Assembly (NCBI GenBank): GCA_003577165.1
Contig: QEUM01000012.1
Coordinates: 1-64,000, forward strand
DNA length: 64,000 nt
Origin: Armatimonadota bacterium
Lineage (GTDB): Bacteria > Armatimonadota > Fimbriimonadia > Fimbriimonadales > ATM1
Reading direction: 5' to 3'
In this document: in pieces, positions 1 to 64,000 of the stretch
How the letters are laid out: every line of letters begins with the position of its first letter
Position numbering within the stretch: position 1 is the first letter of the stretch
Position numbers and translations under genes: made by a program
Notes under the pieces: generated by a model
What the model was told of the DNA's origin: nothing
What the model saw: only the letters and a program-made list of their open reading frames with translations
The model's database searches: none

Positions 1-180
1 CTGGCCCGCCGCGGCGCCGAACGACGACGAAGGAACACCGCCTCCGGCATATGGCGGCACCGTGTTGTTGTCAATGTCGAGGTTGATTCCAACGAGCCCG
101 AGCGCTCCCGGGCAGACGAGGCTGGCGGCAACGGCCAATGCCGACCTGACTTCACATCGCGCTAATCGTTGGGATCTCAT
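1..180 (-). CDS. Partial exported protein, paralogue of the 1401-2009 protein
   Basis: The first 60 codons of a minus-strand gene whose remainder lies beyond the left edge. It starts with ATG at 178-180, with a purine-rich GGTAAGG-type site just upstream. The N-terminus has a signal peptide (basic start, then ALAVAASLVCPGALGLVG). After it comes NLDIDNNTVPPYAGGGVPSS followed by SFGAAAGQ, which parallels NVDFDNRGAPPEVGGGLPSD followed by LFGAASGQ in the protein at 1401-2009. The two are therefore tandem paralogues separated by about 1.2 kb. By analogy the missing C-terminus could carry a PEP-CTERM anchor, but that is inference. Function unknown; probably a surface or extracellular protein. Confidence 0.7.
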   Translation of the reverse strand, partial: MRSQRLARCEVRSALAVAASLVCPGALGLVGINLDIDNNTVPPYAGGGVPSSSFGAAAGQ

Positions 181-405
181 CTTCTGCGCCTTACCTGTCC
201 TCATCCGCGGCAGGCCCTCCTGAACGGACGCCCGCCTCGGTGGCTCCTCATCCTGCTGGATACAGTCTATCAAGAAATCCGGCAATCTGGCGGACGACTT
301 TTGGCCGAGCAGATTCTTGCCAGATGCCGAGGTGCCCCTGAGATCGGAGGCAATGACCTCTATCCCTCCCGGGCAAGCCGCGAAGGGGGACAGGACGCTT
401 AGGCG

Positions 406-1086
406 TCAGCGAGTCGCGCTCGGAGTCCCCGGCTTCAGCAATTCCTCTGCGTCCGATGGGTTGAACCGGAATTCGCTGTACTCCGTCCAGCCCTCTTCGC
501 GGTCATACGAATTGCTCGAATACCAGTAGCCGACCACTGGTGCCAGCGTCTTCGAGTCGAATTCGAGAAAGACGCCGTCGGCAAGCCCATGATCGCGAAG
601 CAACGCGCCTAACTTCTCCGGCGAATTCGGCCGAGCGACGGTAATCCTTTCGTCCTCTTTCGACTGCGACAAATACACCCAGTCTGTCCGACCCTTCACC
701 CCGCGCCACTTCCCGGAGAGGAAGATGTCCATGCCGAGGATGTACTGCTCGAGCCCCCCCCTCGTGATCGGACTCCGGTTGAGCGCGACTGCTTCGAGGT
801 CCTCTTTCCACCACAGGCCCTCGACGCACGCCCACACATCCTTCCCGTCGAACAGCATGAGCTTGCCGTCCGGCTGTTTCCAACGCCAGCGCCCGTCCTT
901 TGCAAGCAGCATCTCGCCCACGAAGACGGGAGAGAACGCCGGGTCCTCCGGAAGCGCAACGTGGTAAATGCCCGCGCGCACTCTGAACGACACCGTCTTC
1001 GCGCCCGCGAGCGCGTCGAGAGCGGCGCGGTAGTCTGCAGATGCGTTAGGAAAAGCGATCGCGGCGGCGAGGAGAATCGTCGTCAT
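406..1086 (-). CDS. Exported LolA-like / outer-membrane lipoprotein-sorting-like protein
   Basis: About 226 aa from the ATG at 1084-1086. I prefer it to an upstream ATG at 1137 because it leads straight into a signal peptide (MTTILLAAAIAFPNASA). The mature part opens with a helix (YRAALDALAGAKTVSFRVRA) and continues with alternating beta segments such as GEMLLAKDGRWRWKQPDGK and LMLFDGKDVWACV, then a closing strand rich in aromatic residues. This resembles the LolA/LolB/RseB-type fold, whose members bind lipid or sense envelope state, but I see no diagnostic residue. It lies between two PEP-CTERM-like paralogues with no obvious operon partner. The function is a family-level guess. Confidence 0.55.
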   Translation of the reverse strand: MTTILLAAAIAFPNASADYRAALDALAGAKTVSFRVRAGIYHVALPEDPAFSPVFVGEMLLAKDGRWRWKQPDGKLMLFDGKDVWACVEGLWWKEDLEAVALNRSPITRGGLEQYILGMDIFLSGKWRGVKGRTDWVYLSQSKEDERITVARPNSPEKLGALLRDHGLADGVFLEFDSKTLAPVVGYWYSSNSYDREEGWTEYSEFRFNPSDAEELLKPGTPSATR

Positions 1087-1133
1087 CGTTACCGTAAAGA
1101 CGTCCTGAGGGCCGATTTGTTCTAACCCGAATC

Positions 1134-1290
1134 TCACCCGCCCTCATGCGCGCTGGCCAGCGTGACCCCTCCGTCCCGGCGGTAGACCGTCGGCCCACCG
1201 ACAACCTGCGTTGGAGTAACCTCGCCTTCCCGGTTGCGCGAAGGCGCCTGCGCAAAGGACCGTAGCGATGAACGTCATCGCCCGTTTCAT
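1134..1290 (-). pseudogene. Small exported protein gene with apparent +1 frame break
   Basis: A strong Shine-Dalgarno (AGGAGG) precedes the ATG at 1288-1290, and the first codons encode a clear signal peptide (MKRAMTFIATVLCAGAFAQP). In the starting frame the rest reads as Arg/Gly-rich low-quality protein and stops at 1144. Skipping one G after codon 20 gives EGEVTPTQVVGGPTVYRRDG and then GVTLASAHEGG, ending at 1134. Its RRDGGVTLA core also appears in translation of the repeat at 2174-2208. Either a base is wrong in the assembly or the gene is decayed. The product would be about 51 aa and exported. Function unknown. Confidence 0.4.
1148..1182. repeat. Short dispersed repeat, copy A (35 bp)
   Basis: This 35-base stretch is matched at 2174-2208 with 3 differences counted by hand. 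It contains the perfect palindrome GCTGGCCAGC. On the minus strand both copies translate to RRDGGVTLA in the same frame, so it is either a short interspersed palindromic element or a shared peptide segment. Only two copies were noticed in this window. Confidence 0.5.
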
Positions 1291-1306
1291 TGTTTTCCTC
1301 CTATTA

Positions 1307-1402
1307 TTAGATTTGTTCTTTCGTCCTTCTCGGACGAAATCGTCCCTTTCTAATCAGGAGCGCTGCCAGCGCTCCTCCCATCGCGATTAGACTCGCGGGT
1401 TC
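1307..1402 (-). other. Out-of-frame PEP-CTERM-like anchor following the 1401 stop
   Basis: Directly after the stop of the gene at 1401-2009, in the +1 frame, the minus strand reads SEPASLIAMGGALAALLIRK and then GRFRPRR, ending at a TAA at 1307-1309. This is a textbook PEP-CTERM tail: a P/EPA motif, a hydrophobic helix and an Arg-rich end. Removing one base from the CC just before the stop would fuse it in frame (INDRSEPAS). The segment also holds the inverted repeat TTTCGTCC/GGACGAAA. It probably belongs to the 1401-2009 gene and was split off by a frameshift or sequencing error. Confidence 0.6.
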
Positions 1403-2009
1403 AGAACGGATCATTGATGAGGTCCCACCTAATGGTCCCATCCGTGACCTCAATATCGTGAATGCCGTGAGTTACCAAGTACTCGAACTGGTTCGGCGGT
1501 GCAGGTCCGGTCACGACCTGCGGGTTCTGCCCCGCTGCCGCACCGGAAACCCAGATCTCGAACGGAACGTAGCGACCCGAAACGCTCGCGGCGTACGTCC
1601 ACACTTGGTAGCGGCCGTTGGGAACGCCTGTTAGAAAGAACCAGTTGTGGGTTGAGATCTGCGTGGAATCGTTCATCAACAGTCTGTAGTCGCCGACGTT
1701 GTAAGGATCGTTGTATCCCCCGCCGAACCCCGACATTCCTTCGCCGTGGTACTGCACCCCGTTCGCGTTCCCGAATACGTCCACAAGCGGCCAAATGCCT
1801 CCGGCGGTTGCGGGAACACCGTTCCATCGCCCGGCTTGACCTGACGCCGCCCCGAACAGGTCCGACGGTAGACCGCCGCCAACCTCGGGGGGCGCACCGC
1901 GGTTGTCGAAGTCGACATTCCATCCGAGCGAGGCCGCCGCCTGGTAGGCGAAGGCCGCAGCCAAAACGATTCCCGCCCTACTTACGGTGGCCCATCTGCG
2001 TCGAGTCAT
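1401..2009 (-). CDS. Exported protein of a two-member family; PEP-CTERM tail lost by frame break
   Basis: About 202 aa, starting at the ATG at 2007-2009 behind an AAGGAAAGGGAG ribosome site. A longer reading to 2378 is rejected because its extra N-terminus is not protein-like. Signal peptide: MTRRRWATVSRAGIVLAAAF then AYQAAA. The mature domain is rich in Gly, Asn and aromatics (GWNVDFDN, GMSGFGGGYNDPYN, NWFFLTGVPNGRYQVWTY), with a beta-sandwich look typical of PEP-CTERM cargo. The reading frame stops at NDPF, and a PEP-CTERM anchor sits immediately downstream in another frame (1307-1402). The related N-terminus at 1-180 suggests tandem duplication. If the break is real, the protein would be released and not sorted. 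Function unknown. Confidence 0.65.
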   Translation of the reverse strand: MTRRRWATVSRAGIVLAAAFAYQAAASLGWNVDFDNRGAPPEVGGGLPSDLFGAASGQAGRWNGVPATAGGIWPLVDVFGNANGVQYHGEGMSGFGGGYNDPYNVGDYRLLMNDSTQISTHNWFFLTGVPNGRYQVWTYAASVSGRYVPFEIWVSGAAAGQNPQVVTGPAPPNQFEYLVTHGIHDIEVTDGTIRWDLINDPF

Positions 2010-2173
2010 GACTCTCGTTCTCCCTTTCCTTGCCGAGGCCGTGCCGTCCGGGTCGGCGCCGACCCGCCACGTGCCCCGCGGGGCTCCGTGCATGCCTACA
2101 AGATAACAGATTTCTCCGATAATGCCAAACCTTTCCCACGATAAGATAGTGAAATCTTTCTGCCCTCGCTCAG

Positions 2174-2208
2174 GCGCGCCGGCCAGCGTAACCCCGCCGT
2201 CCCGGCGG
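2174..2208. repeat. Short dispersed repeat, copy B (35 bp)
   Basis: Second copy of the 35-bp element at 1148-1182, with 3 mismatches. It lies in the gap between the divergent genes at 1401-2009 (minus) and 2254 (plus), outside any gene I accept. That favours an interspersed element over a protein motif. Confidence 0.5.
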
Positions 2209-2253
2209 AAGTGAACCCCTCGCTCGAGCCCAAGGCGACGTATTGCGGGTTTC

Positions 2254-2928
2254 GTGAGTATCATAGGGCCGTTCACGGGGGTGAACTGGGTGGTTACACT
2301 CGCGCTTTCCTTCGCGCTGGTGCAGCAGGCGGTCTTTCCTGAGCCGATTCGCGTCATGCCGATGGGTGATTCGATCACCTGGGGTTACGACACGCCCGGC
2401 GGATATCGGGTGCACCTTTGGAACGCCTGGCGCGGCGTTCAACTCGACTTCGTCGGCTCGCAAACCGCGAACAGCGCAGCCGGTCTCCCCGACCCGCAGC
2501 ACGAAGGATACGGGGGGTTCACAACGGCGAACCTGCGCGTGTTCGCGGCCGCGCGCATCGTTGCATATCGCCCGCACATTGTTCTTTTGCTCGCAGGAAC
2601 GAACGACATCGCGTCGGGGGTGGGGTGGCAAGCCGCTTTCACGAGTTTCACCGAGTTGTGGACTACGATGATCAACGCCGACCCAAACGTCGTCCTTTAT
2701 GTTGGGACGCTCACGCTGCGCACAGACGGATGGTGGAACCTCTGCCAGATCTACAACTCGGCGTTGCGCAACTGGGCGATCGGCAAACCTCGCACGATCT
2801 TGGTGGAACTGGAGTACATCCTGCAGCCACAAGACCTATGGGACACCGTGCATCCAAACGCGTCCGGGTATCTAAAACTGGGAAACGCTTGGGCGGCGGC
2901 GATCCGCAAGCGCGTTCCTTACCGATGA
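2254..2928 (+). CDS. Exported SGNH/GDSL hydrolase
   Basis: 224 aa from a GTG start; a second GTG at 2281 (NWVVTLALSF) would also give a signal peptide. The SGNH blocks are in order: block I MPMGDSITWG with the nucleophile Ser, a Gly block around HEGYGGFTT, block III LLLAGTNDI, and block V DTVHPNASG with the catalytic Asp and His. The family hydrolyses ester bonds in lipids, acylated sugars or cell-wall material; the substrate cannot be read here. With a leader sequence it should act in the periplasm or outside. It is monocistronic, between the minus-strand exported-protein cluster and a convergent Mg2+ transporter gene. Confidence 0.8.
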   Translation: MSIIGPFTGVNWVVTLALSFALVQQAVFPEPIRVMPMGDSITWGYDTPGGYRVHLWNAWRGVQLDFVGSQTANSAAGLPDPQHEGYGGFTTANLRVFAAARIVAYRPHIVLLLAGTNDIASGVGWQAAFTSFTELWTTMINADPNVVLYVGTLTLRTDGWWNLCQIYNSALRNWAIGKPRTILVELEYILQPQDLWDTVHPNASGYLKLGNAWAAAIRKRVPYR

Positions 2929-2961
2929 CTTCGTGCGATCCGGCATGCGCGAACAGAGGCT

Positions 2962-3951
2962 CTACGTCAGAGCGTTCACCGCGCCGAAATACACGAGGAT
3001 GCTCAGTACGTCCTGCATGACCGTCGCAACCGGCCCCGACCCGAACGCAGGATCGAATCCGCGCGCGGCCAGAACCCACGGAAACAGAAGACCGATTCCC
3101 GTCGCAAACGTGCCCGCGAAGAAGATCGCGGTCGAAACCGCGATTGCGAGCATCGGATCATGGAATCCGATCCACACCATCGGAAGCGCGAGGCCGCCCA
3201 GAGAAAGGCCCATCAAAGCCCCTGCGGCCAGTTCCCCGAAGAACAACTGCTTCATCGAGATTCGGCTGAGCGAAAGCCCCCGCACGACGATCGCCTCCGT
3301 CTGCGTCCCGATCGCATCCGCGAGATACACGATCATCGGGACGAAGAAGGCGATCGCCACGTTTTTTTCCAGCGTCGTTTCGAAACCTGACATGACGATC
3401 GCGGCGAAAAAACTGCCGACAAGCCCGAGAATCAGCCACGGCAGGCGGTCGCGCGCCCTCCGGGGGGGCGGAGACTCCAACGTCTCTCGCACGTGCTCCG
3501 CCTCTCTCGCGATTCCCGCGAGCCGATGCACGTCCTCGATGTGCTCCTGTCTCAGAATCGCGACGATTTCCCGATCCGGCACCAATCCGACGAGGACCCC
3601 GTCACCATCCACGATGGGAACGCAAGTGTGCTCGCTGCGGATCGCCAACGAAGCAACCTCCTCGCGGTCCGTTTCTTTCGGAGCGTAAATCGGATTTGCT
3701 TCCATCACGTCTTGGAGCCGATCGCTCTCGTTCGCCGCGAACAGCCTCCTGAGGCCGACCACTCCCTGGAGCCTGCCTGCATCGTCGAGGATGCAGACGA
3801 CGTCCACGGCCTCCCAGGGCCGCTGAGTGAGAATCTGTCGCGCCTCCGCTACGGTCTGCTGCGGGTGAGCAGTTGGGATGTCTTTGGCTGCATGAGCGAG
3901 CGCGGTTTCTGCAAATGGTCGTTGCTGCACGGCCGTCTTCGATTTCGACAT
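2962..3951 (-). CDS. MgtE-like Mg2+ transporter lacking the N-terminal domain
   Basis: 329 aa from the ATG at 3949-3951, chosen because GAGGCG lies upstream; an ATG at 3975 is an alternative. The first half is a CBS pair (around VAEARQILTQRPWEAVDVVC and VASLAIRSEHTCVPIVDGDG). The second half is the MgtE membrane domain with about five helices, beginning LPWLILGLVGSFFAAIVMSG. It keeps the channel-type segments FFVPMIVYLADAIGTQTEAI and VRGLS. Standard MgtE proteins are about 450 aa and carry an N-terminal superhelical domain for Mg2+ gating. That domain is absent, so gating would rest on the CBS pair. The likely role is Mg2+ or other divalent cation influx across the inner membrane. Confidence 0.8.
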   Translation of the reverse strand: MSKSKTAVQQRPFAETALAHAAKDIPTAHPQQTVAEARQILTQRPWEAVDVVCILDDAGRLQGVVGLRRLFAANESDRLQDVMEANPIYAPKETDREEVASLAIRSEHTCVPIVDGDGVLVGLVPDREIVAILRQEHIEDVHRLAGIAREAEHVRETLESPPPRRARDRLPWLILGLVGSFFAAIVMSGFETTLEKNVAIAFFVPMIVYLADAIGTQTEAIVVRGLSLSRISMKQLFFGELAAGALMGLSLGGLALPMVWIGFHDPMLAIAVSTAIFFAGTFATGIGLLFPWVLAARGFDPAFGSGPVATVMQDVLSILVYFGAVNALT

Positions 3952-4033
3952 CGTCGTTTCGCCTCTATGGTTCATTATGGAGCCGCCCGTCTGTCGGAGC
4001 GGATCGCTCCGCAGAATCCTGTAGAATCGAGTC

Positions 4034-4705
4034 ATGTCCACGCGCAGCGCGCTCATCGTTTGGGGAGGATGGGACGGCCATGAACCTGAGAACGTGGCGA
4101 ACCTCTTCGCCTCGATTCTCAGTGGCGAAGGTTTCGATGTCGAAGTCTCGAACACCCTCGACTCTTTCCTCGACGCGGAGCGCCTTCTGTCATTGCACTT
4201 GATCGTTCCCGTGTGGACGATGGGACGGATTAGCGCGGAGCAGTGCGGGGGGGTGTTAGCCGCCGTCGCATCGGGGGTGGGGCTCGCAGGATCTCACGGC
4301 GGCATGTGCGACAGTTTTCGCGACAATACGGACTGGCAGTTCATGACGGGGGGGCAATGGGTCGCGCATCCGGGCAACGACGGCGTCGAGTACCGTATCG
4401 AGATTCGGCGCGAACTTCGACATCCGATCACGGATGGCATCGAGGACTTCGACGTGAAGAGCGAGCAGTACTATATGCACGTTGATCCTGCGGTGCAGGT
4501 TCTCGCGACGACCACCTTCCCCACCCCCGGCGCGGATGGACCGCACAGCCCGAACGGGTCGGTGCGCATGCCCGTGATCTGGACGAAGCGATGGGGCGAA
4601 GGCCGCGTGTTCTACACGTCGCTCGGCCACCAGCGAGACGTGCTCGAACGAGCGCCAGTGCCGGAGTTGCTCCGACGCGGACTGCTTTGGTCGGCTAAGG
4701 ATTAG
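4034..4705 (+). CDS. ThuA-like domain protein
   Basis: 223 aa, cytosolic, no signal peptide. The sequence follows the ThuA family (class I glutamine-amidotransferase-like fold): ALIVWGGWDGHEP at the N-terminus, a nucleotide-like turn VGLAGSHGGMCDSF, GGQWVAHPG in the middle, and VIWTKRWGEGRVFYTSLGHQ near the end. ThuA proteins are linked to sugar (trehalose/trehalulose) use in rhizobia, but most members have no assigned reaction. It starts only about 80 bp from the divergent MgtE-like gene and is followed 42 bp downstream by threonine dehydrogenase, so co-transcription with the latter is possible. Confidence 0.75.
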   Translation: MSTRSALIVWGGWDGHEPENVANLFASILSGEGFDVEVSNTLDSFLDAERLLSLHLIVPVWTMGRISAEQCGGVLAAVASGVGLAGSHGGMCDSFRDNTDWQFMTGGQWVAHPGNDGVEYRIEIRRELRHPITDGIEDFDVKSEQYYMHVDPAVQVLATTTFPTPGADGPHSPNGSVRMPVIWTKRWGEGRVFYTSLGHQRDVLERAPVPELLRRGLLWSAKD

Positions 4706-4747
4706 CGGGTTCACGGGCGCCGGTCTTGTCGGTAGAATCCGGCCGAA

Positions 4748-5776
4748 TTGAAAGCGATTGCAAAGGTTCGGCCTGAGAGGGGCGCCGACCTAATCGAAAT
4801 CCCCGAGCCGTCCGTTCGACCCGGATGCGTGAAACTCCGCGTCCAGTTCGCAAGCGTTTGCGGAACCGACTACCACATCTACACATGGGATCCGTGGGCG
4901 GCGGGCAGGATCAAGCCTCCGCGCGTCATCGGCCATGAGTTCGCCGGAGTCGTCGAAGAAGTCGGGGAAGCCGTAGGGCATCTGCGTCCGGGCGACTTCG
5001 TCGCGAGCGAGTCGCACATCGTTTGCGGAAAGTGCCGCCAATGCCTTGCGGGACAGGGACATGTCTGCGTGAACACGGTGATCCTGGGCGTGGACGTGGA
5101 CGGAGGGTTCGCGCCCTACGTCGTGGTCCCCGAAGCGAACGCTCGCAAGACCGACGCGTCCGTTCCTCCTCACATCGCATGCATCCAAGACCCGTTGGGC
5201 AACGCCGTGCATACGGTGAACGCAGGCCCCGTAGAAGGTCAAGACATATTAATAACGGGGATGGGGCCGATCGGGCTCTTCGCGCTCGGCGTCTGCAAGG
5301 CGCAGGGAGCGCGAAGCGTGGCGGTCACGGAGGTCAGCCCGTATCGTTTGGAACTCGCCAAGAAGATGGGCGCCGAACTCCTCATCAATCCCAAAGAGGA
5401 GAACGCGTACGAAGTTCTGGACAAGACCTATCCGCTTGGGGTGGATGGGACGCTCGAGATGTCCGGCCACCCGTCGGCGCTCGACCTTGCTGTGCACGCC
5501 ACTCGCCCGGGGGGGCGGATCAGTTTGCTCGGCCTGTTCAGCGGATCGGAAGCCGGTCTGCCGCTGAACGACATCATATTTAAGGGGTTGGACGTGAAGG
5601 GGATCGTCGGTCGTCGGCTTTGGGAGACCTGGGATCAGATGGGTGCGCTGCTCTCTTCCGGCAGGCTGAACCTCGAGCCGGTTGTGACTCACCGGTTCCA
5701 CTACACCGATTTCGCCGAAGCGATGGAGTTGATCGGCAGGGGCGAAACCGGGAAGGTGGTCTTCGAGGTCTCCTAG
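4748..5776 (+). CDS. tdh: L-threonine 3-dehydrogenase (zinc-dependent)
   Basis: 342 aa from a TTG start; the family's usual length is about 341. It oxidises L-threonine to 2-amino-3-ketobutyrate with NAD+. Catalytic zinc ligands are visible at C38 (VCGTD) and H63-E64 (IGHEFAG). The structural zinc site has C93, C96, C99 and C107 (CGKCRQC and HVC). The Rossmann motif is GMGPIGLFALGV near 170. The threonine-dehydrogenase signatures QDPLGNAVHT and GRRLWETWDQM match the E. coli enzyme closely. No 2-amino-3-ketobutyrate CoA ligase (kbl) gene is adjacent, unlike in E. coli. It converges with, and overlaps by 4 bp, the small GlsB-like gene. Confidence 0.9.
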   Translation: MKAIAKVRPERGADLIEIPEPSVRPGCVKLRVQFASVCGTDYHIYTWDPWAAGRIKPPRVIGHEFAGVVEEVGEAVGHLRPGDFVASESHIVCGKCRQCLAGQGHVCVNTVILGVDVDGGFAPYVVVPEANARKTDASVPPHIACIQDPLGNAVHTVNAGPVEGQDILITGMGPIGLFALGVCKAQGARSVAVTEVSPYRLELAKKMGAELLINPKEENAYEVLDKTYPLGVDGTLEMSGHPSALDLAVHATRPGGRISLLGLFSGSEAGLPLNDIIFKGLDVKGIVGRRLWETWDQMGALLSSGRLNLEPVVTHRFHYTDFAEAMELIGRGETGKVVFEVS

Positions 5777-6027
5777 CGCTTCACGGCTCTAAGGATCAAG
5801 ATGAGGAGCGCCGAGCCGATGGTTGCGGAGAGGATCGTGCCGAGTAGGTTCCCGTTCACGTTCCAGCCGAGGACCAAGTTGGCCGCGAAGCCGAACAGCA
5901 GCGCGCCTGCCATGCCCAGGAGGATGGTCAGGAACCAGCCCTGGGGTTCGGATTTGCTGCCTGGGACGAGCAACTTCGCCAAGGTCCCGGCGACCAGGCC
6001 AACGATGATGAACCAGATGAAATCCAT
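5773..6027 (-). CDS. GlsB/YeaQ/YmgE family small membrane protein
   Basis: 84 aa with three hydrophobic segments, beginning MDFIWFIIVGLVAGTLAKLL. It has the family hallmarks LVPG, a central GWFLTILLGMAGALLFG, and a final GSALLILIL helix with a basic end. These 'transglycosylase-associated' proteins are small inner-membrane proteins linked to general stress; their molecular activity is unknown. The gene converges on tdh with a 4-bp overlap and stands alone. Confidence 0.85.
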   Translation of the reverse strand: MDFIWFIIVGLVAGTLAKLLVPGSKSEPQGWFLTILLGMAGALLFGFAANLVLGWNVNGNLLGTILSATIGSALLILILRAVKR

Positions 6028-6091
6028 TCTCTATTCAGACCTCATCGGGGGTACGGGAGTTCGCCCGCCGGGGTTGCAGGCCGACTGCTTA

Positions 6092-6121
6092 TTGCAATAT
6101 AGTGGCAATATTGCTCATAAT
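6092..6121 (+). promoter_or_regulatory. Candidate metalloregulator operator and promoter
   Basis: A GCAATAT half-repeat at 6094-6100 is followed by the perfect palindrome GCAATATTGC at 6105-6114. The site sits between a possible -35 (TTGCAA, 6092-6097) and -10 (CATAAT, 6116-6121) with an 18-bp spacer. A repressor bound here would block RNA polymerase. The genes downstream encode metal uptake, so a Zur/MntR/Fur-type regulator is the obvious candidate. The sequence does not match the Zur or MntR consensus sites I know, so the protein is inferred only from context. Confidence 0.5.
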
Positions 6122-6144
6122 CCGCCCCGAAACGAGGAAGACCC

Positions 6145-7203
6145 ATGACGCTGCATTCGATTGGACTCGCCCACGCCATCGCATCCATCCTCTCCGCTCC
6201 CTTCGGAGCCGGCTCGACCCAGGACCCGAACCCCAACACGTTCAACCCACAGATCTCCCTGGTCGGTGATTTCCAACTCCGCGCCCGGGACTCCTTCGGG
6301 GCCGAAGGTGAGAAAGCGATCTTCCGTGAACTCGAGTTAGGACTTGCCGCCGACGCCGATCCCTTCTTGCGCGTGGAAGCGTACATCGCTCTCGAAAACG
6401 AGTTCGAAGAGGAAGGAGACGCGGAGGGCCACGAAACGAAAGTGGACGTCGAGGAGGCGTTCGGCCGATACACGAACTTGGGCGGCGGATTCACCGGCAA
6501 GGCCGGAATCATCGCCGGCGCGATCGGCAGAGTCAATCGAAACCACCGCGACCAACTCTGGACTCTCGAATACCCGTTTGCGGTTAAGGAGATCTTCGGT
6601 GAAGAAGGCTTGCGAGGCCCCGGCCTCTCTCTGAGTTATCTCGCGCCGACGGATCGGTTCATTGAGTTCACCGTCGAAGCGCTGCAACCGGAAGAAGGCC
6701 CGCTCTTTGGTGAATCCGGATTTCGAAAGCCCGTTGTCGTCGGCCGCGGAAGGACCTTCTTCGATTACACGGAGGACCTCTCCGCGCAACTTGGGGCAAC
6801 GGTCGGCACGGGGCCGTCCGCTGCGGGGGGGGACGCGACGTTTTTCGGAGTGGACTACACGATGAAGTGGCAGCCGGGTCAGAAAGGCCGCTTCGCATCC
6901 GTCGAGGCGGAGGCCTATTGGTACGACACTGACGGCGCCGGTGACGGAATGGGTGGATTCATCACAACGACCTACGAGGTGATGCCGCGGTGGTTTCTGA
7001 CAGGTCAGTACGACTTCGTCGACATTCCAGGAGCGGATGAACAACTGACGGCTCTTTCGCTCGGTCTGACGTTTCGGATTACGGAGTTCCAGCTGTGGCG
7101 CGCGGAATGGCAGAGAATCTCGATGGATTCTGCCGAAGATCGCACCCTGTTCACCCTCCAATTCCAGTGGCTGATCGGCGCGCACCCTGCGCACAAGTAT
7201 TAG
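6145..7203 (+). CDS. Predicted outer-membrane beta-barrel protein of the metal-uptake operon
   Basis: 352 aa with an N-terminal leader and a ribosome site GAGGAAG before the ATG. Sequence character is barrel-like: alternating polar and hydrophobic strands such as ISLVGDFQLRARDSFG, FLRVEAYIALENEFEE and LSLGLTFRITEFQLWRAEWQ. It closes with the aromatic strand TLFTLQFQWLIG. It contains acidic and His-containing stretches (EEEGDAEGHETKVDVEE) that could bind metal. It is first in an operon with a ZnuA-like binding protein (12 bp downstream) and a permease, behind a palindromic operator. A role in bringing zinc or manganese across the outer membrane follows from this context; no TonB-dependent receptor plug is visible. 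Confidence 0.65.
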   Translation: MTLHSIGLAHAIASILSAPFGAGSTQDPNPNTFNPQISLVGDFQLRARDSFGAEGEKAIFRELELGLAADADPFLRVEAYIALENEFEEEGDAEGHETKVDVEEAFGRYTNLGGGFTGKAGIIAGAIGRVNRNHRDQLWTLEYPFAVKEIFGEEGLRGPGLSLSYLAPTDRFIEFTVEALQPEEGPLFGESGFRKPVVVGRGRTFFDYTEDLSAQLGATVGTGPSAAGGDATFFGVDYTMKWQPGQKGRFASVEAEAYWYDTDGAGDGMGGFITTTYEVMPRWFLTGQYDFVDIPGADEQLTALSLGLTFRITEFQLWRAEWQRISMDSAEDRTLFTLQFQWLIGAHPAHKY

Positions 7204-7214
7204 GAGAGCAACGA

Positions 7215-8231
7215 GTGGCCTTTAGGTTTCGATCCGTTCTTACGCTCTTTACAGTCGCCGTTAGCGCTGCGGCGAGCGCGCTGAACATCGTCACGACGAC
7301 GGAGGACTTGCGCTCGATCGCTCAATACGTGGGAGGATCGTTGGTGAAGGTCACTTCGTTGGTGACGGGTGCGAGGGACGCCCACTTCATAGACGCGAAA
7401 CCGAGTTTCATGGCGAAGGTGAGGAGCGCCGACCTCTTCATCGCCGTGGGTCTCGACCTCGAGATCGCATGGGAACGGGCGGTCATCGACGGCAGCGGCA
7501 ACTCCTCCGCGAGACCGGGGGGGGCAAGGCATCTGTACGCTTCGGCGGGCTGCATCGTGCTCGAGAAGCCCACGGGCGCTGTGTCTCGCGCGCAGGGGGA
7601 CATCCATCCGCACGGCAACCCGCACGTCTGGCTCGACCCGTGGAATGTGCGTGTCATGGCGGATAACATCGCCGAGAAGTTGGCCTCCATCGACGCGCAG
7701 AACGCCGCCAAGTACCGCGCCAACGCGTCCGCGTTCAAGCAGAGGCTGGACGAAGAGATGTTCGGATCCTCCCTCGTCGCAAAGGTGGGCGCGGCGAAGC
7801 TGTGGGCCTGGGAGCGCGCCGGCGAACTCAACACGCAGCTGCGCGCCGCCGGCCTTTCCGGGTCGCTCGCGGGGTGGGCCGCAAAGATGGAGCCGCTTCG
7901 GGGGGGCGCGGTCATCACCTACCACCGCAGCTTCAGTCACTTTCTCAACCGGTTCAACATCAAGTTGGTCGGAGAACTCGAACCCAAGCCGGGAATCCCC
8001 CCCACTCCTGGTCACTTATCGTCGCTCGTGAACAGCGCAAAAACGAGCGGCGTCAGGATCATTCTTCAGGAATCGTTCTATCCAACGCAGGCCGCCAAAA
8101 GCGTCGCGAGCCGCGTCGGCGCGAAGGTCGTGATCGTCCCCTTGGGCGTGGGGCACGACCCGGCTGCGAAAGACTACTTCTCGTGGATGGATGTTCTCGT
8201 CAATCGGGTCGCGGCGGCGCTTCGGGGGTAA
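7215..8231 (+). CDS. Zinc/manganese ABC transporter substrate-binding protein (ZnuA/TroA family)
   Basis: 338 aa from GTG 7215, behind GGAGAG overlapping the previous stop. Longer in-frame readings are rejected because only this start gives the leader (FRSVLTLFTVAVSAAASA). The cluster A-I domain starts LNIVTTTEDLRSIAQYVGG. Metal-ligand candidates are H57 (DAHFID), the HPHGNPHVWLDPWN block, and the His in TYHRSFSHF. The long helix joining two lobes is characteristic of the family. It should capture Zn2+ or Mn2+ in the periplasm and deliver it to the permease encoded 3 bp downstream. The metal cannot be decided from sequence alone. Confidence 0.85.
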   Translation: MAFRFRSVLTLFTVAVSAAASALNIVTTTEDLRSIAQYVGGSLVKVTSLVTGARDAHFIDAKPSFMAKVRSADLFIAVGLDLEIAWERAVIDGSGNSSARPGGARHLYASAGCIVLEKPTGAVSRAQGDIHPHGNPHVWLDPWNVRVMADNIAEKLASIDAQNAAKYRANASAFKQRLDEEMFGSSLVAKVGAAKLWAWERAGELNTQLRAAGLSGSLAGWAAKMEPLRGGAVITYHRSFSHFLNRFNIKLVGELEPKPGIPPTPGHLSSLVNSAKTSGVRIILQESFYPTQAAKSVASRVGAKVVIVPLGVGHDPAAKDYFSWMDVLVNRVAAALRG

Positions 8232-8234
8232 TTC

Positions 8235-9089
8235 GTGGGTGATCAGTGGGAGTTTCTGAAGCCGGCCGCGTTGGCTGCTCTTTGCATGTCGCCTGTGCAC
8301 GGCCTGTTCGGACTCCACATCGTTCGCCGAGGCGTGATCTTCATTGATCTTGCGGTCGCGCAGGTCGCCGCGCTGGGAATGGCGTTCGCGATTACGAGGG
8401 GATTTGAGCCTGAATCTCCGCAGGCTTACTGGACATCTGTCGGCGCCGCTCTGATCGGTGCTCTGCTGATATCGCTCTCGCGGTTTCGTCTAGGGCGCGT
8501 CCCGCACGAGGCAATGATCGGAATCGTGTTCGTCGTCGCGTCTGCGGGCAGCATCATCCTTCTGCAGTACGCAGATCACGGACAAGAACTGCTCAAATCC
8601 ATCTTGGACGGCCAGATTCTGCTCGTGCAAATGGACCAGGTCGAGCACACGGCGATCGCATATGGGATCATCGTGGCCGCGCTGCTTGTTCTATGGAAAC
8701 CGATCACGCGAATCTCATTGAATGAAGAGAGCGCGCCGAAGGGCGCGGCGGGCGTCGTGCTCGACTTCCTGTTCTACGCAATGCTCGGATTTGTGGTCGC
8801 GTCTTCCGTTCGCATCGCCGGTGTGCTGGTTGTATTCACGTGGCTGGTCATGCCCGCAGTAGTTGCCTTAATGTGGACGGGCAGCATGCTGAAGTCTGCT
8901 CTTGTGGCTCTTCCGCTCAGTTGGGTGGCTTCCATCGGAGGCCTGTATCTGTCTCTGCGTGCGGACGACAGCCTCGGAGGTTGGCCGCCGGGAGCGTCTA
9001 TCGTCCTCGTCTTTGGCGGAGTCACGGCGGCGAGCTATTGTGCGCGACTGCTCCTTCCCACTGGCGCGGGAGAGACAGGATCGAACTAG
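8235..9089 (+). CDS. Metal ABC transporter permease (ZnuB family)
   Basis: 284 aa from a GTG start, with about eight hydrophobic helices. Family features: an N-terminal ALAALCMSPVHGLFGLHIVR, the coupling segment RRGVIFIDLAVAQVAALGMA, and the C-terminal helices VRIAGVLVVFTWLVMPAVVA. It forms the membrane channel for the binding protein encoded just upstream. No ATP-binding subunit (ZnuC) is encoded in this operon or elsewhere in the window. The ATPase must be supplied from another locus or shared. Confidence 0.85.
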   Translation: MGDQWEFLKPAALAALCMSPVHGLFGLHIVRRGVIFIDLAVAQVAALGMAFAITRGFEPESPQAYWTSVGAALIGALLISLSRFRLGRVPHEAMIGIVFVVASAGSIILLQYADHGQELLKSILDGQILLVQMDQVEHTAIAYGIIVAALLVLWKPITRISLNEESAPKGAAGVVLDFLFYAMLGFVVASSVRIAGVLVVFTWLVMPAVVALMWTGSMLKSALVALPLSWVASIGGLYLSLRADDSLGGWPPGASIVLVFGGVTAASYCARLLLPTGAGETGSN

Positions 9090-9216
9090 GCCGGGGCTTC
9101 GTCTCTGGGGTCGAGCGAGTGACGGTCGCAGAGACGAGCGGCTGTGGGCGCCCTTGAAGCAGGGATTCCGACCGGAAACGGATAAGATAAGAGCGAGGAG
9201 GTACACAAGGGAGCGC

Positions 9217-10797
9217 ATGAAGACCCTTCAAGCAGAGGTTGGGCGTTTGATTCGCCAGGCAGCGAATGAAGCGGGGTTGACCCTCAAAGAACTCAGCGAG
9301 AAGCTTGGAGTGTCTCGACCCACGATTTACGCTTATGCGTCCGGGCAGCTGCGCATTTCTGAAAGCCGTCTCGCTCAGATCGCCCGCATAACCGGCAAGC
9401 CGGTCGAGTACTTCCGGTCTGCGCTCACCGGCACCATCGCGGACAGGCTGGACGGCGAGGCGTCGATCGAACTTCTTAATGCGCTGTTGGAGCCGCCGAA
9501 CCCGCAGAGGGCATCGGAGCTGGCAGTCACGTTGATCGGCGTTAGCCGCTCTCGCAAGGATGATGGGCACCTCGCAGAGTTGCAAAAGAGGGCCGGCAAC
9601 GCGCTTCTGCTTCAAGGCGATTACGTCGCTGCTGCGCATCAACTCGAGCAGGCGAGGGAACTCTTCGAAAAGCTGGGCTGGAAGGAGAAGGCTGCGAGAT
9701 GCTCGCAGTCGCTCGGCTATTGCTACATCAACTTGGGGCAGCTCGACAAGGCGGAGTCGAGTTTCGAACACTCGCGAGACTTTTCGTCGCCGGAAGATCG
9801 GTGGCGCGGGGAAGTGTCACTTGCCGCTTTGGCAGAGCGCGTCGGCGACCTTCCCGAAGCCGCCCGCCTTCTCGACGCAATTGCGGAGCAGCCCGGCCTG
9901 CCGGCAGTTGCGAAGGCATACGTGCTTGCAAATCGAGCGAGCCTGCACGCGGCGCGCGGCTCTTGGAAGGCGGCGCTTCCGGCCTGCGACGAGGCGCTGA
10001 AGGCCGCAATGGCCAATCGGCTTCACGACCAGGTCATCGAGCTTTTCATCCAGTCGAGCCTTGCTTGTCTCTCTACTGGTAAGTATAGGGCTGCGTTTTG
10101 TCGAATCAGCCGTGCGCTCGACATCGCCTTCGGTGCGCAGGATGATGCGCGTCGAACCTTAGCAAGGCTCGTGTATGCGCGGTTACTTTGGAGGATGGGA
10201 AGGATCGTCGAGGCGCGAGCGATTACTTCGCAGGCGCTCGGCACTGCGACGAGAAACCAATACAGACGGTCGGAGGCGGCGGGCCTGATTCAACTGGCCG
10301 AGATCGCGCTCGCGCGAGGCGACAACGAGCAGGCGCGGGACTACTCTGTTCAGGCTTCTGCGTTTGCAGCATCGCACGACTATCCGGTCGTGGCTACAAT
10401 CGCGCAGAGCCTCCACGCTTTGGCTTCGGCCCGATTGGGGGATGTGGACAGCGCGGAGTGCTCAGCAGAGCAGGCGCTGAGCGAGTGTCGATCCGCGGAA
10501 TTAGGAGAGGGTATGGTGCTGGCTCTGTGGAGCGCGGCGCGATCTGCCGAAGCAATTAGGGACCTGAGCCGCGCCCAAGCCCGATATGACGAGGCCATCG
10601 CAATCGCGGAGGCGGAAGGCTTGAAACCATTGGAAGCAGATTTGTGTGGTGAGGCGATCGCGGTGTTCGCCGGGAAGGCGCGAGAGTCGCTGGAGGCGCG
10701 GAGGAGCCGCGTCTCTGCGGAGATCGAGTCGGAAAAGCGCTTGACGGCGGAAATCATGGAGGGTGCGGGAATCGCCCCCGCACATTCGGACTCTTAA
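9217..10797 (+). CDS. XRE-family HTH regulator with TPR array
   Basis: 526 aa from ATG 9217, with GGGAG upstream. Residues 1-70 form a Cro/C1-type helix-turn-helix (LTLKELSEKLGVSRPTIYAY, then ASGQLRISESRLAQIARITG). From about 120 to 500 there is a helical repeat region with TPR signatures (GDYVAAAHQLEQARELFEKL; CYINLGQLDKAESSFEHSRD; GDNEQARDYSVQASAFAASH). HTH-TPR proteins of this kind are often cytosolic sensors in which the TPR domain binds a peptide or partner, as in the RRNPP family; the ligand here is unknown. It lies 127 bp after the metal permease gene and just before a lipoprotein gene that it could control. Confidence 0.8.
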   Translation: MKTLQAEVGRLIRQAANEAGLTLKELSEKLGVSRPTIYAYASGQLRISESRLAQIARITGKPVEYFRSALTGTIADRLDGEASIELLNALLEPPNPQRASELAVTLIGVSRSRKDDGHLAELQKRAGNALLLQGDYVAAAHQLEQARELFEKLGWKEKAARCSQSLGYCYINLGQLDKAESSFEHSRDFSSPEDRWRGEVSLAALAERVGDLPEAARLLDAIAEQPGLPAVAKAYVLANRASLHAARGSWKAALPACDEALKAAMANRLHDQVIELFIQSSLACLSTGKYRAAFCRISRALDIAFGAQDDARRTLARLVYARLLWRMGRIVEARAITSQALGTATRNQYRRSEAAGLIQLAEIALARGDNEQARDYSVQASAFAASHDYPVVATIAQSLHALASARLGDVDSAECSAEQALSECRSAELGEGMVLALWSAARSAEAIRDLSRAQARYDEAIAIAEAEGLKPLEADLCGEAIAVFAGKARESLEARRSRVSAEIESEKRLTAEIMEGAGIAPAHSDS

Positions 10798-10822
10798 GTT
10801 GAGGATGACACTTGTGGCGGCA

Positions 10823-11425
10823 ATGAAGAAGAACTTTTGGACAGGTGTGTTGGGCGTGGCTGCGACCGCGCTGGTCGTGGGCTGCGGCGGCTACGATACG
10901 CAGCGGGACCGGTTTGGGGAAGGAAACATCCCCGTCGGGCGCGTCATTTCACGGAGGAGCGCAGAGGCAGCGGTTACCATTGAAACTGACTCCGGAGTGC
11001 GCCGAACGACTGTGACGAATTCGGGAGGCATTTTCAAGTTTGACGAGTTGCCCGTTGGCGGAGCGACGCTGACCGTCGAACCGATGGACCCCCAACTCGA
11101 AAGGGAATCGCTTCGCATCTACTTCGGCGCAGAGCAGCGCATGATTGCAAACGTCGGCGTAAATGATCGCAACATCGTCGCGGTGGTGGAGTCGCTCGAG
11201 ATCTCCATGCCGAGCGGGACGGTCGTTGCACCCGGATCGCGAACACCCTTCGTTGTCCGCGTTAGTGGGCAAAACGTGCAGTCGCTCATTCCGAGCATTT
11301 GGGTAGACGGCGGAATTGGCTCTCTCGGCGCAGGCAATCAATTCATTGCGTCTGTGCCCGGCACCGGAAAGATCAGAGTTCGCGTGCTCGGACGCGAAGC
11401 TGAGCTCAATGTAACCGTTCAGTAG
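10823..11425 (+). CDS. Lipoprotein with carboxypeptidase-regulatory-like beta-sandwich
   Basis: 200 aa from ATG 10823. The signal peptide ends in a lipobox (LVVGCGG), so the mature protein is probably lipid-anchored. The mature part begins with a CarboxypepD_reg-like fold (IPVGRVISRRSAEAAVTIET and TNSGGIFKFDELPVGGATLT). An Ig-like domain follows (SGTVVAPGSRTPFVVRVSG). Such domains are usually structural or binding modules on the cell surface. Only 25 bp follow the HTH-TPR regulator, so the two may be co-transcribed. No enzymatic motif seen. Confidence 0.65.
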   Translation: MKKNFWTGVLGVAATALVVGCGGYDTQRDRFGEGNIPVGRVISRRSAEAAVTIETDSGVRRTTVTNSGGIFKFDELPVGGATLTVEPMDPQLERESLRIYFGAEQRMIANVGVNDRNIVAVVESLEISMPSGTVVAPGSRTPFVVRVSGQNVQSLIPSIWVDGGIGSLGAGNQFIASVPGTGKIRVRVLGREAELNVTVQ

Positions 11426-11443
11426 GGACGCACCGTTCGCGAA

Positions 11444-13159
11444 TCACCAGCGGCGATAGTTTTGAAAGGCGTTGTTCGTCGCGGGGTAGATTCCCGATCC
11501 GTCGCCTTTGCCCGCGCCGGTAATCACGCCTGTTTCGACATCCACCGACCGCACGGCTACGCGCTTCATGGTGCCGGCGAACTGAACCGATCCGAACAGC
11601 ATCTCCTTCGCGCCTTCGAGCGATCCTGGCGGGACCTCGCCTGCGGCAATTCTCTCGTTGATGCACTCGCCTGTGGGGAGAGGTTTGTTGTCGCGACTCA
11701 TCCGGACGACGAAGCGAAGAAGTCCCTTGCTGTCTCTCTGGTCGTAAACGTACACGTTGTCCGGTCCGACATCATAACCTTTGGCGCGCATCGCGTCGAT
11801 GACGGCCTTCTTCAGTTCCCCGCCGTCTCCCGATTCGCCATCGCCACTTCCTTCATGTTTGCATCGAGAGGATTGAGCGAGTCTTTGGCGTCCCGTCTCT
11901 CCTGGCGTTGCAACGGAACTCGAAGGGTCGTAGGTCTGTTTTTGGGATTGGGATCCGGCCACCATGGCGAACCACTCAGCAGCCCTTGCGTTCGCCAGTC
12001 CATCGAAAGCGGACATCCATGCCTGGTACGCGAGTTCACGCGCGTCGTCACCCCAGAGGTCTGTCACAGGTGCGAGCGCGTCCACCATGTCTGCGATCGC
12101 CGCGAGGGAGTCGGCACTCCCTTTCGCTTTGATCTTCTTCAAGAGAGCATTGAATTCGGACTTTCGTTTGTCGCTCGCGGACCTGGAAGGTTGGAAGGCA
12201 ACTCTGCCGACTTCGGCCCCCGCCTGTGAGTAGATGAGTTGTCCTTCGTGAATTGCCAGCTTCATGCCGGAGGCATTCGTGACGGAAGATACGGACAATT
12301 TTTCCGCAGACTCGAAATCGAAGTCTTCTGGAAAATAGGTGTGCTGAGTGGTGTGTGAGTACCCGTGGGGAACGAAGCGAACGAAGTAACCATCGGGGTG
12401 GTAAGACCATCTACCCTTTGGTACTGGCCTGTCATCCTTGCGCGGCTGATATTCACCGGTCAACACCGCGATCCTTTCCAGTTCGTCGAACGGCGCAGAT
12501 GCCGAATAGAACATCGAACGCAGCCGATTCTCGGCTTCCATGATCTGCCGCAGCGGGGCTGGAAGACTCAGGAATGGGCTGGAGGAAGCATTGTCCTTCA
12601 GGACATCCCACCCACTGCCTTCAAGTGATCGCAGATCCTGTTCGCTGATGAGCTGTGACGCGATATCGCGGTCTTTGGAGGAAAGTTTGCTTGGCTTCGT
12701 TCGGGCGAGGATTGCCCAGATGAGCCTTTGCACGTCGCTTTGGGCGATCTCCGGGTGGGCGACCGATCTCCGGAGGATGCCCTGGATGACGCCGGCACGT
12801 GGACCCTTGAGCGGGGCGAACAGGTACCCCTCGCCGCTCCCAGGGCCATGGGTTCCCGCATGCATGCAGTAACTTTGCGCTTCGAAGGAAAAAACCCCTG
12901 GAAAGACGTCGAACCTGCCGTCGTTGCTTCGAGCCAAGACCGTCAAAGGGACGGCGGATCGGGGGTTGAATTCGTCGAGGAATGGTACCTCCGTAACGGC
13001 ATCCTTGAGGGATGTGGTGATAGGGGGGTCTTCCTTGAGCAGCGAATCTAGCCCTGGGATACCGGGAATCTTGGGCTTCGGAAGCGAGATCTGCCCGGCG
13101 GCGAGGGACAGAGCAGCGGCCGCAGCAGCAAGGATTATGGTTCTGCCTGTACTCTTCAT
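11444..13159 (-). CDS. Large exported protein of unknown function
   Basis: 571 aa from ATG 13157-13159 (an ATG at 13186 is equally possible), with a leader RTIILAAAAAALSLAAGQIS. The mature protein has a Pro/Lys stretch after the leader (LPKPKIPGIPGLDSLLKEDP), a mixed alpha/beta middle, and a Ser/Gly/Asp-rich linker near residue 470 (HEGSGDGESGDGGELKKAVI). A C-terminal domain follows with NVYVYDQRDSKGLLRFVVRM. I recognise no family. It follows the minor-pilin operon on the same strand but is separated from it by a strong hairpin, so it is probably transcribed separately. It is convergent with the lipoprotein gene. Confidence 0.6.
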   Translation of the reverse strand: MKSTGRTIILAAAAAALSLAAGQISLPKPKIPGIPGLDSLLKEDPPITTSLKDAVTEVPFLDEFNPRSAVPLTVLARSNDGRFDVFPGVFSFEAQSYCMHAGTHGPGSGEGYLFAPLKGPRAGVIQGILRRSVAHPEIAQSDVQRLIWAILARTKPSKLSSKDRDIASQLISEQDLRSLEGSGWDVLKDNASSSPFLSLPAPLRQIMEAENRLRSMFYSASAPFDELERIAVLTGEYQPRKDDRPVPKGRWSYHPDGYFVRFVPHGYSHTTQHTYFPEDFDFESAEKLSVSSVTNASGMKLAIHEGQLIYSQAGAEVGRVAFQPSRSASDKRKSEFNALLKKIKAKGSADSLAAIADMVDALAPVTDLWGDDARELAYQAWMSAFDGLANARAAEWFAMVAGSQSQKQTYDPSSSVATPGETGRQRLAQSSRCKHEGSGDGESGDGGELKKAVIDAMRAKGYDVGPDNVYVYDQRDSKGLLRFVVRMSRDNKPLPTGECINERIAAGEVPPGSLEGAKEMLFGSVQFAGTMKRVAVRSVDVETGVITGAGKGDGSGIYPATNNAFQNYRRW

Positions 13160-13227
13160 CTTCTTGAAGCCGATTATTGCAGGCATTGTGCAGCGAGGGT
13201 CGCACTCGCCGTGCCTCCAAAGGGACT

Positions 13228-13263
13228 CAGGCCCGGCGCACCCACGGCACACCGGGCCTGATC
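13228..13263 (-). terminator. Hairpin between pilin operon and the 571-aa protein gene
   Basis: CAGGCCCGG and CCGGGCCTG form a perfect long inverted repeat around a 15-nt loop, immediately after the stop of the PilX-like gene on the minus strand. It lacks a strong U-run, so it may work poorly as an intrinsic terminator or act as an mRNA-stabilising hairpin. Confidence 0.55.
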
Positions 13264-13278
13264 AGAGGATGGGCAGGA

Positions 13279-14958
13279 TTATTCCGTACCTACGACCTTT
13301 CGCTCGCGCCAAGTGCGGACGCGAAGGGTGAAGTAGTCCTTGTCACCTGGCATTGCTGGCGGCATGTTGTTGACCAGCGCGGGCACTTGGTAGATGTTTG
13401 GGACGTTCGTGCCCATGTCGTAGAAGTTCGCGACGAACGTGCCGAGGATCTGATTCTGCTTTGCGCTGACGATCGTTCCTTGGGCGTAGAACGCCCCCGC
13501 CATCGCGAGCTGCGCGTCGCCTCCGCCCGTAGCAAGATACATGTTTCTCTGCGCGATCAGTCCGAGGCGTGTGGTCGTTGGGAAGGTAAAGCCAGTCTTC
13601 GGGAGCAGGCTTGCGTGGATGTCGATGTCGTTCGTTGCGAACATCGTGCCACTTCCAATGTAGCGGATCATCTCTTTCGATGAACCGAGCGTCAGGTTGC
13701 CCACCACACGAACGACGCCGCTAATATTGAGAGTCGCAGGCGTAACGATGGTGCCACCAACCTTTACCTGTGGCGTGAAGCTGATGCGATTGCCATAGGC
13801 ATCCGGCCCGTAGGAGAAGGCCGGAGTGTTTGCCGTGATCGTGTTGATGGGAATCGTAAGCGCGCGGTTATCGAGAAACAGCCGCTGATTTGTCCAGTGC
13901 GTTCCGCCAGAATCCACATACTCTGGCGCGCCAATGCCGCTAATGAGCGGAAACGCCAGATTGAGGTGCCCAAGGTCGTACTGGTGGTTCGTTCCGTTGT
14001 CGCTGAACACGCTAGATGCGCCTTGGTTGCCCGTCCAGCCGTCGTTCACGAAGGTGCCGTCCACAGTACTCTTGTAGGCGCCTCCGCCGAGGATATCACT
14101 GGTACCAATCGTGGCCGTTCCGGAAAGGCCGATCATTCCATGCTTCACTCTTACCTCAGTCCCGAGTTGCTCGATTCCAGCGGGCGCAGGGGGAGGTGGA
14201 ATGAGGCTGCGGAGTTCGGCCGGCATTCCATAGTAGTTGTTGCCAACGTACGCTTTTCCGCCAAAGCTGGAGTTCAAGTCCGTGGTCGTCAGAGGTGGGT
14301 CGTACATCCCGTTGAAGTTCGTGTCGTTATAGGGTTCAGCCGAGTTCCAGACCCCGTCGCCATTTGTGTCGGAGAACGCCTCGCCAGGGTCCCAAACTCC
14401 ATTCTTGTTCGAGTCGGTGAATAGTTCGGCTGCATCCCACTTGCCGTTTCCGTTCAGGTCAGAGTAGGGCTCGCCATCGCCGAGGCAGTGCATCGAACCG
14501 CGAATGTCCACGTTGCCGTTAATGGTGCGGCCGCTTGCGCCCGTGCCAGCGAATACTGCGTTGTTCCAAATGGAAACGTTCTTCGTGCTAACGTAGGCTC
14601 GCACGCTGGTCGTCTTGCCGCGATACGACACTTCGCTTGTGATCCACGCATAGGAGGCATCTGAGGCTGGGGAAACGGTGGCCGATGCCACGCAATCCGG
14701 CGCGATATCTTGGAGTTCGTCCGTGAGTTCATACTCATGAGACTGGAACGCTCCGTCGTTCAACATCGCGGACTGATAGGCGAGTGAAATCGCATAGTCG
14801 AGCGCAGCTTGCGCTCCTTGGAAGCTTACGAGTGCCCGGTTCTCCTTGTCGGCTCGACCGAGGCTGTTGCTGGCGAGGCCCGCAAGTCCGAGCAGAAGCA
14901 GCGTGACGATGAACATCGCCGCAATCACTAAGACCGATGCGAATGCTCTTTTTCTCAT
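13279..14958 (-). CDS. PilX-like minor pilin with EF-hand-type Ca2+ repeats
   Basis: 559 aa. The N-terminus (MRKRAFASVLVIAAMFIVTL then LLLGLAGLASNS) is a membrane helix of the PilX/T4SS minor-pilin type without the classical prepilin Glu. Residues about 167-220 hold four consecutive DxNxNGxxD units (DLNGNGKWD, DSNKNGVWD, DTNGDGVWN, DTNFNGMYD), which are EF-hand/dockerin-like calcium loops. The C-terminal half is a beta-rich repeat domain (RVVGNLTLGSSKEMIRYIGS). It is third in a pilV-pilW-pilX-like operon with an ATGA overlap to the gene before it. The likely role is a tip or accessory pilin whose adhesion or stability depends on Ca2+; that is inferred. Confidence 0.7.
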   Translation of the reverse strand: MRKRAFASVLVIAAMFIVTLLLLGLAGLASNSLGRADKENRALVSFQGAQAALDYAISLAYQSAMLNDGAFQSHEYELTDELQDIAPDCVASATVSPASDASYAWITSEVSYRGKTTSVRAYVSTKNVSIWNNAVFAGTGASGRTINGNVDIRGSMHCLGDGEPYSDLNGNGKWDAAELFTDSNKNGVWDPGEAFSDTNGDGVWNSAEPYNDTNFNGMYDPPLTTTDLNSSFGGKAYVGNNYYGMPAELRSLIPPPPAPAGIEQLGTEVRVKHGMIGLSGTATIGTSDILGGGAYKSTVDGTFVNDGWTGNQGASSVFSDNGTNHQYDLGHLNLAFPLISGIGAPEYVDSGGTHWTNQRLFLDNRALTIPINTITANTPAFSYGPDAYGNRISFTPQVKVGGTIVTPATLNISGVVRVVGNLTLGSSKEMIRYIGSGTMFATNDIDIHASLLPKTGFTFPTTTRLGLIAQRNMYLATGGGDAQLAMAGAFYAQGTIVSAKQNQILGTFVANFYDMGTNVPNIYQVPALVNNMPPAMPGDKDYFTLRVRTWRERKVVGTE

Positions 14959-15515
14959 GATCCGTTCCTCAAGATTGCTGTCGTTTTCATTCGGACATAC
15001 CGATCGGTGGGTCCGACTGTCCGCCGCGTGATGAGGTTGATGGTCACGGCCCGCCGCGAGCCGATGGTAGTAAGTTGAAACGGCGCATACTCTTGGCCGT
15101 ACTGGGTCGAACCTGGATCCGGGTCGACAGCGGAAATCTCATCTACGAGCACTTCCCCCGTTTCGTCGTCGACGAGTTGTCCATCGACTACGCTGAACGA
15201 GCGCTCCACGTCGGCAGTGAGCGGTTGCACGTACTCGCGCTCTCCAGTCGTCGGGTCGACCTGGTCGGACAGGCGAGGAAGAGTATAGTAGAGCGTCTTC
15301 CCGTCGCCGGTGATCTCAATCGCCATTGCGCTCCGGAGCTTCTCGCAGATCTTGCGCATTCCCATCGAATTCGATTGGGAGAGGTCAATGTCGGTGTCCG
15401 TGTAGTTGTAGAAGCGGAAACTAGTGACCCAGAGGGACATGAGCCCCCCGACCAGCAGAAAGAAGATGCTCATGCCCACGAGCATCTCCAGCAGGGTGAA
15501 TCCTCGCTTCCTCAT
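14955..15515 (-). CDS. Prepilin-like protein, PilW/PulJ type
   Basis: 186 aa from ATG 15513-15515, overlapping the stop of the gene before it (TAATG). It has a canonical type IV prepilin start: MRKRG then FTLLEMLVGMSIFFLLVGGL, with the conserved Glu at +5 after the expected cleavage. The C-terminal domain has DDETGEVLVDEISAVDPDPG and a beta-rich end. PilW/PulJ proteins are minor pseudopilins that prime assembly of type IV pili or type II secretion pseudopili. It shares an operon with the PilV-like and PilX-like genes. Confidence 0.8.
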   Translation of the reverse strand: MRKRGFTLLEMLVGMSIFFLLVGGLMSLWVTSFRFYNYTDTDIDLSQSNSMGMRKICEKLRSAMAIEITGDGKTLYYTLPRLSDQVDPTTGEREYVQPLTADVERSFSVVDGQLVDDETGEVLVDEISAVDPDPGSTQYGQEYAPFQLTTIGSRRAVTINLITRRTVGPTDRYVRMKTTAILRNGS

Positions 15516-16009
15516 TAGCGATACGCTCCGATGATCGTCCCGGTCAGGACTTGGCGGCGGACTCCGCTCTCGGAAAGCCACGAGACGACCAGAGTGATCT
15601 TCTTCGATCCGTCGGGCAGGTCCTCAACCCAGAATTTGCCCTGGCCGGACCTCAAAGCCTGTGCCGGACTGTAGAGCGATGCCTCGTCCAAGGGCACATT
15701 GGTAAACTCGTAAGGACTCCCGGTCTGACCCTCGTCGATCAGGTTGAGTTGGGCAAGGGCCTGCGGGTTCACGTCTGAAGGGCGGAGCATCTGAATATGT
15801 TCCAGCATCCGGTTGGCGATCTGGACGGCGCGCGACTCGTGGCGCGCCATGGATTCGCTCCGCTTGAGGACGGGAAATAAAGATAGGAGCCCCGCGGCAG
15901 CGAGCATCAGCAAGAACATGCCGATGACCACATCCATTAGGAGTGTGCCGCGCCGCCGGCGGGGAATCCTACCATGAGAGGCGCACATCTTAGACTCTCG
16001 GATATTCAC
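15515..16009 (-). CDS. Prepilin-like protein, PilV type
   Basis: 164 aa from GTG 16007-16009 with AAGGA about 8 bases upstream. The N-terminus has the basic leader GRIPRRRRG followed by TLLMDVVIGMFLLMLAAAGL. This is a class III-like prepilin signal in which +5 is Asp in place of the usual Glu, so prepilin peptidase may process it without efficient N-methylation. The rest is a small alpha/beta head (SKKITLVVSWLSESGVRRQV). It is first in the minor-pilin operon; the three genes overlap by 1 and 4 bases, which points to coupled translation. Confidence 0.75.
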   Translation of the reverse strand: MNIRESKMCASHGRIPRRRRGTLLMDVVIGMFLLMLAAAGLLSLFPVLKRSESMARHESRAVQIANRMLEHIQMLRPSDVNPQALAQLNLIDEGQTGSPYEFTNVPLDEASLYSPAQALRSGQGKFWVEDLPDGSKKITLVVSWLSESGVRRQVLTGTIIGAYR

Positions 16010-16033
16010 ATAGAATCCTTAAGGGATATGCTA

Positions 16034-16190
16034 TATAATCGGAAGATGTGACAGGTTTTTGTCTAGTCGGGGCCCTTGATCCCTAGTTGGCGCGTGGGGT
16101 CCTGGGCTGCGGTTGCCCAGCAGGGTGAGGCAGCCGCCACTCGACTAAGCCGTGGGGGCCGGTTTCTCATCCCTTGGCCGGCCCCACGCT
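16034..16190 (+). ncRNA. Possible structured RNA with own promoter and GC-rich terminator
   Basis: A TATAAT hexamer at 16034-16039 is followed by about 145 nt without a reading frame but with nested inverted repeats. TAGTCG (16064-16069) pairs with CGACTA (16142-16147). A hairpin CTGGGC/GCCCAG lies inside this pair. A GTGGGGGCCGG/CCGGCCCCAC stem (about 16152-16187) ends just before CTTTAAG. No good -35 was seen. I could not match it to 6S RNA, SRP RNA, tmRNA or the common riboswitch classes. The same region could instead form the leader of the divergent pilin operon on the minus strand. Confidence 0.35.
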
Positions 16191-16302
16191 GCTTTAAGCG
16201 CTAAACCCTGCTCGTGACGCCAAATTCCGCGAGGAATGCGGGGCTGCAGGCTGGTCCTCTGTGGAATGACCCCGTCGCCCGATCAAGGGCGCGAGGGGAG
16301 TT

Positions 16303-16929
16303 GTGGGCATCAAACCATTCGTGGCGACGGCAATCGCGTGTGCGGCGGCTAGCGGGGCAGCCTGGCCGACCGCTCTGAACTGGATGCCGGTCGCAGACAT
16401 CCTCCGGGACCGGGAAGTCGTCTTGATGCACTCGGTCGCGGGCACCGCAGCGGAGTTCGGGGGCGACGGGACCCACTCGGGTTCCTTCCTGGTCGGTTTG
16501 GGAGACAGGCTGGAGATCGGCTTCGACTCAGACTACAAGCGCGGGTACTCCCTCAACGCGAAGCTCCTGCTCTACGAGGAGCCGACCGAAGGCAGGTACG
16601 CGGTGAGCGCTGGGGTTCTTAACTTCGCTGGGAACGAGTTCGACGAGTATGTGGTCGCAAGATACGACTTCCCGGGCTTCCGGCTTCATGCAGGATGGAT
16701 GTACGACACAGACAGTCGGCTTCTTGTTGGCGCGGACTTCCCGATTCTTGGAGACTGGTCGGCCATGGTGGAACACGCCTCGGGTGAAGATGGCTACACC
16801 TACTTGGGCATATACGGATACGTCAAGGGCGTCGAGGGTCTCTCCTTCGGAGCGAGCGTGGGTCTACCGAACGACGATGATAACGAAGTCGTCTACAACG
16901 GCTACGTGATGCTCTCGTTCCGTCTATGA
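16303..16929 (+). CDS. Exported beta-barrel-like protein of unknown function
   Basis: 208 aa from GTG 16303 behind GAGGGGAG, with the leader KPFVATAIACAAASGAAW. The mature part is made of paired beta strands with aromatic ends (GDRLEIGFDSDYKRGYSLNA; DFPGFRLHAGWMYDTDSRLL; YTYLGIYGYVKG; NGYVMLSFRL). The last residues (FRL) suit an outer-membrane barrel signature. At 10 or so strands it would be a small barrel. No family recognised; it is convergent with a small exported protein gene with a slight overlap. Confidence 0.6.
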   Translation: MGIKPFVATAIACAAASGAAWPTALNWMPVADILRDREVVLMHSVAGTAAEFGGDGTHSGSFLVGLGDRLEIGFDSDYKRGYSLNAKLLLYEEPTEGRYAVSAGVLNFAGNEFDEYVVARYDFPGFRLHAGWMYDTDSRLLVGADFPILGDWSAMVEHASGEDGYTYLGIYGYVKGVEGLSFGASVGLPNDDDNEVVYNGYVMLSFRL

Positions 16930-17223
16930 TCGCTTGGCGATCTGACTTCGGGATACGGCGAATTCGGACGCCTGCGGCTTGCCGAAAATGAGAATGATGT
17001 CTCCTGGCTCAATCGGCTCCGGTGCGTTGAAGAACCGCGTGTGATAGGCTCCTACACGAATCTTCACTCGCACTCCGCCGTTTTCGGCAATGAGCGTTTC
17101 GTGAACACGGGACCCCAACTTTCCGGCGAAGGCGACGTGCCGTTCGACCGACACGACATGAAACTCCGCGATGTTCGCGGATGCGAACGATAGGGCTGCG
17201 GCAACGGGGACGAAAGGGATCAT
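16924..17223 (-). CDS. Small exported protein
   Basis: 99 aa from ATG 17221-17223 with GAGGTGA upstream. It has a leader MIPFVPVAAALSFASA. The mature part is beta-rich with VKIRVGAYHTRFFNAPEPIE and PGDIILIFGKPQ, which could be a small OB- or SH3-like barrel. It overlaps the end of the convergent barrel gene by 6 bp and lies opposite the 5' side of the methyltransferase gene. Function unknown. Confidence 0.55.
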   Translation of the reverse strand: MIPFVPVAAALSFASANIAEFHVVSVERHVAFAGKLGSRVHETLIAENGGVRVKIRVGAYHTRFFNAPEPIEPGDIILIFGKPQASEFAVSRSQIAKRS

Positions 17224-17336
17224 CGGTTCACCTCAAATCGTACACCTTTGGAAGCAGACTGTTCGCCAAGCGGCGAGGTTCGAAGAGAAACTGGCAGGAA
17301 TGCCGGGGAGTCTGTTCAGCTAAAATTCGGCCTCGC

Positions 17337-18143
17337 ATGTCCGAATCGCGGGAGCCGTATGTGTTGGGCACTGGGGACGACGAACTTGCTCGCCTCGGCC
17401 TACAGCACCGGATCTGGAGCGATATCGCTCACGAAGGCTGGCGGCGCGCGGGGTTCGGCGAAGGGATGCGCATTCTCGACGTCGGTTGCGGTCCGGGCTA
17501 CGCATCCGAAGACCTTGCGGCCATCGTCGGCCCTTCCGGCGAAATCGTTGCAGTCGACGAGTCCGAGAACTTCATCCGGGCACTGGAGTCGCGCCGATTG
17601 CCAAATGTCCGCGCGGTTCTCGCCGACGTTCAAGAGTACGAGCCCAGTCCGGATTCGTTTGACGGCGCCTACGCACGATGGGTGCTCTGCTTCCTGGGCG
17701 ATCCTGGCCGCGCGGTGATGCGCGTCTCCGCTTCGCTCAAGTCAGGGGGCATGTTCGTGGTCCAGGACTACTTCAACTATCGCGCCCTTTCCGTGTTTCC
17801 TCGCCCCCGCGTCCAGGCGGAGGTCATCTCAGCCGTCGAGCGCGCTTGGCGCGAACGAGGGGGAGATCCCGACTTTGCACTCCGCCTCCCGGCGATGATG
17901 AAGGAGAACGGGCTTGAGATCGTCTCCATCCGGCCGATCCTTCGACTGGCTTCTTTCGGGGATGAGCTGTGGAGTTGGCCCCTCACATTCTTCAGTAATT
18001 TCCTGCCGGTTCTGGTCAACAACGGGTACCTGGGAAGGCAGGTTGCGGACGAATACTTGGGCGCGATGCAGGAAGCGTCGAGAAGCGAGCGTGGATTCTT
18101 CAGCACGCCGCCGGTCTATGAGATCATCGGCCGTCGCCGGTGA
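17337..18143 (+). CDS. Class I SAM-dependent methyltransferase
   Basis: 268 aa from ATG 17337. SAM-binding motif I is MRILDVGCGPGYASEDLAAI; motif II acidic strand EIVAVDESENFI; motif III region FDGAYARWVLCFLGDP; motif IV LKSGGMFVVQDYF. Downstream is a helical cap typical of small-molecule methyltransferases (UbiE/ArsM-like group). The substrate is not evident. It begins 114 bp from the divergent small exported protein gene and appears monocistronic. The protein is cytosolic. Confidence 0.8.
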   Translation: MSESREPYVLGTGDDELARLGLQHRIWSDIAHEGWRRAGFGEGMRILDVGCGPGYASEDLAAIVGPSGEIVAVDESENFIRALESRRLPNVRAVLADVQEYEPSPDSFDGAYARWVLCFLGDPGRAVMRVSASLKSGGMFVVQDYFNYRALSVFPRPRVQAEVISAVERAWRERGGDPDFALRLPAMMKENGLEIVSIRPILRLASFGDELWSWPLTFFSNFLPVLVNNGYLGRQVADEYLGAMQEASRSERGFFSTPPVYEIIGRRR

Positions 18144-18230
18144 GGATTCCACGAGAGCCACAGTAATTCTTCGGGGAAGTGAAGAGAGTCGCTCGTGCCG
18201 GGGAAACTGCTGTATACTGCTCATGTGCAG

Positions 18231-18246
18231 GAGCCCAGTTGGGCTC
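18231..18246 (+). promoter_or_regulatory. Leader hairpin upstream of PEP-CTERM gene
   Basis: GAGCCC-AGTT-GGGCTC is a perfect 6-bp hairpin located 36 bases before the start at 18282, downstream of a TATACT hexamer at 18213-18218. It may stabilise the transcript or shape translation; there is no U-run that would make it a terminator. Confidence 0.35.
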
Positions 18247-18281
18247 GGGCCTTGAGAGTGTTTGGAAGGAGAGTAAATCAC

Positions 18282-18878
18282 ATGAAACTCAGAGGATTAC
18301 TGCTCGCTGGGGTGCTCGTTGGAGTGCCGCTGTCGGGCAATGCGTACTTGCTGCTTCAGTCGGCCTCGGGCTTTACCTCAGGTCGAACGATCGGAACGGC
18401 AGACCTGTGGCGGGTCTACATCCCGTTCGATGTCGCCTCGCCGGGCTGGAGTATCACGACAATCGGCGTAGATGGCTGGGAGATCACGGACCCGGGGAAC
18501 ACCGGATTCACGGGAACCCTGCTGCCAGACGACGGTTCGGGCACGACTGCGAACGATGCCGCGCCAATCGCTTCCGCGACCCATGACTTCAACGGGGGAG
18601 CGGGCCAGTCGAACTGGACCGACGCGGCTTACAACGTGGTTGTCGGCCCGGGACGGTATTGGCTAAGGCTAACTCCGCCGAGCGGCAGCCATTGGTCAGC
18701 CAACTACTTCGCGACATCCGGATTGGTGGGATACTCGATCAGGGGTTCCACCGGTGAGCGGTTCGGAGCGGGGTCGCCAACGACCATTCGAGTTGACGGC
18801 ACCGTTGTGCCGGAGCCAGCGACGTTGCTCGCTGTTGGCGCAGGTCTCGCTGCGCTCGCCGCCCGCCGCAGAAAGTAG
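18282..18878 (+). CDS. PEP-CTERM sorted exported protein
   Basis: 198 aa from ATG 18282 behind GGAAGGAGAG. A signal peptide (MKLRGLLLAGVLVGVPLSG) starts the protein. The C-terminus is a complete PEP-CTERM signal: VVPEPATLLAVGAGLAALAA followed by RRRK. Such proteins are exported by Sec, sorted by an exosortase and often glycosylated. The central domain is a Gly/Thr/Asp-rich beta sandwich with no catalytic motif. It is the intact example in this window of the anchor that appears out of frame at 1307-1402. An intrinsic terminator follows directly. Confidence 0.85.
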   Translation: MKLRGLLLAGVLVGVPLSGNAYLLLQSASGFTSGRTIGTADLWRVYIPFDVASPGWSITTIGVDGWEITDPGNTGFTGTLLPDDGSGTTANDAAPIASATHDFNGGAGQSNWTDAAYNVVVGPGRYWLRLTPPSGSHWSANYFATSGLVGYSIRGSTGERFGAGSPTTIRVDGTVVPEPATLLAVGAGLAALAARRRK

Positions 18879-18896
18879 TCTGCGACGGACAGTCAA

Positions 18897-18937
18897 TCGA
18901 GCCCCTGCGAATTTTCGCAAGGGCTCGATGTTTTTTT
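18897..18937 (+). terminator. Intrinsic terminator after PEP-CTERM gene
   Basis: A long stem (TCGAGCCC with GGGCTCGA, continued by TGCGAA/TTCGCA) with a tight loop, followed by a run of seven T. It ends the transcript of the PEP-CTERM gene. Confidence 0.9.
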
Positions 18938-19019
18938 GAATGAAGGGTGATTCGTCCGCAGGCGGACTTCGATCATCCGTCCGCGCACGGACTTTGATCG
19001 AGCGATCCCGATCTAACCG

Positions 19020-19970
19020 CTAACAGTTCACGCAGTTCGGCGCGTCGCCGGTCTTCGAGAACACCTCGAATATCCTCACCGTCTCCGCCGCCACTGCGTC
19101 CTGCGCTTGATCCGTGCTGGCGCCGATGTGATGCGTGCAGTAGACGCGATCCACGAAGCGCATCTCGCCGTCGTACTCTCCCTCGGCGCTCGTCGGCTCA
19201 CCTTCAAACACGTCCAACCCCGCGCGAATGCCTTTGGCTTCAATCGCGGCGAGCAGCGCGCTCTGATCTACAACTTCTGCGCGACTGGTGTTGACGAAGA
19301 ACGCGCCCGGCTTCATCTTGTCGAAGAATCCCTTGCCGCACAATCCGCGCGTCTCACTTGTCAAAGAGCAGTTGACGCTCACCGCGTCACTTTCGGCTGC
19401 GAGGCGGTCGAGGTCCGCCTTCTCCGCTCCGACTTCGCGCAGTTCTGCCCCACTCGCGTGCCCGCTGTAAACGAGGACTCTCATGCCGAACGCCCTTCCT
19501 AACCTCGCGACACATTGCCCGATGTTTCCGAACCCGACGACTCCCAAGGTTCGCCCTTTGAGACCGCGCGCTTTACCAAACTCCTTCTTATTCCACTTGC
19601 CCTCGCGGAGTTGGTGAACGTTGTCCGGGATGCGCCGGTCGAGTGCGAGGATCAGGCCGAACGTCAGTTCAGCGACAGCGTCGGCGTTCTTTCCTGGGCA
19701 GTTACTGACCTTGATTCCCTTCGCCTTGGCTGCGTCCACGTTGATCGTGTTGTAGCCCGCGCCTGCCCGCACGATCAGTTTCAAACTGTCCACCATGTGC
19801 TCGGCCCCCACGACCGTGCTCCGGACGACAAGGCCGTCGGGCCGCTCGGCCTCCAACTCCTGGCGGAGGCTCTCTTCTTTCAAGTCTGGGCTATAAACTA
19901 CGTCGAATCCGCACGCCTTGAGGCCCGCGAGGCCGGCATCTTCGAACTTGTCGGCGACGAGGATCTTCAT
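19020..19970 (-). CDS. D-3-phosphoglycerate dehydrogenase-like 2-hydroxyacid dehydrogenase
   Basis: 316 aa. It begins KILVADKFEDAGLAGLKACG, has the NAD+-binding motif LGVVGFGNIGQCVARLGRAF near 145-160, the substrate-domain signature NCPGKNADAVAELTFGLILA, and the catalytic His in YCTHHIGAST. This length suits the short SerA type without the C-terminal ACT domain. Feedback control by serine through ACT is therefore not expected. The expected reaction is oxidation of 3-phosphoglycerate to 3-phosphohydroxypyruvate, the first step of serine synthesis; a related 2-hydroxyacid dehydrogenase is possible. The gene is divergent from the UGA-containing thioredoxin gene. Confidence 0.8.
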   Translation of the reverse strand: MKILVADKFEDAGLAGLKACGFDVVYSPDLKEESLRQELEAERPDGLVVRSTVVGAEHMVDSLKLIVRAGAGYNTINVDAAKAKGIKVSNCPGKNADAVAELTFGLILALDRRIPDNVHQLREGKWNKKEFGKARGLKGRTLGVVGFGNIGQCVARLGRAFGMRVLVYSGHASGAELREVGAEKADLDRLAAESDAVSVNCSLTSETRGLCGKGFFDKMKPGAFFVNTSRAEVVDQSALLAAIEAKGIRAGLDVFEGEPTSAEGEYDGEMRFVDRVYCTHHIGASTDQAQDAVAAETVRIFEVFSKTGDAPNCVNC

Positions 19971-20052
19971 GATCCGACATTCTATCCGCGCGCCGCGACA
20001 CGCTTCGACTCCCTGCCCGTCCCATAATCATCCGATCCTGAAGGAGGACCCA

Positions 20053-20877
20053 ATGAAACTGCTCCTGGCTGGCGCGATCGCGCTCGGCATCCCGGCCCTC
20101 GCGGCCGCAGACGAAATCCAGTGGGCCAAGGACTACGCCTCAGCCGTGGAGGCAGCGAAGAAGTCCAACCGGCTCATCATGGTCGACTTTTACACGGACT
20201 GGTGAGGGTGGTGCAAACGACTTGACCAGGACACATACCCCGATGCGAGGGTGGTCAAGTTGGCGGCGCAGTTGGTGCCGCTGAAGGTAAACGCAGAGAA
20301 GGAAGGCGTCGACCTCGCCAAGACGTACAAAGTACAGGGCTATCCAACGATCCTGTTCCTGAATGCGGAAGGAAAAGTCCGAGGCGAGATCGGGGGCTAC
20401 CTCCCCCCCGAAGAGTTCTCAATCGAGATGCAGAAGTTCATCGAGTTGAACGCGATGTATCCGAAGCTGCTCGAGGAATCGAAATCGGCGAACGCTTCCG
20501 GTGAAACGTTCGCGAAACTCGCGTGGACATACGGAAGTTGGAAAGAGACGAAGGAGGCGGAAGCGAGCCTTGCAAAAGCCGAGTCGAAGAAATACAAAGG
20601 CGAATATCTTGCAAAGGCGTGCAACGCCATCGGCGACATCTACCAGATGTCGGAAGAAATCGACAAGGCGATCCCCTTGTTTAAAAAGGCCGACTCGTCC
20701 GCAGTCAAGGCCGAAGATCGCTCCTATGCGAAAATCTCGCTGCTATTCTGTTACCTCAGCAAACAGGACGTCACGAATGCGAAGAGAATGTGCAACGAGA
20801 TCATCAAGATGAAGGACGCCGTCAAGAGTCATGTTGAAACGGCGAAGGAAATTCTCAAGGAACTGGGCGGCGGATAG
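20053..20877 (+). CDS. Thioredoxin-like protein, probable selenoprotein (UGA at the first Cys of CxxC)
   Basis: ATG 20053 follows AAGGAGG and encodes a leader (MKLLLAGAIALGIPALAAAD). The frame is open to 20877 except for one in-frame TGA at 20203-20205, codon 51. It sits exactly where the thioredoxin active site should be: VDFYTDW-[UGA]-GWCKRLDQ. Related proteins read CGWCK, so selenocysteine (a UxxC redox site) is the simplest reading. The thioredoxin fold continues after the stop (VQGYPTILFLNAEGKVRGEI, with the cis-Pro in GYPT). A helical TPR-like tail follows (residues about 150-274). A SECIS-like hairpin lies downstream of the TGA. The protein is exported, so a periplasmic disulphide or peroxide redox role is likely. 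Selenium genes (selA, selB, selC, selD) are not in this window. A sequencing error from TGC/TGT is the alternative. Confidence 0.75.
20206..20259 (+). promoter_or_regulatory. Candidate bacterial SECIS element
   Basis: Two foldings are visible right after the UGA. In the first, GGGTGGTG (20206-20213) pairs with CAC-A-TACCC (20232-20240). Above it an upper stem CTT/AGG closes a GACC loop whose first base is G, about 19 nt from the UGA. In the second, CTTGACCA (20221-20228) pairs perfectly with TGGTCAAG (20252-20259), with a CCC/GGG top stem and GATGCGA loop about 36 nt from the UGA. From memory, bacterial SECIS apical loops lie roughly 16-37 nt after the UGA with a G among the first two loop bases, so both fit. 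Confidence 0.55.
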
Positions 20878-20887
20878 CGCCGCGACG

Positions 20888-22246
20888 ATGGCGATGGCGA
20901 AGCGGAATCGTTTCTCATCGGCTTGGATTTGGCCGGCAGCCCTCATCGCGGGGCTGCTGGCCGCTTCCTGTTCCAGCACGCGAGACCGCCCGACGTCGGG
21001 GCCGGGCGGCGCCGTTGGCGAGACCCCGGCACCCGTGCAGTACGCCCTGAGCGAATCCGTCGGAGGCATCCGCGCACTCGAATTCTCGCGAGATGGCCGG
21101 TGGCTCGCCGTGTCGGAGAGGAACCCAAATCAGAACCGCGTCGTAGACCTGTCCTCCGGCGAGCAAGCGTGGGCCGCCCGTCTTGAAAAGCGCCTTCGAG
21201 GCGATTACTGGGCGACGGGGCTTGCGGGCGACCTCGAATACTCCCCGGACGGGAGCATCCTTGCGGTCGAGGCCATAGATGGCTCTGGCCCGGGCTTTGT
21301 GTTCCTACTCGACGCGGCGAACGGGGCGTTGATCCACGCGCTGGACGGGCCGACGGATTTCGCGACTTCCGTACGTTTCAATTCGAACGGGACTCGAGTC
21401 GCCGCGCTCTCCTACGAATTCCTGGAGTCGGGCGCCCGAAGCGTGATTTGGGAATGGGATGTTGCCACGGGCGATGTGTTCCGCCAGATCCCGTTGCCGC
21501 CGAGTGAAGCGGACTGGGCAGAATCGCAGGCGATGGACTACGCGGCTGACGGCTCCCTCTACGTGCTCGGCTTGTCGCCTCAGGTCTATCGCATCATGCC
21601 GGGAGCGAAGAAAGCAGTCGAAGTAAGAACGCAGTCGCCTGCAGTGACACTTTGCGTGAGCAGCGACCGAAATGCGATCATCGTGCAGACCGAATCACCC
21701 AACGAAGGGGTGCAAGCGGTCGAGTATGTGGACGCGAAAACCGGAAGGGTGGTTCGCGACGAAACCGCTCCGAATCTATTCGAATCTCTTTCGGCTCGTC
21801 AAAGGAACCTGAGCTTCTTCGCGATTCGCTCTGCAGACAAACTCAAGTACCAGGTCTTCCACGCCGATACGCGCGTACCGGCATTCGAAACGCGGGACGC
21901 GAAGGACGCGGTCCAGTGCTTTGCCGTCTCCCCTCTCGGAAACTGCATCGCAGTCGGCCGAGAATCGGGCGTCGTCGAGTTGTACGATCCGAAGACCGGG
22001 CAGGTGGTCGTCACCTACGCCCCCCTTCCCTCGATGAGCGACGGCACCGGGGACGAAGCGGAGACCCCAGCCACCACAGACTGGTGCGCCTGGCTCCCGA
22101 GCGGAGCCTACTCCGGGTCGCCGGGCTGCGAGAAGTGGATGATCGCGACCGCCGGCGGCAAGAAGATCTCAGAAAGCGAACTCAAGGACCTCTATCGCGA
22201 CGATGATGCAGTACGAGAGGCGTTCCGTAAGTTCGCCCCGAACTGA
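20888..22246 (+). CDS. Beta-propeller (WD40-like) lipoprotein
   Basis: 452 aa from ATG 20888, ten bases after the thioredoxin stop, so likely the same operon. The leader ends in a lipobox (LIAGLLAASCSS). The rest is a series of WD40-like blades (IRALEFSRDGRWLAVSE; DLEYSPDGSILAVEA; SVRFNSNGTRVAAL; CFAVSPLGNCIAVGRESGVV). The C-terminal segment DWCAWLPSGAYSGSPGCEKW resembles the 'W.PEGYY..SPGG' tail seen after WD40 repeats in caspase/HetF-type proteins, though no protease domain is present. It is probably a binding scaffold on the periplasmic side, perhaps partner to the redox protein upstream. Confidence 0.7.
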   Translation: MAMAKRNRFSSAWIWPAALIAGLLAASCSSTRDRPTSGPGGAVGETPAPVQYALSESVGGIRALEFSRDGRWLAVSERNPNQNRVVDLSSGEQAWAARLEKRLRGDYWATGLAGDLEYSPDGSILAVEAIDGSGPGFVFLLDAANGALIHALDGPTDFATSVRFNSNGTRVAALSYEFLESGARSVIWEWDVATGDVFRQIPLPPSEADWAESQAMDYAADGSLYVLGLSPQVYRIMPGAKKAVEVRTQSPAVTLCVSSDRNAIIVQTESPNEGVQAVEYVDAKTGRVVRDETAPNLFESLSARQRNLSFFAIRSADKLKYQVFHADTRVPAFETRDAKDAVQCFAVSPLGNCIAVGRESGVVELYDPKTGQVVVTYAPLPSMSDGTGDEAETPATTDWCAWLPSGAYSGSPGCEKWMIATAGGKKISESELKDLYRDDDAVREAFRKFAPN

Positions 22247-22278
22247 TCCGCCGCGGCGCCATCGTTCAAACTAACGGC

Positions 22279-24816
22279 GTGATCTGCGCAATTCTCCTCG
22301 CCCTGCAAACGCAGCCGCTCCTCCAACAATCCGACGCGCGGCCCCTCCTCGATCCGATGCGTCCGGTTCAGCGCATCGCACAGGACTCGGTGACGATTCA
22401 ATACTTCACACAAACGCCGTGCGAGAGCCGGGTGCAGGTGCGACAAGGCAATGTTCCAATGACGGCATGGCGGCCTGAGAACATGCGTCGCGATCCATGG
22501 ACCGCGCCGGAGGCGAGAGTCGCACAAGGACCCGCTGGCAAGCGAACCTCGCACGTCGTCACGATCACCGGACTCCAACCGGGCAAGAGGTACTTCTATC
22601 GCGTCTACGATCCTGACTGCAAACCGACGCGCGAGGAAAGAAACTGGGGCGCCTCCCCCCCGTGGAGACGAGAGTACGCGTTCTCCACGCTCGCACCGAC
22701 GGGACAGAAAACGATCATTCGGCTTCCCGTGAAAGTCTGCCTTATGCCGAACGTAGTGAACCTCGAGTCGGCCAAGAGTGGGGATGGGTTCGCAGAACTT
22801 CCACCGCTGCAAACGCCAGAGGAGATCGAGCGGATCATCAGCGAGTACAAGACGGCCTCGAGGTTCTTCTGGGTCAATTCCGGCATGAGGTTTTGGGTGG
22901 ATTTCCACTTCTTCGTCGACGCGCGCCGATTGAGATGGGGGCCCGTGCCGGAGGGCGCGCCCGAGAGTTGGAAGGGCATCCCGGAATGCAGAAGTTACGC
23001 CGGTGTGGACTTCGCCGGCCCCGGAGGGGGGGACTTCAACATCCTCGACACCAAAGACCCACAGCGCACGAGCGGCGAACCCGTCTACGAAGAGTCTCCC
23101 TACTCCGGCCAGATCGAGCAGGCCTTTCCCAGACGCTGGAACCCGAACGCAAAGCGGTGGGAGTTCTATAACAGCGGCGGCGGAACGCTCGGCATAGACT
23201 CCTTCCCACAAGGCGTCCCCGGACGTTCGCAGTTTCTCGGAGGGGGGGACACCGCATGGCTCGTGTGCCACGAGTTCCACCACCAAATGGAATCCTACGG
23301 CGCGTTCGCCCTCTCCAACCGCGAAGACGACCGGATCGTCTTCAACCATTACGAACCCCGGCGCAGAATCGCCAAACCGGACGGTTCCTACGAAGAGGCG
23401 GCCTGGACGACGAACGGGCGCCATGGCGAGCATTGGGATGGCATGGCGTTCTGGGATCGCACCCTGACGGACGCCCAATGGCTGCGCATGTACTTCGGAT
23501 ACACCGAAACCGTGAAGGACGCCGACATGGACGGCTTTCCGGATGACGACGCGCGGCTGCCGCTGGATGAGAAGAGGTTTGGCAGCGATCCGAACCGATC
23601 TCACACGGATGGAGCAATGGGAGACCTGCAGAAGGTGATGCTCAGCACCTGGGTGCCCTCATGCCTGCAGCAGAGTTGGCTCAAGCCGGAGTTCCAGTCG
23701 CACAAAGTCCTCGCGACCAAGCGCGACAACGATGACGACGGGCTGGAGGATTCATCGGATCCCTATCCTCTTTATCCCTGGCAGCCGTTTGTTTGGCCTG
23801 CGGAGGCCAGCGTGGACGGCGACGCGTCGGAGTGGACGAACGTTCCCGTCGCCGGCGAAGCCTCGGAGGGGGGGCTCCAATACAGTTTTCGACACTCGCA
23901 CAATGAAGAGAACTACTTCGGATTGGTGACCATCTCAGGAAACTGGAGCCGGTTTGCGATCAGTTTGGACGGAGAAGGCAAGGGCGTGTTCTCGCGCGAC
24001 GGCGTGATCGGCTTCGAGGTTCGCAATCCGGCCGCTCCGGAAGTGAGGCCCACATTCGGAGTCGCCGGTCTGAAATGGAAACACGGAAAAACGGCGGACG
24101 GAAGGTTCGTCTTCGAGTTCTCTCTGCCGAACCGCGGAGAGGGGCTATGGTACTGGACGCGCGGAGGGCGAGAAGTCGGCGTTTCGCTCGACGTGTTCAA
24201 TGAAGCCGGAAGCGGATACTCGCTCTACGAACCCTATCGGCCCGTGTACTTCCGCATGCTCGAGCCGAGCGGCCAGAGCCCGATGCCACCCGGCGCGCCC
24301 GACGAACTGAAGCCCGGCCCCGGCGTCACGGAACTTGCGCCGGGCGACCCTCGCCTCAAGGTGCAGGGCGGCGGATGGACACTTGAGGGGGGGGTGTACG
24401 TGCACTCCGGTGACGAGTCCGCCCTCTACATGGATGTCGAACCGTGCGCGGAGTTCGACCTGTGGATTCGTTTCGAGGCGAGGCAGGACGCGATCCTCGG
24501 CGCTTTCAATCCGGCGACCGACCGAATGGGCGCGGGCAGCGACTACATCCTGTTCGTCGGAGGGTACGCGAACACTGTGACCCGGTTCCGCATTTTCGGT
24601 CAGGAGACGGCCGACTCGGACCGGATGGTGACCCCTGGGGTGCATACTCTTCAACTGTCGCGAAGGGGCGGTCGCATCTGGGCCCTGCTCGACGGGACCC
24701 CAATCCTCTCGGCCAAGGATCCGAGGCCGGACGCGAAAGTGACGCGCCTCGCGGCCATCGGAGGCTACGGCGGCGCGCAAAAGGTGCAACTAATCCGCTA
24801 CCGCGTTGGGAACTGA
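22279..24816 (+). CDS. Large secreted protein with FN3, zincin-like HEFHH motif, Ca2+ repeats and C-terminal sugar-binding-like domains
   Basis: 845 aa from GTG 22279, with a short leader. Residues about 30-130 form a fibronectin III-like domain of the type found in purple acid phosphatases (VVTITGLQPGKRYFYRVYDP). The central part contains AWLVCHEFHHQMESYGAFAL, an HExxH-type zincin motif, followed by many Trp/His-rich segments. Next are thrombospondin-3-like Ca2+ stretches (DADMDGFPDDDARLPLDEKR and DNDDDGLEDSSDPYP). The last 300 residues hold a CBM9-like domain (ASVDGDASEWTNVPVAG) and a LamG-like beta sandwich. The most economical reading is an extracellular metallopeptidase or glycan-active enzyme. 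The family is not known to me, and the third zinc ligand is not identified. Confidence 0.55.
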   Translation: MICAILLALQTQPLLQQSDARPLLDPMRPVQRIAQDSVTIQYFTQTPCESRVQVRQGNVPMTAWRPENMRRDPWTAPEARVAQGPAGKRTSHVVTITGLQPGKRYFYRVYDPDCKPTREERNWGASPPWRREYAFSTLAPTGQKTIIRLPVKVCLMPNVVNLESAKSGDGFAELPPLQTPEEIERIISEYKTASRFFWVNSGMRFWVDFHFFVDARRLRWGPVPEGAPESWKGIPECRSYAGVDFAGPGGGDFNILDTKDPQRTSGEPVYEESPYSGQIEQAFPRRWNPNAKRWEFYNSGGGTLGIDSFPQGVPGRSQFLGGGDTAWLVCHEFHHQMESYGAFALSNREDDRIVFNHYEPRRRIAKPDGSYEEAAWTTNGRHGEHWDGMAFWDRTLTDAQWLRMYFGYTETVKDADMDGFPDDDARLPLDEKRFGSDPNRSHTDGAMGDLQKVMLSTWVPSCLQQSWLKPEFQSHKVLATKRDNDDDGLEDSSDPYPLYPWQPFVWPAEASVDGDASEWTNVPVAGEASEGGLQYSFRHSHNEENYFGLVTISGNWSRFAISLDGEGKGVFSRDGVIGFEVRNPAAPEVRPTFGVAGLKWKHGKTADGRFVFEFSLPNRGEGLWYWTRGGREVGVSLDVFNEAGSGYSLYEPYRPVYFRMLEPSGQSPMPPGAPDELKPGPGVTELAPGDPRLKVQGGGWTLEGGVYVHSGDESALYMDVEPCAEFDLWIRFEARQDAILGAFNPATDRMGAGSDYILFVGGYANTVTRFRIFGQETADSDRMVTPGVHTLQLSRRGGRIWALLDGTPILSAKDPRPDAKVTRLAAIGGYGGAQKVQLIRYRVGN

Positions 24817-24851
24817 CCCAAGCCGTGTTCGGTACCCCTCGGGAATAGCGC

Positions 24852-24867
24852 GACCCGAGAACGGGTC
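24852..24867 (+). terminator. Hairpin after the 845-aa protein gene
   Basis: GACCCG-AGAA-CGGGTC is a perfect 6-bp stem with a GNRA-like tetraloop, 35 bases after the stop at 24816. There is no U-run directly after it, so it may act as a 3' stabiliser ahead of the better terminator at 24910. Confidence 0.4.
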
Positions 24868-24909
24868 CCCCGGCCACTAGGTTTCTGCCCGCGTGGTTAG
24901 CGGTGTTCA

Positions 24910-24937
24910 CTAGTAAAAATACTGGTTTTTTTTTTTT
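24910..24937 (+). terminator. Intrinsic terminator with T12 tract
   Basis: CTAGTA-AAAA-TACTGG forms a 6-bp stem (one G-U pair) followed by twelve consecutive T at 24926-24937. It separates the 845-aa protein gene from the prepilin island. Confidence 0.75.
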
Positions 24938-24990
24938 GTGAGATAACTGGCTGCGGACCGGTGTTACAATCGGTTTTCGGAGACCCTGCG

Positions 24991-25419
24991 ATGGCACCGG
25001 ACAGTAGGGCACGGGTATGGGTGGAGTTCGGCCTGGTAGCCGCCGGAGCCATCGTGCTGGCCGTCTCGGCATACTCCCTCGCTGCTCCGCATCTCGTTCG
25101 TCTACCCGATCGCATCGAGGTCGGCGTAGTGCGACATGGCGAGGTCGTTCCTGTGGACGTCGTCGTCGACAACTGGTCATTGTCGACACTCGCGGTCCGC
25201 CCCCTGTCGCCAGGCTGCGGAGCGAAGGAGGACGAACTGGTCTTCGTACCCCCACTCAGTTCGCACCGCTTCACCATCATGCTGGAGACTTCGAGGTTTC
25301 CAGTGGGCGAGAGGCTTGAAGAAGCCGTGATACTTGGGCAGCACCAAGGAAAGCCGTTCGTACGCCGGATCCCGGTGACATTTGACTGTCGAAGGAGTAA
25401 AAACAATGCGCTTCCATAA
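24991..25419 (+). CDS. Membrane-anchored DUF1573-like protein
   Basis: 142 aa from ATG 24991, preceded by GGAGA and a TACAAT hexamer at 24965-24970. It has one N-terminal membrane helix (VEFGLVAAGAIVLAVSAYSL). A compact beta sandwich follows, with the DUF1573-like pattern VDNWSLSTLAVRPLSPGCGA ... FTIMLETSRFPVGERLEEAV. Its last 14 codons overlap the start of the prepilin gene at 25406. This segment is part of the 220-bp repeat, so its very C-terminus (CRRSKNNALP) is shaped by prepilin leader DNA. Function unknown; translational coupling to the prepilin is likely. Confidence 0.6.
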   Translation: MAPDSRARVWVEFGLVAAGAIVLAVSAYSLAAPHLVRLPDRIEVGVVRHGEVVPVDVVVDNWSLSTLAVRPLSPGCGAKEDELVFVPPLSSHRFTIMLETSRFPVGERLEEAVILGQHQGKPFVRRIPVTFDCRRSKNNALP

Positions 25420-25594
25420 CTGTCTTGACCGACGCGACCGCGGGGTGACGTTGGTGGAGGTCATGGTGGTCGTCGCCATCTTGACCCTTCTGGCAGGCCT
25501 TATGTTCGGCGTGATCGGCCCGGCTCGGCGCAAAGCGAGCCAGATGCAGTGCCTGAGCAACATCAGGCAAGTCGGACAGGCCTTCCTGATGTAT
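25375..25594 (+). repeat. Prepilin 5' cassette, copy 1 (220 bp)
   Basis: This segment matches 27725-27944 with 12 differences by hand count, about 94.5% identity, at an offset of exactly 2350 bp. It covers about 31 bases of leader DNA including the ribosome site, plus the first 63 codons of the prepilin. Outside it the two genes lose nucleotide similarity. Confidence 0.95.
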
Positions 25595-26152
25595 ATGGAT
25601 GACCACAGCGGACGGTCTCCAATAGGCTCGGCGAAGTCGTCGACTGTAAACTGGCTGAGGGAACTAGTCTCGTACGGGGCAAACTATGATCTAGCTTGCC
25701 CGACCTTTACGCCCGCGAGCGGGCGGAGCGCAAAAGCGCTCGGATATGCCCCCAATGCGTGTGTGCGACAGCTCTCATCAGTCTCAGACCCGGGCCGCAC
25801 GGTGCTGATGACCGACGTGGCGGATTTTATGGGCCAAACGGAAACGTCTGTACTTAGCGTCTATCCTGAGCTCTCTGGCCTTGGGCTGCCCGACATCTAC
25901 CAGTACTCGCCAGAGATGCTCCAAGGCCACTTTCCGGGATACTCGGTCTCGCCGGTAGGCCAGTACGGAGCAGTTCGGCATGGTGGCGGAGCGCTGTACT
26001 TCTTCGTCGACGGTCATGCTCGGTGGCACAGGCCAGGAGAGGTCGTTCGGTGGGAAAGTTGGGTGAGTTGCCTTCCGCCTCCGGATGCGCGGAGAGTTCT
26101 CGGTGCCCGGGGGGGGCCGCAGTTCGCTGATGTTGGCGAACCGTCGAAGTAG
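25406..26152 (+). CDS. Type II secretion/type IV prepilin-like protein, paralogue 1
   Basis: 248 aa from ATG 25406 with GAAGGAG upstream. The prepilin signal is RRDRG then VTLVEVMVVVAILTLLAGLM, with Glu at +5. The following helix and CLSNIRQVGQAF are typical of the DUF1559/H-X9-DG pseudopilin group common in Planctomycetes and Armatimonadota. The C-terminal hallmark is RHGGGALYFFVDGHARWHRP. The first 63 residues are nearly identical to the protein at 27756 while the head domain differs, so it is probably a variable surface pilin or a secretion pseudopilin with its own cargo. Confidence 0.8.
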   Translation: MRFHNCLDRRDRGVTLVEVMVVVAILTLLAGLMFGVIGPARRKASQMQCLSNIRQVGQAFLMYMDDHSGRSPIGSAKSSTVNWLRELVSYGANYDLACPTFTPASGRSAKALGYAPNACVRQLSSVSDPGRTVLMTDVADFMGQTETSVLSVYPELSGLGLPDIYQYSPEMLQGHFPGYSVSPVGQYGAVRHGGGALYFFVDGHARWHRPGEVVRWESWVSCLPPPDARRVLGARGGPQFADVGEPSK

Positions 26153-26207
26153 ACAGGTGATGTTGCACACCGCCTAAAGCACATGTGACATGAGGAGGTC
26201 CGTCCAA

Positions 26208-26591
26208 ATGAAATCGCAGAGAAGCGCAATCGACTATAGAGCGTGTGTCATTTTGGCAACCGCGCTCGGCCTTGTGACAGCTGCTCGCGCAATCTTCTTC
26301 TATGAATGCGAGCAATTTGATGTTGTGAACATCAAGAAAGCTTGTATTACTGCTTCTCCGGAGTGCGACGAATACAGGTGCGAAGTTGAGACGTACAAGG
26401 ACTGGCGGTGCAGGTACAACTTCTTCGCCCAGTGTAACTTGGAGCACAACGCGTGGGCGCTCGCGACGCTCAGCACATACGCCTGCACATACAGCGCCGG
26501 TTTTGGCTGTGTTTGTCCTCACAATCTGGGCGCACAAGTGCTTGAAGAAGACTACTATCAGGTCCAAGTGAACTCCTGCGTTGGAGGATAA
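26208..26591 (+). CDS. Cys-rich exported protein
   Basis: 127 aa from ATG 26208 behind GAGGAGGT. The leader is AIDYRACVILATALGLVTAA. The mature part has about ten cysteines (YECEQ, KACIT, PECDEYRCEVE, WRCRY, AQCNLE, YACTY, GCVCP, NSCVGG) and few basic residues, suggesting a disulphide-stabilised secreted polypeptide. It is translated between two prepilins and ends 12 bp before the next gene. Function unknown. Base use is slightly more AT-rich than its neighbours. Confidence 0.65.
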   Translation: MKSQRSAIDYRACVILATALGLVTAARAIFFYECEQFDVVNIKKACITASPECDEYRCEVETYKDWRCRYNFFAQCNLEHNAWALATLSTYACTYSAGFGCVCPHNLGAQVLEEDYYQVQVNSCVGG

Positions 26592-26603
26592 AAAACGCGG
26601 TAC

Positions 26604-27680
26604 TTGCGTCTGCCTTCTGGCTCCCTAAGTGCCCGTGCGGTTTTGCACCGCCGGGCGTGCCCGCGTGCTCTCGGCCTACGAGCTATCGCGGCATTAGCCT
26701 GCGCGACCTGGTGTGCGTTGGGCCTTGCGAGTGTGGAGTACACGCTCGTCAAGCAGAGGAGGGGCGAGGGGCTTGGCATGAGCCTCGACGAGGCCGTAGA
26801 GGCCGAGATGAACCGCCTCCGAGAAAGGTACACGTGGACACCCGAGGCGGAACAAAAGAACCGCGAACTCGTGCGGACTACGATCCAAAACCGGGCAAAC
26901 GGCTACACTCTCGAAGGAGTCCTCAAGGTGAGTTTCACGGATCGGGGCTCCGTCGTTTCCGTTACGATAGCCAACGTCTCGAATCTCAAGTCTTCCGACA
27001 TTATCACGGAAGTGTTCGACGGTCAGGTCACGTTGCGCTATCACAATCGCGATCGCCACCCCATCCTGTCGGCAGGAGATCAGAGGAGGCAGTTTTGTAG
27101 GCTGGCGGACATGATCGTTCTCGGCGGACACTTGCCTTCGGACGCAAAGGTGGTTGCAAAGATAAGCGGTGAGGATCGCTTAACAACGCGATATCTGTGG
27201 AAACGCGGGCAGGGCCTGCCCTACTACACGGAGATTGATCGCTCAAGGGACGATGGCCGGCTTCTTGGTGCCAGATCTTACAACTTGGGACCAACTTTGG
27301 GAAGGCCGGTGGCCGTGTACAGGGTGACTTCATGGTTGACTGAAGATGGGGAGCGCGTCCCGAAGACGATCGAGGTTGACCTGGGCGTAGGAAGCCCGCT
27401 GGCCCAATACACGCTCACTCGCGTACGAAAGGGCCCGGAAGTCCCGATCGACCTGAGTCGACACTTGAACAAGGGTGAGACCGTTTCCGACTTGCGTGGA
27501 GGGCCCGACCGCCAAGGCAGATTCGAGTGGACTGGTTCGTTGCCTCCTGTACCATCTGGTGGCGGCCGCTCGCCCATAGAATGGGGATCCGCGGCTCCGT
27601 TGCTGGGCGTCCTCGTTGGTGGCGCGGTCCTGATCTTCGGACTCAGGCAGAGGAGGAATGGGACTTCGTCACGCCAATGA
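26604..27680 (+). CDS. Exported protein with C-terminal membrane anchor
   Basis: 358 aa from TTG 26604. The N-terminus carries a long basic and hydrophobic leader (ALGLRAIAALACATWCALGL). The middle is a mixed domain with EAVEAEMNRLRERYTWTPEA, then beta-rich stretches (VVSVTIANVSNLKSSDIITE). The end has a single helix APLLGVLVGGAVLIFGL and basic RQRRNG, so the chain is tethered facing outside the cytoplasm. No family recognised. It sits inside the prepilin island and may assist display or processing of the pilins. Confidence 0.6.
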   Translation: MRLPSGSLSARAVLHRRACPRALGLRAIAALACATWCALGLASVEYTLVKQRRGEGLGMSLDEAVEAEMNRLRERYTWTPEAEQKNRELVRTTIQNRANGYTLEGVLKVSFTDRGSVVSVTIANVSNLKSSDIITEVFDGQVTLRYHNRDRHPILSAGDQRRQFCRLADMIVLGGHLPSDAKVVAKISGEDRLTTRYLWKRGQGLPYYTEIDRSRDDGRLLGARSYNLGPTLGRPVAVYRVTSWLTEDGERVPKTIEVDLGVGSPLAQYTLTRVRKGPEVPIDLSRHLNKGETVSDLRGGPDRQGRFEWTGSLPPVPSGGGRSPIEWGSAAPLLGVLVGGAVLIFGLRQRRNGTSSRQ

Positions 27681-27724
27681 ATTCCGATCGAACCGTGATT
27701 CTGTTGCCTAATTCGCCTTTTCGC

Positions 27725-27944
27725 GTGACATTTGACTGTCGGAGGAGTAAAAACAATGCGCTTCCATAACTGGCTTGACCGACGCGACCGCGGGGTGACG
27801 TTGGTGGAGGTCATGGTCGTCGTCGCCATCCTAACCCTTCTGGCGGGCCTTATGTTCGGCGTGATCGGCCCAGCTCGGCGCAAAGCGAGCCAGATGCAGT
27901 GCCTGAGCAACATCAGGCAAGTCGGCCAGGCGCTGCTAATGTAT
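27725..27944 (+). repeat. Prepilin 5' cassette, copy 2 (220 bp)
   Basis: Second copy of the segment at 25375-25594. Upstream of this copy there is no DUF1573-like gene, yet the copy still starts with the DNA that encodes that gene's last residues (VTFDC). This suggests copy 2 was derived from copy 1, by duplication or gene conversion. Confidence 0.95.
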
Positions 27945-28499
27945 TCGGAAGACTACTCGGGGGTGACACCCGTTGCCTCCCTTGAAACGGAGAAGCGATG
28001 GCCACTCCTTGTGAGTCCTTATGGAGCGACAAAGGCGGTCGCGTGTCCGCGATTTACTAGAGATGCGCCTGAACACCAGTACCGCGGAGGACATCTGGGC
28101 TATGCGATGAACGCTTGTATAGACCGTCTCTCCCGTGTGCAGGACTCGTCACGGACGGTTTTGATTACCGACGTCGCCGAGTTCTTTGAAATGCGAGGCA
28201 ACACGCACATTCGGGAATACCCCCTGTCCCTGAGTGAACCGGATATCTTCATATATGCGCAATTGAGGCGCATCTTCAACCGCAAGGACGACACGGTGGT
28301 CGGCGATTACGGGGCTGTCCGGCACAACGGAGGGGCAATCTATGCCCTCTACGACGGCAGCGCCAAATGGCATCGTCCGGAGGATGTGGTGAGGTACGCG
28401 AATTGGCATGATTGCTACCCGATCCCCTGGCCCGATCGGGTGCTCGGCCGGCCCGGCGGGCCCAAGTTCATACCGAATATTGGAGACCCTGGGGAATGA
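27756..28499 (+). CDS. Type II secretion/type IV prepilin-like protein, paralogue 2
   Basis: 247 aa from ATG 27756 with GGAGGAG upstream. Same prepilin signal and stalk as paralogue 1 (LVEVMVVVAILTLLAGLMFG). From residue 64 the head is different (SEDYSGVTPVASLETEKRWP) although the overall plan is kept, including the C-terminal RHNGGAIYALYDGSAKWHRP and RVLGRPGGPKF. Conserved stalk plus divergent head is the pattern of functional diversification or antigenic variation. It is the last gene before the long non-coding gap that precedes the NXR-like operon. Confidence 0.8.
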   Translation: MRFHNWLDRRDRGVTLVEVMVVVAILTLLAGLMFGVIGPARRKASQMQCLSNIRQVGQALLMYSEDYSGVTPVASLETEKRWPLLVSPYGATKAVACPRFTRDAPEHQYRGGHLGYAMNACIDRLSRVQDSSRTVLITDVAEFFEMRGNTHIREYPLSLSEPDIFIYAQLRRIFNRKDDTVVGDYGAVRHNGGAIYALYDGSAKWHRPEDVVRYANWHDCYPIPWPDRVLGRPGGPKFIPNIGDPGE

Positions 28500-28989
28500 C
28501 TATCGGAGGGGTTTCCCAAACGTACTTCCGACTTCGGTGACTCCCTAGGAATGCACTCGTGGAGTCCTTGATGCTGCGCTCGCTCGTTCGAAACCGCGGA
28601 GTCGCATAGCGGCCTGGGCGTAGTCCGCTACCGTCGCCAATCGTAGCTCTGGCCAAAGCGCCTCGTGCCCTGCACGGCGGTCTTTGTCGCTTGAGTGTTT
28701 CGAGGTGCCGAACCGCTCGTCATCAAGAGACTGCAGTGGGGCTCACGACGCCCGGGGTAGGACATCACACACAGCGACCTGTAATGTTGGATCGGCCTTT
28801 GTGGAGGAGAAGCATGTTCCATACGCGGGTAATCCCTTAGCCTAGCGAAGAGCATTCCTTAGCCAGATTTATGACGTGCGTCATGGGGGCACCCATGACC
28901 GCCGTCATAGACTTTCCTGTATACGAGTCGCATAGTCGCGTCCATGCCTGGCCCCGGATGGGGGAGCGGACACGGAAGGAAGGCGAAAG
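28500..28989. other. Intergenic gap upstream of NXR-like operon
   Basis: Nearly 490 bp without a credible gene. A ribosome-site-like GGAGGAGAAGC before an ATG at 28814 opens only a nine-codon frame, so it was not called. The right end carries the double palindrome and probable promoter described separately. The rest holds no repeat or terminator I could recognise. Confidence 0.6.
28871..28908 (+). promoter_or_regulatory. Double palindromic operator of the NXR-like operon
   Basis: Two 14-bp palindromes with the form ATGAC-N4-GTCAT lie at 28871-28884 (ATGACGTGCGTCAT) and 28895-28908 (ATGACCGCCGTCAT), 24 bp apart centre to centre. Between them TCATGGG/CCCATGA makes the whole 38 bp a nested palindrome. 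The 5-4-5 geometry equals that of FNR/CRP-family sites (TTGAT-N4-ATCAA) with different half-site bases. A CATAGT hexamer at 28931-28936 would put the second palindrome near -41.5. A redox- or nitrogen-oxide-responsive regulator is inferred, not shown. Confidence 0.6.
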
Positions 28990-31900
28990 ATGAACGACAT
29001 CAGTCGAAGAGAGTTCTTGGGTTACGCCGCTGCCGCGGCAGGAGCCGGAGTCGGAGCAGAGTTCCTCTTTACTTGGCTGCGTGCAGCAAAGAACATCGAA
29101 AACCCGATCGCCTACTACCCGGAACGCGAATGGGAAGAGGTCTATCGAGAGCAGTATCGCTACGACTCGCACTTCTCCTTCGTCTGCTCGCCCAACTGCA
29201 CGCACGCGTGCAGAATGACGGCCCTCACGCGCAACGGAGTCGTCATGCGCATCGAACCCGCATACGACGTCGAAAGGTATGCAGATCTATTCGGCGAACG
29301 CGCAACTGCGCACTGGCATCCTCGAGGATGCAACAAGGGATACACGATTCACCGGAGAATCTACGGCCCCTATCGCCTGAAATACCCGCTGATGCGGCGC
29401 GGTTGGAAGCTCTGGGCGCAAGACGGATTTCCCTCGCTCACTCCCGAACTGCGGACCAAATACAAGTTCGATTCACGCGGCACGGACACGCTCCTCAGAA
29501 CGACGTGGGACGAGGCCTTCTCCCTCATCTCCAAGGCGATGGTGGCGATCGCAAAGACGTACAGCGGCCCAGAAGGAAGAAAGCGCCTCGAAGCCGCCGG
29601 GTATCCGCCCGAGATGCTCGACGCCATGCACGACGCGGGCACGCGCACTTTCAAACTGCGCGGCGGCATGGGACTCCTCGGAGTCATTGGCAAGTACGGT
29701 CTCTACCGAATGGCCAACATGCTCGGCGTGCTCGACGCGCACGTCCGAGGCGTCGAACCGGAACACGCCATGGGCGGCCGCAAGTGGTCGAACTACACAT
29801 GGCACGGTGATCAGGCGCCCGGACTCCCGTTCGTCCACGGCCTCCAGTCCTCTGAGCCGGACCTCAACGATCTGCGTCTCAGCAAACTCCACATCCAAGT
29901 CGGCAAAAACCTGGTCGAGAACAAAATGGCCGAGTCCCACTTCTTCATCGAATTGATGGAGCGGGGGGGGAAGATCGTGGTCATCACGCCGGAGTACGGC
30001 CCGCCCGCGACGAAGGCCGACTATTGGATCCCGGTCCGGCCCGGTGCGACCGACACAGCGATGTTCCTCGGCATCAGCAAGATCCTGATAGACGAAGGGC
30101 TGTACGACGAAGAGTTCGTCCGGAAATTCTCGGACTTCCCGCTGCTCGTGCGCGCGGACAATCTCAAGCGCCTCCGAGCATCCGAAGTCTTCCCGAACTA
30201 CCAGCCTGGACTGCAGAAGGACGGCGCGAGTTTCGCGGAGCAGGGGCTCGAGTCGGAGCAGTACGAGAAGATCGGCGACTTTGTCGTGATGGACGAAGCG
30301 AGCGGCAAACTTCAGCCGATCACTCGCGACCACGTCGGCGAGAAGATGGATGCCGCCGGTCTGCGCCCCGCTCTCGACTATGCCGGCAAGGTGACGCTCA
30401 CGGACGGCTCCGTCGTCGAGGTGAGAAGTCTTTGGAACCTTTACCAGGTCCACTTGCAGGACTACACGCTCGACACGGTGTGCGAAATCTGCCAAGCCCC
30501 GAAGGATCTGATCCTCAAACTCGCGCGCGACATCGGCAATCCCGACAACTGGCCGGTCAGCATTCACATGGGCGAGGGAATCAATCACTGGTTCCACGCC
30601 ACGGAAGCGAATCGGGCGATCTGCCTGCCCCTCATTCTCACAGGAAACATCGGCAAGCCGGGAGCAGGGTGTCACACGTGGGCCGGCAATTACAAAGCGG
30701 CGATCTTCCAGGCTGCTCCCTGGTGCGGCGACGGATTCCTCTCTTGGGTGGGAGAAGACCCGTTCAACCCGAACCTCGACGAGAACGCGAAAGGGAAGGA
30801 CATCAAACTCCGCAAGTGCGCGAAGGACGAAGAGCCCGCGTATTGGAATCATGGCGATCGGCCTCTCATCGTGAACACCCCCGCGGCGGGTCGTAAGGTG
30901 TTCACCGGCGACTCCCACATGCCGACCCCGACGAAGTTCCTCTGGTTCACGAACGTCAACCTCTTCAACAACGCCAAGTGGGCCTACGACTCGCTCAAGA
31001 ACGTCAATCCGGGAATCGACCTGATCATCTCGCAGGACATCGAGATGACCTCGTCCTGCGAATACTCGGACTTCGTTTTGCCGGCAAACTCCTGGCTTGA
31101 GTTTAAAGATTACGAGCTCACGGCTTCCTGTTCCAATCCGTTCTTGCAGATCTGGAAGGGAGAGGCGGAGCCGCTCTTCGACACGATGGACGATGTCCAG
31201 ATCATCGCGGGCATCGCGAAAGCCCTCGCAGACGAACTCAAGGACAAGCGGTTCTCGGACTACTGGAAGTTCGCTCTCGAAAACCGGACGGAGGTGTACA
31301 TCGATCGCTTGTTGGACGCGTCCATGACCACGCACGGCATGACCGTCAAGGACATCATGGACGGCAAGTTCGGCGAGCCCGGCGCAGCGCTACTCACCTA
31401 CCGCACGTATCCTCGCATCCCCTTCTACGAGCAAGTCGCGGACAGCATGCCGTTCTTCACCGACACCGGAAGGCTCAACGCGTACTGCGACATCCCCGAA
31501 GCGATCGAGTGCGGAGAGAACTTCATCGTCCACCGCGAAGGACCGGAGGCGACTCCGTACCTTCCGAACGTCATCATCTCCTCAAACCCGTTCGTGAGGC
31601 CGAACAACTTCGGAATCACGCCGGAGATGCTTCAGTCGAAAGTGCTCGAGGCGGACGTCCGAACGATTGCGAACAACAAGATGCCCTGGCATCAAGCGAA
31701 GAGCACGAAGAACCCTCTCTGGGAGCAAGGCTATCGGTTCTTCTGCCTCACTCCGAAAACCCGCCACAGGGTCCACTCGCAGTGGAGCGTCACGGACTGG
31801 AACCTCCTTTGGGACTCTAACTTCGCGAATGTGCATCGCCGCGACAAGCGAAGCCCTGGAGTGGGCGAACACCAAATCAACATGAACCCCGAAGCTGCGA

Positions 31901-32472
31901 AGGAGTTGGGACTCGACGACGGCGACTACGTGTGGGTGGACGCGAACCCTGCCGACCGGCCTTACCGCAACGCTAATCCAAGCGATCCCTTCTACAAGGT
32001 CGCTCGGCTCATGCTCCGCGTGAAATACAACCCTGCCTATCCTTACGATGCGGTCATGATCAAGCACGCGCCGTTCATCGCGACCGAAAAGACGGTGAAG
32101 GCGCATGAAACTCGGCCCGACGGCCGTGCTCAATCCGAAGACACGGGCTACCAGTCGAATCTCCGTTACGGCAGCCAGCAAAGCGTGACGCGCGACTGGT
32201 CCATGCCGATGCACCAAACGGACAGCCTGTTCCACAAGGACAAGATCCGGCCGAAGTTCATCTTCGGCGGTGAGGCGGACAACCACGCTCTCAACACAGT
32301 TCCGAAGGAGACCCTCGTGCGAATCAGCAAAGCAGAGCCGGGCGGACTCGACCGAAAGTCTCCGTGGAAGTACGCGCACTCCGGTTACTCGCCGCGCAGC
32401 GAGAGCGACATGATGACCAAATACCTCTCGGGCGAAATGGTGTCCGTGGAAGGAGCGAAAGAAGATGCCTGA
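28990..32472 (+). CDS. NXR/NarG-like molybdopterin oxidoreductase, catalytic alpha subunit
   Basis: 1160 aa from ATG 28990 with AAGGAAGG upstream. It starts with a twin-arginine signal (SRREFLGYAAAAAG), so the folded, cofactor-loaded enzyme is exported. A [4Fe-4S] site follows (HFSFVCSPNCTHAC, with the later Cys in PRGCNKG). The Mo ligand Asp is D274 in WHGDQAPGLPF, matching the NarG position in CDLPPASP; Asp defines the type II DMSO-reductase family. That family includes nitrate reductase, nitrite oxidoreductase, and selenate, chlorate and perchlorate reductases. The length and the NxrB-like partner favour nitrite oxidoreductase or a periplasmic nitrate reductase. Direction and substrate cannot be decided from sequence. 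The gene overlaps the 103-aa gene by 8 bp. Confidence 0.9.
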   Translation: MNDISRREFLGYAAAAAGAGVGAEFLFTWLRAAKNIENPIAYYPEREWEEVYREQYRYDSHFSFVCSPNCTHACRMTALTRNGVVMRIEPAYDVERYADLFGERATAHWHPRGCNKGYTIHRRIYGPYRLKYPLMRRGWKLWAQDGFPSLTPELRTKYKFDSRGTDTLLRTTWDEAFSLISKAMVAIAKTYSGPEGRKRLEAAGYPPEMLDAMHDAGTRTFKLRGGMGLLGVIGKYGLYRMANMLGVLDAHVRGVEPEHAMGGRKWSNYTWHGDQAPGLPFVHGLQSSEPDLNDLRLSKLHIQVGKNLVENKMAESHFFIELMERGGKIVVITPEYGPPATKADYWIPVRPGATDTAMFLGISKILIDEGLYDEEFVRKFSDFPLLVRADNLKRLRASEVFPNYQPGLQKDGASFAEQGLESEQYEKIGDFVVMDEASGKLQPITRDHVGEKMDAAGLRPALDYAGKVTLTDGSVVEVRSLWNLYQVHLQDYTLDTVCEICQAPKDLILKLARDIGNPDNWPVSIHMGEGINHWFHATEANRAICLPLILTGNIGKPGAGCHTWAGNYKAAIFQAAPWCGDGFLSWVGEDPFNPNLDENAKGKDIKLRKCAKDEEPAYWNHGDRPLIVNTPAAGRKVFTGDSHMPTPTKFLWFTNVNLFNNAKWAYDSLKNVNPGIDLIISQDIEMTSSCEYSDFVLPANSWLEFKDYELTASCSNPFLQIWKGEAEPLFDTMDDVQIIAGIAKALADELKDKRFSDYWKFALENRTEVYIDRLLDASMTTHGMTVKDIMDGKFGEPGAALLTYRTYPRIPFYEQVADSMPFFTDTGRLNAYCDIPEAIECGENFIVHREGPEATPYLPNVIISSNPFVRPNNFGITPEMLQSKVLEADVRTIANNKMPWHQAKSTKNPLWEQGYRFFCLTPKTRHRVHSQWSVTDWNLLWDSNFANVHRRDKRSPGVGEHQINMNPEAAKELGLDDGDYVWVDANPADRPYRNANPSDPFYKVARLMLRVKYNPAYPYDAVMIKHAPFIATEKTVKAHETRPDGRAQSEDTGYQSNLRYGSQQSVTRDWSMPMHQTDSLFHKDKIRPKFIFGGEADNHALNTVPKETLVRISKAEPGGLDRKSPWKYAHSGYSPRSESDMMTKYLSGEMVSVEGAKEDA

Positions 32473-32776
32473 CAAAAACGGAACCGCCTCCGGCACCACG
32501 AAGCGTTTCGAAGCGGACGATCCCTACGAGCTGCGTTTCGTCATGGTCCCCAGCGACGAAGACGAGAGCGCCGAGTCAATGGCAGTCTGCGTTGTGGAGG
32601 AACTCGCTCTTCTCGGCATGACGCGCGAGCAGGTGTTCACCGTCTTCGAGAATCCCTTCTACGTCGGCCCTCATGCGATCTACAAGGCTGAGGGCGCGGA
32701 GTACGTCCAAGCCCTCATTGACACCGTCTTCGGACGGTTCCAGCCCAGCGAAAACTGGAGTGAATTCAATGCCTAA
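32465..32776 (+). CDS. 103-aa acidic protein between alpha and beta subunits
   Basis: 103 aa from ATG 32465, overlapping the end of the alpha gene by 8 bp; its own end overlaps the beta start by 8 bp. This tight coupling implies a fixed dose with the enzyme. It has no signal peptide or membrane helix. The sequence reads DDPYELRFVMVPSDEDESAE, then an alpha/beta stretch (SMAVCVVEELALLGMTREQV, FTVFENPFYVGPHAIYKAEG). I do not recognise a family. It has one cysteine, so it is not an obvious electron carrier. An assembly or cofactor-insertion role, or a small structural subunit, is a guess. Confidence 0.75.
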   Translation: MPDKNGTASGTTKRFEADDPYELRFVMVPSDEDESAESMAVCVVEELALLGMTREQVFTVFENPFYVGPHAIYKAEGAEYVQALIDTVFGRFQPSENWSEFNA

Positions 32777-34016
32777 AGTCTACAACTGGCACATCGGTCG
32801 AGAGACGGACTACAGGTACGAGGAAGCACACCCGGATCGCCAACTCGTCGCAATCTTCAATACGAACCGCTGCCTCGCCTGCCAAACGTGCACCATGGCG
32901 TGCAAATCAACCTGGACGTTCAGCCCCGGCCAGGAGAACATGTGGTGGAACAACGTCGAGACGAAACCGTACGGCGGCTATCCGCGCGGTTGGGACGTTC
33001 GTACGCTTGAACTCATCGAGAAGGCGAATCCAGGCGGCCAGAATTGGAAGACGAACCAGAAAGGCGATCGTGCGCCTTACGGCGTCTTCGACGGGAAGAC
33101 GATCTTCGAACTGGCCCCTATCGAGAGGTTTGCGCTCGGATATGAGCCGGAAGATGAAGACTGGGAAACTCCGAACGTCTATGAAGACACTCCTCGCGCG
33201 GGCCTCGGACGACGCGGTGAATATGAGAAGGGCGGGGAATTTGGAAAGCACCCGACTTGGTTCTTCTATCTCGCCAGAGTGTGCAATCACTGCACGTATC
33301 CGGCGTGCGTGGCCGCGTGTCCGCGACAGGCGCCTTACAAGCGCAAAGAGGACGGCATCGTCCTCATCAATCAAGAGCGCTGCTGGGGGTACAAGCAGTG
33401 CGTTCAGGCCTGCCCGTACAAGAAGGCGATCTACCGCCCCGACACGCGCACGAGCGAGAAGTGCATCGGCTGCTACCCGCGCGTGGAGGGCACCGACCCA
33501 GCGACGAAAGGCCAGCCCATGGAAGCACGCTGCATGGGCGCATGCATCGGGAAGATTCGCCTTCAAGGCCTTGTCAGCATCGACAAAGACGGCCAGTGGA
33601 CGAAGGACCCCGAACACCCCATCTACACGTTGGTTCACGAGGAGAAAGTCGCGCTTCCGATCTATCCGCAATTCGGGACCGAGCCCAACGTGTACTACAT
33701 TCCGCCTCGCTGGGTCCCGAGGCCGTACTTGCGGCAGATGTTCGGCCCGGGCGTGGACGAAGCGATCGAGCGCTACACGAATCCATCCCGGAAACTTTTG
33801 GCGATCCTCCAACTCTTCCGCGCGACGCAAACGATGATCTTCAAATACGAGATCATCGAAGGCAAGAAGATCCGCGACGTGACGACCAACGGCAAGAAGC
33901 GTGAGATCTTCAACGACACAGTGATCGGATACGACAAGAGCGGCAAAGAGGTCACTCGGATTTCGGTTGATGAGAAGATTCACGTTCGGCCGGCCAAGTA
34001 CAGGAACTCGGTGTAA
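32769..34016 (+). CDS. NxrB/NarH-like iron-sulphur beta subunit
   Basis: 415 aa from ATG 32769, no signal peptide; it should be exported as a passenger of the Tat-directed alpha subunit. Four cluster motifs are visible. Cluster 1 has C35, C38, C41 and C45 (RCLACQTCTMACKSTW). Next come CNHCTYPACVAACPRQ, then CWGYKQCVQACPYKKA with an aromatic in place of one Cys as in NarH's [3Fe-4S] site, then KCIGCYPRVEG with CMGACIGKIR. Stretches such as MWWNNVETKPYGGYP, CNHCTYP and FGPGVDEAIERY match NxrB of Nitrospira as I remember it. As I recall, Nitrospira has Asp where this protein has C45. It transfers electrons from alpha to the haem gamma subunit. Confidence 0.9.
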   Translation: MPKVYNWHIGRETDYRYEEAHPDRQLVAIFNTNRCLACQTCTMACKSTWTFSPGQENMWWNNVETKPYGGYPRGWDVRTLELIEKANPGGQNWKTNQKGDRAPYGVFDGKTIFELAPIERFALGYEPEDEDWETPNVYEDTPRAGLGRRGEYEKGGEFGKHPTWFFYLARVCNHCTYPACVAACPRQAPYKRKEDGIVLINQERCWGYKQCVQACPYKKAIYRPDTRTSEKCIGCYPRVEGTDPATKGQPMEARCMGACIGKIRLQGLVSIDKDGQWTKDPEHPIYTLVHEEKVALPIYPQFGTEPNVYYIPPRWVPRPYLRQMFGPGVDEAIERYTNPSRKLLAILQLFRATQTMIFKYEIIEGKKIRDVTTNGKKREIFNDTVIGYDKSGKEVTRISVDEKIHVRPAKYRNSV

Positions 34017-34040
34017 GCGCAAGCTCAAGTGGAGAACGAG

Positions 34041-34760
34041 ATGTTGACGGAAGTGAACGCGGCAACGGCAGACGGCGCGATGTGGCGCGCGTCGGCCTAC
34101 CGGCTCTTAGGGTTGCTCTTCTCTTATCCAACGGACTCGGTTGCAAGCCGCACATTCGCGCTCGCGCGTGCATTCGAGACAAGTGGAGTGCGCGACATTC
34201 AATTGAGCGGCTACCCGTCGCTTCGCGCGCTCACAGAAGCCTGCCTGGATTATCCTACCGAGTCGCTTGAGCGGGCCTACGTCTCCGCATTCACCCACAT
34301 CTGTGCGGCCGACTGCAATCCGACCGAAACGTCGTACACGTCCAAGCACATCTTCCAAGTGACGAATGAACTCGCCGACCTCGACGCGTACTATCGCGCG
34401 TTTGGAGTCGAAGTGGGCGGCGAGAGAACGGACCACATCTCGGTGGAGATGGAGTTCATGGCCTACCTTTGTGTGCGTGAAGCCAACGCCCTCACGGAGG
34501 GCGACACAGAGAAGGCGGCCGTGGATTCCAAGGCGCAGAAGGTGTTCCTTGAGCGCCACCTCGGAAGGTGGGTTCACGAGTTCTCCTATCTGCTGCAGCG
34601 AAAGCAGCCCGCAGGCCCGCTGGCTGAGGCCGCCGACTTGCTCCCGAAATTGGTGTCGGCGGACGAAGTGAGACTGGACGCAAAGCCGCACCGAAACTTG
34701 ATCGATGCCATCGAAAGCCTCGAATGCGAGGGCGATGACGAGAACGGAGAAAACGAATGA
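34041..34760 (+). CDS. TorD/NarJ-like chaperone (delta subunit)
   Basis: 239 aa from ATG 34041, chosen because GGAG lies 6 bases upstream; a GTG at 34029 would add four residues. It is cytosolic and all-helical: MWRASAYRLLGLLFSYPTDS at the N-terminus, ERAYVSAFTH in the middle, then the family motif region DHISVEMEFMAYLCVREANA and RWVHEFSYLLQRKQ. These proteins bind the twin-arginine peptide and help insert the molybdenum cofactor before export. Its place between beta and gamma is standard for type II enzymes. The end overlaps the gamma start by ATGA. Confidence 0.85.
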   Translation: MLTEVNAATADGAMWRASAYRLLGLLFSYPTDSVASRTFALARAFETSGVRDIQLSGYPSLRALTEACLDYPTESLERAYVSAFTHICAADCNPTETSYTSKHIFQVTNELADLDAYYRAFGVEVGGERTDHISVEMEFMAYLCVREANALTEGDTEKAAVDSKAQKVFLERHLGRWVHEFSYLLQRKQPAGPLAEAADLLPKLVSADEVRLDAKPHRNLIDAIESLECEGDDENGENE

Positions 34761-35623
34761 GCGAAAACGAAAGGGTCGAAGGGCGCAAGTACTCCCTCGT
34801 GTTTTTCGGATGCGTGGTGGCGGCGCTCGCGCTCACCGCATTCCAAATAGCGCTGTCCGCGCCGCAAACGCGAATAAGAGTGACGAAGGTGACGGACTCC
34901 TTCCCACGTTCGCCGATCGATCCGGCGTGGGAAAAGGCCGCCTCAATTCTGCTTCCCGTGTCGAGCCCGGTGGAAAAGCAGACCCGCGAAGTTCGCCTCT
35001 TCGCGATGAGCGACGGAGCAAAACTCTATCTGCTCGCCCGATGGGCGGACACCACCCCCGACCAAACGATCGAATTGCCGAACCTCTTGGCGCCCCAAGG
35101 GGTGCTCTACCGCGACGAATTGGAGATTTGGGTCGCGCCCAACGCGAAGACGGAAGCCTACGCGGGTGCGGTCGAGGGTTCGAAGTTGCTCGGCTCGTGG
35201 ATATGGAAATCGCAGTGGCAACAGAACGCGAACGTCAAAGTCGCCGAAGAGGTCGCCCACGCGTACCCCAAGGAGTTCGTGGATATGTATCCGAACACCG
35301 ATGAAGCCGTCTTCTTCCCAGCGCGAGCCCTTGAGAACACGAACGCGATCACAGCGCACAAATCCGGCGGCGAATGGCGCGTTCCCGGGGGGACAGACGG
35401 ATACTTCCGCGTACTGGAGAGCGGCCTGTTCGCAGAAGGCGTGTGGGGATCGGAGATGTGGCACGTCATGTTCACGATTCCGCTTCGCGGGTCGGCTTTT
35501 GGAACTCCCTTTGACCTTCGCGAGGGAATCAGCCTCGTTGCCACGGTTGTAGACGGCGGACGCACGGAGCGGAAGGGCCTAAGGTCAGTCTCTTCGCCTG
35601 TGCGACTGATGTTTGACGAGTAA
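34757..35623 (+). CDS. Haem-b-binding gamma subunit (EbdC/DdhC/NxrC-like)
   Basis: 288 aa from ATG 34757. A single N-terminal hydrophobic helix (YSLVFFGCVVAALALTAFQI) is a signal or membrane anchor. The rest is the beta-sandwich fold of ethylbenzene-dehydrogenase gamma subunits: AWEKAASILLPVSSP, REVRLFAMSDGAKLYLLARW, ELEIWVAPNAKTEA, and GSEMWHVMFTIPLRG. The family binds one haem b through Met and Lys or His; candidates lie in these segments, but I cannot assign them surely. It accepts electrons from beta and passes them to a periplasmic cytochrome or the membrane. Presence of gamma makes the enzyme a complete alpha-beta-gamma complex outside the membrane. Confidence 0.8.
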   Translation: MSENERVEGRKYSLVFFGCVVAALALTAFQIALSAPQTRIRVTKVTDSFPRSPIDPAWEKAASILLPVSSPVEKQTREVRLFAMSDGAKLYLLARWADTTPDQTIELPNLLAPQGVLYRDELEIWVAPNAKTEAYAGAVEGSKLLGSWIWKSQWQQNANVKVAEEVAHAYPKEFVDMYPNTDEAVFFPARALENTNAITAHKSGGEWRVPGGTDGYFRVLESGLFAEGVWGSEMWHVMFTIPLRGSAFGTPFDLREGISLVATVVDGGRTERKGLRSVSSPVRLMFDE

Positions 35624-35655
35624 GTCGGATCGAACCGAGAAGAGCAGGAAACGAA

Positions 35656-36633
35656 ATGATAGAAAAGGTTTGGCAGAAGCGGCTGGTATGGACCCTGGTC
35701 GGAGCCGGGCTGATCGACGCGGGCCTCAATCGGGCGATTCCCGCATGGCAAATCTCGCGGATGCACGCCTACGATGGCGCCGCGAAGACCACGCTCAGCA
35801 CGGGCGCGTCGCTCTTCGTTGCGAACTTGGTGCTCACCCTTTGCGTTGCGACTGCCGTGATGGTCGCCGTTTGCAGTTATCAGCGAAGCAAGACGTTCAG
35901 CGCCGTGCTGATTCTGTTTTCGGCCCTCACCTTGGGCGACGCTATGGTGCCCGACGCTTTGACGGGTTGGGTCTCGTTGAGCGCGATGGCCGCGCTATGC
36001 GCGGGCGTGGGCGCGTTCGTGTTTCTCTGGCAGTCTGGGCGTGGATTCTGGAGGTCGTTTGCGGCCTTCTCTGCAGCAGGCACTGTGGTCTCCGGCAGAC
36101 TCTACGCCGTGTTGTCCGACCCCGGCGTGATGCAGGGCCCGTGGGTTGACACGAGTCGGCTGATGCTCATCGACATCGCCGACACTCTCGCCGTGATCGC
36201 CGCCATCGCCGTGTTCTTCGGGTGGGGGCTTCCAGTCACGCGCATTCATCGAGCCGCCGCCTCCATCGCCGTCGTTGTGACCATCGTTCTCTCGCTTCTT
36301 GCGAGCGCCATGGGCTATGGATACGCTGCTGCGGTCCTCGCCACTCAGGGCATTCAGATGAACTACTCCTGGGTCGTGTACGCGTTCGCAACCTTCCTTT
36401 TCGCAACGACGATCGTCAATCGAATTCTGAGATCCGAGGATGACCGCCTGCAGCAGGCTCTGCTGCTGCTCCTCGTGGCAGGCGTTGTGCCCGTCGCCGC
36501 GAGTCAAAACCTCGCAGCAGTCATTGCCCTGGGCCTCCTCAACCGCGCTCTCACCTGGGACGCAGAGCAGGCTGCCGAAAAAAGGGAGGAGTCCGCGGAG
36601 CTGCACCCGGCTCCCCCGATTCCGGCAGGGTGA
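35656..36633 (+). CDS. Polytopic membrane protein at the end of the NXR-like operon
   Basis: 325 aa from ATG 35656, 32 bp after gamma. It has about eight to nine helices (LVWTLVGAGLIDAGLN, LFVANLVLTLCVATAVMVAV, VSLSAMAALCAGVGAFVFLW, IAVVVTIVLSLLASAMGYGY, LLLLLVAGVVPVAASQNLAA). There are few histidines in the helices, so a NarI-type dihaem cytochrome is unlikely. It could be a nitrite/nitrate channel, a membrane anchor or a quinone-interacting protein; the sequence does not decide. Co-transcription with the enzyme is likely because no terminator separates them. Confidence 0.7.
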   Translation: MIEKVWQKRLVWTLVGAGLIDAGLNRAIPAWQISRMHAYDGAAKTTLSTGASLFVANLVLTLCVATAVMVAVCSYQRSKTFSAVLILFSALTLGDAMVPDALTGWVSLSAMAALCAGVGAFVFLWQSGRGFWRSFAAFSAAGTVVSGRLYAVLSDPGVMQGPWVDTSRLMLIDIADTLAVIAAIAVFFGWGLPVTRIHRAAASIAVVVTIVLSLLASAMGYGYAAAVLATQGIQMNYSWVVYAFATFLFATTIVNRILRSEDDRLQQALLLLLVAGVVPVAASQNLAAVIALGLLNRALTWDAEQAAEKREESAELHPAPPIPAG

Positions 36634-36661
36634 GTCCGGGCTCCGTAGAGCCTGGACTCAC
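36630..36661. terminator. Shared hairpin between convergent genes
   Basis: GTGAGTCC-GGGCTC-CGTA-GAGCCT-GGACTCAC is a stem of about 14 bp that overlaps the stop codon of the NXR-operon membrane protein. It lies just before the end of the convergent oxidoreductase gene. It has no strong T-run on either strand but is well placed as a two-way terminator. Confidence 0.6.
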
Positions 36662-36672
36662 CGAGCGCGGTC

Positions 36673-37671
36673 CTATACCTTCGTGACTTTCGCGACCTGC
36701 CCCGTCTTCGCGGACTCGTAGATCGCGTCCATCAGCAGGCTCTGGAGAAGCCCGTGTCGCGGAGACGTCTTCGGCTCCTCCTCGCCGAGGATGGAGCGAA
36801 TGAAGTTCCGGTCCGGATTCGACGGTTCGCCGAGGCCGTAGTCGTCGGGTTCGTGGGATCCGCGCTTCTGAATGCGAATCCAGCCCCCACCCCAACCGTC
36901 GATCGCAACGTGTCCGTCTTCGAAGCAGAAGTCCAGGCCGCTGCCATCGACCGCGCAGTTGCCGCAGATCATCACGTTCGCGAGGGCCCCCGACCGGAAG
37001 CGAACGGTCACCACGCCGTTGATGTCGACGTCAGTGCCGCTGTTGTCCGCGATCGCAAACACGGACTCCGGCTCCTCGTCCACGGCCCAAACGAGGCTGT
37101 TGAAGAGGTGAGCTCCGCTGTCATACATCTGCCCCCCACCCGATAGCCCAGGATCCTGCCTCCACGTCCCCATGGTGAGGTTCTTCCAATCCTGAGACAG
37201 CCATCCCGATGCGGCCTGGAGCGGGCCCAACTCATGTTCCGCGATGATGTGGCGGAGCCGGGCAAGCGCGGGCGTGCAGGGCGTGTTGTAACCGATGCAG
37301 ACGATGCGGCTCTTCTCCTCAGCGCGGCGCATGATCTCTCTGGCGTGCTCCGAGTTCGTCACCATCGGCTTCTCCACCAGCACGTGACAGCCAGCTTCGA
37401 GAGCCAGGCTAATGTGCTCGAAGTGAAGCGTATGCGGAGTGCTGATGACGACGGCCGTCGGCCTCTTCTGTTCGATCATCTGTTTCATGTCCGAAAACGC
37501 GGTCGGCTTGTGAGGCGACTCGGCGAACCATCGGTCGGCGAACTGCTGCGCGCGATTCGGCACGATGTCCTGAACCCCGACGACTTCGCATTCCGGAATC
37601 TCGTTCAGCCTGCGCGCGTGAACTCCCGCAAATCCACCCGCGCCAATAAGAGCGACAGAAACGTCTGCCAT
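36673..37671 (-). CDS. Gfo/Idh/MocA family oxidoreductase
   Basis: 332 aa from ATG 37669-37671. The Rossmann motif is VALIGAGGFAGVHARRLNEI. The family signature EKPMVTNSEHAREIMRRAEE carries the conserved Lys of the EKP motif. The C-terminal domain has GGGQMYDSGAHLFNSLVWAV, with the catalytic-type His in SGAH. Members oxidise or reduce sugars and cyclitols with NAD(P)H; the substrate is unknown. The gene converges with the NXR-like operon and lies 37 bp after the acyltransferase gene on the same strand, so the two may work on the same surface glycan. Confidence 0.85.
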   Translation of the reverse strand: MADVSVALIGAGGFAGVHARRLNEIPECEVVGVQDIVPNRAQQFADRWFAESPHKPTAFSDMKQMIEQKRPTAVVISTPHTLHFEHISLALEAGCHVLVEKPMVTNSEHAREIMRRAEEKSRIVCIGYNTPCTPALARLRHIIAEHELGPLQAASGWLSQDWKNLTMGTWRQDPGLSGGGQMYDSGAHLFNSLVWAVDEEPESVFAIADNSGTDVDINGVVTVRFRSGALANVMICGNCAVDGSGLDFCFEDGHVAIDGWGGGWIRIQKRGSHEPDDYGLGEPSNPDRNFIRSILGEEEPKTSPRHGLLQSLLMDAIYESAKTGQVAKVTKV

Positions 37672-37708
37672 GGGACTTACTTCGGCGCTGCCGACGCGAC
37701 TCCTCGCG

Positions 37709-38836
37709 TCAGCGCCCAAACAAAAGGCGATGAACTCGCAGTTTTGACGTCGCCGCCACGAAGGCGATGCTGAGAGCGCAAAGGAACACGAACAGCCACA
37801 GCGCCGCTCCCGGCAGCGAATCGAAGATGCCGCCCACCGTCGGTCCCCCGAGAAACCGGAGAATGAGCGGGTGGACCAGAAAGACCCCCAGCGACTCCGC
37901 GCCGAAGAGAAGGACGACGCCGACTGCCGGTCCACCCCCCAAAGAGGACCAGCGAGCGTACATGAGAAGAAGCGAGAGCCCCGTCGCATTCACCATGAGC
38001 GAGAGATCGCGCACCGAGTTGTTGTAGTACCACGGCAACGGCGAAGATCCGTCCCACTCTACGAGCGTCAGGTCCATCAATAGGTAGACGCCGATTCCCG
38101 CAATCGCGAAGAGCCAGGCGACCCCAAGGTACCAACCGTTATCGTCCTGTTTCAGTGACCTGTTCAATCCGCACCACACTCCGACGCAGATTGGAAGCAG
38201 GTACCAGATCACGCTCGTTCCCGTGTAAGGAACGAACGCCTCGAAAACGCCCCTCCAATTCGCATTCGCGAGATAGAAGGCCAACTGTGCGATTAGAGCG
38301 ACACCGATGAGCAGAGCCCAGTTCGCGCGGAATCTCCTCACCATCCACACGAACACCGGCAGCAGCACCGTCATCTGAAGAAGGATCGAAAGAAAGTAAA
38401 GATGGTACGACGCTTTGCCCCAAATGAACACGTTGATCCAGCCGTTCAGCGAAGAAAGAGGCGTCGGGACGGAGACACCCCCCACGTCGGTCGTTTCGTT
38501 TCCGATATACGCGCGCACGAGGCAGTAGATCAGCGACCAAAGCAGATACGGATACAGCGAGCCCATCACCCGCTTCGAATAGAACGCCCGAAGGTCTCCA
38601 CTCGTCGCAAGGCTGCGAGCCAGCAACAGAGCGGACAGAAACAGGAATGACGGCACCGCAAAGTGCGTCAAACGGTTCAGTACCTGATACGTCCACCACT
38701 CCGCAGTTCCGGAGTCTGCGAATCTGCGAGTGGAGAAGCCGAGGACGTGATGTGCGACGACTGCGAAGATCGCGACCCCCTTGAACGCGTCGTATGCGAT
38801 CTCTCTCTTCGAACTCGCCCCTGCTTCGCTCGCCAA
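37709..38836 (-). CDS. Membrane acyltransferase (Acyltransferase_3 family)
   Basis: 375 aa from a TTG start, with about ten hydrophobic helices. The N-terminus has the family pattern IAYDAFKGVAIFAVVAHHVL, including the conserved His of helix 1. Further signatures are HFAVPSFLFLSALLLARSLA with a following Lys/Arg turn (FYSKRVMGSLYPYLLWSLIY). These enzymes move acyl groups (often acetyl) onto exported sugars or lipids in the inner membrane. It lies upstream of a Gfo/Idh-type oxidoreductase on the same strand. The true target cannot be read. Confidence 0.8.
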   Translation of the reverse strand: MASEAGASSKREIAYDAFKGVAIFAVVAHHVLGFSTRRFADSGTAEWWTYQVLNRLTHFAVPSFLFLSALLLARSLATSGDLRAFYSKRVMGSLYPYLLWSLIYCLVRAYIGNETTDVGGVSVPTPLSSLNGWINVFIWGKASYHLYFLSILLQMTVLLPVFVWMVRRFRANWALLIGVALIAQLAFYLANANWRGVFEAFVPYTGTSVIWYLLPICVGVWCGLNRSLKQDDNGWYLGVAWLFAIAGIGVYLLMDLTLVEWDGSSPLPWYYNNSVRDLSLMVNATGLSLLLMYARWSSLGGGPAVGVVLLFGAESLGVFLVHPLILRFLGGPTVGGIFDSLPGAALWLFVFLCALSIAFVAATSKLRVHRLLFGR

Positions 38837-38874
38837 CTCAAGGTTTGGACGATTGCGAGGCGACTTATGTGGCG

Positions 38875-39498
38875 CTATGTCGTCCCGAAGAGCCTGTCGC
38901 CGAAGTCACCGAGGCCGGGCCGAATGAACCGCTTCTCGTCCAGCCCTCTGTCGAGTGCGGCGGTGAAGATCTCCACTTCCGGAAAATCGCGCAGCACGCG
39001 CTCCACTCCCTCCGGAGCGGCGACCGCGCACAGCATCTGCATTCTCTCTGCGCCTGAATCTCGCAGAAGGCGAAGCGCGTAGCAGGCAGTCCCCCCCGTA
39101 GCGAGCATCGGGTCCAACAGCATCGTGACCCGCGAATGAAGGTCGGGGAGTTTGCTGTAGTATCCCCTCGGCTCCGCGGTCTGCTCGTCTCTCTCCAATC
39201 CGATGGTGCCGACGGTTACGTCCGGAAACATCCTCGCAATCGCGTCGAGCATCCCCAGTCCGGCGCGAAGCACGGCCACCGCCGAGATCCCGACCGCGAT
39301 CCGCTCACCCGACGTCTCCTCGAGCGGCGTGCGAACCGTGATGTCCTGTGTGGGAAGCGACCGGCTCGCCTCGAGCGCAAGCACTCCGGCGAGTTGCTCC
39401 GCCAGCGCCCGAAAGTCGTACGGCTCTGTCTCCTGATTCCGCAGCCGAGTGAGAAGGTGACGGGCAACCGGATGATCCACTACCGTCAGAGGCATCAC
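38875..39498 (-). CDS. upp: Uracil phosphoribosyltransferase
   Basis: 207 aa, the usual family length; a GTG at 39496-39498 or the ATG one codon later may start it. It makes UMP from uracil and PRPP in pyrimidine salvage. The PRPP-binding loop is LLDPMLATGGTACYALRLLR. The uracil-binding tail is RGLDEKRFIRPGLGDFGDRL. The N-terminal helix HPVARHLLTRLRNQETEPYD is typical. The gene is divergent from polA with only 40 bp between their starts. Confidence 0.95.
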   Translation of the reverse strand: MMPLTVVDHPVARHLLTRLRNQETEPYDFRALAEQLAGVLALEASRSLPTQDITVRTPLEETSGERIAVGISAVAVLRAGLGMLDAIARMFPDVTVGTIGLERDEQTAEPRGYYSKLPDLHSRVTMLLDPMLATGGTACYALRLLRDSGAERMQMLCAVAAPEGVERVLRDFPEVEIFTAALDRGLDEKRFIRPGLGDFGDRLFGTT

Positions 39499-39538
39499 GC
39501 GAGGTTACCTTTCGGCCCGCAGGTAACATCCGATCGCC

Positions 39539-42088
39539 GTGGCGAAGAAGAAACTCGTAATCATCGACGGCTACAGCCTTCTGTTTCGCGCCTTCTACGG
39601 CACTCGATTTCTCAGCACGAGCGACGGCAGGCCGACCAACGCTCTCTTCGGCTTCGTCAACATGCTGTTTCGGCTGCTCGAACGTGAAAGCCCGGACTCC
39701 ATCTTCGTGGCCCTCGACGCCCCAGGAAAGACCTTCCGAGATCATGAATATCCGGAATACAAAGCGACGAGAGGTGAAACGCCTGAAGAACTCAAACCGC
39801 AACTGCTCGCAGTGCGCGACCTCATCTCCGCGCTGAACTTCCCGATCTACGAAATGACTGGCTACGAAGCCGACGACATCGTCGGTACCATCAGCCGAAA
39901 TGCCGAGAAGAACGGTTACGAAACCCTCATCGTCACCGGCGACTTGGATCAACTCCAACTGGTGGATCCGAACGTCACCGTGATGACGACTCGTCAGGGA
40001 GTAACCGACGTCGTCTTTTATGACCCACCTGCCGTGCGAGACAGATACGGCATTGAACCGAGCCGAATTCCGGACTACAAAGCCTTGGTCGGCGACCCCA
40101 GCGACAACATCCCCGGCGTGCCGGGGGTGGGGGAGAAGACCGCGACGAAACTCCTGCAGCAGTTCGAAACGGTGGAGGACATCATCGCAAACCTCGACAA
40201 AGTCGAGGAGAAGTACAAAAAGAAGATCGAGCCTTGCGTCGAGCAGATTCCGAAATCGAAATGGCTTGCCACCATCGCAACGAACGTGCCGATTGACATT
40301 CGATACGAGCCTTTTCGGGTCTCGCCTGATGGGCTGCGCGGCGCAGCGGCGATTCTGGAAAGCCTCGAGTTCCGCTCCCAGTTGAAGCGATTGCCCGCCA
40401 TTCTCGCGCCGTACATGGAGAAGGGCGCCGCCCCTGTCCAGGCGACGCTTGACATTGAAGAGCGGCCCGCCGTGGATGCGGTCGCAGCCAAGTCCGCGGC
40501 TGAGGTCTTGAGATGGTTGGGCGACGGCGAGTTCTCGATTCTCGTGGAAGGCGAAGAAGCGGCGATCTGCTCCGGAGGAGAGGTCAAGACGCTCGACGTG
40601 ATAAGTGCCCACGAGGTGTTTGCCAAAAAGCGCGAGAAGGCCTTCACGCACGACGCCAAGCCACTCATGCTCGCGTCGGGAACTCACGAACGGGTCGCCT
40701 TCGACACGATGATCGCTGGCTACGTCCTCCAGTCGGGCCGCACTGAATACAATCTCGCCGACCTTGTCCAGGGATATCTCGACGAGCCCCCACCCAGGTC
40801 GTTGGCCGAGCGCGCCTCCGCCATCTCTCGCCTCGTGCCTGAAATGAAGTCGCGACTTGAAGCGGAAGGGCAGTGGTACGTTTGCGATTCCATCGAAGTG
40901 CCCTTGACTCCGGTTCTTGCGGACATGGAGAAAGTGGGCATCCGTGTTGAGCAGTCGCTTCTGGCCGACTACAGCGGAGAACTTGACCAAATGATGCGGC
41001 AAACCGCATCGCGAATCCACTCCCTGGCCGGAGAAGAGTTCAATATCGGCTCGACGCAGCAACTTGGAAAGATCCTCTTCGAGAAACTGGGCATCCCGTC
41101 ACCGAAGAAGACCAAGACCGGCTACGCGACCGGAGCCGACATCCTGAGCCAACTCGCAGCCGAATACGAAATCTGCGCCGAAGTTCTCAACTGGCGCGAG
41201 TTATCCAAAATCAAGAGCACTTACGCCGACGCGCTTCCGAAACTCGTGGGTGCCGACGGGAGAATTCACACCACCTATCAGCAAGCGGGCGCCGCAACCG
41301 GCCGTCTGAGCAGCGCCGATCCCAACTTGCAGAACATCCCGATCCGCACGGAGATTGGACGCCACATCCGACGCGCGTTCATCGCGGACAAAGGTTTCGA
41401 CCTCGCCTCGCTCGACTACTCGCAAATCGAACTGCGCCTCCTGGCTCACGCCTGCGGCGACCCTACGCTCGTGGACGCATTTCAAACGGGGAAAGACGTG
41501 CACGCCGCCACTGCGTCCATCATGTGGAATGAGCCGATCGAAAACGTTTCAGGCGCGCACCGCCGCTACGCGAAGATGCTGAATTACGCAGTGTTGTACG
41601 GGGTGACGGACTTCGGACTCGCCAACCAACTCGGCGGAGCCTTCACCGTGCAGGAGGCGAAGCGCCTCATCGAAAACTACTTCGAGCGCTTTCCGAAAGT
41701 GCGCGAATTCATGGACGCGACGATCGCAGAAGCCCGGGCGAAAGGATTCACCACGACCTTGGTCGGTAGGCGCAGGTACTTCCCGGAGATTCACTCCGCG
41801 AATCGAGCCATCCGGCAGTATGCGGAGCGACAGGCCATCAACGCCCCCCTCCAGGGCGGCTCGGCCGACATGATCAAACTCGCGATGCTTCGGGTGAGAG
41901 AACTGATTAAGGGCCGAAAGAGCCGCCTCCTGCTGCAGGTGCACGACGAACTCCTCTTCGAACTCCACTCGTCCGAGAAGAAACTCGTGACAGATCTCAA
42001 GGAAGCGATGGAGAGCGCTCTGCCGCTCTCGGTTCCCGTGGAAGTGGACGTCTCGGTCGGACCGAATTGGTCCGAACTCAAAAACTGA
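39539..42088 (+). CDS. polA: DNA polymerase I
   Basis: 849 aa from a GTG start. Residues 1 to about 290 are the 5'-nuclease domain (KKKLVIIDGYSLLFRAFYGT; YEADDIVGTISR; TGDLDQLQLVD; VGDPSDNIPGVPGVGEKTAT). The region around 310-470 holds a 3'-5' exonuclease-like fold in which the acidic DxE motif is replaced by FSILVEGE, so proofreading is probably lost. Polymerase motif A is DYSQIELR (near 626), motif B RYAKMLNYAVLYG, motif C QVHDELLFE (near 800). It fills gaps in replication and repair. It converges with rplA, and a hairpin overlaps its stop. Confidence 0.95.
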   Translation: MAKKKLVIIDGYSLLFRAFYGTRFLSTSDGRPTNALFGFVNMLFRLLERESPDSIFVALDAPGKTFRDHEYPEYKATRGETPEELKPQLLAVRDLISALNFPIYEMTGYEADDIVGTISRNAEKNGYETLIVTGDLDQLQLVDPNVTVMTTRQGVTDVVFYDPPAVRDRYGIEPSRIPDYKALVGDPSDNIPGVPGVGEKTATKLLQQFETVEDIIANLDKVEEKYKKKIEPCVEQIPKSKWLATIATNVPIDIRYEPFRVSPDGLRGAAAILESLEFRSQLKRLPAILAPYMEKGAAPVQATLDIEERPAVDAVAAKSAAEVLRWLGDGEFSILVEGEEAAICSGGEVKTLDVISAHEVFAKKREKAFTHDAKPLMLASGTHERVAFDTMIAGYVLQSGRTEYNLADLVQGYLDEPPPRSLAERASAISRLVPEMKSRLEAEGQWYVCDSIEVPLTPVLADMEKVGIRVEQSLLADYSGELDQMMRQTASRIHSLAGEEFNIGSTQQLGKILFEKLGIPSPKKTKTGYATGADILSQLAAEYEICAEVLNWRELSKIKSTYADALPKLVGADGRIHTTYQQAGAATGRLSSADPNLQNIPIRTEIGRHIRRAFIADKGFDLASLDYSQIELRLLAHACGDPTLVDAFQTGKDVHAATASIMWNEPIENVSGAHRRYAKMLNYAVLYGVTDFGLANQLGGAFTVQEAKRLIENYFERFPKVREFMDATIAEARAKGFTTTLVGRRRYFPEIHSANRAIRQYAERQAINAPLQGGSADMIKLAMLRVRELIKGRKSRLLLQVHDELLFELHSSEKKLVTDLKEAMESALPLSVPVEVDVSVGPNWSELKN

Positions 42089-42117
42089 TGCGCACCGCCA
42101 AAAGGGGTGCGCATCAG
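42080..42117 (-). terminator. Intrinsic terminator of the secE-nusG-rplKA operon
   Basis: CTGATGCGCACC pairs perfectly with GGTGCGCATCAG. On the minus strand the stem is followed by TTTTT, so it terminates the ribosomal-protein transcript. The element overlaps the last codons and stop of polA, and may also slow polymerase on the plus strand. Confidence 0.85.
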
Positions 42118-42133
42118 TCCGAGTACTGCGCGG

Positions 42134-42853
42134 TTACAATGCCGCTTTCGATGCCACCGAGGGATCGATCCTGAAACTCGGTCCCATAGTGCTGCTCAAG
42201 GTAACCGTCACCAAATACTTGCCTTTCGCGCTCGAAGGCTTGGCTTTAAGCAGTGCGGAAAGCGCCGCGTTCAGATTCTCCTTGAGTTGATCTTCGGAGA
42301 ACGAGACTTTGCCAATTGGCATATGAATAATGCCGGCCTTGTCGTTGCGATATTCGACGCGCGTCGCCTGTTTGATCTCGCGCACCGCGCTCGCGACGTC
42401 GTCCGTCAGCGTTCCGCTCTTCTTGTTCGGCGTCTTGGGCCCAAGCACGCGTCCGATCTTCGCGAGCACGGGCGCCATCTCCTGAGCGGCAATCAGCACA
42501 TCAAACGCCTTGAATCCGCCCGCGATCTTCTCGACGAGTTCGTCGCCTCCGACTTCGTCCGCGCCAGCGGCTTCCGCTGCCGCAGCCTGATCGCCCTTCG
42601 CCAATACGGCGACCTTCCGCGATTTCCCGGTCCCATGCGGCAGATTGCACGTTCCCCTCACGTTTTGGTCGCCCTTCTTCGAATCGATGCCGAGTCGAAC
42701 CGCGAGGTCCACGGTTTCCGCAAACTTGGCCGTCGCCGACTTCTTAACGAGCGCCACCGCCTCATCGGGCGAGTGGAGGGTGAGGCGATCTGTGCCCTGC
42801 CTCACGGCTTGGTAGCGGGCGCTGCGCGCCTGCTTTCTGACGTTCTGTCTCAT
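42134..42853 (-). CDS. rplA: 50S ribosomal protein L1
   Basis: 239 aa, with a strong ribosome site AAGGAG. L1 signatures: SPDEAVALVKKSATAKFAET, RLGIDSKKGDQNVRGTCNLP with GTGKSRKVAV, and IGKVSFSEDQLKENLNAALS. It binds 23S rRNA at the L1 stalk and in many bacteria represses its own operon's translation. It follows rplK; rplJ and rplL, which usually come next, are not here. Confidence 0.97.
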   Translation of the reverse strand: MRQNVRKQARSARYQAVRQGTDRLTLHSPDEAVALVKKSATAKFAETVDLAVRLGIDSKKGDQNVRGTCNLPHGTGKSRKVAVLAKGDQAAAAEAAGADEVGGDELVEKIAGGFKAFDVLIAAQEMAPVLAKIGRVLGPKTPNKKSGTLTDDVASAVREIKQATRVEYRNDKAGIIHMPIGKVSFSEDQLKENLNAALSALLKAKPSSAKGKYLVTVTLSSTMGPSFRIDPSVASKAAL

Positions 42854-42926
42854 GTTCTTCTCCTTGTGGTTCTAACGAGCCTTCGCTCTCCCAACTTGGC
42901 TTCGCACTATTGCGAAGCCGAAATCG

Positions 42927-43352
42927 TCACTCTTCGATCTCGATGCCCATCGAGCGCGCCGTTCCGGCAAGCACGCGCATCGCTTGATTCACGTCGTCCG
43001 TGTTGAGGTCTGCCATCTTCTGCTGCGCGATCTCCCGCAGCTTGTCTTTCTTTAACTTGGCGACCTTCTCCTTGAGCGGACTGCCGCTGCCCTTCTCGAC
43101 ACCCGCCGCTTTCTTAAGCAGGTCGCTTGCGAGCGGCTGCTTGATGACGAACGTGTACGACTTGTCTTCGTAAACGGTGATCGCGACGGGAAGCGTCGAA
43201 CCGATCTGGTTCATCGTCATTTCATTGAACTTCTTGATGAACTCCATCATGTTGATGCCCGCCTGACCGAGCGCGGGACCGATCGGCGGCGCAGGCGTCG
43301 CCTTGCCGGCAGGGATGTTCAACTTGATGTTTCCAGTTATCTTCTTTGCCAT
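42927..43352 (-). CDS. rplK: 50S ribosomal protein L11
   Basis: 141 aa, normal length. The start is [20 protein letters not shown] with [20 protein letters not shown], the L11 N-terminal domain. The C-terminal rRNA-binding domain ends [20 protein letters not shown]. It is a part of the GTPase-associated centre. It lies between nusG (12 bp upstream) and rplA (73 bp downstream) in the classical order. Confidence 0.97.
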
Positions 43353-43364
43353 TTCAAATCACCG

Positions 43365-43892
43365 TCAGACTTTCTCAACTTGCGTGAAGTCCAATTCCAC
43401 GGGCGTATCACGCCCGAAAATCGTAAGCAAAACTTTCAATTTCTGCCGATCCGCGAGCACCTCTTCCACCTTCCCAGGGAAATCCGCGAAGGGGCCTTCG
43501 AGCACGCGCACCGAATCGCCGCGCTGCCAGGGAACGTGCGGCCGTTCCTTGCTCTCGTCAATTCGGCTCATGATCCCTTGAATCTCGGCTTCGTCCATGG
43601 GCACTGGCCGCGTTCCCGAAGACACGAATCCTGTCACGCCCGATGTGCGCTTGATGAACTTGAACAGTTCGTCGTCTGGATTCATCCGAATGAGCACGTA
43701 CCCAGGGAAGACTTTGCGATCCGCCTCGATCCGCTTGCCGCGAATCGTCTTTACCGTCTTCTCTTTCGGAATCAATATTTCAAAGATGTCGCGATCCCAA
43801 TGGCCTTCCTCGATCGCCATGCGGCGAATCAGTCGGCTCACCTTGTCTTCGTGGCCCGCGAGCGTGTGGACGGCGTACCAGGAACTCGGCAT
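43365..43892 (-). CDS. nusG: Transcription antitermination factor NusG
   Basis: 175 aa from ATG 43890-43892, overlapping the stop of secE by one base (TAATG). The NGN domain begins SSWYAVHTLAGHEDKVSRLI and contains RKVFPGYVLIRMNPDDELFK; the KOW domain is GDSVRVLEGPFADFPGKVEE. It binds RNA polymerase and links transcription to translation or Rho. It is in its standard place between secE and rplK. Confidence 0.96.
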   Translation of the reverse strand: MPSSWYAVHTLAGHEDKVSRLIRRMAIEEGHWDRDIFEILIPKEKTVKTIRGKRIEADRKVFPGYVLIRMNPDDELFKFIKRTSGVTGFVSSGTRPVPMDEAEIQGIMSRIDESKERPHVPWQRGDSVRVLEGPFADFPGKVEEVLADRQKLKVLLTIFGRDTPVELDFTQVEKV

Positions 43893-44131
43893 TACGGCCG
43901 GCCCCCGAGAATCGCATCGATCCCCGTTCCGACCACGAGCCCGAACGCCCACAGGTAAATCGAAAACACGACGCAGACGATGAGGACAACTCCCGTCAGA
44001 CGAACGGTTTCAGCGCGCGTGGGCCATACGACCTTGCGCATTTCCGCGGCCACCTCTGCGAAGTAGCCCTTGAGGCCCCCTTTTGCTTTTGGCAGGGGGA
44101 TGCGTTGCGGCGGCTTATGCTTGTCTGCCAT
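43892..44131 (-). CDS. secE: Preprotein translocase subunit SecE
   Basis: 79 aa from ATG 44129-44131. A short cytosolic stretch KGYFAEVAAEMRKVVWPTRA carries the conserved SecE amphipathic segment with KVVWPTR. One membrane helix follows (LTGVVLIVCVVFSIYLWAFG). It stabilises SecY in the Sec channel. This is the single-helix type. An upstream extension to 44218 is rejected because it is not protein-like. Confidence 0.93.
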   Translation of the reverse strand: MADKHKPPQRIPLPKAKGGLKGYFAEVAAEMRKVVWPTRAETVRLTGVVLIVCVVFSIYLWAFGLVVGTGIDAILGGRP

Positions 44132-44220
44132 GAGGCGTTCTTGCTCCCGGACGAGTTGGGGGGAACCCCCATAGAATACTTCGCGGGAGGGCCTTTCCGC
44201 AACCGCCCCTCGGTACACTC

Positions 44221-44901
44221 GTGGCCATGTTGACCGGAACTGCTCTGTGGATCGCCCTCATCCCAGCCCTCGGGCCGATCGACCGATACGGCGGGGCGCC
44301 AACCGTCGCCGACGGGGCCGGAATCGCCCTCAAGACCGAGATGGTGAAGATCGCCATCGGCAAGCGAGATGCCGCCGTCGAAGCGCGCTACGTCTTCAAG
44401 AACCTCACCGCGAAAGAGATCAAGACCAGCCTGAGGCTTCCTCTAATCGCCACGGACTCGCCCCTTCCTCCAGCCGCCAACCTCTTCCCGGAGTTCAGGG
44501 CCACCTGGGACAATGCCCCGGCCACGTGGACGCTCAGCGCCGGCCCGCAAGTCGGGGGCTCGGAGGTCTTCTCTTACGAAAAGTCCTACTTCATCCCCGT
44601 GCTCCTGAAGCCAAGCGCGACCCACGTCCTTCGCTGCTCCTATCGGACCTCCCTCGGCAAGGCCGACCTCGCCCGGTATGTCGCCTACCGAACGGGCGGC
44701 GCACGGTCCTTCGAAGGGAGAGTCGAAAGGGCGGACCTCAGCTACACCTACGCACCCGACACCGTGTTCGAGATCCTCGCGTTCACCCCCGCCTGGAAGT
44801 GGGCGTGGGGCACAACCGGCGCCTACTGCATGAGGCAAGACTTCGAACCGGCCGAGGGGGAGACCATGTCTATGGTCTTCTATCCCGCGGACCTTCGCTG
44901 A
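44221..44901 (+). CDS. Exported DUF4424-like protein
   Basis: 226 aa from GTG 44221 (an ATG two codons later is equally good), with a leader LTGTALWIALIPALG. The mature part starts GAGIALKTEMVKIAIGKRDA and AVEARYVFKNLTAKEIKTSL then RLPL. This recalls DUF4424 proteins, which describe a 'metal-free' beta-sandwich repeating such VxVxYxFxN segments. The rest is beta-rich with two cysteines (LRCSY and GAYCMRQD) that may form a disulphide. The function is unknown. It is divergent from secE. Confidence 0.55.
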   Translation: MAMLTGTALWIALIPALGPIDRYGGAPTVADGAGIALKTEMVKIAIGKRDAAVEARYVFKNLTAKEIKTSLRLPLIATDSPLPPAANLFPEFRATWDNAPATWTLSAGPQVGGSEVFSYEKSYFIPVLLKPSATHVLRCSYRTSLGKADLARYVAYRTGGARSFEGRVERADLSYTYAPDTVFEILAFTPAWKWAWGTTGAYCMRQDFEPAEGETMSMVFYPADLR

Positions 44902-44976
44902 ACACCTGCAAATCTGCCTGGTTCCTCCGATAATTCAGCCTGGACGGCGGTGACCGTCCCATGGAGAGATCGGAGA

Positions 44977-45249
44977 ATGCCTACCCAGGGACACGCAAAG
45001 GCGCGTTCGGACGCCATGAGCATTAGCGCGGCCAGCGCCATAACCGGCGTAGAGATTCACACCTTGAGATATTGGGAGACCGAGTTCTCGGAGTTCCTGA
45101 GTCCGGTTCGAACTCGAGGGGGCCAAAGGCGATATCGGCCCGAGGACATTCAGACCATCTTCACCATCAAACGCCTGCTGCGGGATGAGATGTACAGCAT
45201 CGCGGGGGCTCGACGGTTCCTGCAGATGCAGATGCGACACGCGGCGTAA
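44977..45249 (+). CDS. Short MerR-family regulator
   Basis: 90 aa from ATG 44977 behind GGAG. It consists of a MerR winged helix-turn-helix only: SISAASAITGVEIHTLRYWE, TRGGQRRYRPEDIQTIFTIK, and LLRDEMYSIAGARRFLQM. There is no effector domain. Such short MerR-like proteins act by themselves or through partners; related single-domain forms occur beside cell-division and surface-polymer genes. It ends 3 bp before the GTG of the TPR glycosyltransferase gene, so the two form one unit. Confidence 0.85.
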   Translation: MPTQGHAKARSDAMSISAASAITGVEIHTLRYWETEFSEFLSPVRTRGGQRRYRPEDIQTIFTIKRLLRDEMYSIAGARRFLQMQMRHAA

Positions 45250-45252
45250 CTC

Positions 45253-47331
45253 GTGAATCCACAGACCGCCGTCACCGAGTCTCGGCAACTCCAGTCTAAG
45301 CGGAGATGGCTCGAAGCCGAACGGCCCATCCGCGAGGCTCTCGCAGCACACCCGAATCATCCCGAACTCTGTCTCGAACTTGCGATGCTTCGGTGCTTCG
45401 CCGCGGCGGAAGACGAAGCGCTCCGCCTTCTTCCTCACGCCCGCACGGCAGAGGGGGGGGCGCGCCTGGTCGAGATCCTCGCCGCTCACTACAAGTGCCG
45501 AAAGCTCGCTGCGCGAGCGCTCGGCATCAACGATCCCGTGGCGGAAGACGGATGGAGGGCTGCGCGAGCAGCCGCCGGAGCGATCGGAATCTCAATCGAA
45601 GATCTGCCTGGAATCCGCCTAACGGCTTGCCTGATCGCCAAGAACGAAGAAAAGCACATCGAGCCCTGCCTTCGCTCGCTCAACGGCTTCGTGGATGAAA
45701 TCGTGGTCGTCGACACCGGTTCGACTGATCGAACCGCCCAGATCGCCGAATCACTCGGCGCGAAGGTCGGCGTCTTCGAGTGGTGCGATGACTTCGCGCT
45801 CGCTCGCAACGCCTCACTCGAACTCGCCACCGGAGACTGGATACTCTGGATTGATGCGGACGAGCGACTCGACGTCGACTCGAAGACGTCCCTCATCTCG
45901 GGCCTCGTAAGGCCTCACTTCGGCGGATACACGATTCAAATCCTCAACTTCCTCAACGAAAGCGAACAGATCGATCAAATCATCCACCGACCGTGTCGCC
46001 TGTTCCGAAAACTGCCGGGCGTGCAGTTCGAAGGAAGAGTCCATGAACAGGTCGCACCCTCGATCGAGCGTCTCGGCCTTCCCGTCGCGAGGCTCGAAGG
46101 CGTGCGCCTTAAGCACTATGGCTACAGAAGGGAGGAGCGAAAGGCGAAAGGAAAGGACGAGCGCAACATACGCCTCATCGAGCGTGAACTCGAAGAGAGC
46201 CCGGACGACGGCTTTCAACTCTTCAACCTCGCAAACAGCCACTTTACGATCGGCAACTGGTCGCAGGCAGCAGAGAACTGCGAGCGTGCGTCAAAAACCC
46301 TCGCACCGGGAATATATCACGGACAGTTCTGCTATCAGCTCTGGGCGACATCGCTCCACATGCTGGGCAAGAACGAAGCCGCGCTCTCCGTCTGCGCCGC
46401 TGCGCAAGGCGCGGGATTCGGTGGCCCGTTAGTCGAATTCGCCCGCGCGATTGCACTCAAAGCCCTCCAGCGATACGATGAAGCGATCGAGTGCTGCCGA
46501 CTGGCCGAGTCTCTTCCGCTTGACGACTCAGAGACGGGCGACCGCTCGATTTCTGCATACAAAGCGCGCTTCCTCGCTGCACAAATCTACGAGGAACTCG
46601 GCGACTGGACTTCGGCCGCTCGTGAATTCGAATCCGTCTGGCAAACCGTTCCGGAGTTCCTTGCAGCGCGCCTCGGCCTCGCCAACGCGCTGAGACATCT
46701 CGGCGAATTCGATGAGGCCCTCGAACACGCGAAGGCGGCGATGAGTTCACCTGATGTCGCCGCTACCGCGGCCCACGTCGCGAAACTGTGCGCCGCCCAG
46801 TTGGGCAATCCTCACGAGATCGTCAGAATCCAGGAAGCGCTTTGGCGCACGGATGTGAACGACGAGGCCCTCTGGGCGCAGTGGGCGCTCGCTGCGGAGC
46901 AGGCCGAAGATTGGCCCACCGTCGCTCGCGCTTATGCCGAATATCTATCTCGCTTCGAACCCACCGCGCCCGCGATGATCAACGCAGGTCGCGCGCTCGC
47001 TCACGTCGGCAAGCATCGCGATGCGCTCGAGTGTTTCGAAGAGGCGGCCAGACTGGATCCCCAGGACGCGAACGTCTATTTCAACATCGGCGATCTCATG
47101 TACCGGTGCGGGAACTTCGCAGACTCGGCGATTTCGTACAAGGCTGGTCTCACGCTCGACCCATCGAACGCAGAAGGTTGGTTCACCCTCGGCAATGCCC
47201 TATTCCAATTGAGCAAGCACGAGGCAGCCCAAGTCGCGTACGAGCAGGCGATACGCATCAGGCCTGACCACCACCGAGCCGAAGCCAACCTTTCGGCACT
47301 GAAATCGGAAATGCTGCGGCTCGCGTCCTAA
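45253..47331 (+). CDS. Family 2 glycosyltransferase with TPR repeats
   Basis: 692 aa from GTG 45253. An N-terminal helical region (residues 1-110) precedes the GT2 domain: RLTACLIAKNEEKHIEPCLR, DEIVVVDTGSTDRTAQIAES, ARNASLELATGDWILWIDAD with the DxD in WIDADE near 199. From about 310 the chain is a TPR array (FNLANSHFTIGNWSQAAENC; YDEAIECCRLAESLPLDD; ALECFEEAARLDPQDANVYF; DSAISYKAGLTLDPSNAEGW). SunS/'glycosyltransferase-TPR' enzymes of this layout transfer sugars to proteins or peptides. A role in glycosylating the exported or PEP-CTERM proteins is possible but only inferred. Confidence 0.85.
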   Translation: MNPQTAVTESRQLQSKRRWLEAERPIREALAAHPNHPELCLELAMLRCFAAAEDEALRLLPHARTAEGGARLVEILAAHYKCRKLAARALGINDPVAEDGWRAARAAAGAIGISIEDLPGIRLTACLIAKNEEKHIEPCLRSLNGFVDEIVVVDTGSTDRTAQIAESLGAKVGVFEWCDDFALARNASLELATGDWILWIDADERLDVDSKTSLISGLVRPHFGGYTIQILNFLNESEQIDQIIHRPCRLFRKLPGVQFEGRVHEQVAPSIERLGLPVARLEGVRLKHYGYRREERKAKGKDERNIRLIERELEESPDDGFQLFNLANSHFTIGNWSQAAENCERASKTLAPGIYHGQFCYQLWATSLHMLGKNEAALSVCAAAQGAGFGGPLVEFARAIALKALQRYDEAIECCRLAESLPLDDSETGDRSISAYKARFLAAQIYEELGDWTSAAREFESVWQTVPEFLAARLGLANALRHLGEFDEALEHAKAAMSSPDVAATAAHVAKLCAAQLGNPHEIVRIQEALWRTDVNDEALWAQWALAAEQAEDWPTVARAYAEYLSRFEPTAPAMINAGRALAHVGKHRDALECFEEAARLDPQDANVYFNIGDLMYRCGNFADSAISYKAGLTLDPSNAEGWFTLGNALFQLSKHEAAQVAYEQAIRIRPDHHRAEANLSALKSEMLRLAS

Positions 47332-47774
47332 CTTTCGCTGCGCCGCTTAATCGCGTCCAACATCCCGGACACGTTCTGTGTGACGATGTGCAGGACGACC
47401 TTCTTCAGGAGTGCGCCCAGCAGGGGAACATCGTACTCATACTCGAGGTAACTGTGGAGTTCGGTCCCGCCGTCTTTCTCGCGAAACTCCCAGTATCCGA
47501 CCATTTTGTCGTAGTCCCCTTCGGTCTGTCGGAAGTCAACTCGACGAAGTTCGCGATTCCATCGGTCCTCCTGCTTCCACTTAACCGTAAGGCCGAACTG
47601 CGGAATGCGCCCAACCCACTCCGAAATTACGAGGTCTCCGTCCTGCTCGCGTGAGTTAACTTGAATGGACTTCACATCCGGCATGAAGGTCGGATAAGCC
47701 TCCAAATCGCGTGCGACCTCCATCACGCGCTCAACCGGCGCACCGATCTGCTTGTCCATCTCCACTACGGGCAT
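47328..47774 (-). CDS. SRPBCC/START-like (coenzyme Q-binding COQ10-type) protein
   Basis: About 148 aa from ATG 47772-47774; another ATG at 47804 adds ten residues. It shows the SRPBCC helix-grip pattern: VEMDKQIGAPVERVMEVARD, LEAYPTFMPDVKSIQVNSRE, and the closing long helix LLGALLKKVVLHIVTQNVSG. This resembles the 'polyketide cyclase/COQ10' branch, whose members bind lipids or quinones. The gene overlaps the end of the convergent glycosyltransferase gene by 4 bp. NDH-2 lies upstream on the same strand, so a quinone-related role is conceivable. Confidence 0.7.
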   Translation of the reverse strand: MPVVEMDKQIGAPVERVMEVARDLEAYPTFMPDVKSIQVNSREQDGDLVISEWVGRIPQFGLTVKWKQEDRWNRELRRVDFRQTEGDYDKMVGYWEFREKDGGTELHSYLEYEYDVPLLGALLKKVVLHIVTQNVSGMLDAIKRRSES

Positions 47775-47861
47775 GAGATGGAGGTTACCGCCACACGGCG
47801 TCATGCCGCAATTGGTCAGGCCTGAATTGGGGCATCGGCCTCCGTCGAAGGATGCGCGCTC

Positions 47862-49124
47862 TTATCCGTCGTCCGTGCATTCCCCGATGAGCCTCGCTCC
47901 CCGTTTGTAAGTCAGGTAACCGTATGCCCATTGGATCATCACCAGGATTCGGTTATCGAATCCGATGAGATATGTGATGTGGATGCACGCCCACACGAGC
48001 CACGCGGCGACTCCGTTGAATCGAAGGCCCCAGATGTCTGCGACTGCCGCACCACGTCCGATAACCGCCAACGACCCTTTGTCTCTGTAGCGAAACGGCG
48101 GCAGCGACTTCCCGGCCATCCGGGCACGGATCGTCTTCGCGACGTATGCCCCCATCTGCATCCCGGTTTGCGCGACGCCCGGCGGCTGGGTGGGGGGGGC
48201 CGAGAGGTCGCCGATGACGAACACGTTCGGATGACCCGGCATTGTCAAGTCCTCGAGCACCTTGATTCTGCCAACCTTATCGGTCTCCGCCCCAAAAGCG
48301 TCGGCGAACTCGCGGCTGACCTCGGTCGCGCGAACTCCAGCCGCCCACAAAACGGTCTCCGCTCGGATCGTTTCGATTTCCTCTCCGCGCTTGAGAGTTA
48401 CGACACCGTCTGAGATGTCCGTGACAAACGTGCTCGTCTCGACCGTGACACCCAGCCGCTCCAGCCTTCTTTGCGCCTTCGACGAAAGAGGTTCCGCGTA
48501 AGTCGGCAGCACGCGCCCCGCGCCTTCCACCAAAAAGATGCGAGCCTCTTCGGGATCGAATCTCCGGAACTCTCCGCGCAGCGTCTTGTGAGCGAGTTCG
48601 CCGAGCGCTCCAGCCAACTCGACGCCAGTGGGTCCTGCGCCGACGACGACGAAGGTGAGCAGCGCTCTCCGAAGTTCCGGATCCGAAGTGACCTCTGCAC
48701 GTTCGAACGCGCGAAAGATTCTCCGCCGCATTTCGAGCGCGTCCTCGATGGTTTTGAGACCGGGCGCCCGCCCCTCCCACTCATCGTGGCCGAAATACGC
48801 GTGGCGCACTCCCGTCGCAAGAACGAGCACGTCGTAAGCGATCTCTTCGTCGCGTGTCTTCACCACGCTTCGCGCTGCGTCGATTCCGATCACATCCCCC
48901 ATGACCACCCGCGCGCGGCGGTTCTTTCTGAGAATTGCGCGCAGCGGATTCGCTATGTCTCCCGGCGACAGCCCTCCCGTAGCAACCTGATAAAGAAGCG
49001 GCTGGAAGAGATGAAAATTCCGCCTGTCTATGAGCGTAATATCCACGGGCACTCGCCCGAGCGCCTTCGCAGCATAAAGGCCGCCGAACCCGCCACCGAC
49101 GATTACTACCCTGTGCTGCCCCAC
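47862..49124 (-). CDS. ndh: Type II NADH:quinone oxidoreductase
   Basis: 420 aa from GTG 49122-49124. The FAD-binding motif is RVVIVGGGFGGLYAAKALGR and the NAD-binding motif FVVVGAGPTGVELAGALGEL. Further signatures: LIDRRNFHLFQPLLYQVATG, VLVLATGVRHAYFGHDEWEG, VFVIGDLSAPP. The C-terminus carries the membrane-binding part (VWACIHITYLIGFDNRILVM). It oxidises NADH and reduces quinone at the inner face of the membrane without pumping protons. Confidence 0.9.
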   Translation of the reverse strand: MGQHRVVIVGGGFGGLYAAKALGRVPVDITLIDRRNFHLFQPLLYQVATGGLSPGDIANPLRAILRKNRRARVVMGDVIGIDAARSVVKTRDEEIAYDVLVLATGVRHAYFGHDEWEGRAPGLKTIEDALEMRRRIFRAFERAEVTSDPELRRALLTFVVVGAGPTGVELAGALGELAHKTLRGEFRRFDPEEARIFLVEGAGRVLPTYAEPLSSKAQRRLERLGVTVETSTFVTDISDGVVTLKRGEEIETIRAETVLWAAGVRATEVSREFADAFGAETDKVGRIKVLEDLTMPGHPNVFVIGDLSAPPTQPPGVAQTGMQMGAYVAKTIRARMAGKSLPPFRYRDKGSLAVIGRGAAVADIWGLRFNGVAAWLVWACIHITYLIGFDNRILVMIQWAYGYLTYKRGARLIGECTDDG

Positions 49125-49183
49125 CGCCGTCCGCTCGAGGTCGTTCGTTCTCTATCTCAGGAGATGCGCGCTGCGACCGAGAA

Positions 49184-49966
49184 CTACTCTCCCGGCGTCG
49201 CGGACGTTCCCGGCCGGCCTGTCCCGGACACGTCGTCGTCGAGCGCGTCCTTCGCGCGCCGTAGAATCTTGTAGTGGTGAACCTCGAGCACGAACTCCTT
49301 GCCCTCGAGCATCGTTTTGATCGAGCCCGCGGATGACTCCTGTTCGGGCTTCCACTCTTTGGTGCGATGAAGTTTGCCTGTGACTTCGATTTCCATCGAG
49401 TCCGCGATCATGTGGAACCGATTCACCAGGAACTGCATGGCGTCGCGCAATTCCTTGCGCGTCGGGCGAACTAACAGCGGTTCCGTCCCGGAAATCAGCT
49501 GCTCATAGTTCGCGCCGAACAGGTTTTCGTCAAACTCGCACCAGACCCTCGTCTGATCGGTCGCCTCGTGCGCCCTCGCGAGTTCCCGCCACTCTTGCGC
49601 AACCTGCTGGAGTCGGTTGAAGACTCCGATCTCCGCCGAACCTGCCCTCTCGTCGTCTCGGCCTTCGAGCGAGGCAAGCGCCTTCTCCGCCTCGTCATGC
49701 GGCTCGAAGAACGCCTTCCAGTCGAATCCGGGCGGAGGGCACAGCAGGAAGTAGTACTTCGGCGGCTCCACGTCCACCTTCGAACTCACCCCCTCGCCGA
49801 GGATCCATCCCTTCACTGTGATCATCGAATTCACGTGCCCGCCGATGGCGTCGTATTCGACCGACTTCGCCTTGGCGACCTCGGGATCCACGACCGGCCC
49901 GGGCGGAGGCGGAGTGCAGGCTGCAGCGAGAAGGGCCGAAAGAGCGGCGAGATGTCGAGGCTTCAC
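49184..49966 (-). CDS. Lipoprotein of unknown function
   Basis: 260 aa from GTG 49964-49966, chosen because it leads into a lipobox leader (RHLAALSALLAAACTPPPPG). The mature protein has VNSMITVKGWILGEGVSSKV and an alpha-helical middle (EAEKALASLEGRDDERAGSA, VFNRLQQVAQEWRELARAHE). A C-terminal part with RTKEWKPEQESSAGSIKTML follows. No family recognised. It lies 59 bp upstream of NDH-2 on the same strand and is divergent from the aldolase gene. Confidence 0.65.
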   Translation of the reverse strand: MKPRHLAALSALLAAACTPPPPGPVVDPEVAKAKSVEYDAIGGHVNSMITVKGWILGEGVSSKVDVEPPKYYFLLCPPPGFDWKAFFEPHDEAEKALASLEGRDDERAGSAEIGVFNRLQQVAQEWRELARAHEATDQTRVWCEFDENLFGANYEQLISGTEPLLVRPTRKELRDAMQFLVNRFHMIADSMEIEVTGKLHRTKEWKPEQESSAGSIKTMLEGKEFVLEVHHYKILRRAKDALDDDVSGTGRPGTSATPGE

Positions 49967-50110
49967 GCCAATAGAATGACCTGACAGCCGCCGAATGTGC
50001 AACCCGTGAGACCGTCGGCCCCTCGAAGCGTCCGCCCACTCCCGGAAACCTCGCGCCCGAATGCCCCTCGCTGTCACAATGGAACCCTCGAACCAACCAA
50101 AGGTGACTCT

Positions 50111-51196
50111 ATGGCAAGCACCCTTTCCAAGCCGACGTCCGAACTGGCCCAACTCCTCGGCGATGATGCGGCGTATCTACTCGAACACAAGTGCGCGACC
50201 ATCGACAGGTCCCATCTCGCCGCCCCGGGACCCGACTTCGTAGACAGAGTCTTCACCCAGACCGATCGAAACTCGCAGACCCTGCGAAGCCTGCAAGCGA
50301 TCTTCGATCACGGCCGACTGGCGGGTACAGGCTACGTGAGCATCCTGCCCGTGGATCAGGGCATCGAGCACAGCGCCGGCGCCAGTTTTGCGAAGAACCC
50401 CGAGTACTTCGATCCGGAGAACATCGTGAGGCTTGCAATGGAGGGCGGATGTAACGCTGTGGCCTCCACGCTCGGTGTGCTCGGCGCGTGCAGCCGGAAA
50501 TACGCGCACCGTATTCCGTTCATCGTCAAGATCAACCACAACGAACTCCTCACCTATCCCAACAAGTTCGACCAGGTGATGTTCGCGTCGGTGGAGCAGG
50601 CGTGGAATCTCGGAGCGGTGGCGGTCGGTGCGACCATCTACTTCGGAAGCGAAGAGAGCGGCCGACAGATTGTGGAAGTGAGCCAGGCCTTCCAAGCGGC
50701 GCACGAGCTGGGCATGGCGACCGTCCTTTGGTGCTATCTACGGAACCCCGCATTCAAGAAAGACAAGGACTACCACGTTGCCGCAGACCTCACGGGTCAG
50801 GCGAACCACCTGGGCGTTACGATCGAAGCGGACATCATCAAGCAGAAACTCCCCGAGAACAACGGCGGATACACGGCGCTCAACATGGACGGAGGCTCCT
50901 ACGGGAAGGCCGACAAACGCATCTACACGGATCTAACATCCGATCACCCCATTGACCTCTGCCGGTATCAGGTCGCGAACTGCTACATGGGCAGGGCGGG
51001 ACTCATCAACTCTGGAGGCGCCTCCGGTGAGAACGACCTGGCGGACGCCGTTCGCACCGCCGTCATCAACAAGAGAGCCGGCGGCATCGGACTCATCAGT
51101 GGCCGGAAGGCCTTCCAACGACCGATGAAGGACGGCGTGGCAATCCTCAACGCCATCCAGGACGTCTATCTGAACCAGGACATCACGCTCGCGTGA
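50111..51196 (+). CDS. Class I fructose-bisphosphate aldolase (FbaB/DhnA type)
   Basis: 361 aa from ATG 50111; E. coli FbaB is about 350 aa. Sequence marks: [95 protein letters not shown], then [20 protein letters not shown]. The enzyme forms a Schiff base through a lysine and needs no metal. It interconverts fructose 1,6-bisphosphate and triose phosphates in glycolysis or gluconeogenesis. It is a single gene with a divergent lipoprotein gene upstream. Confidence 0.9.
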
Positions 51197-51266
51197 TCTG
51201 AGAAGCCTGGTGCGCCCACCAACCGATAATTCCAAGGGGGCACCGCCCCCCGAGGAAGATCGGCAC

Positions 51267-51740
51267 GTGAACACGATACGAAGGACCATGAGCCTCTTGA
51301 CTCTCGCGGCCCTGGCCGGGTCCATCCCGGCAGCCGAGCTGCTGTGGACGGCCAAGTCTTCTGCCGTAGCCTGCGCGGAGGCCTCCCTCGACGGCCTTTC
51401 GCTCGATCGTGTGGCGAGCGTGCTCCTCGCCGAGCCCGTCGTGCAATCGCAGCCGTCGTTTGTCGCCTCCTTCTTTAACGGGCGCTCAGGCGACAACGAA
51501 ACGAACCAAGAGTCGGGCCTCCTCGCATGGCGAGACAAGTTCGGCCCGATCTGGACTCCCGCTTCCTCGGATCGTGCGATGCTGGTTTCAGGCTGGGGTC
51601 CCGACGCCGGCCCTTGGACTCAAGACTCGCTCGGCGCTCCTTCATACGACGGCGCGGTGTGGTCATCCGGCGAAGCCATGGGAGCAAGGCCGATTGACTA
51701 TGGTGCATCTCCCTTGATCCAATCGGGCATCGGCAACTGA
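51267..51740 (+). CDS. Small exported protein
   Basis: 157 aa from GTG 51267 with GAGGAAG upstream and a leader RRTMSLLTLAALAGSIPAAE. The mature chain is Ser/Ala/Gly-rich (LLWTAKSSAVACAEASLDGL; NGRSGDNETNQESGLLAWRD; SSDRAMLVSGWGPDAGPWTQ) with no charged repeats. No family recognised. It lies 70 bp after the aldolase gene and ends just before the Sua5 gene. Confidence 0.5.
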   Translation: MNTIRRTMSLLTLAALAGSIPAAELLWTAKSSAVACAEASLDGLSLDRVASVLLAEPVVQSQPSFVASFFNGRSGDNETNQESGLLAWRDKFGPIWTPASSDRAMLVSGWGPDAGPWTQDSLGAPSYDGAVWSSGEAMGARPIDYGASPLIQSGIGN

Positions 51741-51752
51741 CCACCGGCCCCG

Positions 51753-52751
51753 GTGCCAAGATGTTCACGCGTGGAGACGCGTGTCGAAAAGGTCAACCTC
51801 GAAAGCCCAAACGCAACAGCGATTCGCCTCGCTGCAGGCCTGTTGCGCGATGGTGAAGTCGTAGCGTTTCCGACGGAAACAGTGTACGGTTTGGGGGCGA
51901 ATGGGCTCGATGATGCGGCCGTGCGCCTTGTGTACGAACTCAAGGGGCGCCCCGCCGACAACCCGGTCATCCTCCACGTCGCAGACGCAGCGTCCGCGAA
52001 GCGACTCGTAAGCGAGTGGCCCCAATGTGCAGAAGCCCTTGCAGAGAAGTACTGGCCCGGGCCTCTTACGTTCGTTCTCCGCAAGTCTTCGATAGTTCCG
52101 GAAGTTGTTACCGCGGGGGGGCCGACGGTTGCGGTTAGAGTTCCCGCCCATCCAGTTGCTCTTGCCCTGCTGCGCGAATTCGACGGCCCGATCGCTGCGC
52201 CCAGCGCGAATCGTTCAAGCAAAACGTCGCCGACGTTGGCGGATCACGTGCTGCGCGACTTCGATGGCAGGATTCCCCTCATCCTCGATGCGGGCCCGAC
52301 CGATGTGGGAATCGAATCAACGGTCGTAGACCTAACTGGCCCCGTCCCCGAAGTCCTGCGGCCGGGACGCATCACGCCGTCCCAAATTCGTCACGCCCTC
52401 GACGGAGATGTTCGCGTTCATCGCGGCGATGCGGAACGCCTCTCCTCACCAGGGATGCTCCCGCGCCACTATGCGCCGACTGCCCGGCTCATCCTCCTCG
52501 AACAGGATGCTCCCCTGCCACAAGAGGCCCCCCCCGGCAAGACCGCCTACCTGACTCTCGCGCAGCGGCGCGACGTCCGTGCCGACGTCTGCGTGTTCAT
52601 GCCGAACTCGCCCACTGAGTACGCCAAGAGGCTCTATGCGACGCTGCGAGACATGGACGATCAGAGTGTGGGAGTGATCCTGGTAGACATGCCGCCCGAC
52701 ACAGAAGAGTGGTCAGCCGTCCGGGACAGGCTCCGAAGAGCCGCTCACTGA
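51753..52751 (+). CDS. Threonylcarbamoyl-AMP synthase (Sua5/YwlC type)
   Basis: 332 aa from GTG 51753 (GTG 51771 is an alternative). The N-terminal YrdC domain: GEVVAFPTETVYGLGANGLD, KGRPADNPVILHVADAASAK, YWPGPLTFVLRK, and APSANRSSKTSPTLADHVLR. A linker with SSPGMLPRHYAPTARLILLE leads to the C-terminal Sua5 domain (about 230-332). It makes threonylcarbamoyl-AMP from threonine, bicarbonate and ATP for the t6A modification of tRNAs that read ANN codons. The long form is common outside the proteobacteria. Confidence 0.92.
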   Translation: MPRCSRVETRVEKVNLESPNATAIRLAAGLLRDGEVVAFPTETVYGLGANGLDDAAVRLVYELKGRPADNPVILHVADAASAKRLVSEWPQCAEALAEKYWPGPLTFVLRKSSIVPEVVTAGGPTVAVRVPAHPVALALLREFDGPIAAPSANRSSKTSPTLADHVLRDFDGRIPLILDAGPTDVGIESTVVDLTGPVPEVLRPGRITPSQIRHALDGDVRVHRGDAERLSSPGMLPRHYAPTARLILLEQDAPLPQEAPPGKTAYLTLAQRRDVRADVCVFMPNSPTEYAKRLYATLRDMDDQSVGVILVDMPPDTEEWSAVRDRLRRAAH

Positions 52752-52752
52752 C

Positions 52753-53025
52753 TCAGAGCGCTTTCAGAATCCAGGAGACGACCGCCTTCGCTCCGTTCTT
52801 CAGCGCCTCCCGAAACCTCGGGTCCGGAGTGAAGATCCTGTGCACTCGCGTCTGAACGCGCCCAGCGTCCGTGTCGAAGTCGCCGTCCCAACCGCACCGA
52901 AAGCACTCCGAAGCGGACGACACGTTCACCGTCGCGCAGAGCGGACACACCTTGAGCACGCGCTCCGGATGCGGTTTGCGTGCTCTCCGCTTGGGTTTGA
53001 AATCATCGGCGTCCTGGCCTGGCAC
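52753..53025 (-). CDS. Small zinc-ribbon protein
   Basis: 90 aa, very basic N-terminus (DDFKPKRRARKPHPERVLKV), then a zinc ribbon with CPLCATVNVSSASECFRCGW (two CxxC knuckles 13 residues apart). The acidic tail is DGDFDTDAGRVQTR. It may bind nucleic acid or serve as a zinc-binding accessory protein. It converges with the Sua5 gene with one base between stops. No close family identified. Confidence 0.65.
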   Translation of the reverse strand: MPGQDADDFKPKRRARKPHPERVLKVCPLCATVNVSSASECFRCGWDGDFDTDAGRVQTRVHRIFTPDPRFREALKNGAKAVVSWILKAL

Positions 53026-53086
53026 GTTTCTTATTTCGGCTCAGGGACCGATTCCGTTGAGAGCGAGGCGCGAAAACCAGGTGAAC

Positions 53087-54112
53087 CTAACTGCCTCGTT
53101 CTTTTCGGAGGAAAGACTCGACCGCGCGACCGACGATCGCAAGCGACTCCGCGCTGCACTTGTCCGGCGTGTCGTCGAGCGTGTGCCAGTAAGGATACTG
53201 GAAGTCGATGAGGTCCATCGTCGGCAATCCCGCCTCGTTGAGCGGCAAGTGATCGTCTAAGACCTGCCCCTGTGCTTGCCTCGGGAACTGCTTGGAATAC
53301 CCCAACAGCGCCGCGTTCCGATAGAACCGCTCGACGACGCTGCGTGCGTAATATTGACTGTAGGATTCAATCGGGATCTCAAGGTCCTTGTCGCCGACCA
53401 TGTCGAGCAATATCCCAAAACTGTAAGCCCCACGCTTCATGTTCTTCGCAAAGTGCGTTGCGCCGAGGAACATCTCGTTGATTTCGGGCCCCAGGTCTTC
53501 GCCATCCGTGAACAGAAACGTCACGTTGACCGGAGGCGGAGTCTGTTTGAATGCGCGCATCAGTTCGAGTAGAACGCTCACTCCGCTTGCGCCGTCGTTG
53601 GCTCCGACGATCGGCTTCTTCTGCTTCTCGACGTCCCACTCCATGTCCGCTGTCGGTCGCGTATCCCAGTGCGCGAGCAGGAGAACGGTCGTCTTCGCTC
53701 CGACGTCCATCGTCGCGACGACGTTCCACATCGTCACCTTCGACTTCGTTACGCTCCACTCGTGCGTGAACTCCTGAGTCTCGACCTTGTCTGTGTACTG
53801 CTTGGCCTGCGCGACGATCCAATCCCTTGTCTTCTTGTGAGCCTCCGATCCGGGGTATCGGGGGCCAAAATCGCATTGGGCCTTCAAAAGCGCGTAGGCC
53901 TTCGTCCCGTCGAAGTGAAGAGTCTCGGACCCAGTCTCGTGTCCCTGCGAAGGCGTTCCCGCGCCCTTTCCAGTGGATGCGCAAGCAACGGCGATGCCGC
54001 CGATCGCTACGGCCGCGCTAAGTAACGCGGCGGGTGCGGACCGCCGACTTTGCCCTTGAGGACAGACTCCAGCGACGCTCCCGTCTCGCGAACGATCTTC
54101 GACTTGTCCCAT
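53087..54112 (-). CDS. M28-family zinc peptidase or glutaminyl-peptide cyclotransferase-like lipoprotein
   Basis: 341 aa from ATG 54110-54112. The leader contains a lipobox (VAIGGIAVACAST). The M28 metal ligands are recognisable in order: H in LLAHWDTRPT, D in GANDGASGVSVLLELM, E in FTDGEDLG, D in LLDMVGDKDL, and H in YPYWHTLDDTPDKCSAESLA. The layout fits M28 aminopeptidases and the glutaminyl cyclase branch (FGPRYPGSEAHKKTRDWIVA is the cyclase-like N-region). It works outside the cytoplasm. The only in-frame start lies inside the gene before it, giving a 106-bp overlap. Confidence 0.85.
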   Translation of the reverse strand: MGQVEDRSRDGSVAGVCPQGQSRRSAPAALLSAAVAIGGIAVACASTGKGAGTPSQGHETGSETLHFDGTKAYALLKAQCDFGPRYPGSEAHKKTRDWIVAQAKQYTDKVETQEFTHEWSVTKSKVTMWNVVATMDVGAKTTVLLLAHWDTRPTADMEWDVEKQKKPIVGANDGASGVSVLLELMRAFKQTPPPVNVTFLFTDGEDLGPEINEMFLGATHFAKNMKRGAYSFGILLDMVGDKDLEIPIESYSQYYARSVVERFYRNAALLGYSKQFPRQAQGQVLDDHLPLNEAGLPTMDLIDFQYPYWHTLDDTPDKCSAESLAIVGRAVESFLRKERGS

Positions 54113-54579
54113 AACTTGAAAAACCCCAGTGCGCCGCGCGCGACCGACGCAGGCATCGCTACATCATAGCCCTTCGATTCCTGAAGGGTCTCGCCGTCCA
54201 CTCGTATCTCGACAACCCGCGAGCCCGCGGGCGCGGAGGGCGAAAACGTGACCGTGAGGCCGGCTGGGTGCAGGAACGAACTTCCGAGGTCGGGCAGATT
54301 GGAGAGCGAACGCTCCAGGGCTTCTCTCAGAGTCTGACCGGAAATCCGCACCACGACGATCTCCTCGGTCGAGTACAGAAGCATCGAGGCGAGATCGCCA
54401 GACTCCGACGTAGGCTTGAGCAGGCCCGCCGGCAGCAGCGCCACATGTGTGCCTGCCGCCTGGGCGATGAGGTCGGCGGCCGACTGCGCGCGCATGTCGT
54501 TCAAACCGGCTGGCTCGCGCACCTGCGCGAACGCCGTAGACAGCGCCGCAACCAAGACGAAGACCGGGAGGCGTCTCAT
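54007..54579 (-). CDS. Stand-alone 5'-nucleotidase C-terminal-domain-like exported protein
   Basis: 190 aa from ATG 54577-54579 with a leader RRLPVFVLVAALSTAFAQ. The body matches the substrate-specificity domain of UshA/CD73-type 5'-nucleotidases: VVVRISGQTLREALERSLSN, SSFLHPAGLTVTFSPSAPAG, SRVVEIRVDGETLQESKGYD. The metallophosphatase half is missing, so it is not an active nucleotidase alone. It may bind nucleotides or act as a partner. Its end overlaps the start of the M28 peptidase by 106 bp, pointing to tight co-expression. Confidence 0.65.
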   Translation of the reverse strand: MRRLPVFVLVAALSTAFAQVREPAGLNDMRAQSAADLIAQAAGTHVALLPAGLLKPTSESGDLASMLLYSTEEIVVVRISGQTLREALERSLSNLPDLGSSFLHPAGLTVTFSPSAPAGSRVVEIRVDGETLQESKGYDVAMPASVARGALGFFKLWDKSKIVRETGASLESVLKGKVGGPHPPRYLARP

Positions 54580-54684
54580 TCCCACGCAATTAGACAACGT
54601 CAGGGGCCGTTTGTTTCGGGCATTTCCGCCTGAACCGGCCTGGGGCTCTTCCACCCTACCTTTCGGCAGCTTCGGCCGCCCCGT

Positions 54685-56847
54685 TCAGGCCCTCCACTCT
54701 CGTTCCACCTCCTGGCCCGCCACGCGCAGGTTGGAAACCGTCAGCCACTCGAGGCCGCAGTCCAACCTCGGCCCCTCGAACCCAGGCGCCCCAGGGTCGA
54801 CCCCGCACGCATGGCGCAGGATCAGGTCCACCAGCCAGGAATGCATGTAGTCGTCCACGCCCCGATAAGCGCTCGGCGCCCCGGTCTCCGGGTTGTAATG
54901 CTCGAAGCAGTTGGGCCGAGTCGGGTCATCGGCAAAGCACATCATCCTCACCCAACGCATCAGAAGTTCGCCTGCCGACTTCCGCACATCCAAATTCGGA
55001 GAAGCCGCTAATGTCTCGACCATGTGACTGTTGACCATTGGCCAAACGCGCCCGTTCCACGGACAGTTCCTCTTCGTGCCGCGCCATATCGCCGACGGCG
55101 AATACGTCGGGTCGTTGCGCGGTGCCGTCGCAACGGGATAAGGCGTCCAGAACTCGCCTTCGTTCAACAAGTGCCGATGAACCGCTGCCTCGTTCTCCGT
55201 CGCAAACGGCTCGTACGCGAGGGGATAGAACCCTACGGCGTTTAAGTTGGGCGAAAGCGTTCCTGTCCTGGGATCTCGGTCGCGAAACGCGTCCACGCCA
55301 TCCCATAAAGACTTTTCGATGCTCGCGCGATACCGCTCCTCGCGCATTTCGTTCTTTGCGCGAATCTCACCGTCTTTCGCAAGTTCTGCGAGGGCCGCGC
55401 TCAATCGCCATGCATACGTCGTCGCGTCCACTCCCTGCATCCGAAGTTCAGCCCAATCGTCGTCCGCCTGCGCAACGAACGCATAACGCGACGAGTACTC
55501 CTGACCCGTCTCATTCTGATCATGCACGTTGATGAGGCCCTCAGAATCGGGATCACGCTCCCTGGCGAGAAAATCAGCGTAACGAGCGAGAGAGGAGCAC
55601 GCCTCTTCACCAAAAGACTCATCCGGATGAATCGAGCAAAGCAAGCGAATGGCGTCTCCCCAATTTCCGTGATAGAAGTCTCTCTTTGCCCGGATCGAGT
55701 ACGTGTGTCCGGGAAAAGAACCGTCCTCCAACTGCGCGTGCGCGAAACTCCGAAAAACGCCCTGCGCCATCTCCGGATTTCGCATCCATGCGGTCTCCCT
55801 CGCGTGGCACCATCCCGAATACGAAATCAGGTTTCGAAACGCGCCGATGCCCTCGAAGATGCAAGGATGCGGATAGGCGGACAATGCCCGATCCACGCTG
55901 CTGAGCCGAAGCCCGAACCAACGATTCCAATAGGCGTGAGTGAGGTAGGGATCGCTGCACTCGAAGTGAGGGACCTGCGCGAAGTACTCTTTCCACGCAG
56001 CAGCGCTTCGATCTTGCGCGCGCGAGGAGAGCGCATCGCGCAGACGATTCGTTGCGGACTCGCGATCCTCGCCTGCCGCAGCGCCGAACTGAACCGTCTT
56101 ACGGTCGCTCAGCCGGCAGTGAGAGAGCATGTGGAACTGATGCGCCCCGAGTTCGCTCGACATCGCCTCGAGACGGCCTTCGCGGAAAAGTTCGTACGCG
56201 GGCGACGCTTCGACCCACGGCGGTGTGTCCGCGAATTCAGATCGCACGGTCGCGACCCCGAGCGGCGCTTCGTCGCTTCCGATGGCGATGCAAAGCCCCC
56301 CCCGAAGCGAATTGATTGAGGGGCCTCCCGCCCGCGTCTCGATCGCATCCGTCGCGAGCCGCTCCTCGGACATTTCGGAAGGGAAGCGAACTTCGAAATC
56401 CCAAACGAACCCCTCAGCGCGCCCGTCGCGCGTCAATCGTTCACAGCCGGTGATGCGCGAGCACGGCGGTGGAACCTCGGCCGCAGATTGCGCCGACCAG
56501 AAAACCAAATCCACCGGCCCCACATCCGTGACCAGCTCAAACTCGGAAACCCAAGCCTGATCCTCCGTAACGCAGCGGATCTCGCGCATCACCATCTTCC
56601 CGGCGACGTGCATGATCGTCAGCCGATCAGGCCGCCAACCCTTGAGGTACGAGGAAAGCCGAACCGGCTTGCCCCCAACGTACACAAGCGCCGTAAACAG
56701 ACGGTCGATCCGGATGTCCGCGTAATAGCACTCGTCCCAGAACCCAGGCGCCAGGAGCCAGCGAGGGAATGGAGGCGCATACACGGCGCCTCGGCCGCCT
56801 CCGAGAAACCACTTGTCCTTCCGACCGAACAGCGAGAGGGGATCCAA
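54685..56847 (-). CDS. Six-hairpin (alpha/alpha)6 glycosidase, MGH1/GH63-like
   Basis: 720 aa, no leader. The N-terminal third is beta-rich (MDPLSLFGRKDKWFLGGGRG, DIRIDRLFTALVYVGGKPVR). From about 300 the chain is helical with GH63/MGH1-like marks: YPHPCIFEGIGAFRNLISYS, ARETAWMRNPEMAQGVFRSF, QLEDGSFPGHTYS, and WNGRVWPMVNSHMVETLAAS. It probably hydrolyses an alpha-linked glycan or mannosylglycerate-type compatible solute inside the cell. The catalytic acids are not assigned. It is divergent from the OPT-type transporter, with which it could form a peptide/sugar uptake pair. Confidence 0.75.
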   Translation of the reverse strand: MDPLSLFGRKDKWFLGGGRGAVYAPPFPRWLLAPGFWDECYYADIRIDRLFTALVYVGGKPVRLSSYLKGWRPDRLTIMHVAGKMVMREIRCVTEDQAWVSEFELVTDVGPVDLVFWSAQSAAEVPPPCSRITGCERLTRDGRAEGFVWDFEVRFPSEMSEERLATDAIETRAGGPSINSLRGGLCIAIGSDEAPLGVATVRSEFADTPPWVEASPAYELFREGRLEAMSSELGAHQFHMLSHCRLSDRKTVQFGAAAGEDRESATNRLRDALSSRAQDRSAAAWKEYFAQVPHFECSDPYLTHAYWNRWFGLRLSSVDRALSAYPHPCIFEGIGAFRNLISYSGWCHARETAWMRNPEMAQGVFRSFAHAQLEDGSFPGHTYSIRAKRDFYHGNWGDAIRLLCSIHPDESFGEEACSSLARYADFLARERDPDSEGLINVHDQNETGQEYSSRYAFVAQADDDWAELRMQGVDATTYAWRLSAALAELAKDGEIRAKNEMREERYRASIEKSLWDGVDAFRDRDPRTGTLSPNLNAVGFYPLAYEPFATENEAAVHRHLLNEGEFWTPYPVATAPRNDPTYSPSAIWRGTKRNCPWNGRVWPMVNSHMVETLAASPNLDVRKSAGELLMRWVRMMCFADDPTRPNCFEHYNPETGAPSAYRGVDDYMHSWLVDLILRHACGVDPGAPGFEGPRLDCGLEWLTVSNLRVAGQEVEREWRA

Positions 56848-56923
56848 GCGGGCCGAGATTACCCATCGGGGAACCGCCCGCCGGCAGGAGTCTCAGCCCG
56901 CAAGCCCGAAGCAGGATACGCGG

Positions 56924-58912
56924 ATGTCGGAGGACCGTGAACTCGAAGGCGCGCGTCACCGCGTCGAGGATCAGTCCCGCGACGAAACCGTCCAGTTCGA
57001 AGAGGGCTTCACTCTCCGCACGGTATTCGGCGGCCTCTTCATAGCCCTCGTCATGCTCCCCGGAGGCCTGTTCCTCGCCCTCGTCGCAGGACAGGGCATT
57101 GGCGAAGCGGCGGAGTGGGTGACCATCGTGCTCTTCGCTGAGGTCGCCCGCAGAAGCTTCGCCCCCCTCAAGAAGCAGGAGATCTACATCCTCTTCTATA
57201 TGGCGCTGAGCCTCACGTCGGCCCTCGCCATCGAAAAGGGAATATCGGGCGGCCCGTTCGGCGAACTCGTTTGGCGAGCCTATTGCGTGCAGTCGCCCGC
57301 ATTCGTCGGTTTCGCTGACCAAGTGCCCCCATGGGCCGTCCCCCGCATCGGCTCCCAGGCCCTCGAGAATCACAGTTTCTTTCACGCGGACTGGGCCATT
57401 CCCATCCTCCTTCTTGTTCTCGTCGAAGTCTGCGTCCGATCCAGTTGGATCGGTCTCGGCTACGCGCTGTTCCGACTCACGAGCGACGTCGAGCGGCTGC
57501 CCTTTCCCATGGCGCCCGTCGCGGCCAGCGGCGCAACCGCCCTCGCAGAGGCGGGCAGGAAAGAAGAGAGTTGGCGGTGGGGCATCTTCAGCACAGGCGC
57601 AGTCGTTGGCCTCATCTTCGGATTCGTTTACCTCGCGATTCCGATCTTCACCGGAACCGTCTTCGGCGACAGCGTCGAAGTCTTCCCGATCCCCTTCGCC
57701 GACTACTCGAAAAACGTGGAGAACTGGCTTCCCGCCGCCCTCGTCGGCATCAGTTTCAACCTCGGCAACATTCTCACCGGATTCGTGCTCCCCTGGCACA
57801 TCGTTCTCGGCGCGTGCATCGGCTCTGTTCTCGCGCAAATCGTCCTCAATCCAATCCTCTACAAAGCCGGCATGTTTCCAGACTTGCTTCATGGAGGCGT
57901 TTGGTCCACGAAACTCACCGTGGACATGAACTTCTGGCTCAGCGTCGGCATCGGCATCAACGTAGCCGTCGGAATTCTCGGCATCGCCCTCGTCATTCGA
58001 CACTTGCGCCAAAGCGCTCAACTGAGGCGGGAAGCAGAATACACGCTCGCCCCCCCTCCGGGGAGGGGGGACTTCCCGATTTGGCTCGCCGTCTCCGTTT
58101 GGGCCGTGGCGACTCTGATTCTCGTCGGCCTCTGCAAATGGCTCGTTCCGACCTTTCCGATCTGGCTCCTCCTCTTCTTCGGCCTCGCCTGGAGCCCGCT
58201 GAACAGTTACATCTCAGCGCGCATGCACGGACTCACGGGCCGTGGCGTCTCCTTCCCCTACCTCAAGGAAGCCGCCGTCACCGCCACGGGCTATCGCAAC
58301 GTGGACATCTGGTACGCGCCGATTCCGATCCACGACCACGGATGGGCCGCGCAGAGGTTCCGCGAAATCGAACTCACCGGCACGAAATTCACAAGCGTCA
58401 TCAAAGCCGAAGCGTTCATGTTCCCGCTAGTTCTCATTGCGAGTTTCTTCTTCTGGGCTTTCTTTTATTCCGGTCCGGCAATCGACGGCGGCCAGTATCC
58501 CTACGCGCAGAGGTTCTGGCCCTTCTACGCCAACACGGAAGCAGTGTGGAAGCAGGTCAACCTCGGCGGATCCGAGATCTCCTCCAACATGCAGGCCATC
58601 AAGCCCGCCTACGTCGCAGGAGGAACCGCGGCCGGACTCCTCGCGTACGGGGCGTTCGCTCTGTTCAAACTTCCGATCCTCACCTTCTACGGCTTCGCAG
58701 GTGGCGTCGGGTTGTGGCCCGCCAACACCATCCCTCAACTCCTCGGAGCCGTGTTCGGAAGGCGCTACTTCGCCCGCCGCTACGGGGAGGAGAAGTGGGC
58801 GTCCTACGCGCCCGTCCTTCTCGCCGGCTTCGCCTGCGGAAGCGGCCTCATCGCCATGGCCTCGATCGCCCTCGCCCTGCTCGCCAAATCCGTCTCCTCC
58901 CTTCCGTACTGA
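56924..58912 (+). CDS. OPT-family-like oligopeptide/siderophore transporter
   Basis: 662 aa from ATG 56924; an ATG-free in-frame extension upstream is rejected. It has roughly 14-16 helices. Family-like stretches: TLRTVFGGLFIALVMLPGGL near the start; GLIFGFVYLAIPIFTGTVFG; ISFNLGNILTGFVLPWHIVL; and near the end FYGFAGGVGLWPANTIPQLL with RYGEEKWASY. OPT proteins move peptides or metal chelates using the proton gradient; this one belongs to a bacterial branch whose substrate is unknown. It follows the divergent glycosidase gene by about 80 bp and has no operon partner downstream. Confidence 0.75.
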   Translation: MSEDRELEGARHRVEDQSRDETVQFEEGFTLRTVFGGLFIALVMLPGGLFLALVAGQGIGEAAEWVTIVLFAEVARRSFAPLKKQEIYILFYMALSLTSALAIEKGISGGPFGELVWRAYCVQSPAFVGFADQVPPWAVPRIGSQALENHSFFHADWAIPILLLVLVEVCVRSSWIGLGYALFRLTSDVERLPFPMAPVAASGATALAEAGRKEESWRWGIFSTGAVVGLIFGFVYLAIPIFTGTVFGDSVEVFPIPFADYSKNVENWLPAALVGISFNLGNILTGFVLPWHIVLGACIGSVLAQIVLNPILYKAGMFPDLLHGGVWSTKLTVDMNFWLSVGIGINVAVGILGIALVIRHLRQSAQLRREAEYTLAPPPGRGDFPIWLAVSVWAVATLILVGLCKWLVPTFPIWLLLFFGLAWSPLNSYISARMHGLTGRGVSFPYLKEAAVTATGYRNVDIWYAPIPIHDHGWAAQRFREIELTGTKFTSVIKAEAFMFPLVLIASFFFWAFFYSGPAIDGGQYPYAQRFWPFYANTEAVWKQVNLGGSEISSNMQAIKPAYVAGGTAAGLLAYGAFALFKLPILTFYGFAGGVGLWPANTIPQLLGAVFGRRYFARRYGEEKWASYAPVLLAGFACGSGLIAMASIALALLAKSVSSLPY

Positions 58913-59352
58913 TCGCACCGAGGCAACGGCCACGCACACGGCCCACCGACGATTTGCTCAATACACTGAGTAAAAATACTCAGCGTCCTGAGTAAACCGT
59001 AGACCGCCCTCCTTCCCCACTACGCACGGCCCCCGGCAATCGCCCCGTGGCCTCCCTCCAGTCCTGCGCCCAGCAGCCTCCACGCCCAGGGGAAGGCTTT
59101 TCGACCACCCCCAGGCGACTCCACTCCATAGCAAACGCAGCGCTGAACATGGGGCCCGCGCGGAGCATCGGCGCCAGACCCACACACGGACTGCCGACCG
59201 CCACTGACACTCACATCAAGCGTGCCTTGGATCGAGGAGGAGTGCCCCTCCCGGCCTCAGCCCGCTCAGCTCCGCCCCTCGGAGCGCGAGCCTGGGTATC
59301 TTTCTGCCACAGGCATCACAGGGGTCAGGTCGCAAGACGGGGGAGGAATCGC
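58913..59352. other. Intergenic gap upstream of the defence operon
   Basis: About 440 bp with no convincing gene. A longer reading that extends the helicase back to 59047 has a Pro/Arg-rich, unstructured N-terminus, so it was not used. The left end holds a CTGAGTA/TACTCAG palindrome described separately. The right end contains the GGGAGGA ribosome site for the helicase. Confidence 0.6.
58966..58994 (+). promoter_or_regulatory. CTGAGTA palindrome and extra half-site upstream of the defence operon
   Basis: CTGAGTA-AAAA-TACTCAG (58966-58983) is a perfect palindrome followed by a third half-site CTGAGTA (58988-58994). It may be an operator for the helicase-SIR2-HerA operon. It is also the hairpin for OPT-gene termination in principle, but lacks a T-run. 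No matching regulator is encoded in this window. Confidence 0.4.
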
Positions 59353-62214
59353 TTGCCTGATGTAGGAATCGGAACCGGTCAGCGCCTCATCGACGGCGTG
59401 ACGGAATACCACGCTGCCTACTTCGCCCATGAACTAACACGCCGAGCCGCCACGGACGATCCGGACAAGCTCGCGAATTCCCTTCTGAATTCCGGTATAG
59501 ACCTCAACCCCCACCAAATCGACGCAGCTCTCTTCGCCTTCAAGTCGCCCCTCTCGCGGGGCGCAATCCTCGCTGACGAAGTCGGACTCGGCAAAACCAT
59601 CGAAGCCGGGCTCATCATCAGCCAGCTCTGGGCAGAACGGAAGCGAAGAATCCTCATCATTTGCCCCACCATGATCCGAAAACAGTGGGCCCAAGAACTC
59701 GCCGAGAAATTCTCCATCGACTCGCTTATCCTCGACCGCAAGGCCTACAACTTCGCGAAAAAACAAGACCGAGAGCCCTTCGCACCAAACGACCAAGTCG
59801 TCATCTGCTCATACCACTTCGCCAGCGCGCAGCAACTCGACGTTTTCAAATTGCACTGGGACCTCGTGGTTATAGATGAGGCCCATCGCCTTCGCAACGT
59901 CTGGAAGAATCCGTCCGGCATCGCCGCGAAAATCCAAAACGCGGTTGAGAACCGCCCCCTCGTTCTTCTCACCGCCACGCCCCTTCAAAACACGCTCCTC
60001 GAGCTCTACGGTCTCGTTAGTTACATCGACCCGCATATGTTCGGCAACATCGACGCTTTTCGCGCGCGCTACATGAGCGGGCCAATCCAAGGGCGAGAAC
60101 TAGGCGATCTCCGAGCACGCCTGAAGCCGATCTGCCAAAGAACCCTCCGACGCCAAGTTCCCGAAATCCGCTTCACCCACCGGCTCCCGCTCACCCACCC
60201 GTTCGAACCGAACGAAGACGAACAGCGACTCTACGACCAAGTCTCGGCATACCTCCAGCGAGAAGACATCGTCGCGATTCCATATCGCCAGCGTTCGCTC
60301 CTCATTCTCATCGTTCGCAAGATCCTCGCTTCGTCGTCGTTCGCCATCGCCAATACGCTCCAATCCCTCATTGACCGCCTGAGAACCGAAGGCGGGGACG
60401 CGCTCGAGCGGCTCGAAGAGGACGTAGACAGCGCCGAAGAAACCGCCGACGAATGGAGCGAGGCCGAAAGCGAAACCGACAACCTCATCGCCAGGTCGCC
60501 CGAAGACATCCGCAAAGAAATCGCCGAACTCTCCGAATACCTCGAACTCGCGAAGTCCATCACTAAGAACGCCAAAGGAGAAGCGCTCCTCCAGGCCCTC
60601 GACAAGGGCTTCGAAAAGATGCACGAACTCGGCGGAAACCGCAAGGCCGTCGTCTTCACCGAATCAAAACGCACTCAGCGCTATCTCGCCGACCTCCTCA
60701 GCGCGAACGGCTACGCCGGTCGGATCGTCACCCTCAGCGGTTCCGGCAGCGACGAAAACTCAAACCGCATCTACCGCGAATGGCTCCAAAGGCACAAAGG
60801 CTCCTCCATCGTCACAGGCAGCAAGCCGGTGGACTTCCGCTCCGCCCTCGTCGAAGAGTTCCGCGATCGCGCCGACGTCCTCATCTCCACCGAAGCCGGC
60901 GCCGAAGGCCTCAACCTTCAGTTCTGCTCGCTCGTCGTGAACTACGACCTCCCATGGAATCCCCAGCGCGTCGAGCAGCGCATCGGACGCTGCCATCGCT
61001 ATGGCCAAAGGCACGACGTCGTCGTGGTCAACTTTCTCAACCAAAAGAACGCAGCCGACCTCCGCGTCTATGAGCTCCTTTCCGAAAAGTTCAAACTCTT
61101 CGAAGGCGTGTTCGGCGCGTCCGACCAAATCCTGGGCGCACTCGAATCAGGCGTGGATTTCGAAAAGCGCATCCTTCAAATCTATCAAACCTGCCGGACA
61201 AAGGAGGAGATAGACACCGCCTTCGACGCCTTGAAAGCCGAACTCGAAGAGCAGATCGAACAGCGCATGGCCGAAGCCAGCCGCAAACTCCTCGAAGACT
61301 TCGACGAGGAGGTTCGCGAGCGAATTCGAACCACGGGCCAACACGCCTTAACGCGCCTCGACTCCGTTAGCCGCATGCTCTGGCAGCTTGCCAAATACGA
61401 ACTCGGCGATTCCGCTCGGTTCGATGAAGACGCCCTCGAATTCGAGTATGAATCCGAGCGCTATCGGGTCGCGAGGCCGGGTGCGTATCTCGACGGCGTG
61501 ATCCGCTTGGCGCCCGGCTCGCCTCTCGGCGAAAGACTCATCGCCCAAGCCGCCTCCCGCGCGCTCGGACCTGCTCACGTCGTCTTCGACTACACGAACA
61601 CTCCGGAGAGGGCAGGCATCCTCGAGCCGTCTCTCGGCCGATCGGGTTGGCTCATGCTGTCGGTGCTTTCTGTCGAATCGGAGCAGGACCGCGAAGACCG
61701 CCTCCTCTTCTCCGTGCTGGACGACGGCGGCGAACCCCTCGAATCCGACTTCGGCGCGAAACTGTTCACCCAGCGCGCGAAGTCCGTCTCGCCCACCCTC
61801 GTCCCGCCGGACGTGGAGACTGCCCTCTCCAACCGCGCCGAATACCTGAAGAACCTCGCGCTCGAAGACATCGCCCAAAAGAACCGGCGATTCTTCGAAC
61901 AAGAACTCGAAAAACTTGAACGATGGGCGGATGACCTGAAGCACGGCCTCGAGTTCGAGATCAAACAACTCGACCGCGAGATCAAAGAGGTCGCCCGCGA
62001 AGCCAAACTCGCCCCGACCCTCGACGAAAAGGTCGCCCTCGAAAAGAAACGCCGCGAACTCGAATCCAAACGGAACCAGAAGCGCCGCGAACTGTTCGAG
62101 GAGCAAGATAAGATCGATTCGGAAAAGGAGTCACTAATCAACTCCGTCGAAGCCAGGCTTAGCACTAACGCGCGTTTGAGCATGGTCGCAATGCTTCGAT
62201 GGAGTGTTGCCTAA
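59353..62214 (+). CDS. SNF2-family DEAD/DEAH-like helicase of a defence operon
   Basis: 953 aa from TTG 59353, chosen because GGGAGGA lies 5 bases upstream and homologues start just before TEYHAAYFAHELTRR. The Q-like motif is LNPHQIDAALFAFKSPLSRG. Walker A is ADEVGLGKTIEAGL (75-82), Walker B/DEAH is VVIDEAHRL (D175-H178), motif III TATPLQNT, motif V RADVLISTEAGAEGLNLQF, and motif VI QRIGRCHRYGQ near 540-550. A C-terminal tail (600-953) holds a coiled coil of Glu/Lys-rich helices. Helicases of this type sit in defence islands. Its codon use matches the host. Confidence 0.9.
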   Translation: MPDVGIGTGQRLIDGVTEYHAAYFAHELTRRAATDDPDKLANSLLNSGIDLNPHQIDAALFAFKSPLSRGAILADEVGLGKTIEAGLIISQLWAERKRRILIICPTMIRKQWAQELAEKFSIDSLILDRKAYNFAKKQDREPFAPNDQVVICSYHFASAQQLDVFKLHWDLVVIDEAHRLRNVWKNPSGIAAKIQNAVENRPLVLLTATPLQNTLLELYGLVSYIDPHMFGNIDAFRARYMSGPIQGRELGDLRARLKPICQRTLRRQVPEIRFTHRLPLTHPFEPNEDEQRLYDQVSAYLQREDIVAIPYRQRSLLILIVRKILASSSFAIANTLQSLIDRLRTEGGDALERLEEDVDSAEETADEWSEAESETDNLIARSPEDIRKEIAELSEYLELAKSITKNAKGEALLQALDKGFEKMHELGGNRKAVVFTESKRTQRYLADLLSANGYAGRIVTLSGSGSDENSNRIYREWLQRHKGSSIVTGSKPVDFRSALVEEFRDRADVLISTEAGAEGLNLQFCSLVVNYDLPWNPQRVEQRIGRCHRYGQRHDVVVVNFLNQKNAADLRVYELLSEKFKLFEGVFGASDQILGALESGVDFEKRILQIYQTCRTKEEIDTAFDALKAELEEQIEQRMAEASRKLLEDFDEEVRERIRTTGQHALTRLDSVSRMLWQLAKYELGDSARFDEDALEFEYESERYRVARPGAYLDGVIRLAPGSPLGERLIAQAASRALGPAHVVFDYTNTPERAGILEPSLGRSGWLMLSVLSVESEQDREDRLLFSVLDDGGEPLESDFGAKLFTQRAKSVSPTLVPPDVETALSNRAEYLKNLALEDIAQKNRRFFEQELEKLERWADDLKHGLEFEIKQLDREIKEVAREAKLAPTLDEKVALEKKRRELESKRNQKRRELFEEQDKIDSEKESLINSVEARLSTNARLSMVAMLRWSVA

Positions 62215-62228
62215 CGGGGGTTTCAGTT

Positions 62229-63554
62229 ATGCCGGAGAACATCGAACACCTCGAACAGCCCCAAGCAAGGGAGCACCGGTACAAAGTCGGCGTTCACTCC
62301 TATGAAGAGCAAGCACCTCCAGCGGATGACAAGATCACAGGCGAACATCGAAAGCACATTGAGCCGTGGTTGACTGCACTAGCGCAGAGCGAGCACCTAT
62401 CGCTGTTGATTGGAAGCGGCTTCACGCACGCTGCCGCCCACCTCTGTGCCGTGAAGGCGCCAGATATGTCTTTGCGGGAATGTGCGACGAGTATTGATCG
62501 TCGAATCAAGTCTTACCTGCAGAAGGATAGTTCCCAGCGACCATTCGATCGCGAGCCGAATTTCGAGGATCAACTTCAAGCCACTCTAACATTAGCCGGT
62601 GGACTCGCTATCATCGGACGACTGGAACTTGCAAACGATGTCCAGTCCGCCATCCGTGCATCCCTTTTCGAATTTCGTAAGTCAATCGTAGACTGCGAGC
62701 ACGAGCTTCGTGCAAGGTTCGAATGCAAGGGCACATCACAAGCGCTTGACTATCTCCAATCTTTTTTGTTGTCATTTGCGAGCCGAGCTGGCACGCGTGA
62801 TCGCCTGAATATCTTCACTACGAACTATGACCGCCTGATTGAATATGTCTCGGATGCGGCCGGTCTTCGATTGCTCGACCGCTTTGTTGGTACTCTGTCC
62901 CCGATCTTCCGATCCACCAGGTTGGGAATAGATATTCATTACAATCCTCCCGGCATTCGCGGAGAACCAAGATATCTGGAGGGCGTTGTTCGATTCAGTA
63001 AGCTACACGGTTCCGTAGACTGGATCGCGGAGCACAATGCAATCCGAAAGGTCCCGTTGTCGTTTGGCGATTCCGATTCGTTGCGTGACGACGGTTCGGA
63101 CGTGCTAATTTATCCGAATGCGTCTAAGGACGTTGAGACATCAATGTATCCCTACTCCGATCTTTTCCGCGATTTCTCCGCTGCGGTGTGTCGGCCGAAT
63201 GCGACACTCATCACGTATGGATACGGTTTTGGAGACTCGCATATCAACAACGTAATAACTGACATGATGACTCTGCACTCGACTCACCTCGTTGTCATCT
63301 CTTACGATGACGCTGGTGGTCGTGTGTCCGCCTTTCTAAACGACCTCGGCAAGCCGGCCCAAACAACAGTCTTGCTTGGCAGTCACTTTGGCGATCTCGA
63401 AACGCTTGTCAAGCACTATCTACCCAAGCCTGCAATAGATCCCATCACAATGCGCGCGGCTGAATTGGTGCGTAGACGAACAGTCAGCTCGCACGAACAC
63501 GACGACGATCCTCCGGAAGGAGAACCCAACTCAGAGGGAGGTGAGGGTTTATGA
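62229..63554 (+). CDS. SIR2-domain protein of a SIR2-HerA-type defence system
   Basis: 441 aa from ATG 62229, 14 bp after the helicase. The SIR2 nucleotide-binding motif is LLIGSGFTHAAA (G62, S63, G64), the catalytic-type Asn motif FTTNYDRLIE (N199), and the His motif FSKLHGSVDWI (H260). NAD-contacting C-terminal marks are ITYGYGFGDSHINNVI. In known defence systems SIR2 domains cleave NAD+ to stop infected cells; here it precedes a HerA gene as in SIR2-HerA systems. Base use is visibly more AT-rich than in neighbouring host genes, a sign of transfer. It overlaps the next gene by ATGA. Confidence 0.88.
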   Translation: MPENIEHLEQPQAREHRYKVGVHSYEEQAPPADDKITGEHRKHIEPWLTALAQSEHLSLLIGSGFTHAAAHLCAVKAPDMSLRECATSIDRRIKSYLQKDSSQRPFDREPNFEDQLQATLTLAGGLAIIGRLELANDVQSAIRASLFEFRKSIVDCEHELRARFECKGTSQALDYLQSFLLSFASRAGTRDRLNIFTTNYDRLIEYVSDAAGLRLLDRFVGTLSPIFRSTRLGIDIHYNPPGIRGEPRYLEGVVRFSKLHGSVDWIAEHNAIRKVPLSFGDSDSLRDDGSDVLIYPNASKDVETSMYPYSDLFRDFSAAVCRPNATLITYGYGFGDSHINNVITDMMTLHSTHLVVISYDDAGGRVSAFLNDLGKPAQTTVLLGSHFGDLETLVKHYLPKPAIDPITMRAAELVRRRTVSSHEHDDDPPEGEPNSEGGEGL

Positions 63555-64000
63555 GTTCCCTCATAGAAAGATCAGAAGCATTACAGATTGGCGTTGTAGA
63601 AGAAGTCTCCCCTTCTAAAATCGTCGTGACTTTGCACGCGGATAGTCCTAGCGCCATCGCGCTCAATGCCGGTGACCCAGTAGCATTTCCTCGCATCAAC
63701 AGCTACTTGCTCATTCCGAATGAGGAAGGAGCAATAGTGGGTCTGGTCACCTGGATCGGCATAAGCCCTACCCCTTATCCCAAGAGACTGGGCTACCGCG
63801 ATTTTGGCCTCGTTGACCTCCCGTTTCCTACACGTAGACTGTACTTATCGCCGATGGGAACTCTCTCCTTTCGAATTTCGGAAAGTGGAGCAATTGAACC
63901 GGAAATGCGAAGAGGAGTGTATTCATTCCCAAGCGTCGGCGACAACGTACAGTTGCCTACAACTGACCTGCTTCGGCGGATCGTCGAAATTCCGAAATCA
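63551..64000 (+). CDS. HerA/DUF87-family ATPase, N-terminal part (runs off the edge)
   Basis: ATG 63551 overlaps the SIR2 stop (ATGA). 150 codons remain open to the window edge. The translation is the HAS-barrel domain that opens HerA-like ATPases: EALQIGVVEEVSPSKIVVTL, LNAGDPVAFPRINSYLLIPN, GAIVGLVTWIGISPTPYPKR, and RRGVYSFPSVGDNVQLPT. The Walker A/B ATPase lies beyond the window, so the assignment rests on this domain and on the SIR2 gene before it. HerA forms a hexamer that, with SIR2, builds a supramolecular antiphage complex in related systems. Confidence 0.8.
   Translation, partial: MSSLIERSEALQIGVVEEVSPSKIVVTLHADSPSAIALNAGDPVAFPRINSYLLIPNEEGAIVGLVTWIGISPTPYPKRLGYRDFGLVDLPFPTRRLYLSPMGTLSFRISESGAIEPEMRRGVYSFPSVGDNVQLPTTDLLRRIVEIPKS

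Follow-up and report, generated by a model that had tools for sequence, protein, structure and literature searches.

Introduction

Thiol:disulfide interchange proteins with selenocysteine (Sec) in a UxxC motif were predicted in 2006 (Zhang 2006, PMC1794560). A Trx-like 2 selenoprotein was recorded in the GOS marine survey (PMC2398784), and a 2026 review tabulates the UxxC thiol:disulfide interchange selenoprotein under the Pfam family PF13098 (PMC13188914); the published reference is WP_011366075.1. For the RNA element, the published bSECIS model places an apical loop of 3–9 nt on an upper stem of 4 bp or more, 16–37 nt from the UGA, with a G within the first two positions of the loop and an MFE of −7.5 or lower; according to the review, a subset of bacterial SECIS elements lies outside this model (PMC13188914). 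In the open-licence literature, which leaves most subscription papers outside, we found no paper with a title or abstract on selenocysteine or selenoproteins in Armatimonadetes, Armatimonadota or Fimbriimonas.

We analysed a 64-kb stretch of Armatimonadota DNA (the window), in which a preliminary description, made from the letters alone, had reported a probable new selenoprotein. The reading of its UGA as Sec is supported by the sel genes of the genome, the recurrence of TGA at the same codon, the Cys found in homologues and a covarying stem-loop. The word new holds in part only, because the UxxC Thioredoxin_2 family had already been predicted (PMC13188914, PMC1794560). By family and motif, the window protein can be likened to the PF13098 UxxC selenoproteins: it has the same Pfam family, a Sec-first UxxC and the thiol-disulfide oxidoreductase type. 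It differs from them by an additional C-terminal TPR-like domain, by its Armatimonadota host and by a SECIS that is longer and located further downstream. The protein type is already known elsewhere; what is fresh is its occurrence in this phylum and the long form of its SECIS, the latter being the most unusual aspect of the finding.

Results

A thioredoxin-like gene with one internal TGA

The predicted selenoprotein gene occupies positions 20053–20877 on the plus strand. The frame of 274 residues has a GGAGGA ribosome-binding site 5′ of its ATG and is closed by TAG at 20875–20877. Its sole internal stop, the TGA at 20203–20205, corresponds to residue 51 and falls on the first position of the thioredoxin CxxC motif (DFYTDW-U-GWCKRL). 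The window contains 142 frames interrupted by TGA, and homology was looked at for this one alone.

The best Pfam match of the translation is Thioredoxin_2 (PF13098; 56.8 bits, cut-off 27), and Thioredoxin_7 (PF13899; 52.9 bits) is also above its cut-off; both domains span the TGA. The protein combines a PF13098 match above cut-off with Sec as the first residue of its UxxC (UGWC). An AF2 model built from 21 sequences, the window protein and related loci, reached a pLDDT of 93.6 and shows a thioredoxin fold at residues ~24–143 and, after it, helices paired in the manner of TPR-like repeats. A TPR_8 match in the C-terminal part is just below the cut-off, so that the label TPR-like rests on the helical model. 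The cis-proline motif of the thioredoxin fold, GYPT, is encoded at 20338–20349 (plus strand; residues 96–99), and P98 is invariant in 21 homologues, which align over their full length. The single open frame, the thioredoxin-like identity and the similarity continuing on both sides of the TGA, all claimed in the preliminary description, are borne out by these data. The N-terminus MKLLLAGAIALGIPALAAAD (20053–20112, plus strand) reads as a probable signal peptide, and its residues 1–20 have low pLDDT in the model; the protein is probably exported.

In bacterial selenoproteins, Sec insertion competes with termination at the UGA. Such competition, being general, would also fit a regulated stop, in which residues 1–50 are the main product, synthesis of the full-length Sec protein is limited to conditions of ample selenium, and Cys is sometimes inserted instead. 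This possibility is compatible with Sec at residue 51, and we consider it rather unlikely.

A bipartite stem-loop directly 3′ of the UGA

Homologues were collected from 101 related genomes and then from 291 genomes of the phylum, the weaker matches being listed in part. With the T of the TGA numbered 1, all stem diagonals were scanned against synonymous-codon shuffles. The predicted bacterial SECIS of the window gene lies at 20218–20262 (plus strand), directly 3′ of the UGA as is characteristic of a selenoprotein gene. Its outer helix pairs 20218–20227 with 20253–20262 and encloses an inner hairpin at about 20237–20252. The structure starts 12 nt after the UGA, its apical loop begins 35 nt after the UGA, and the whole folds with −22.6 kcal/mol. 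Two hairpins had been proposed here; fold, diagonal and covariation support a single bipartite stem-loop instead. Taken alone, the window stem gives a weak signal (MFE z of −1.45 against dinucleotide shuffles and −1.84 against synonymous shuffles), and a comparison with Rfam, at the gathering score and also at E≤10, gave no matching family. The stem becomes convincing only when genes are compared with one another, not through the MFE of a single gene.

The two arms encode the conserved residues KxLD and VVxL; some pairing is therefore expected, and runs in synonymous shuffles already average about 4. The stem could thus be a by-product of protein sequence conservation and no SECIS at all. However, the diagonal i+j=76 stands out in the TGA group of the window gene, with a mean run of 6.80 against 4.07 expected (z=6.2), whereas the Cys homologues are unremarkable there, their top diagonals including neither i+j=76 nor i+j=55. 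Moreover, the i+j=76 rule was set prior to the search of the phylum, and the four TGA orthologues that emerged from this later search follow it with runs of 11, 10, 9 and 9 pairs, while none of the 15 Cys orthologues retrieved together with them has a run above 6 (p=0.0014; the Mann-Whitney and Fisher tests used in this work treat related genomes as independent). These comparisons make a by-product quite unlikely.

Covariation points to the same SECIS structure. Among 14 TGA sequences, 74% of the cells are paired, a value reached in none of 500 shuffles, and sliding the stem partner lowers it to 38% or less; six of the 11 stem pairs have changed on both sides. The closest TGA orthologue, L027, is devoid of the i+j=76 helix, its own helix being shifted by one codon.

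Measured against the published geometry, the window gene is within the limits, with a loop of 8 nt at a spacing of 35 nt, on a hairpin of 5 bp at −4.8 within the −22.6 element. No qualifying bSECIS hairpin was found in 12 of the 14 genes of its orthologue group, in agreement with the remark on elements outside the model (PMC13188914). The strict bSECIS filter discriminates poorly, because it passes 44 of 100 Cys controls as well as 16 of 28 TGA genes.

Recurrence of TGA and exchange with Cys among homologues

Among the matches listed, TGA occupies exactly the codon aligned with residue 51 in at least 28 loci from 21 Armatimonadota genomes; besides the window locus, these comprise 27 loci in its own and 20 other genomes. 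Nearly all the remaining homologues listed, including those of Planctomycetota, Omnitrophota and Bacteroidota, carry TGC or TGT, as expected if the UGA at 20203–20205 is read as Sec in the first position of UxxC; the preliminary description had proposed looking for such a Cys. One homologue (L041) has GAT. The named records of the search were Armatimonadota (Fimbriimonadaceae, with Centralia_MAG_520 in the same family), and plasmid records gave only distant DsbD/thioredoxin matches.

Of the 101 relatives, 54 carry selA. Within this set, the TGA form is restricted, among the matches listed, to genomes with selA: 17 of 17 genomes with this form possess the gene, compared with 37 of the 84 others (Fisher p=6×10−6, a value to be taken only as a guide because the genomes are related and the weaker matches incompletely listed). 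In a tree built from full-length protein sequences, those with Sec and those with Cys are interspersed, with about six changes, which is consistent with repeated exchange of Cys and Sec. The window gene is paired in this tree with L027, likewise a Sec gene (support 96/84). No common neighbour of the window gene was seen at L027 or L028.

A Cys codon is one base away from TGA, and the Cys codons of most homologues would fit a pseudogene or a sequencing error, the TGA being a nonsense mutation or a miscall of TGC/TGT. The recurrence at the same codon in many genomes speaks against it, as do the 223 codons that remain open 3′ of the TGA and the link of TGA both to selA and to an RNA stem that is conserved. 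With the same TGA present in 27 further loci, an error of sequencing is very improbable, and the explanation as a whole retains hardly any probability.

The genome encodes the Sec machinery

The host genome is that of a Sec user, and the genes selA, selB, selC and selD, on whose presence the preliminary description had made its reading depend, were all found. SelA (491 bits), SelB (376 bits) and SelD (355 bits) score above the NCBI cut-offs. A tRNA-Sec with the anticodon TCA (UCA) was detected on contig 17 by ARAGORN and also scores highest with the tRNA-Sec covariance model (76 bits). The frames of SelA and SelB have no internal TGA. SelD (L025:1495–2553, contig 18, plus strand) has Sec in the motif CAGUASK, encoded by an in-frame TGA, and is apparently ended by an ordinary TGA; within this one gene, UGA therefore seems to serve both as a Sec codon and as a stop.

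Ordinary TGA stops were looked for and found in the window, as had been noted before: TGA ends 24 of the 46 long open frames and is the commonest ordinary stop, hence UGA has not been reassigned. An in-frame UGA within a conserved gene might suggest a sense codon (Trp or Cys) read through a reassigned code or a suppressor tRNA, but the frequent TGA stops, the dual use in SelD with none inside SelA or SelB, and the restriction of the TGA form to selA-bearing genomes, among the matches listed in the 101 relatives, leave this next to no probability.

Two possible SECIS forms for paralogous Sec thioredoxins

The genome of the window has a second thioredoxin with an in-frame TGA (L004:1444–2427, contig 14, minus strand), in which a LolA/DUF2092-like domain is joined to a thioredoxin with UGFC. 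Its hairpin, whose CGUGA loop lies at a distance of 21 nt from the UGA, conforms to the canonical geometry of bacterial SECIS elements. The second and more distant TGA group, to which this gene belongs, has its diagonal at i+j=55 (z=5.1 against synonymous shuffles) and fits the published model closely, the loop being 20–27 nt from the UGA and often CGUGA (PMC13188914). A distinct group of TGA thioredoxins, of the EVF type (L144, L145, L147, L148, L150 and L151), is spread over the order, with several copies in some genomes; their hairpin, at i+j=55, is shorter and looks canonical.

Armatimonadota may thus have two SECIS architectures for paralogous Sec thioredoxins. One would be the canonical short hairpin, with a loop 20–27 nt from the UGA and often of the CGUGA type. 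The other, represented by the group of the window gene, would be a long class with a stem of 8–11 bp starting 12–16 nt after the UGA, a bulge on the 5′ side and an apical loop about 35 nt or more away. This long class would be mostly missed by the published models, so that many selenoproteins of the phylum would be unannotated. We regard this proposal as evenly balanced between right and wrong.

A run of pseudopilin-like genes at 13279–16009 of the window (minus strand), with prepilin-type N-termini such as GFTLLEMLVG, suggests a cluster for type II secretion or for a type IV pilus. At 18195–18878, the window encodes an exported protein with a C-terminal PEP-CTERM-like sorting signal VPEPATLLAVGAGLAALAARRRK, and a similar PEP-CTERM-like protein is encoded beside selD (L025:2622–3488).

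Discussion

The reading frame, the Sec machinery, the TGA/Cys exchange and the conserved RNA structure are established here by computation. The gene at 20053–20877 almost certainly encodes a bacterial selenoprotein in which Sec51 is inserted by SelB and the stem-loop, an exported thioredoxin with a UGWC active site and a TPR-like domain, probably engaged in envelope disulfide chemistry and re-reduced by DsbD.

For Sec insertion, export, substrate and reductant of the window protein, we infer the following scheme. SelB carrying Sec-tRNA(Sec) would bind the stem-loop 12–60 nt 3′ of the UGA at 20203, and decoding of the UGA would place Sec at residue 51, giving the UGWC active site. Once exported, the protein with its Sec-Cys pair would carry out thiol-disulfide exchange in the cell envelope, probably reducing or isomerising disulfides, with the selenolate as the attacking nucleophile. 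Re-reduction would probably come from DsbD as the likely electron source; the genome encodes one DsbD-type transporter with a thioredoxin domain of its own.

The thioredoxin domain has DsbD-gamma (1uc7, TMt 0.70) and DsbH (2ju5, TMt 0.67) among its best matches in structure. The DsbD C-terminal domain and DsbH are Cys-based as known, whereas the window protein has Sec, no membrane domain and an extra TPR-like domain. The top Foldseek match by E-value is CnoX/YbbN (3qou), in which a thioredoxin is followed by TPR repeats, but the whole chains superpose poorly (TM 0.31, rmsd 22). Unlike the window protein with its probable signal peptide and UxxC, YbbN is a cytoplasmic protein. The best NCBIfam match, TsoB (NF045694), a rhodanese/DsbD fusion-like selenoprotein, concerns the C-terminal thioredoxin part of TsoB; the identity was rejected, the score being 71 bits against a curated cut-off of 805 and the window protein having neither the rhodanese nor the membrane part.

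These results provide strong comparative evidence for the use of Sec in Armatimonadota, with TGA-coded thioredoxins in 21 genomes and selA in more than half of the relatives (54/101). Standard annotation would probably split such TGA genes into fragments or label them as pseudogenes. The group of the window gene forms a diverged, covarying set of SECIS elements outside the usual length model, which allows the sequence limits of SelB recognition to be probed.
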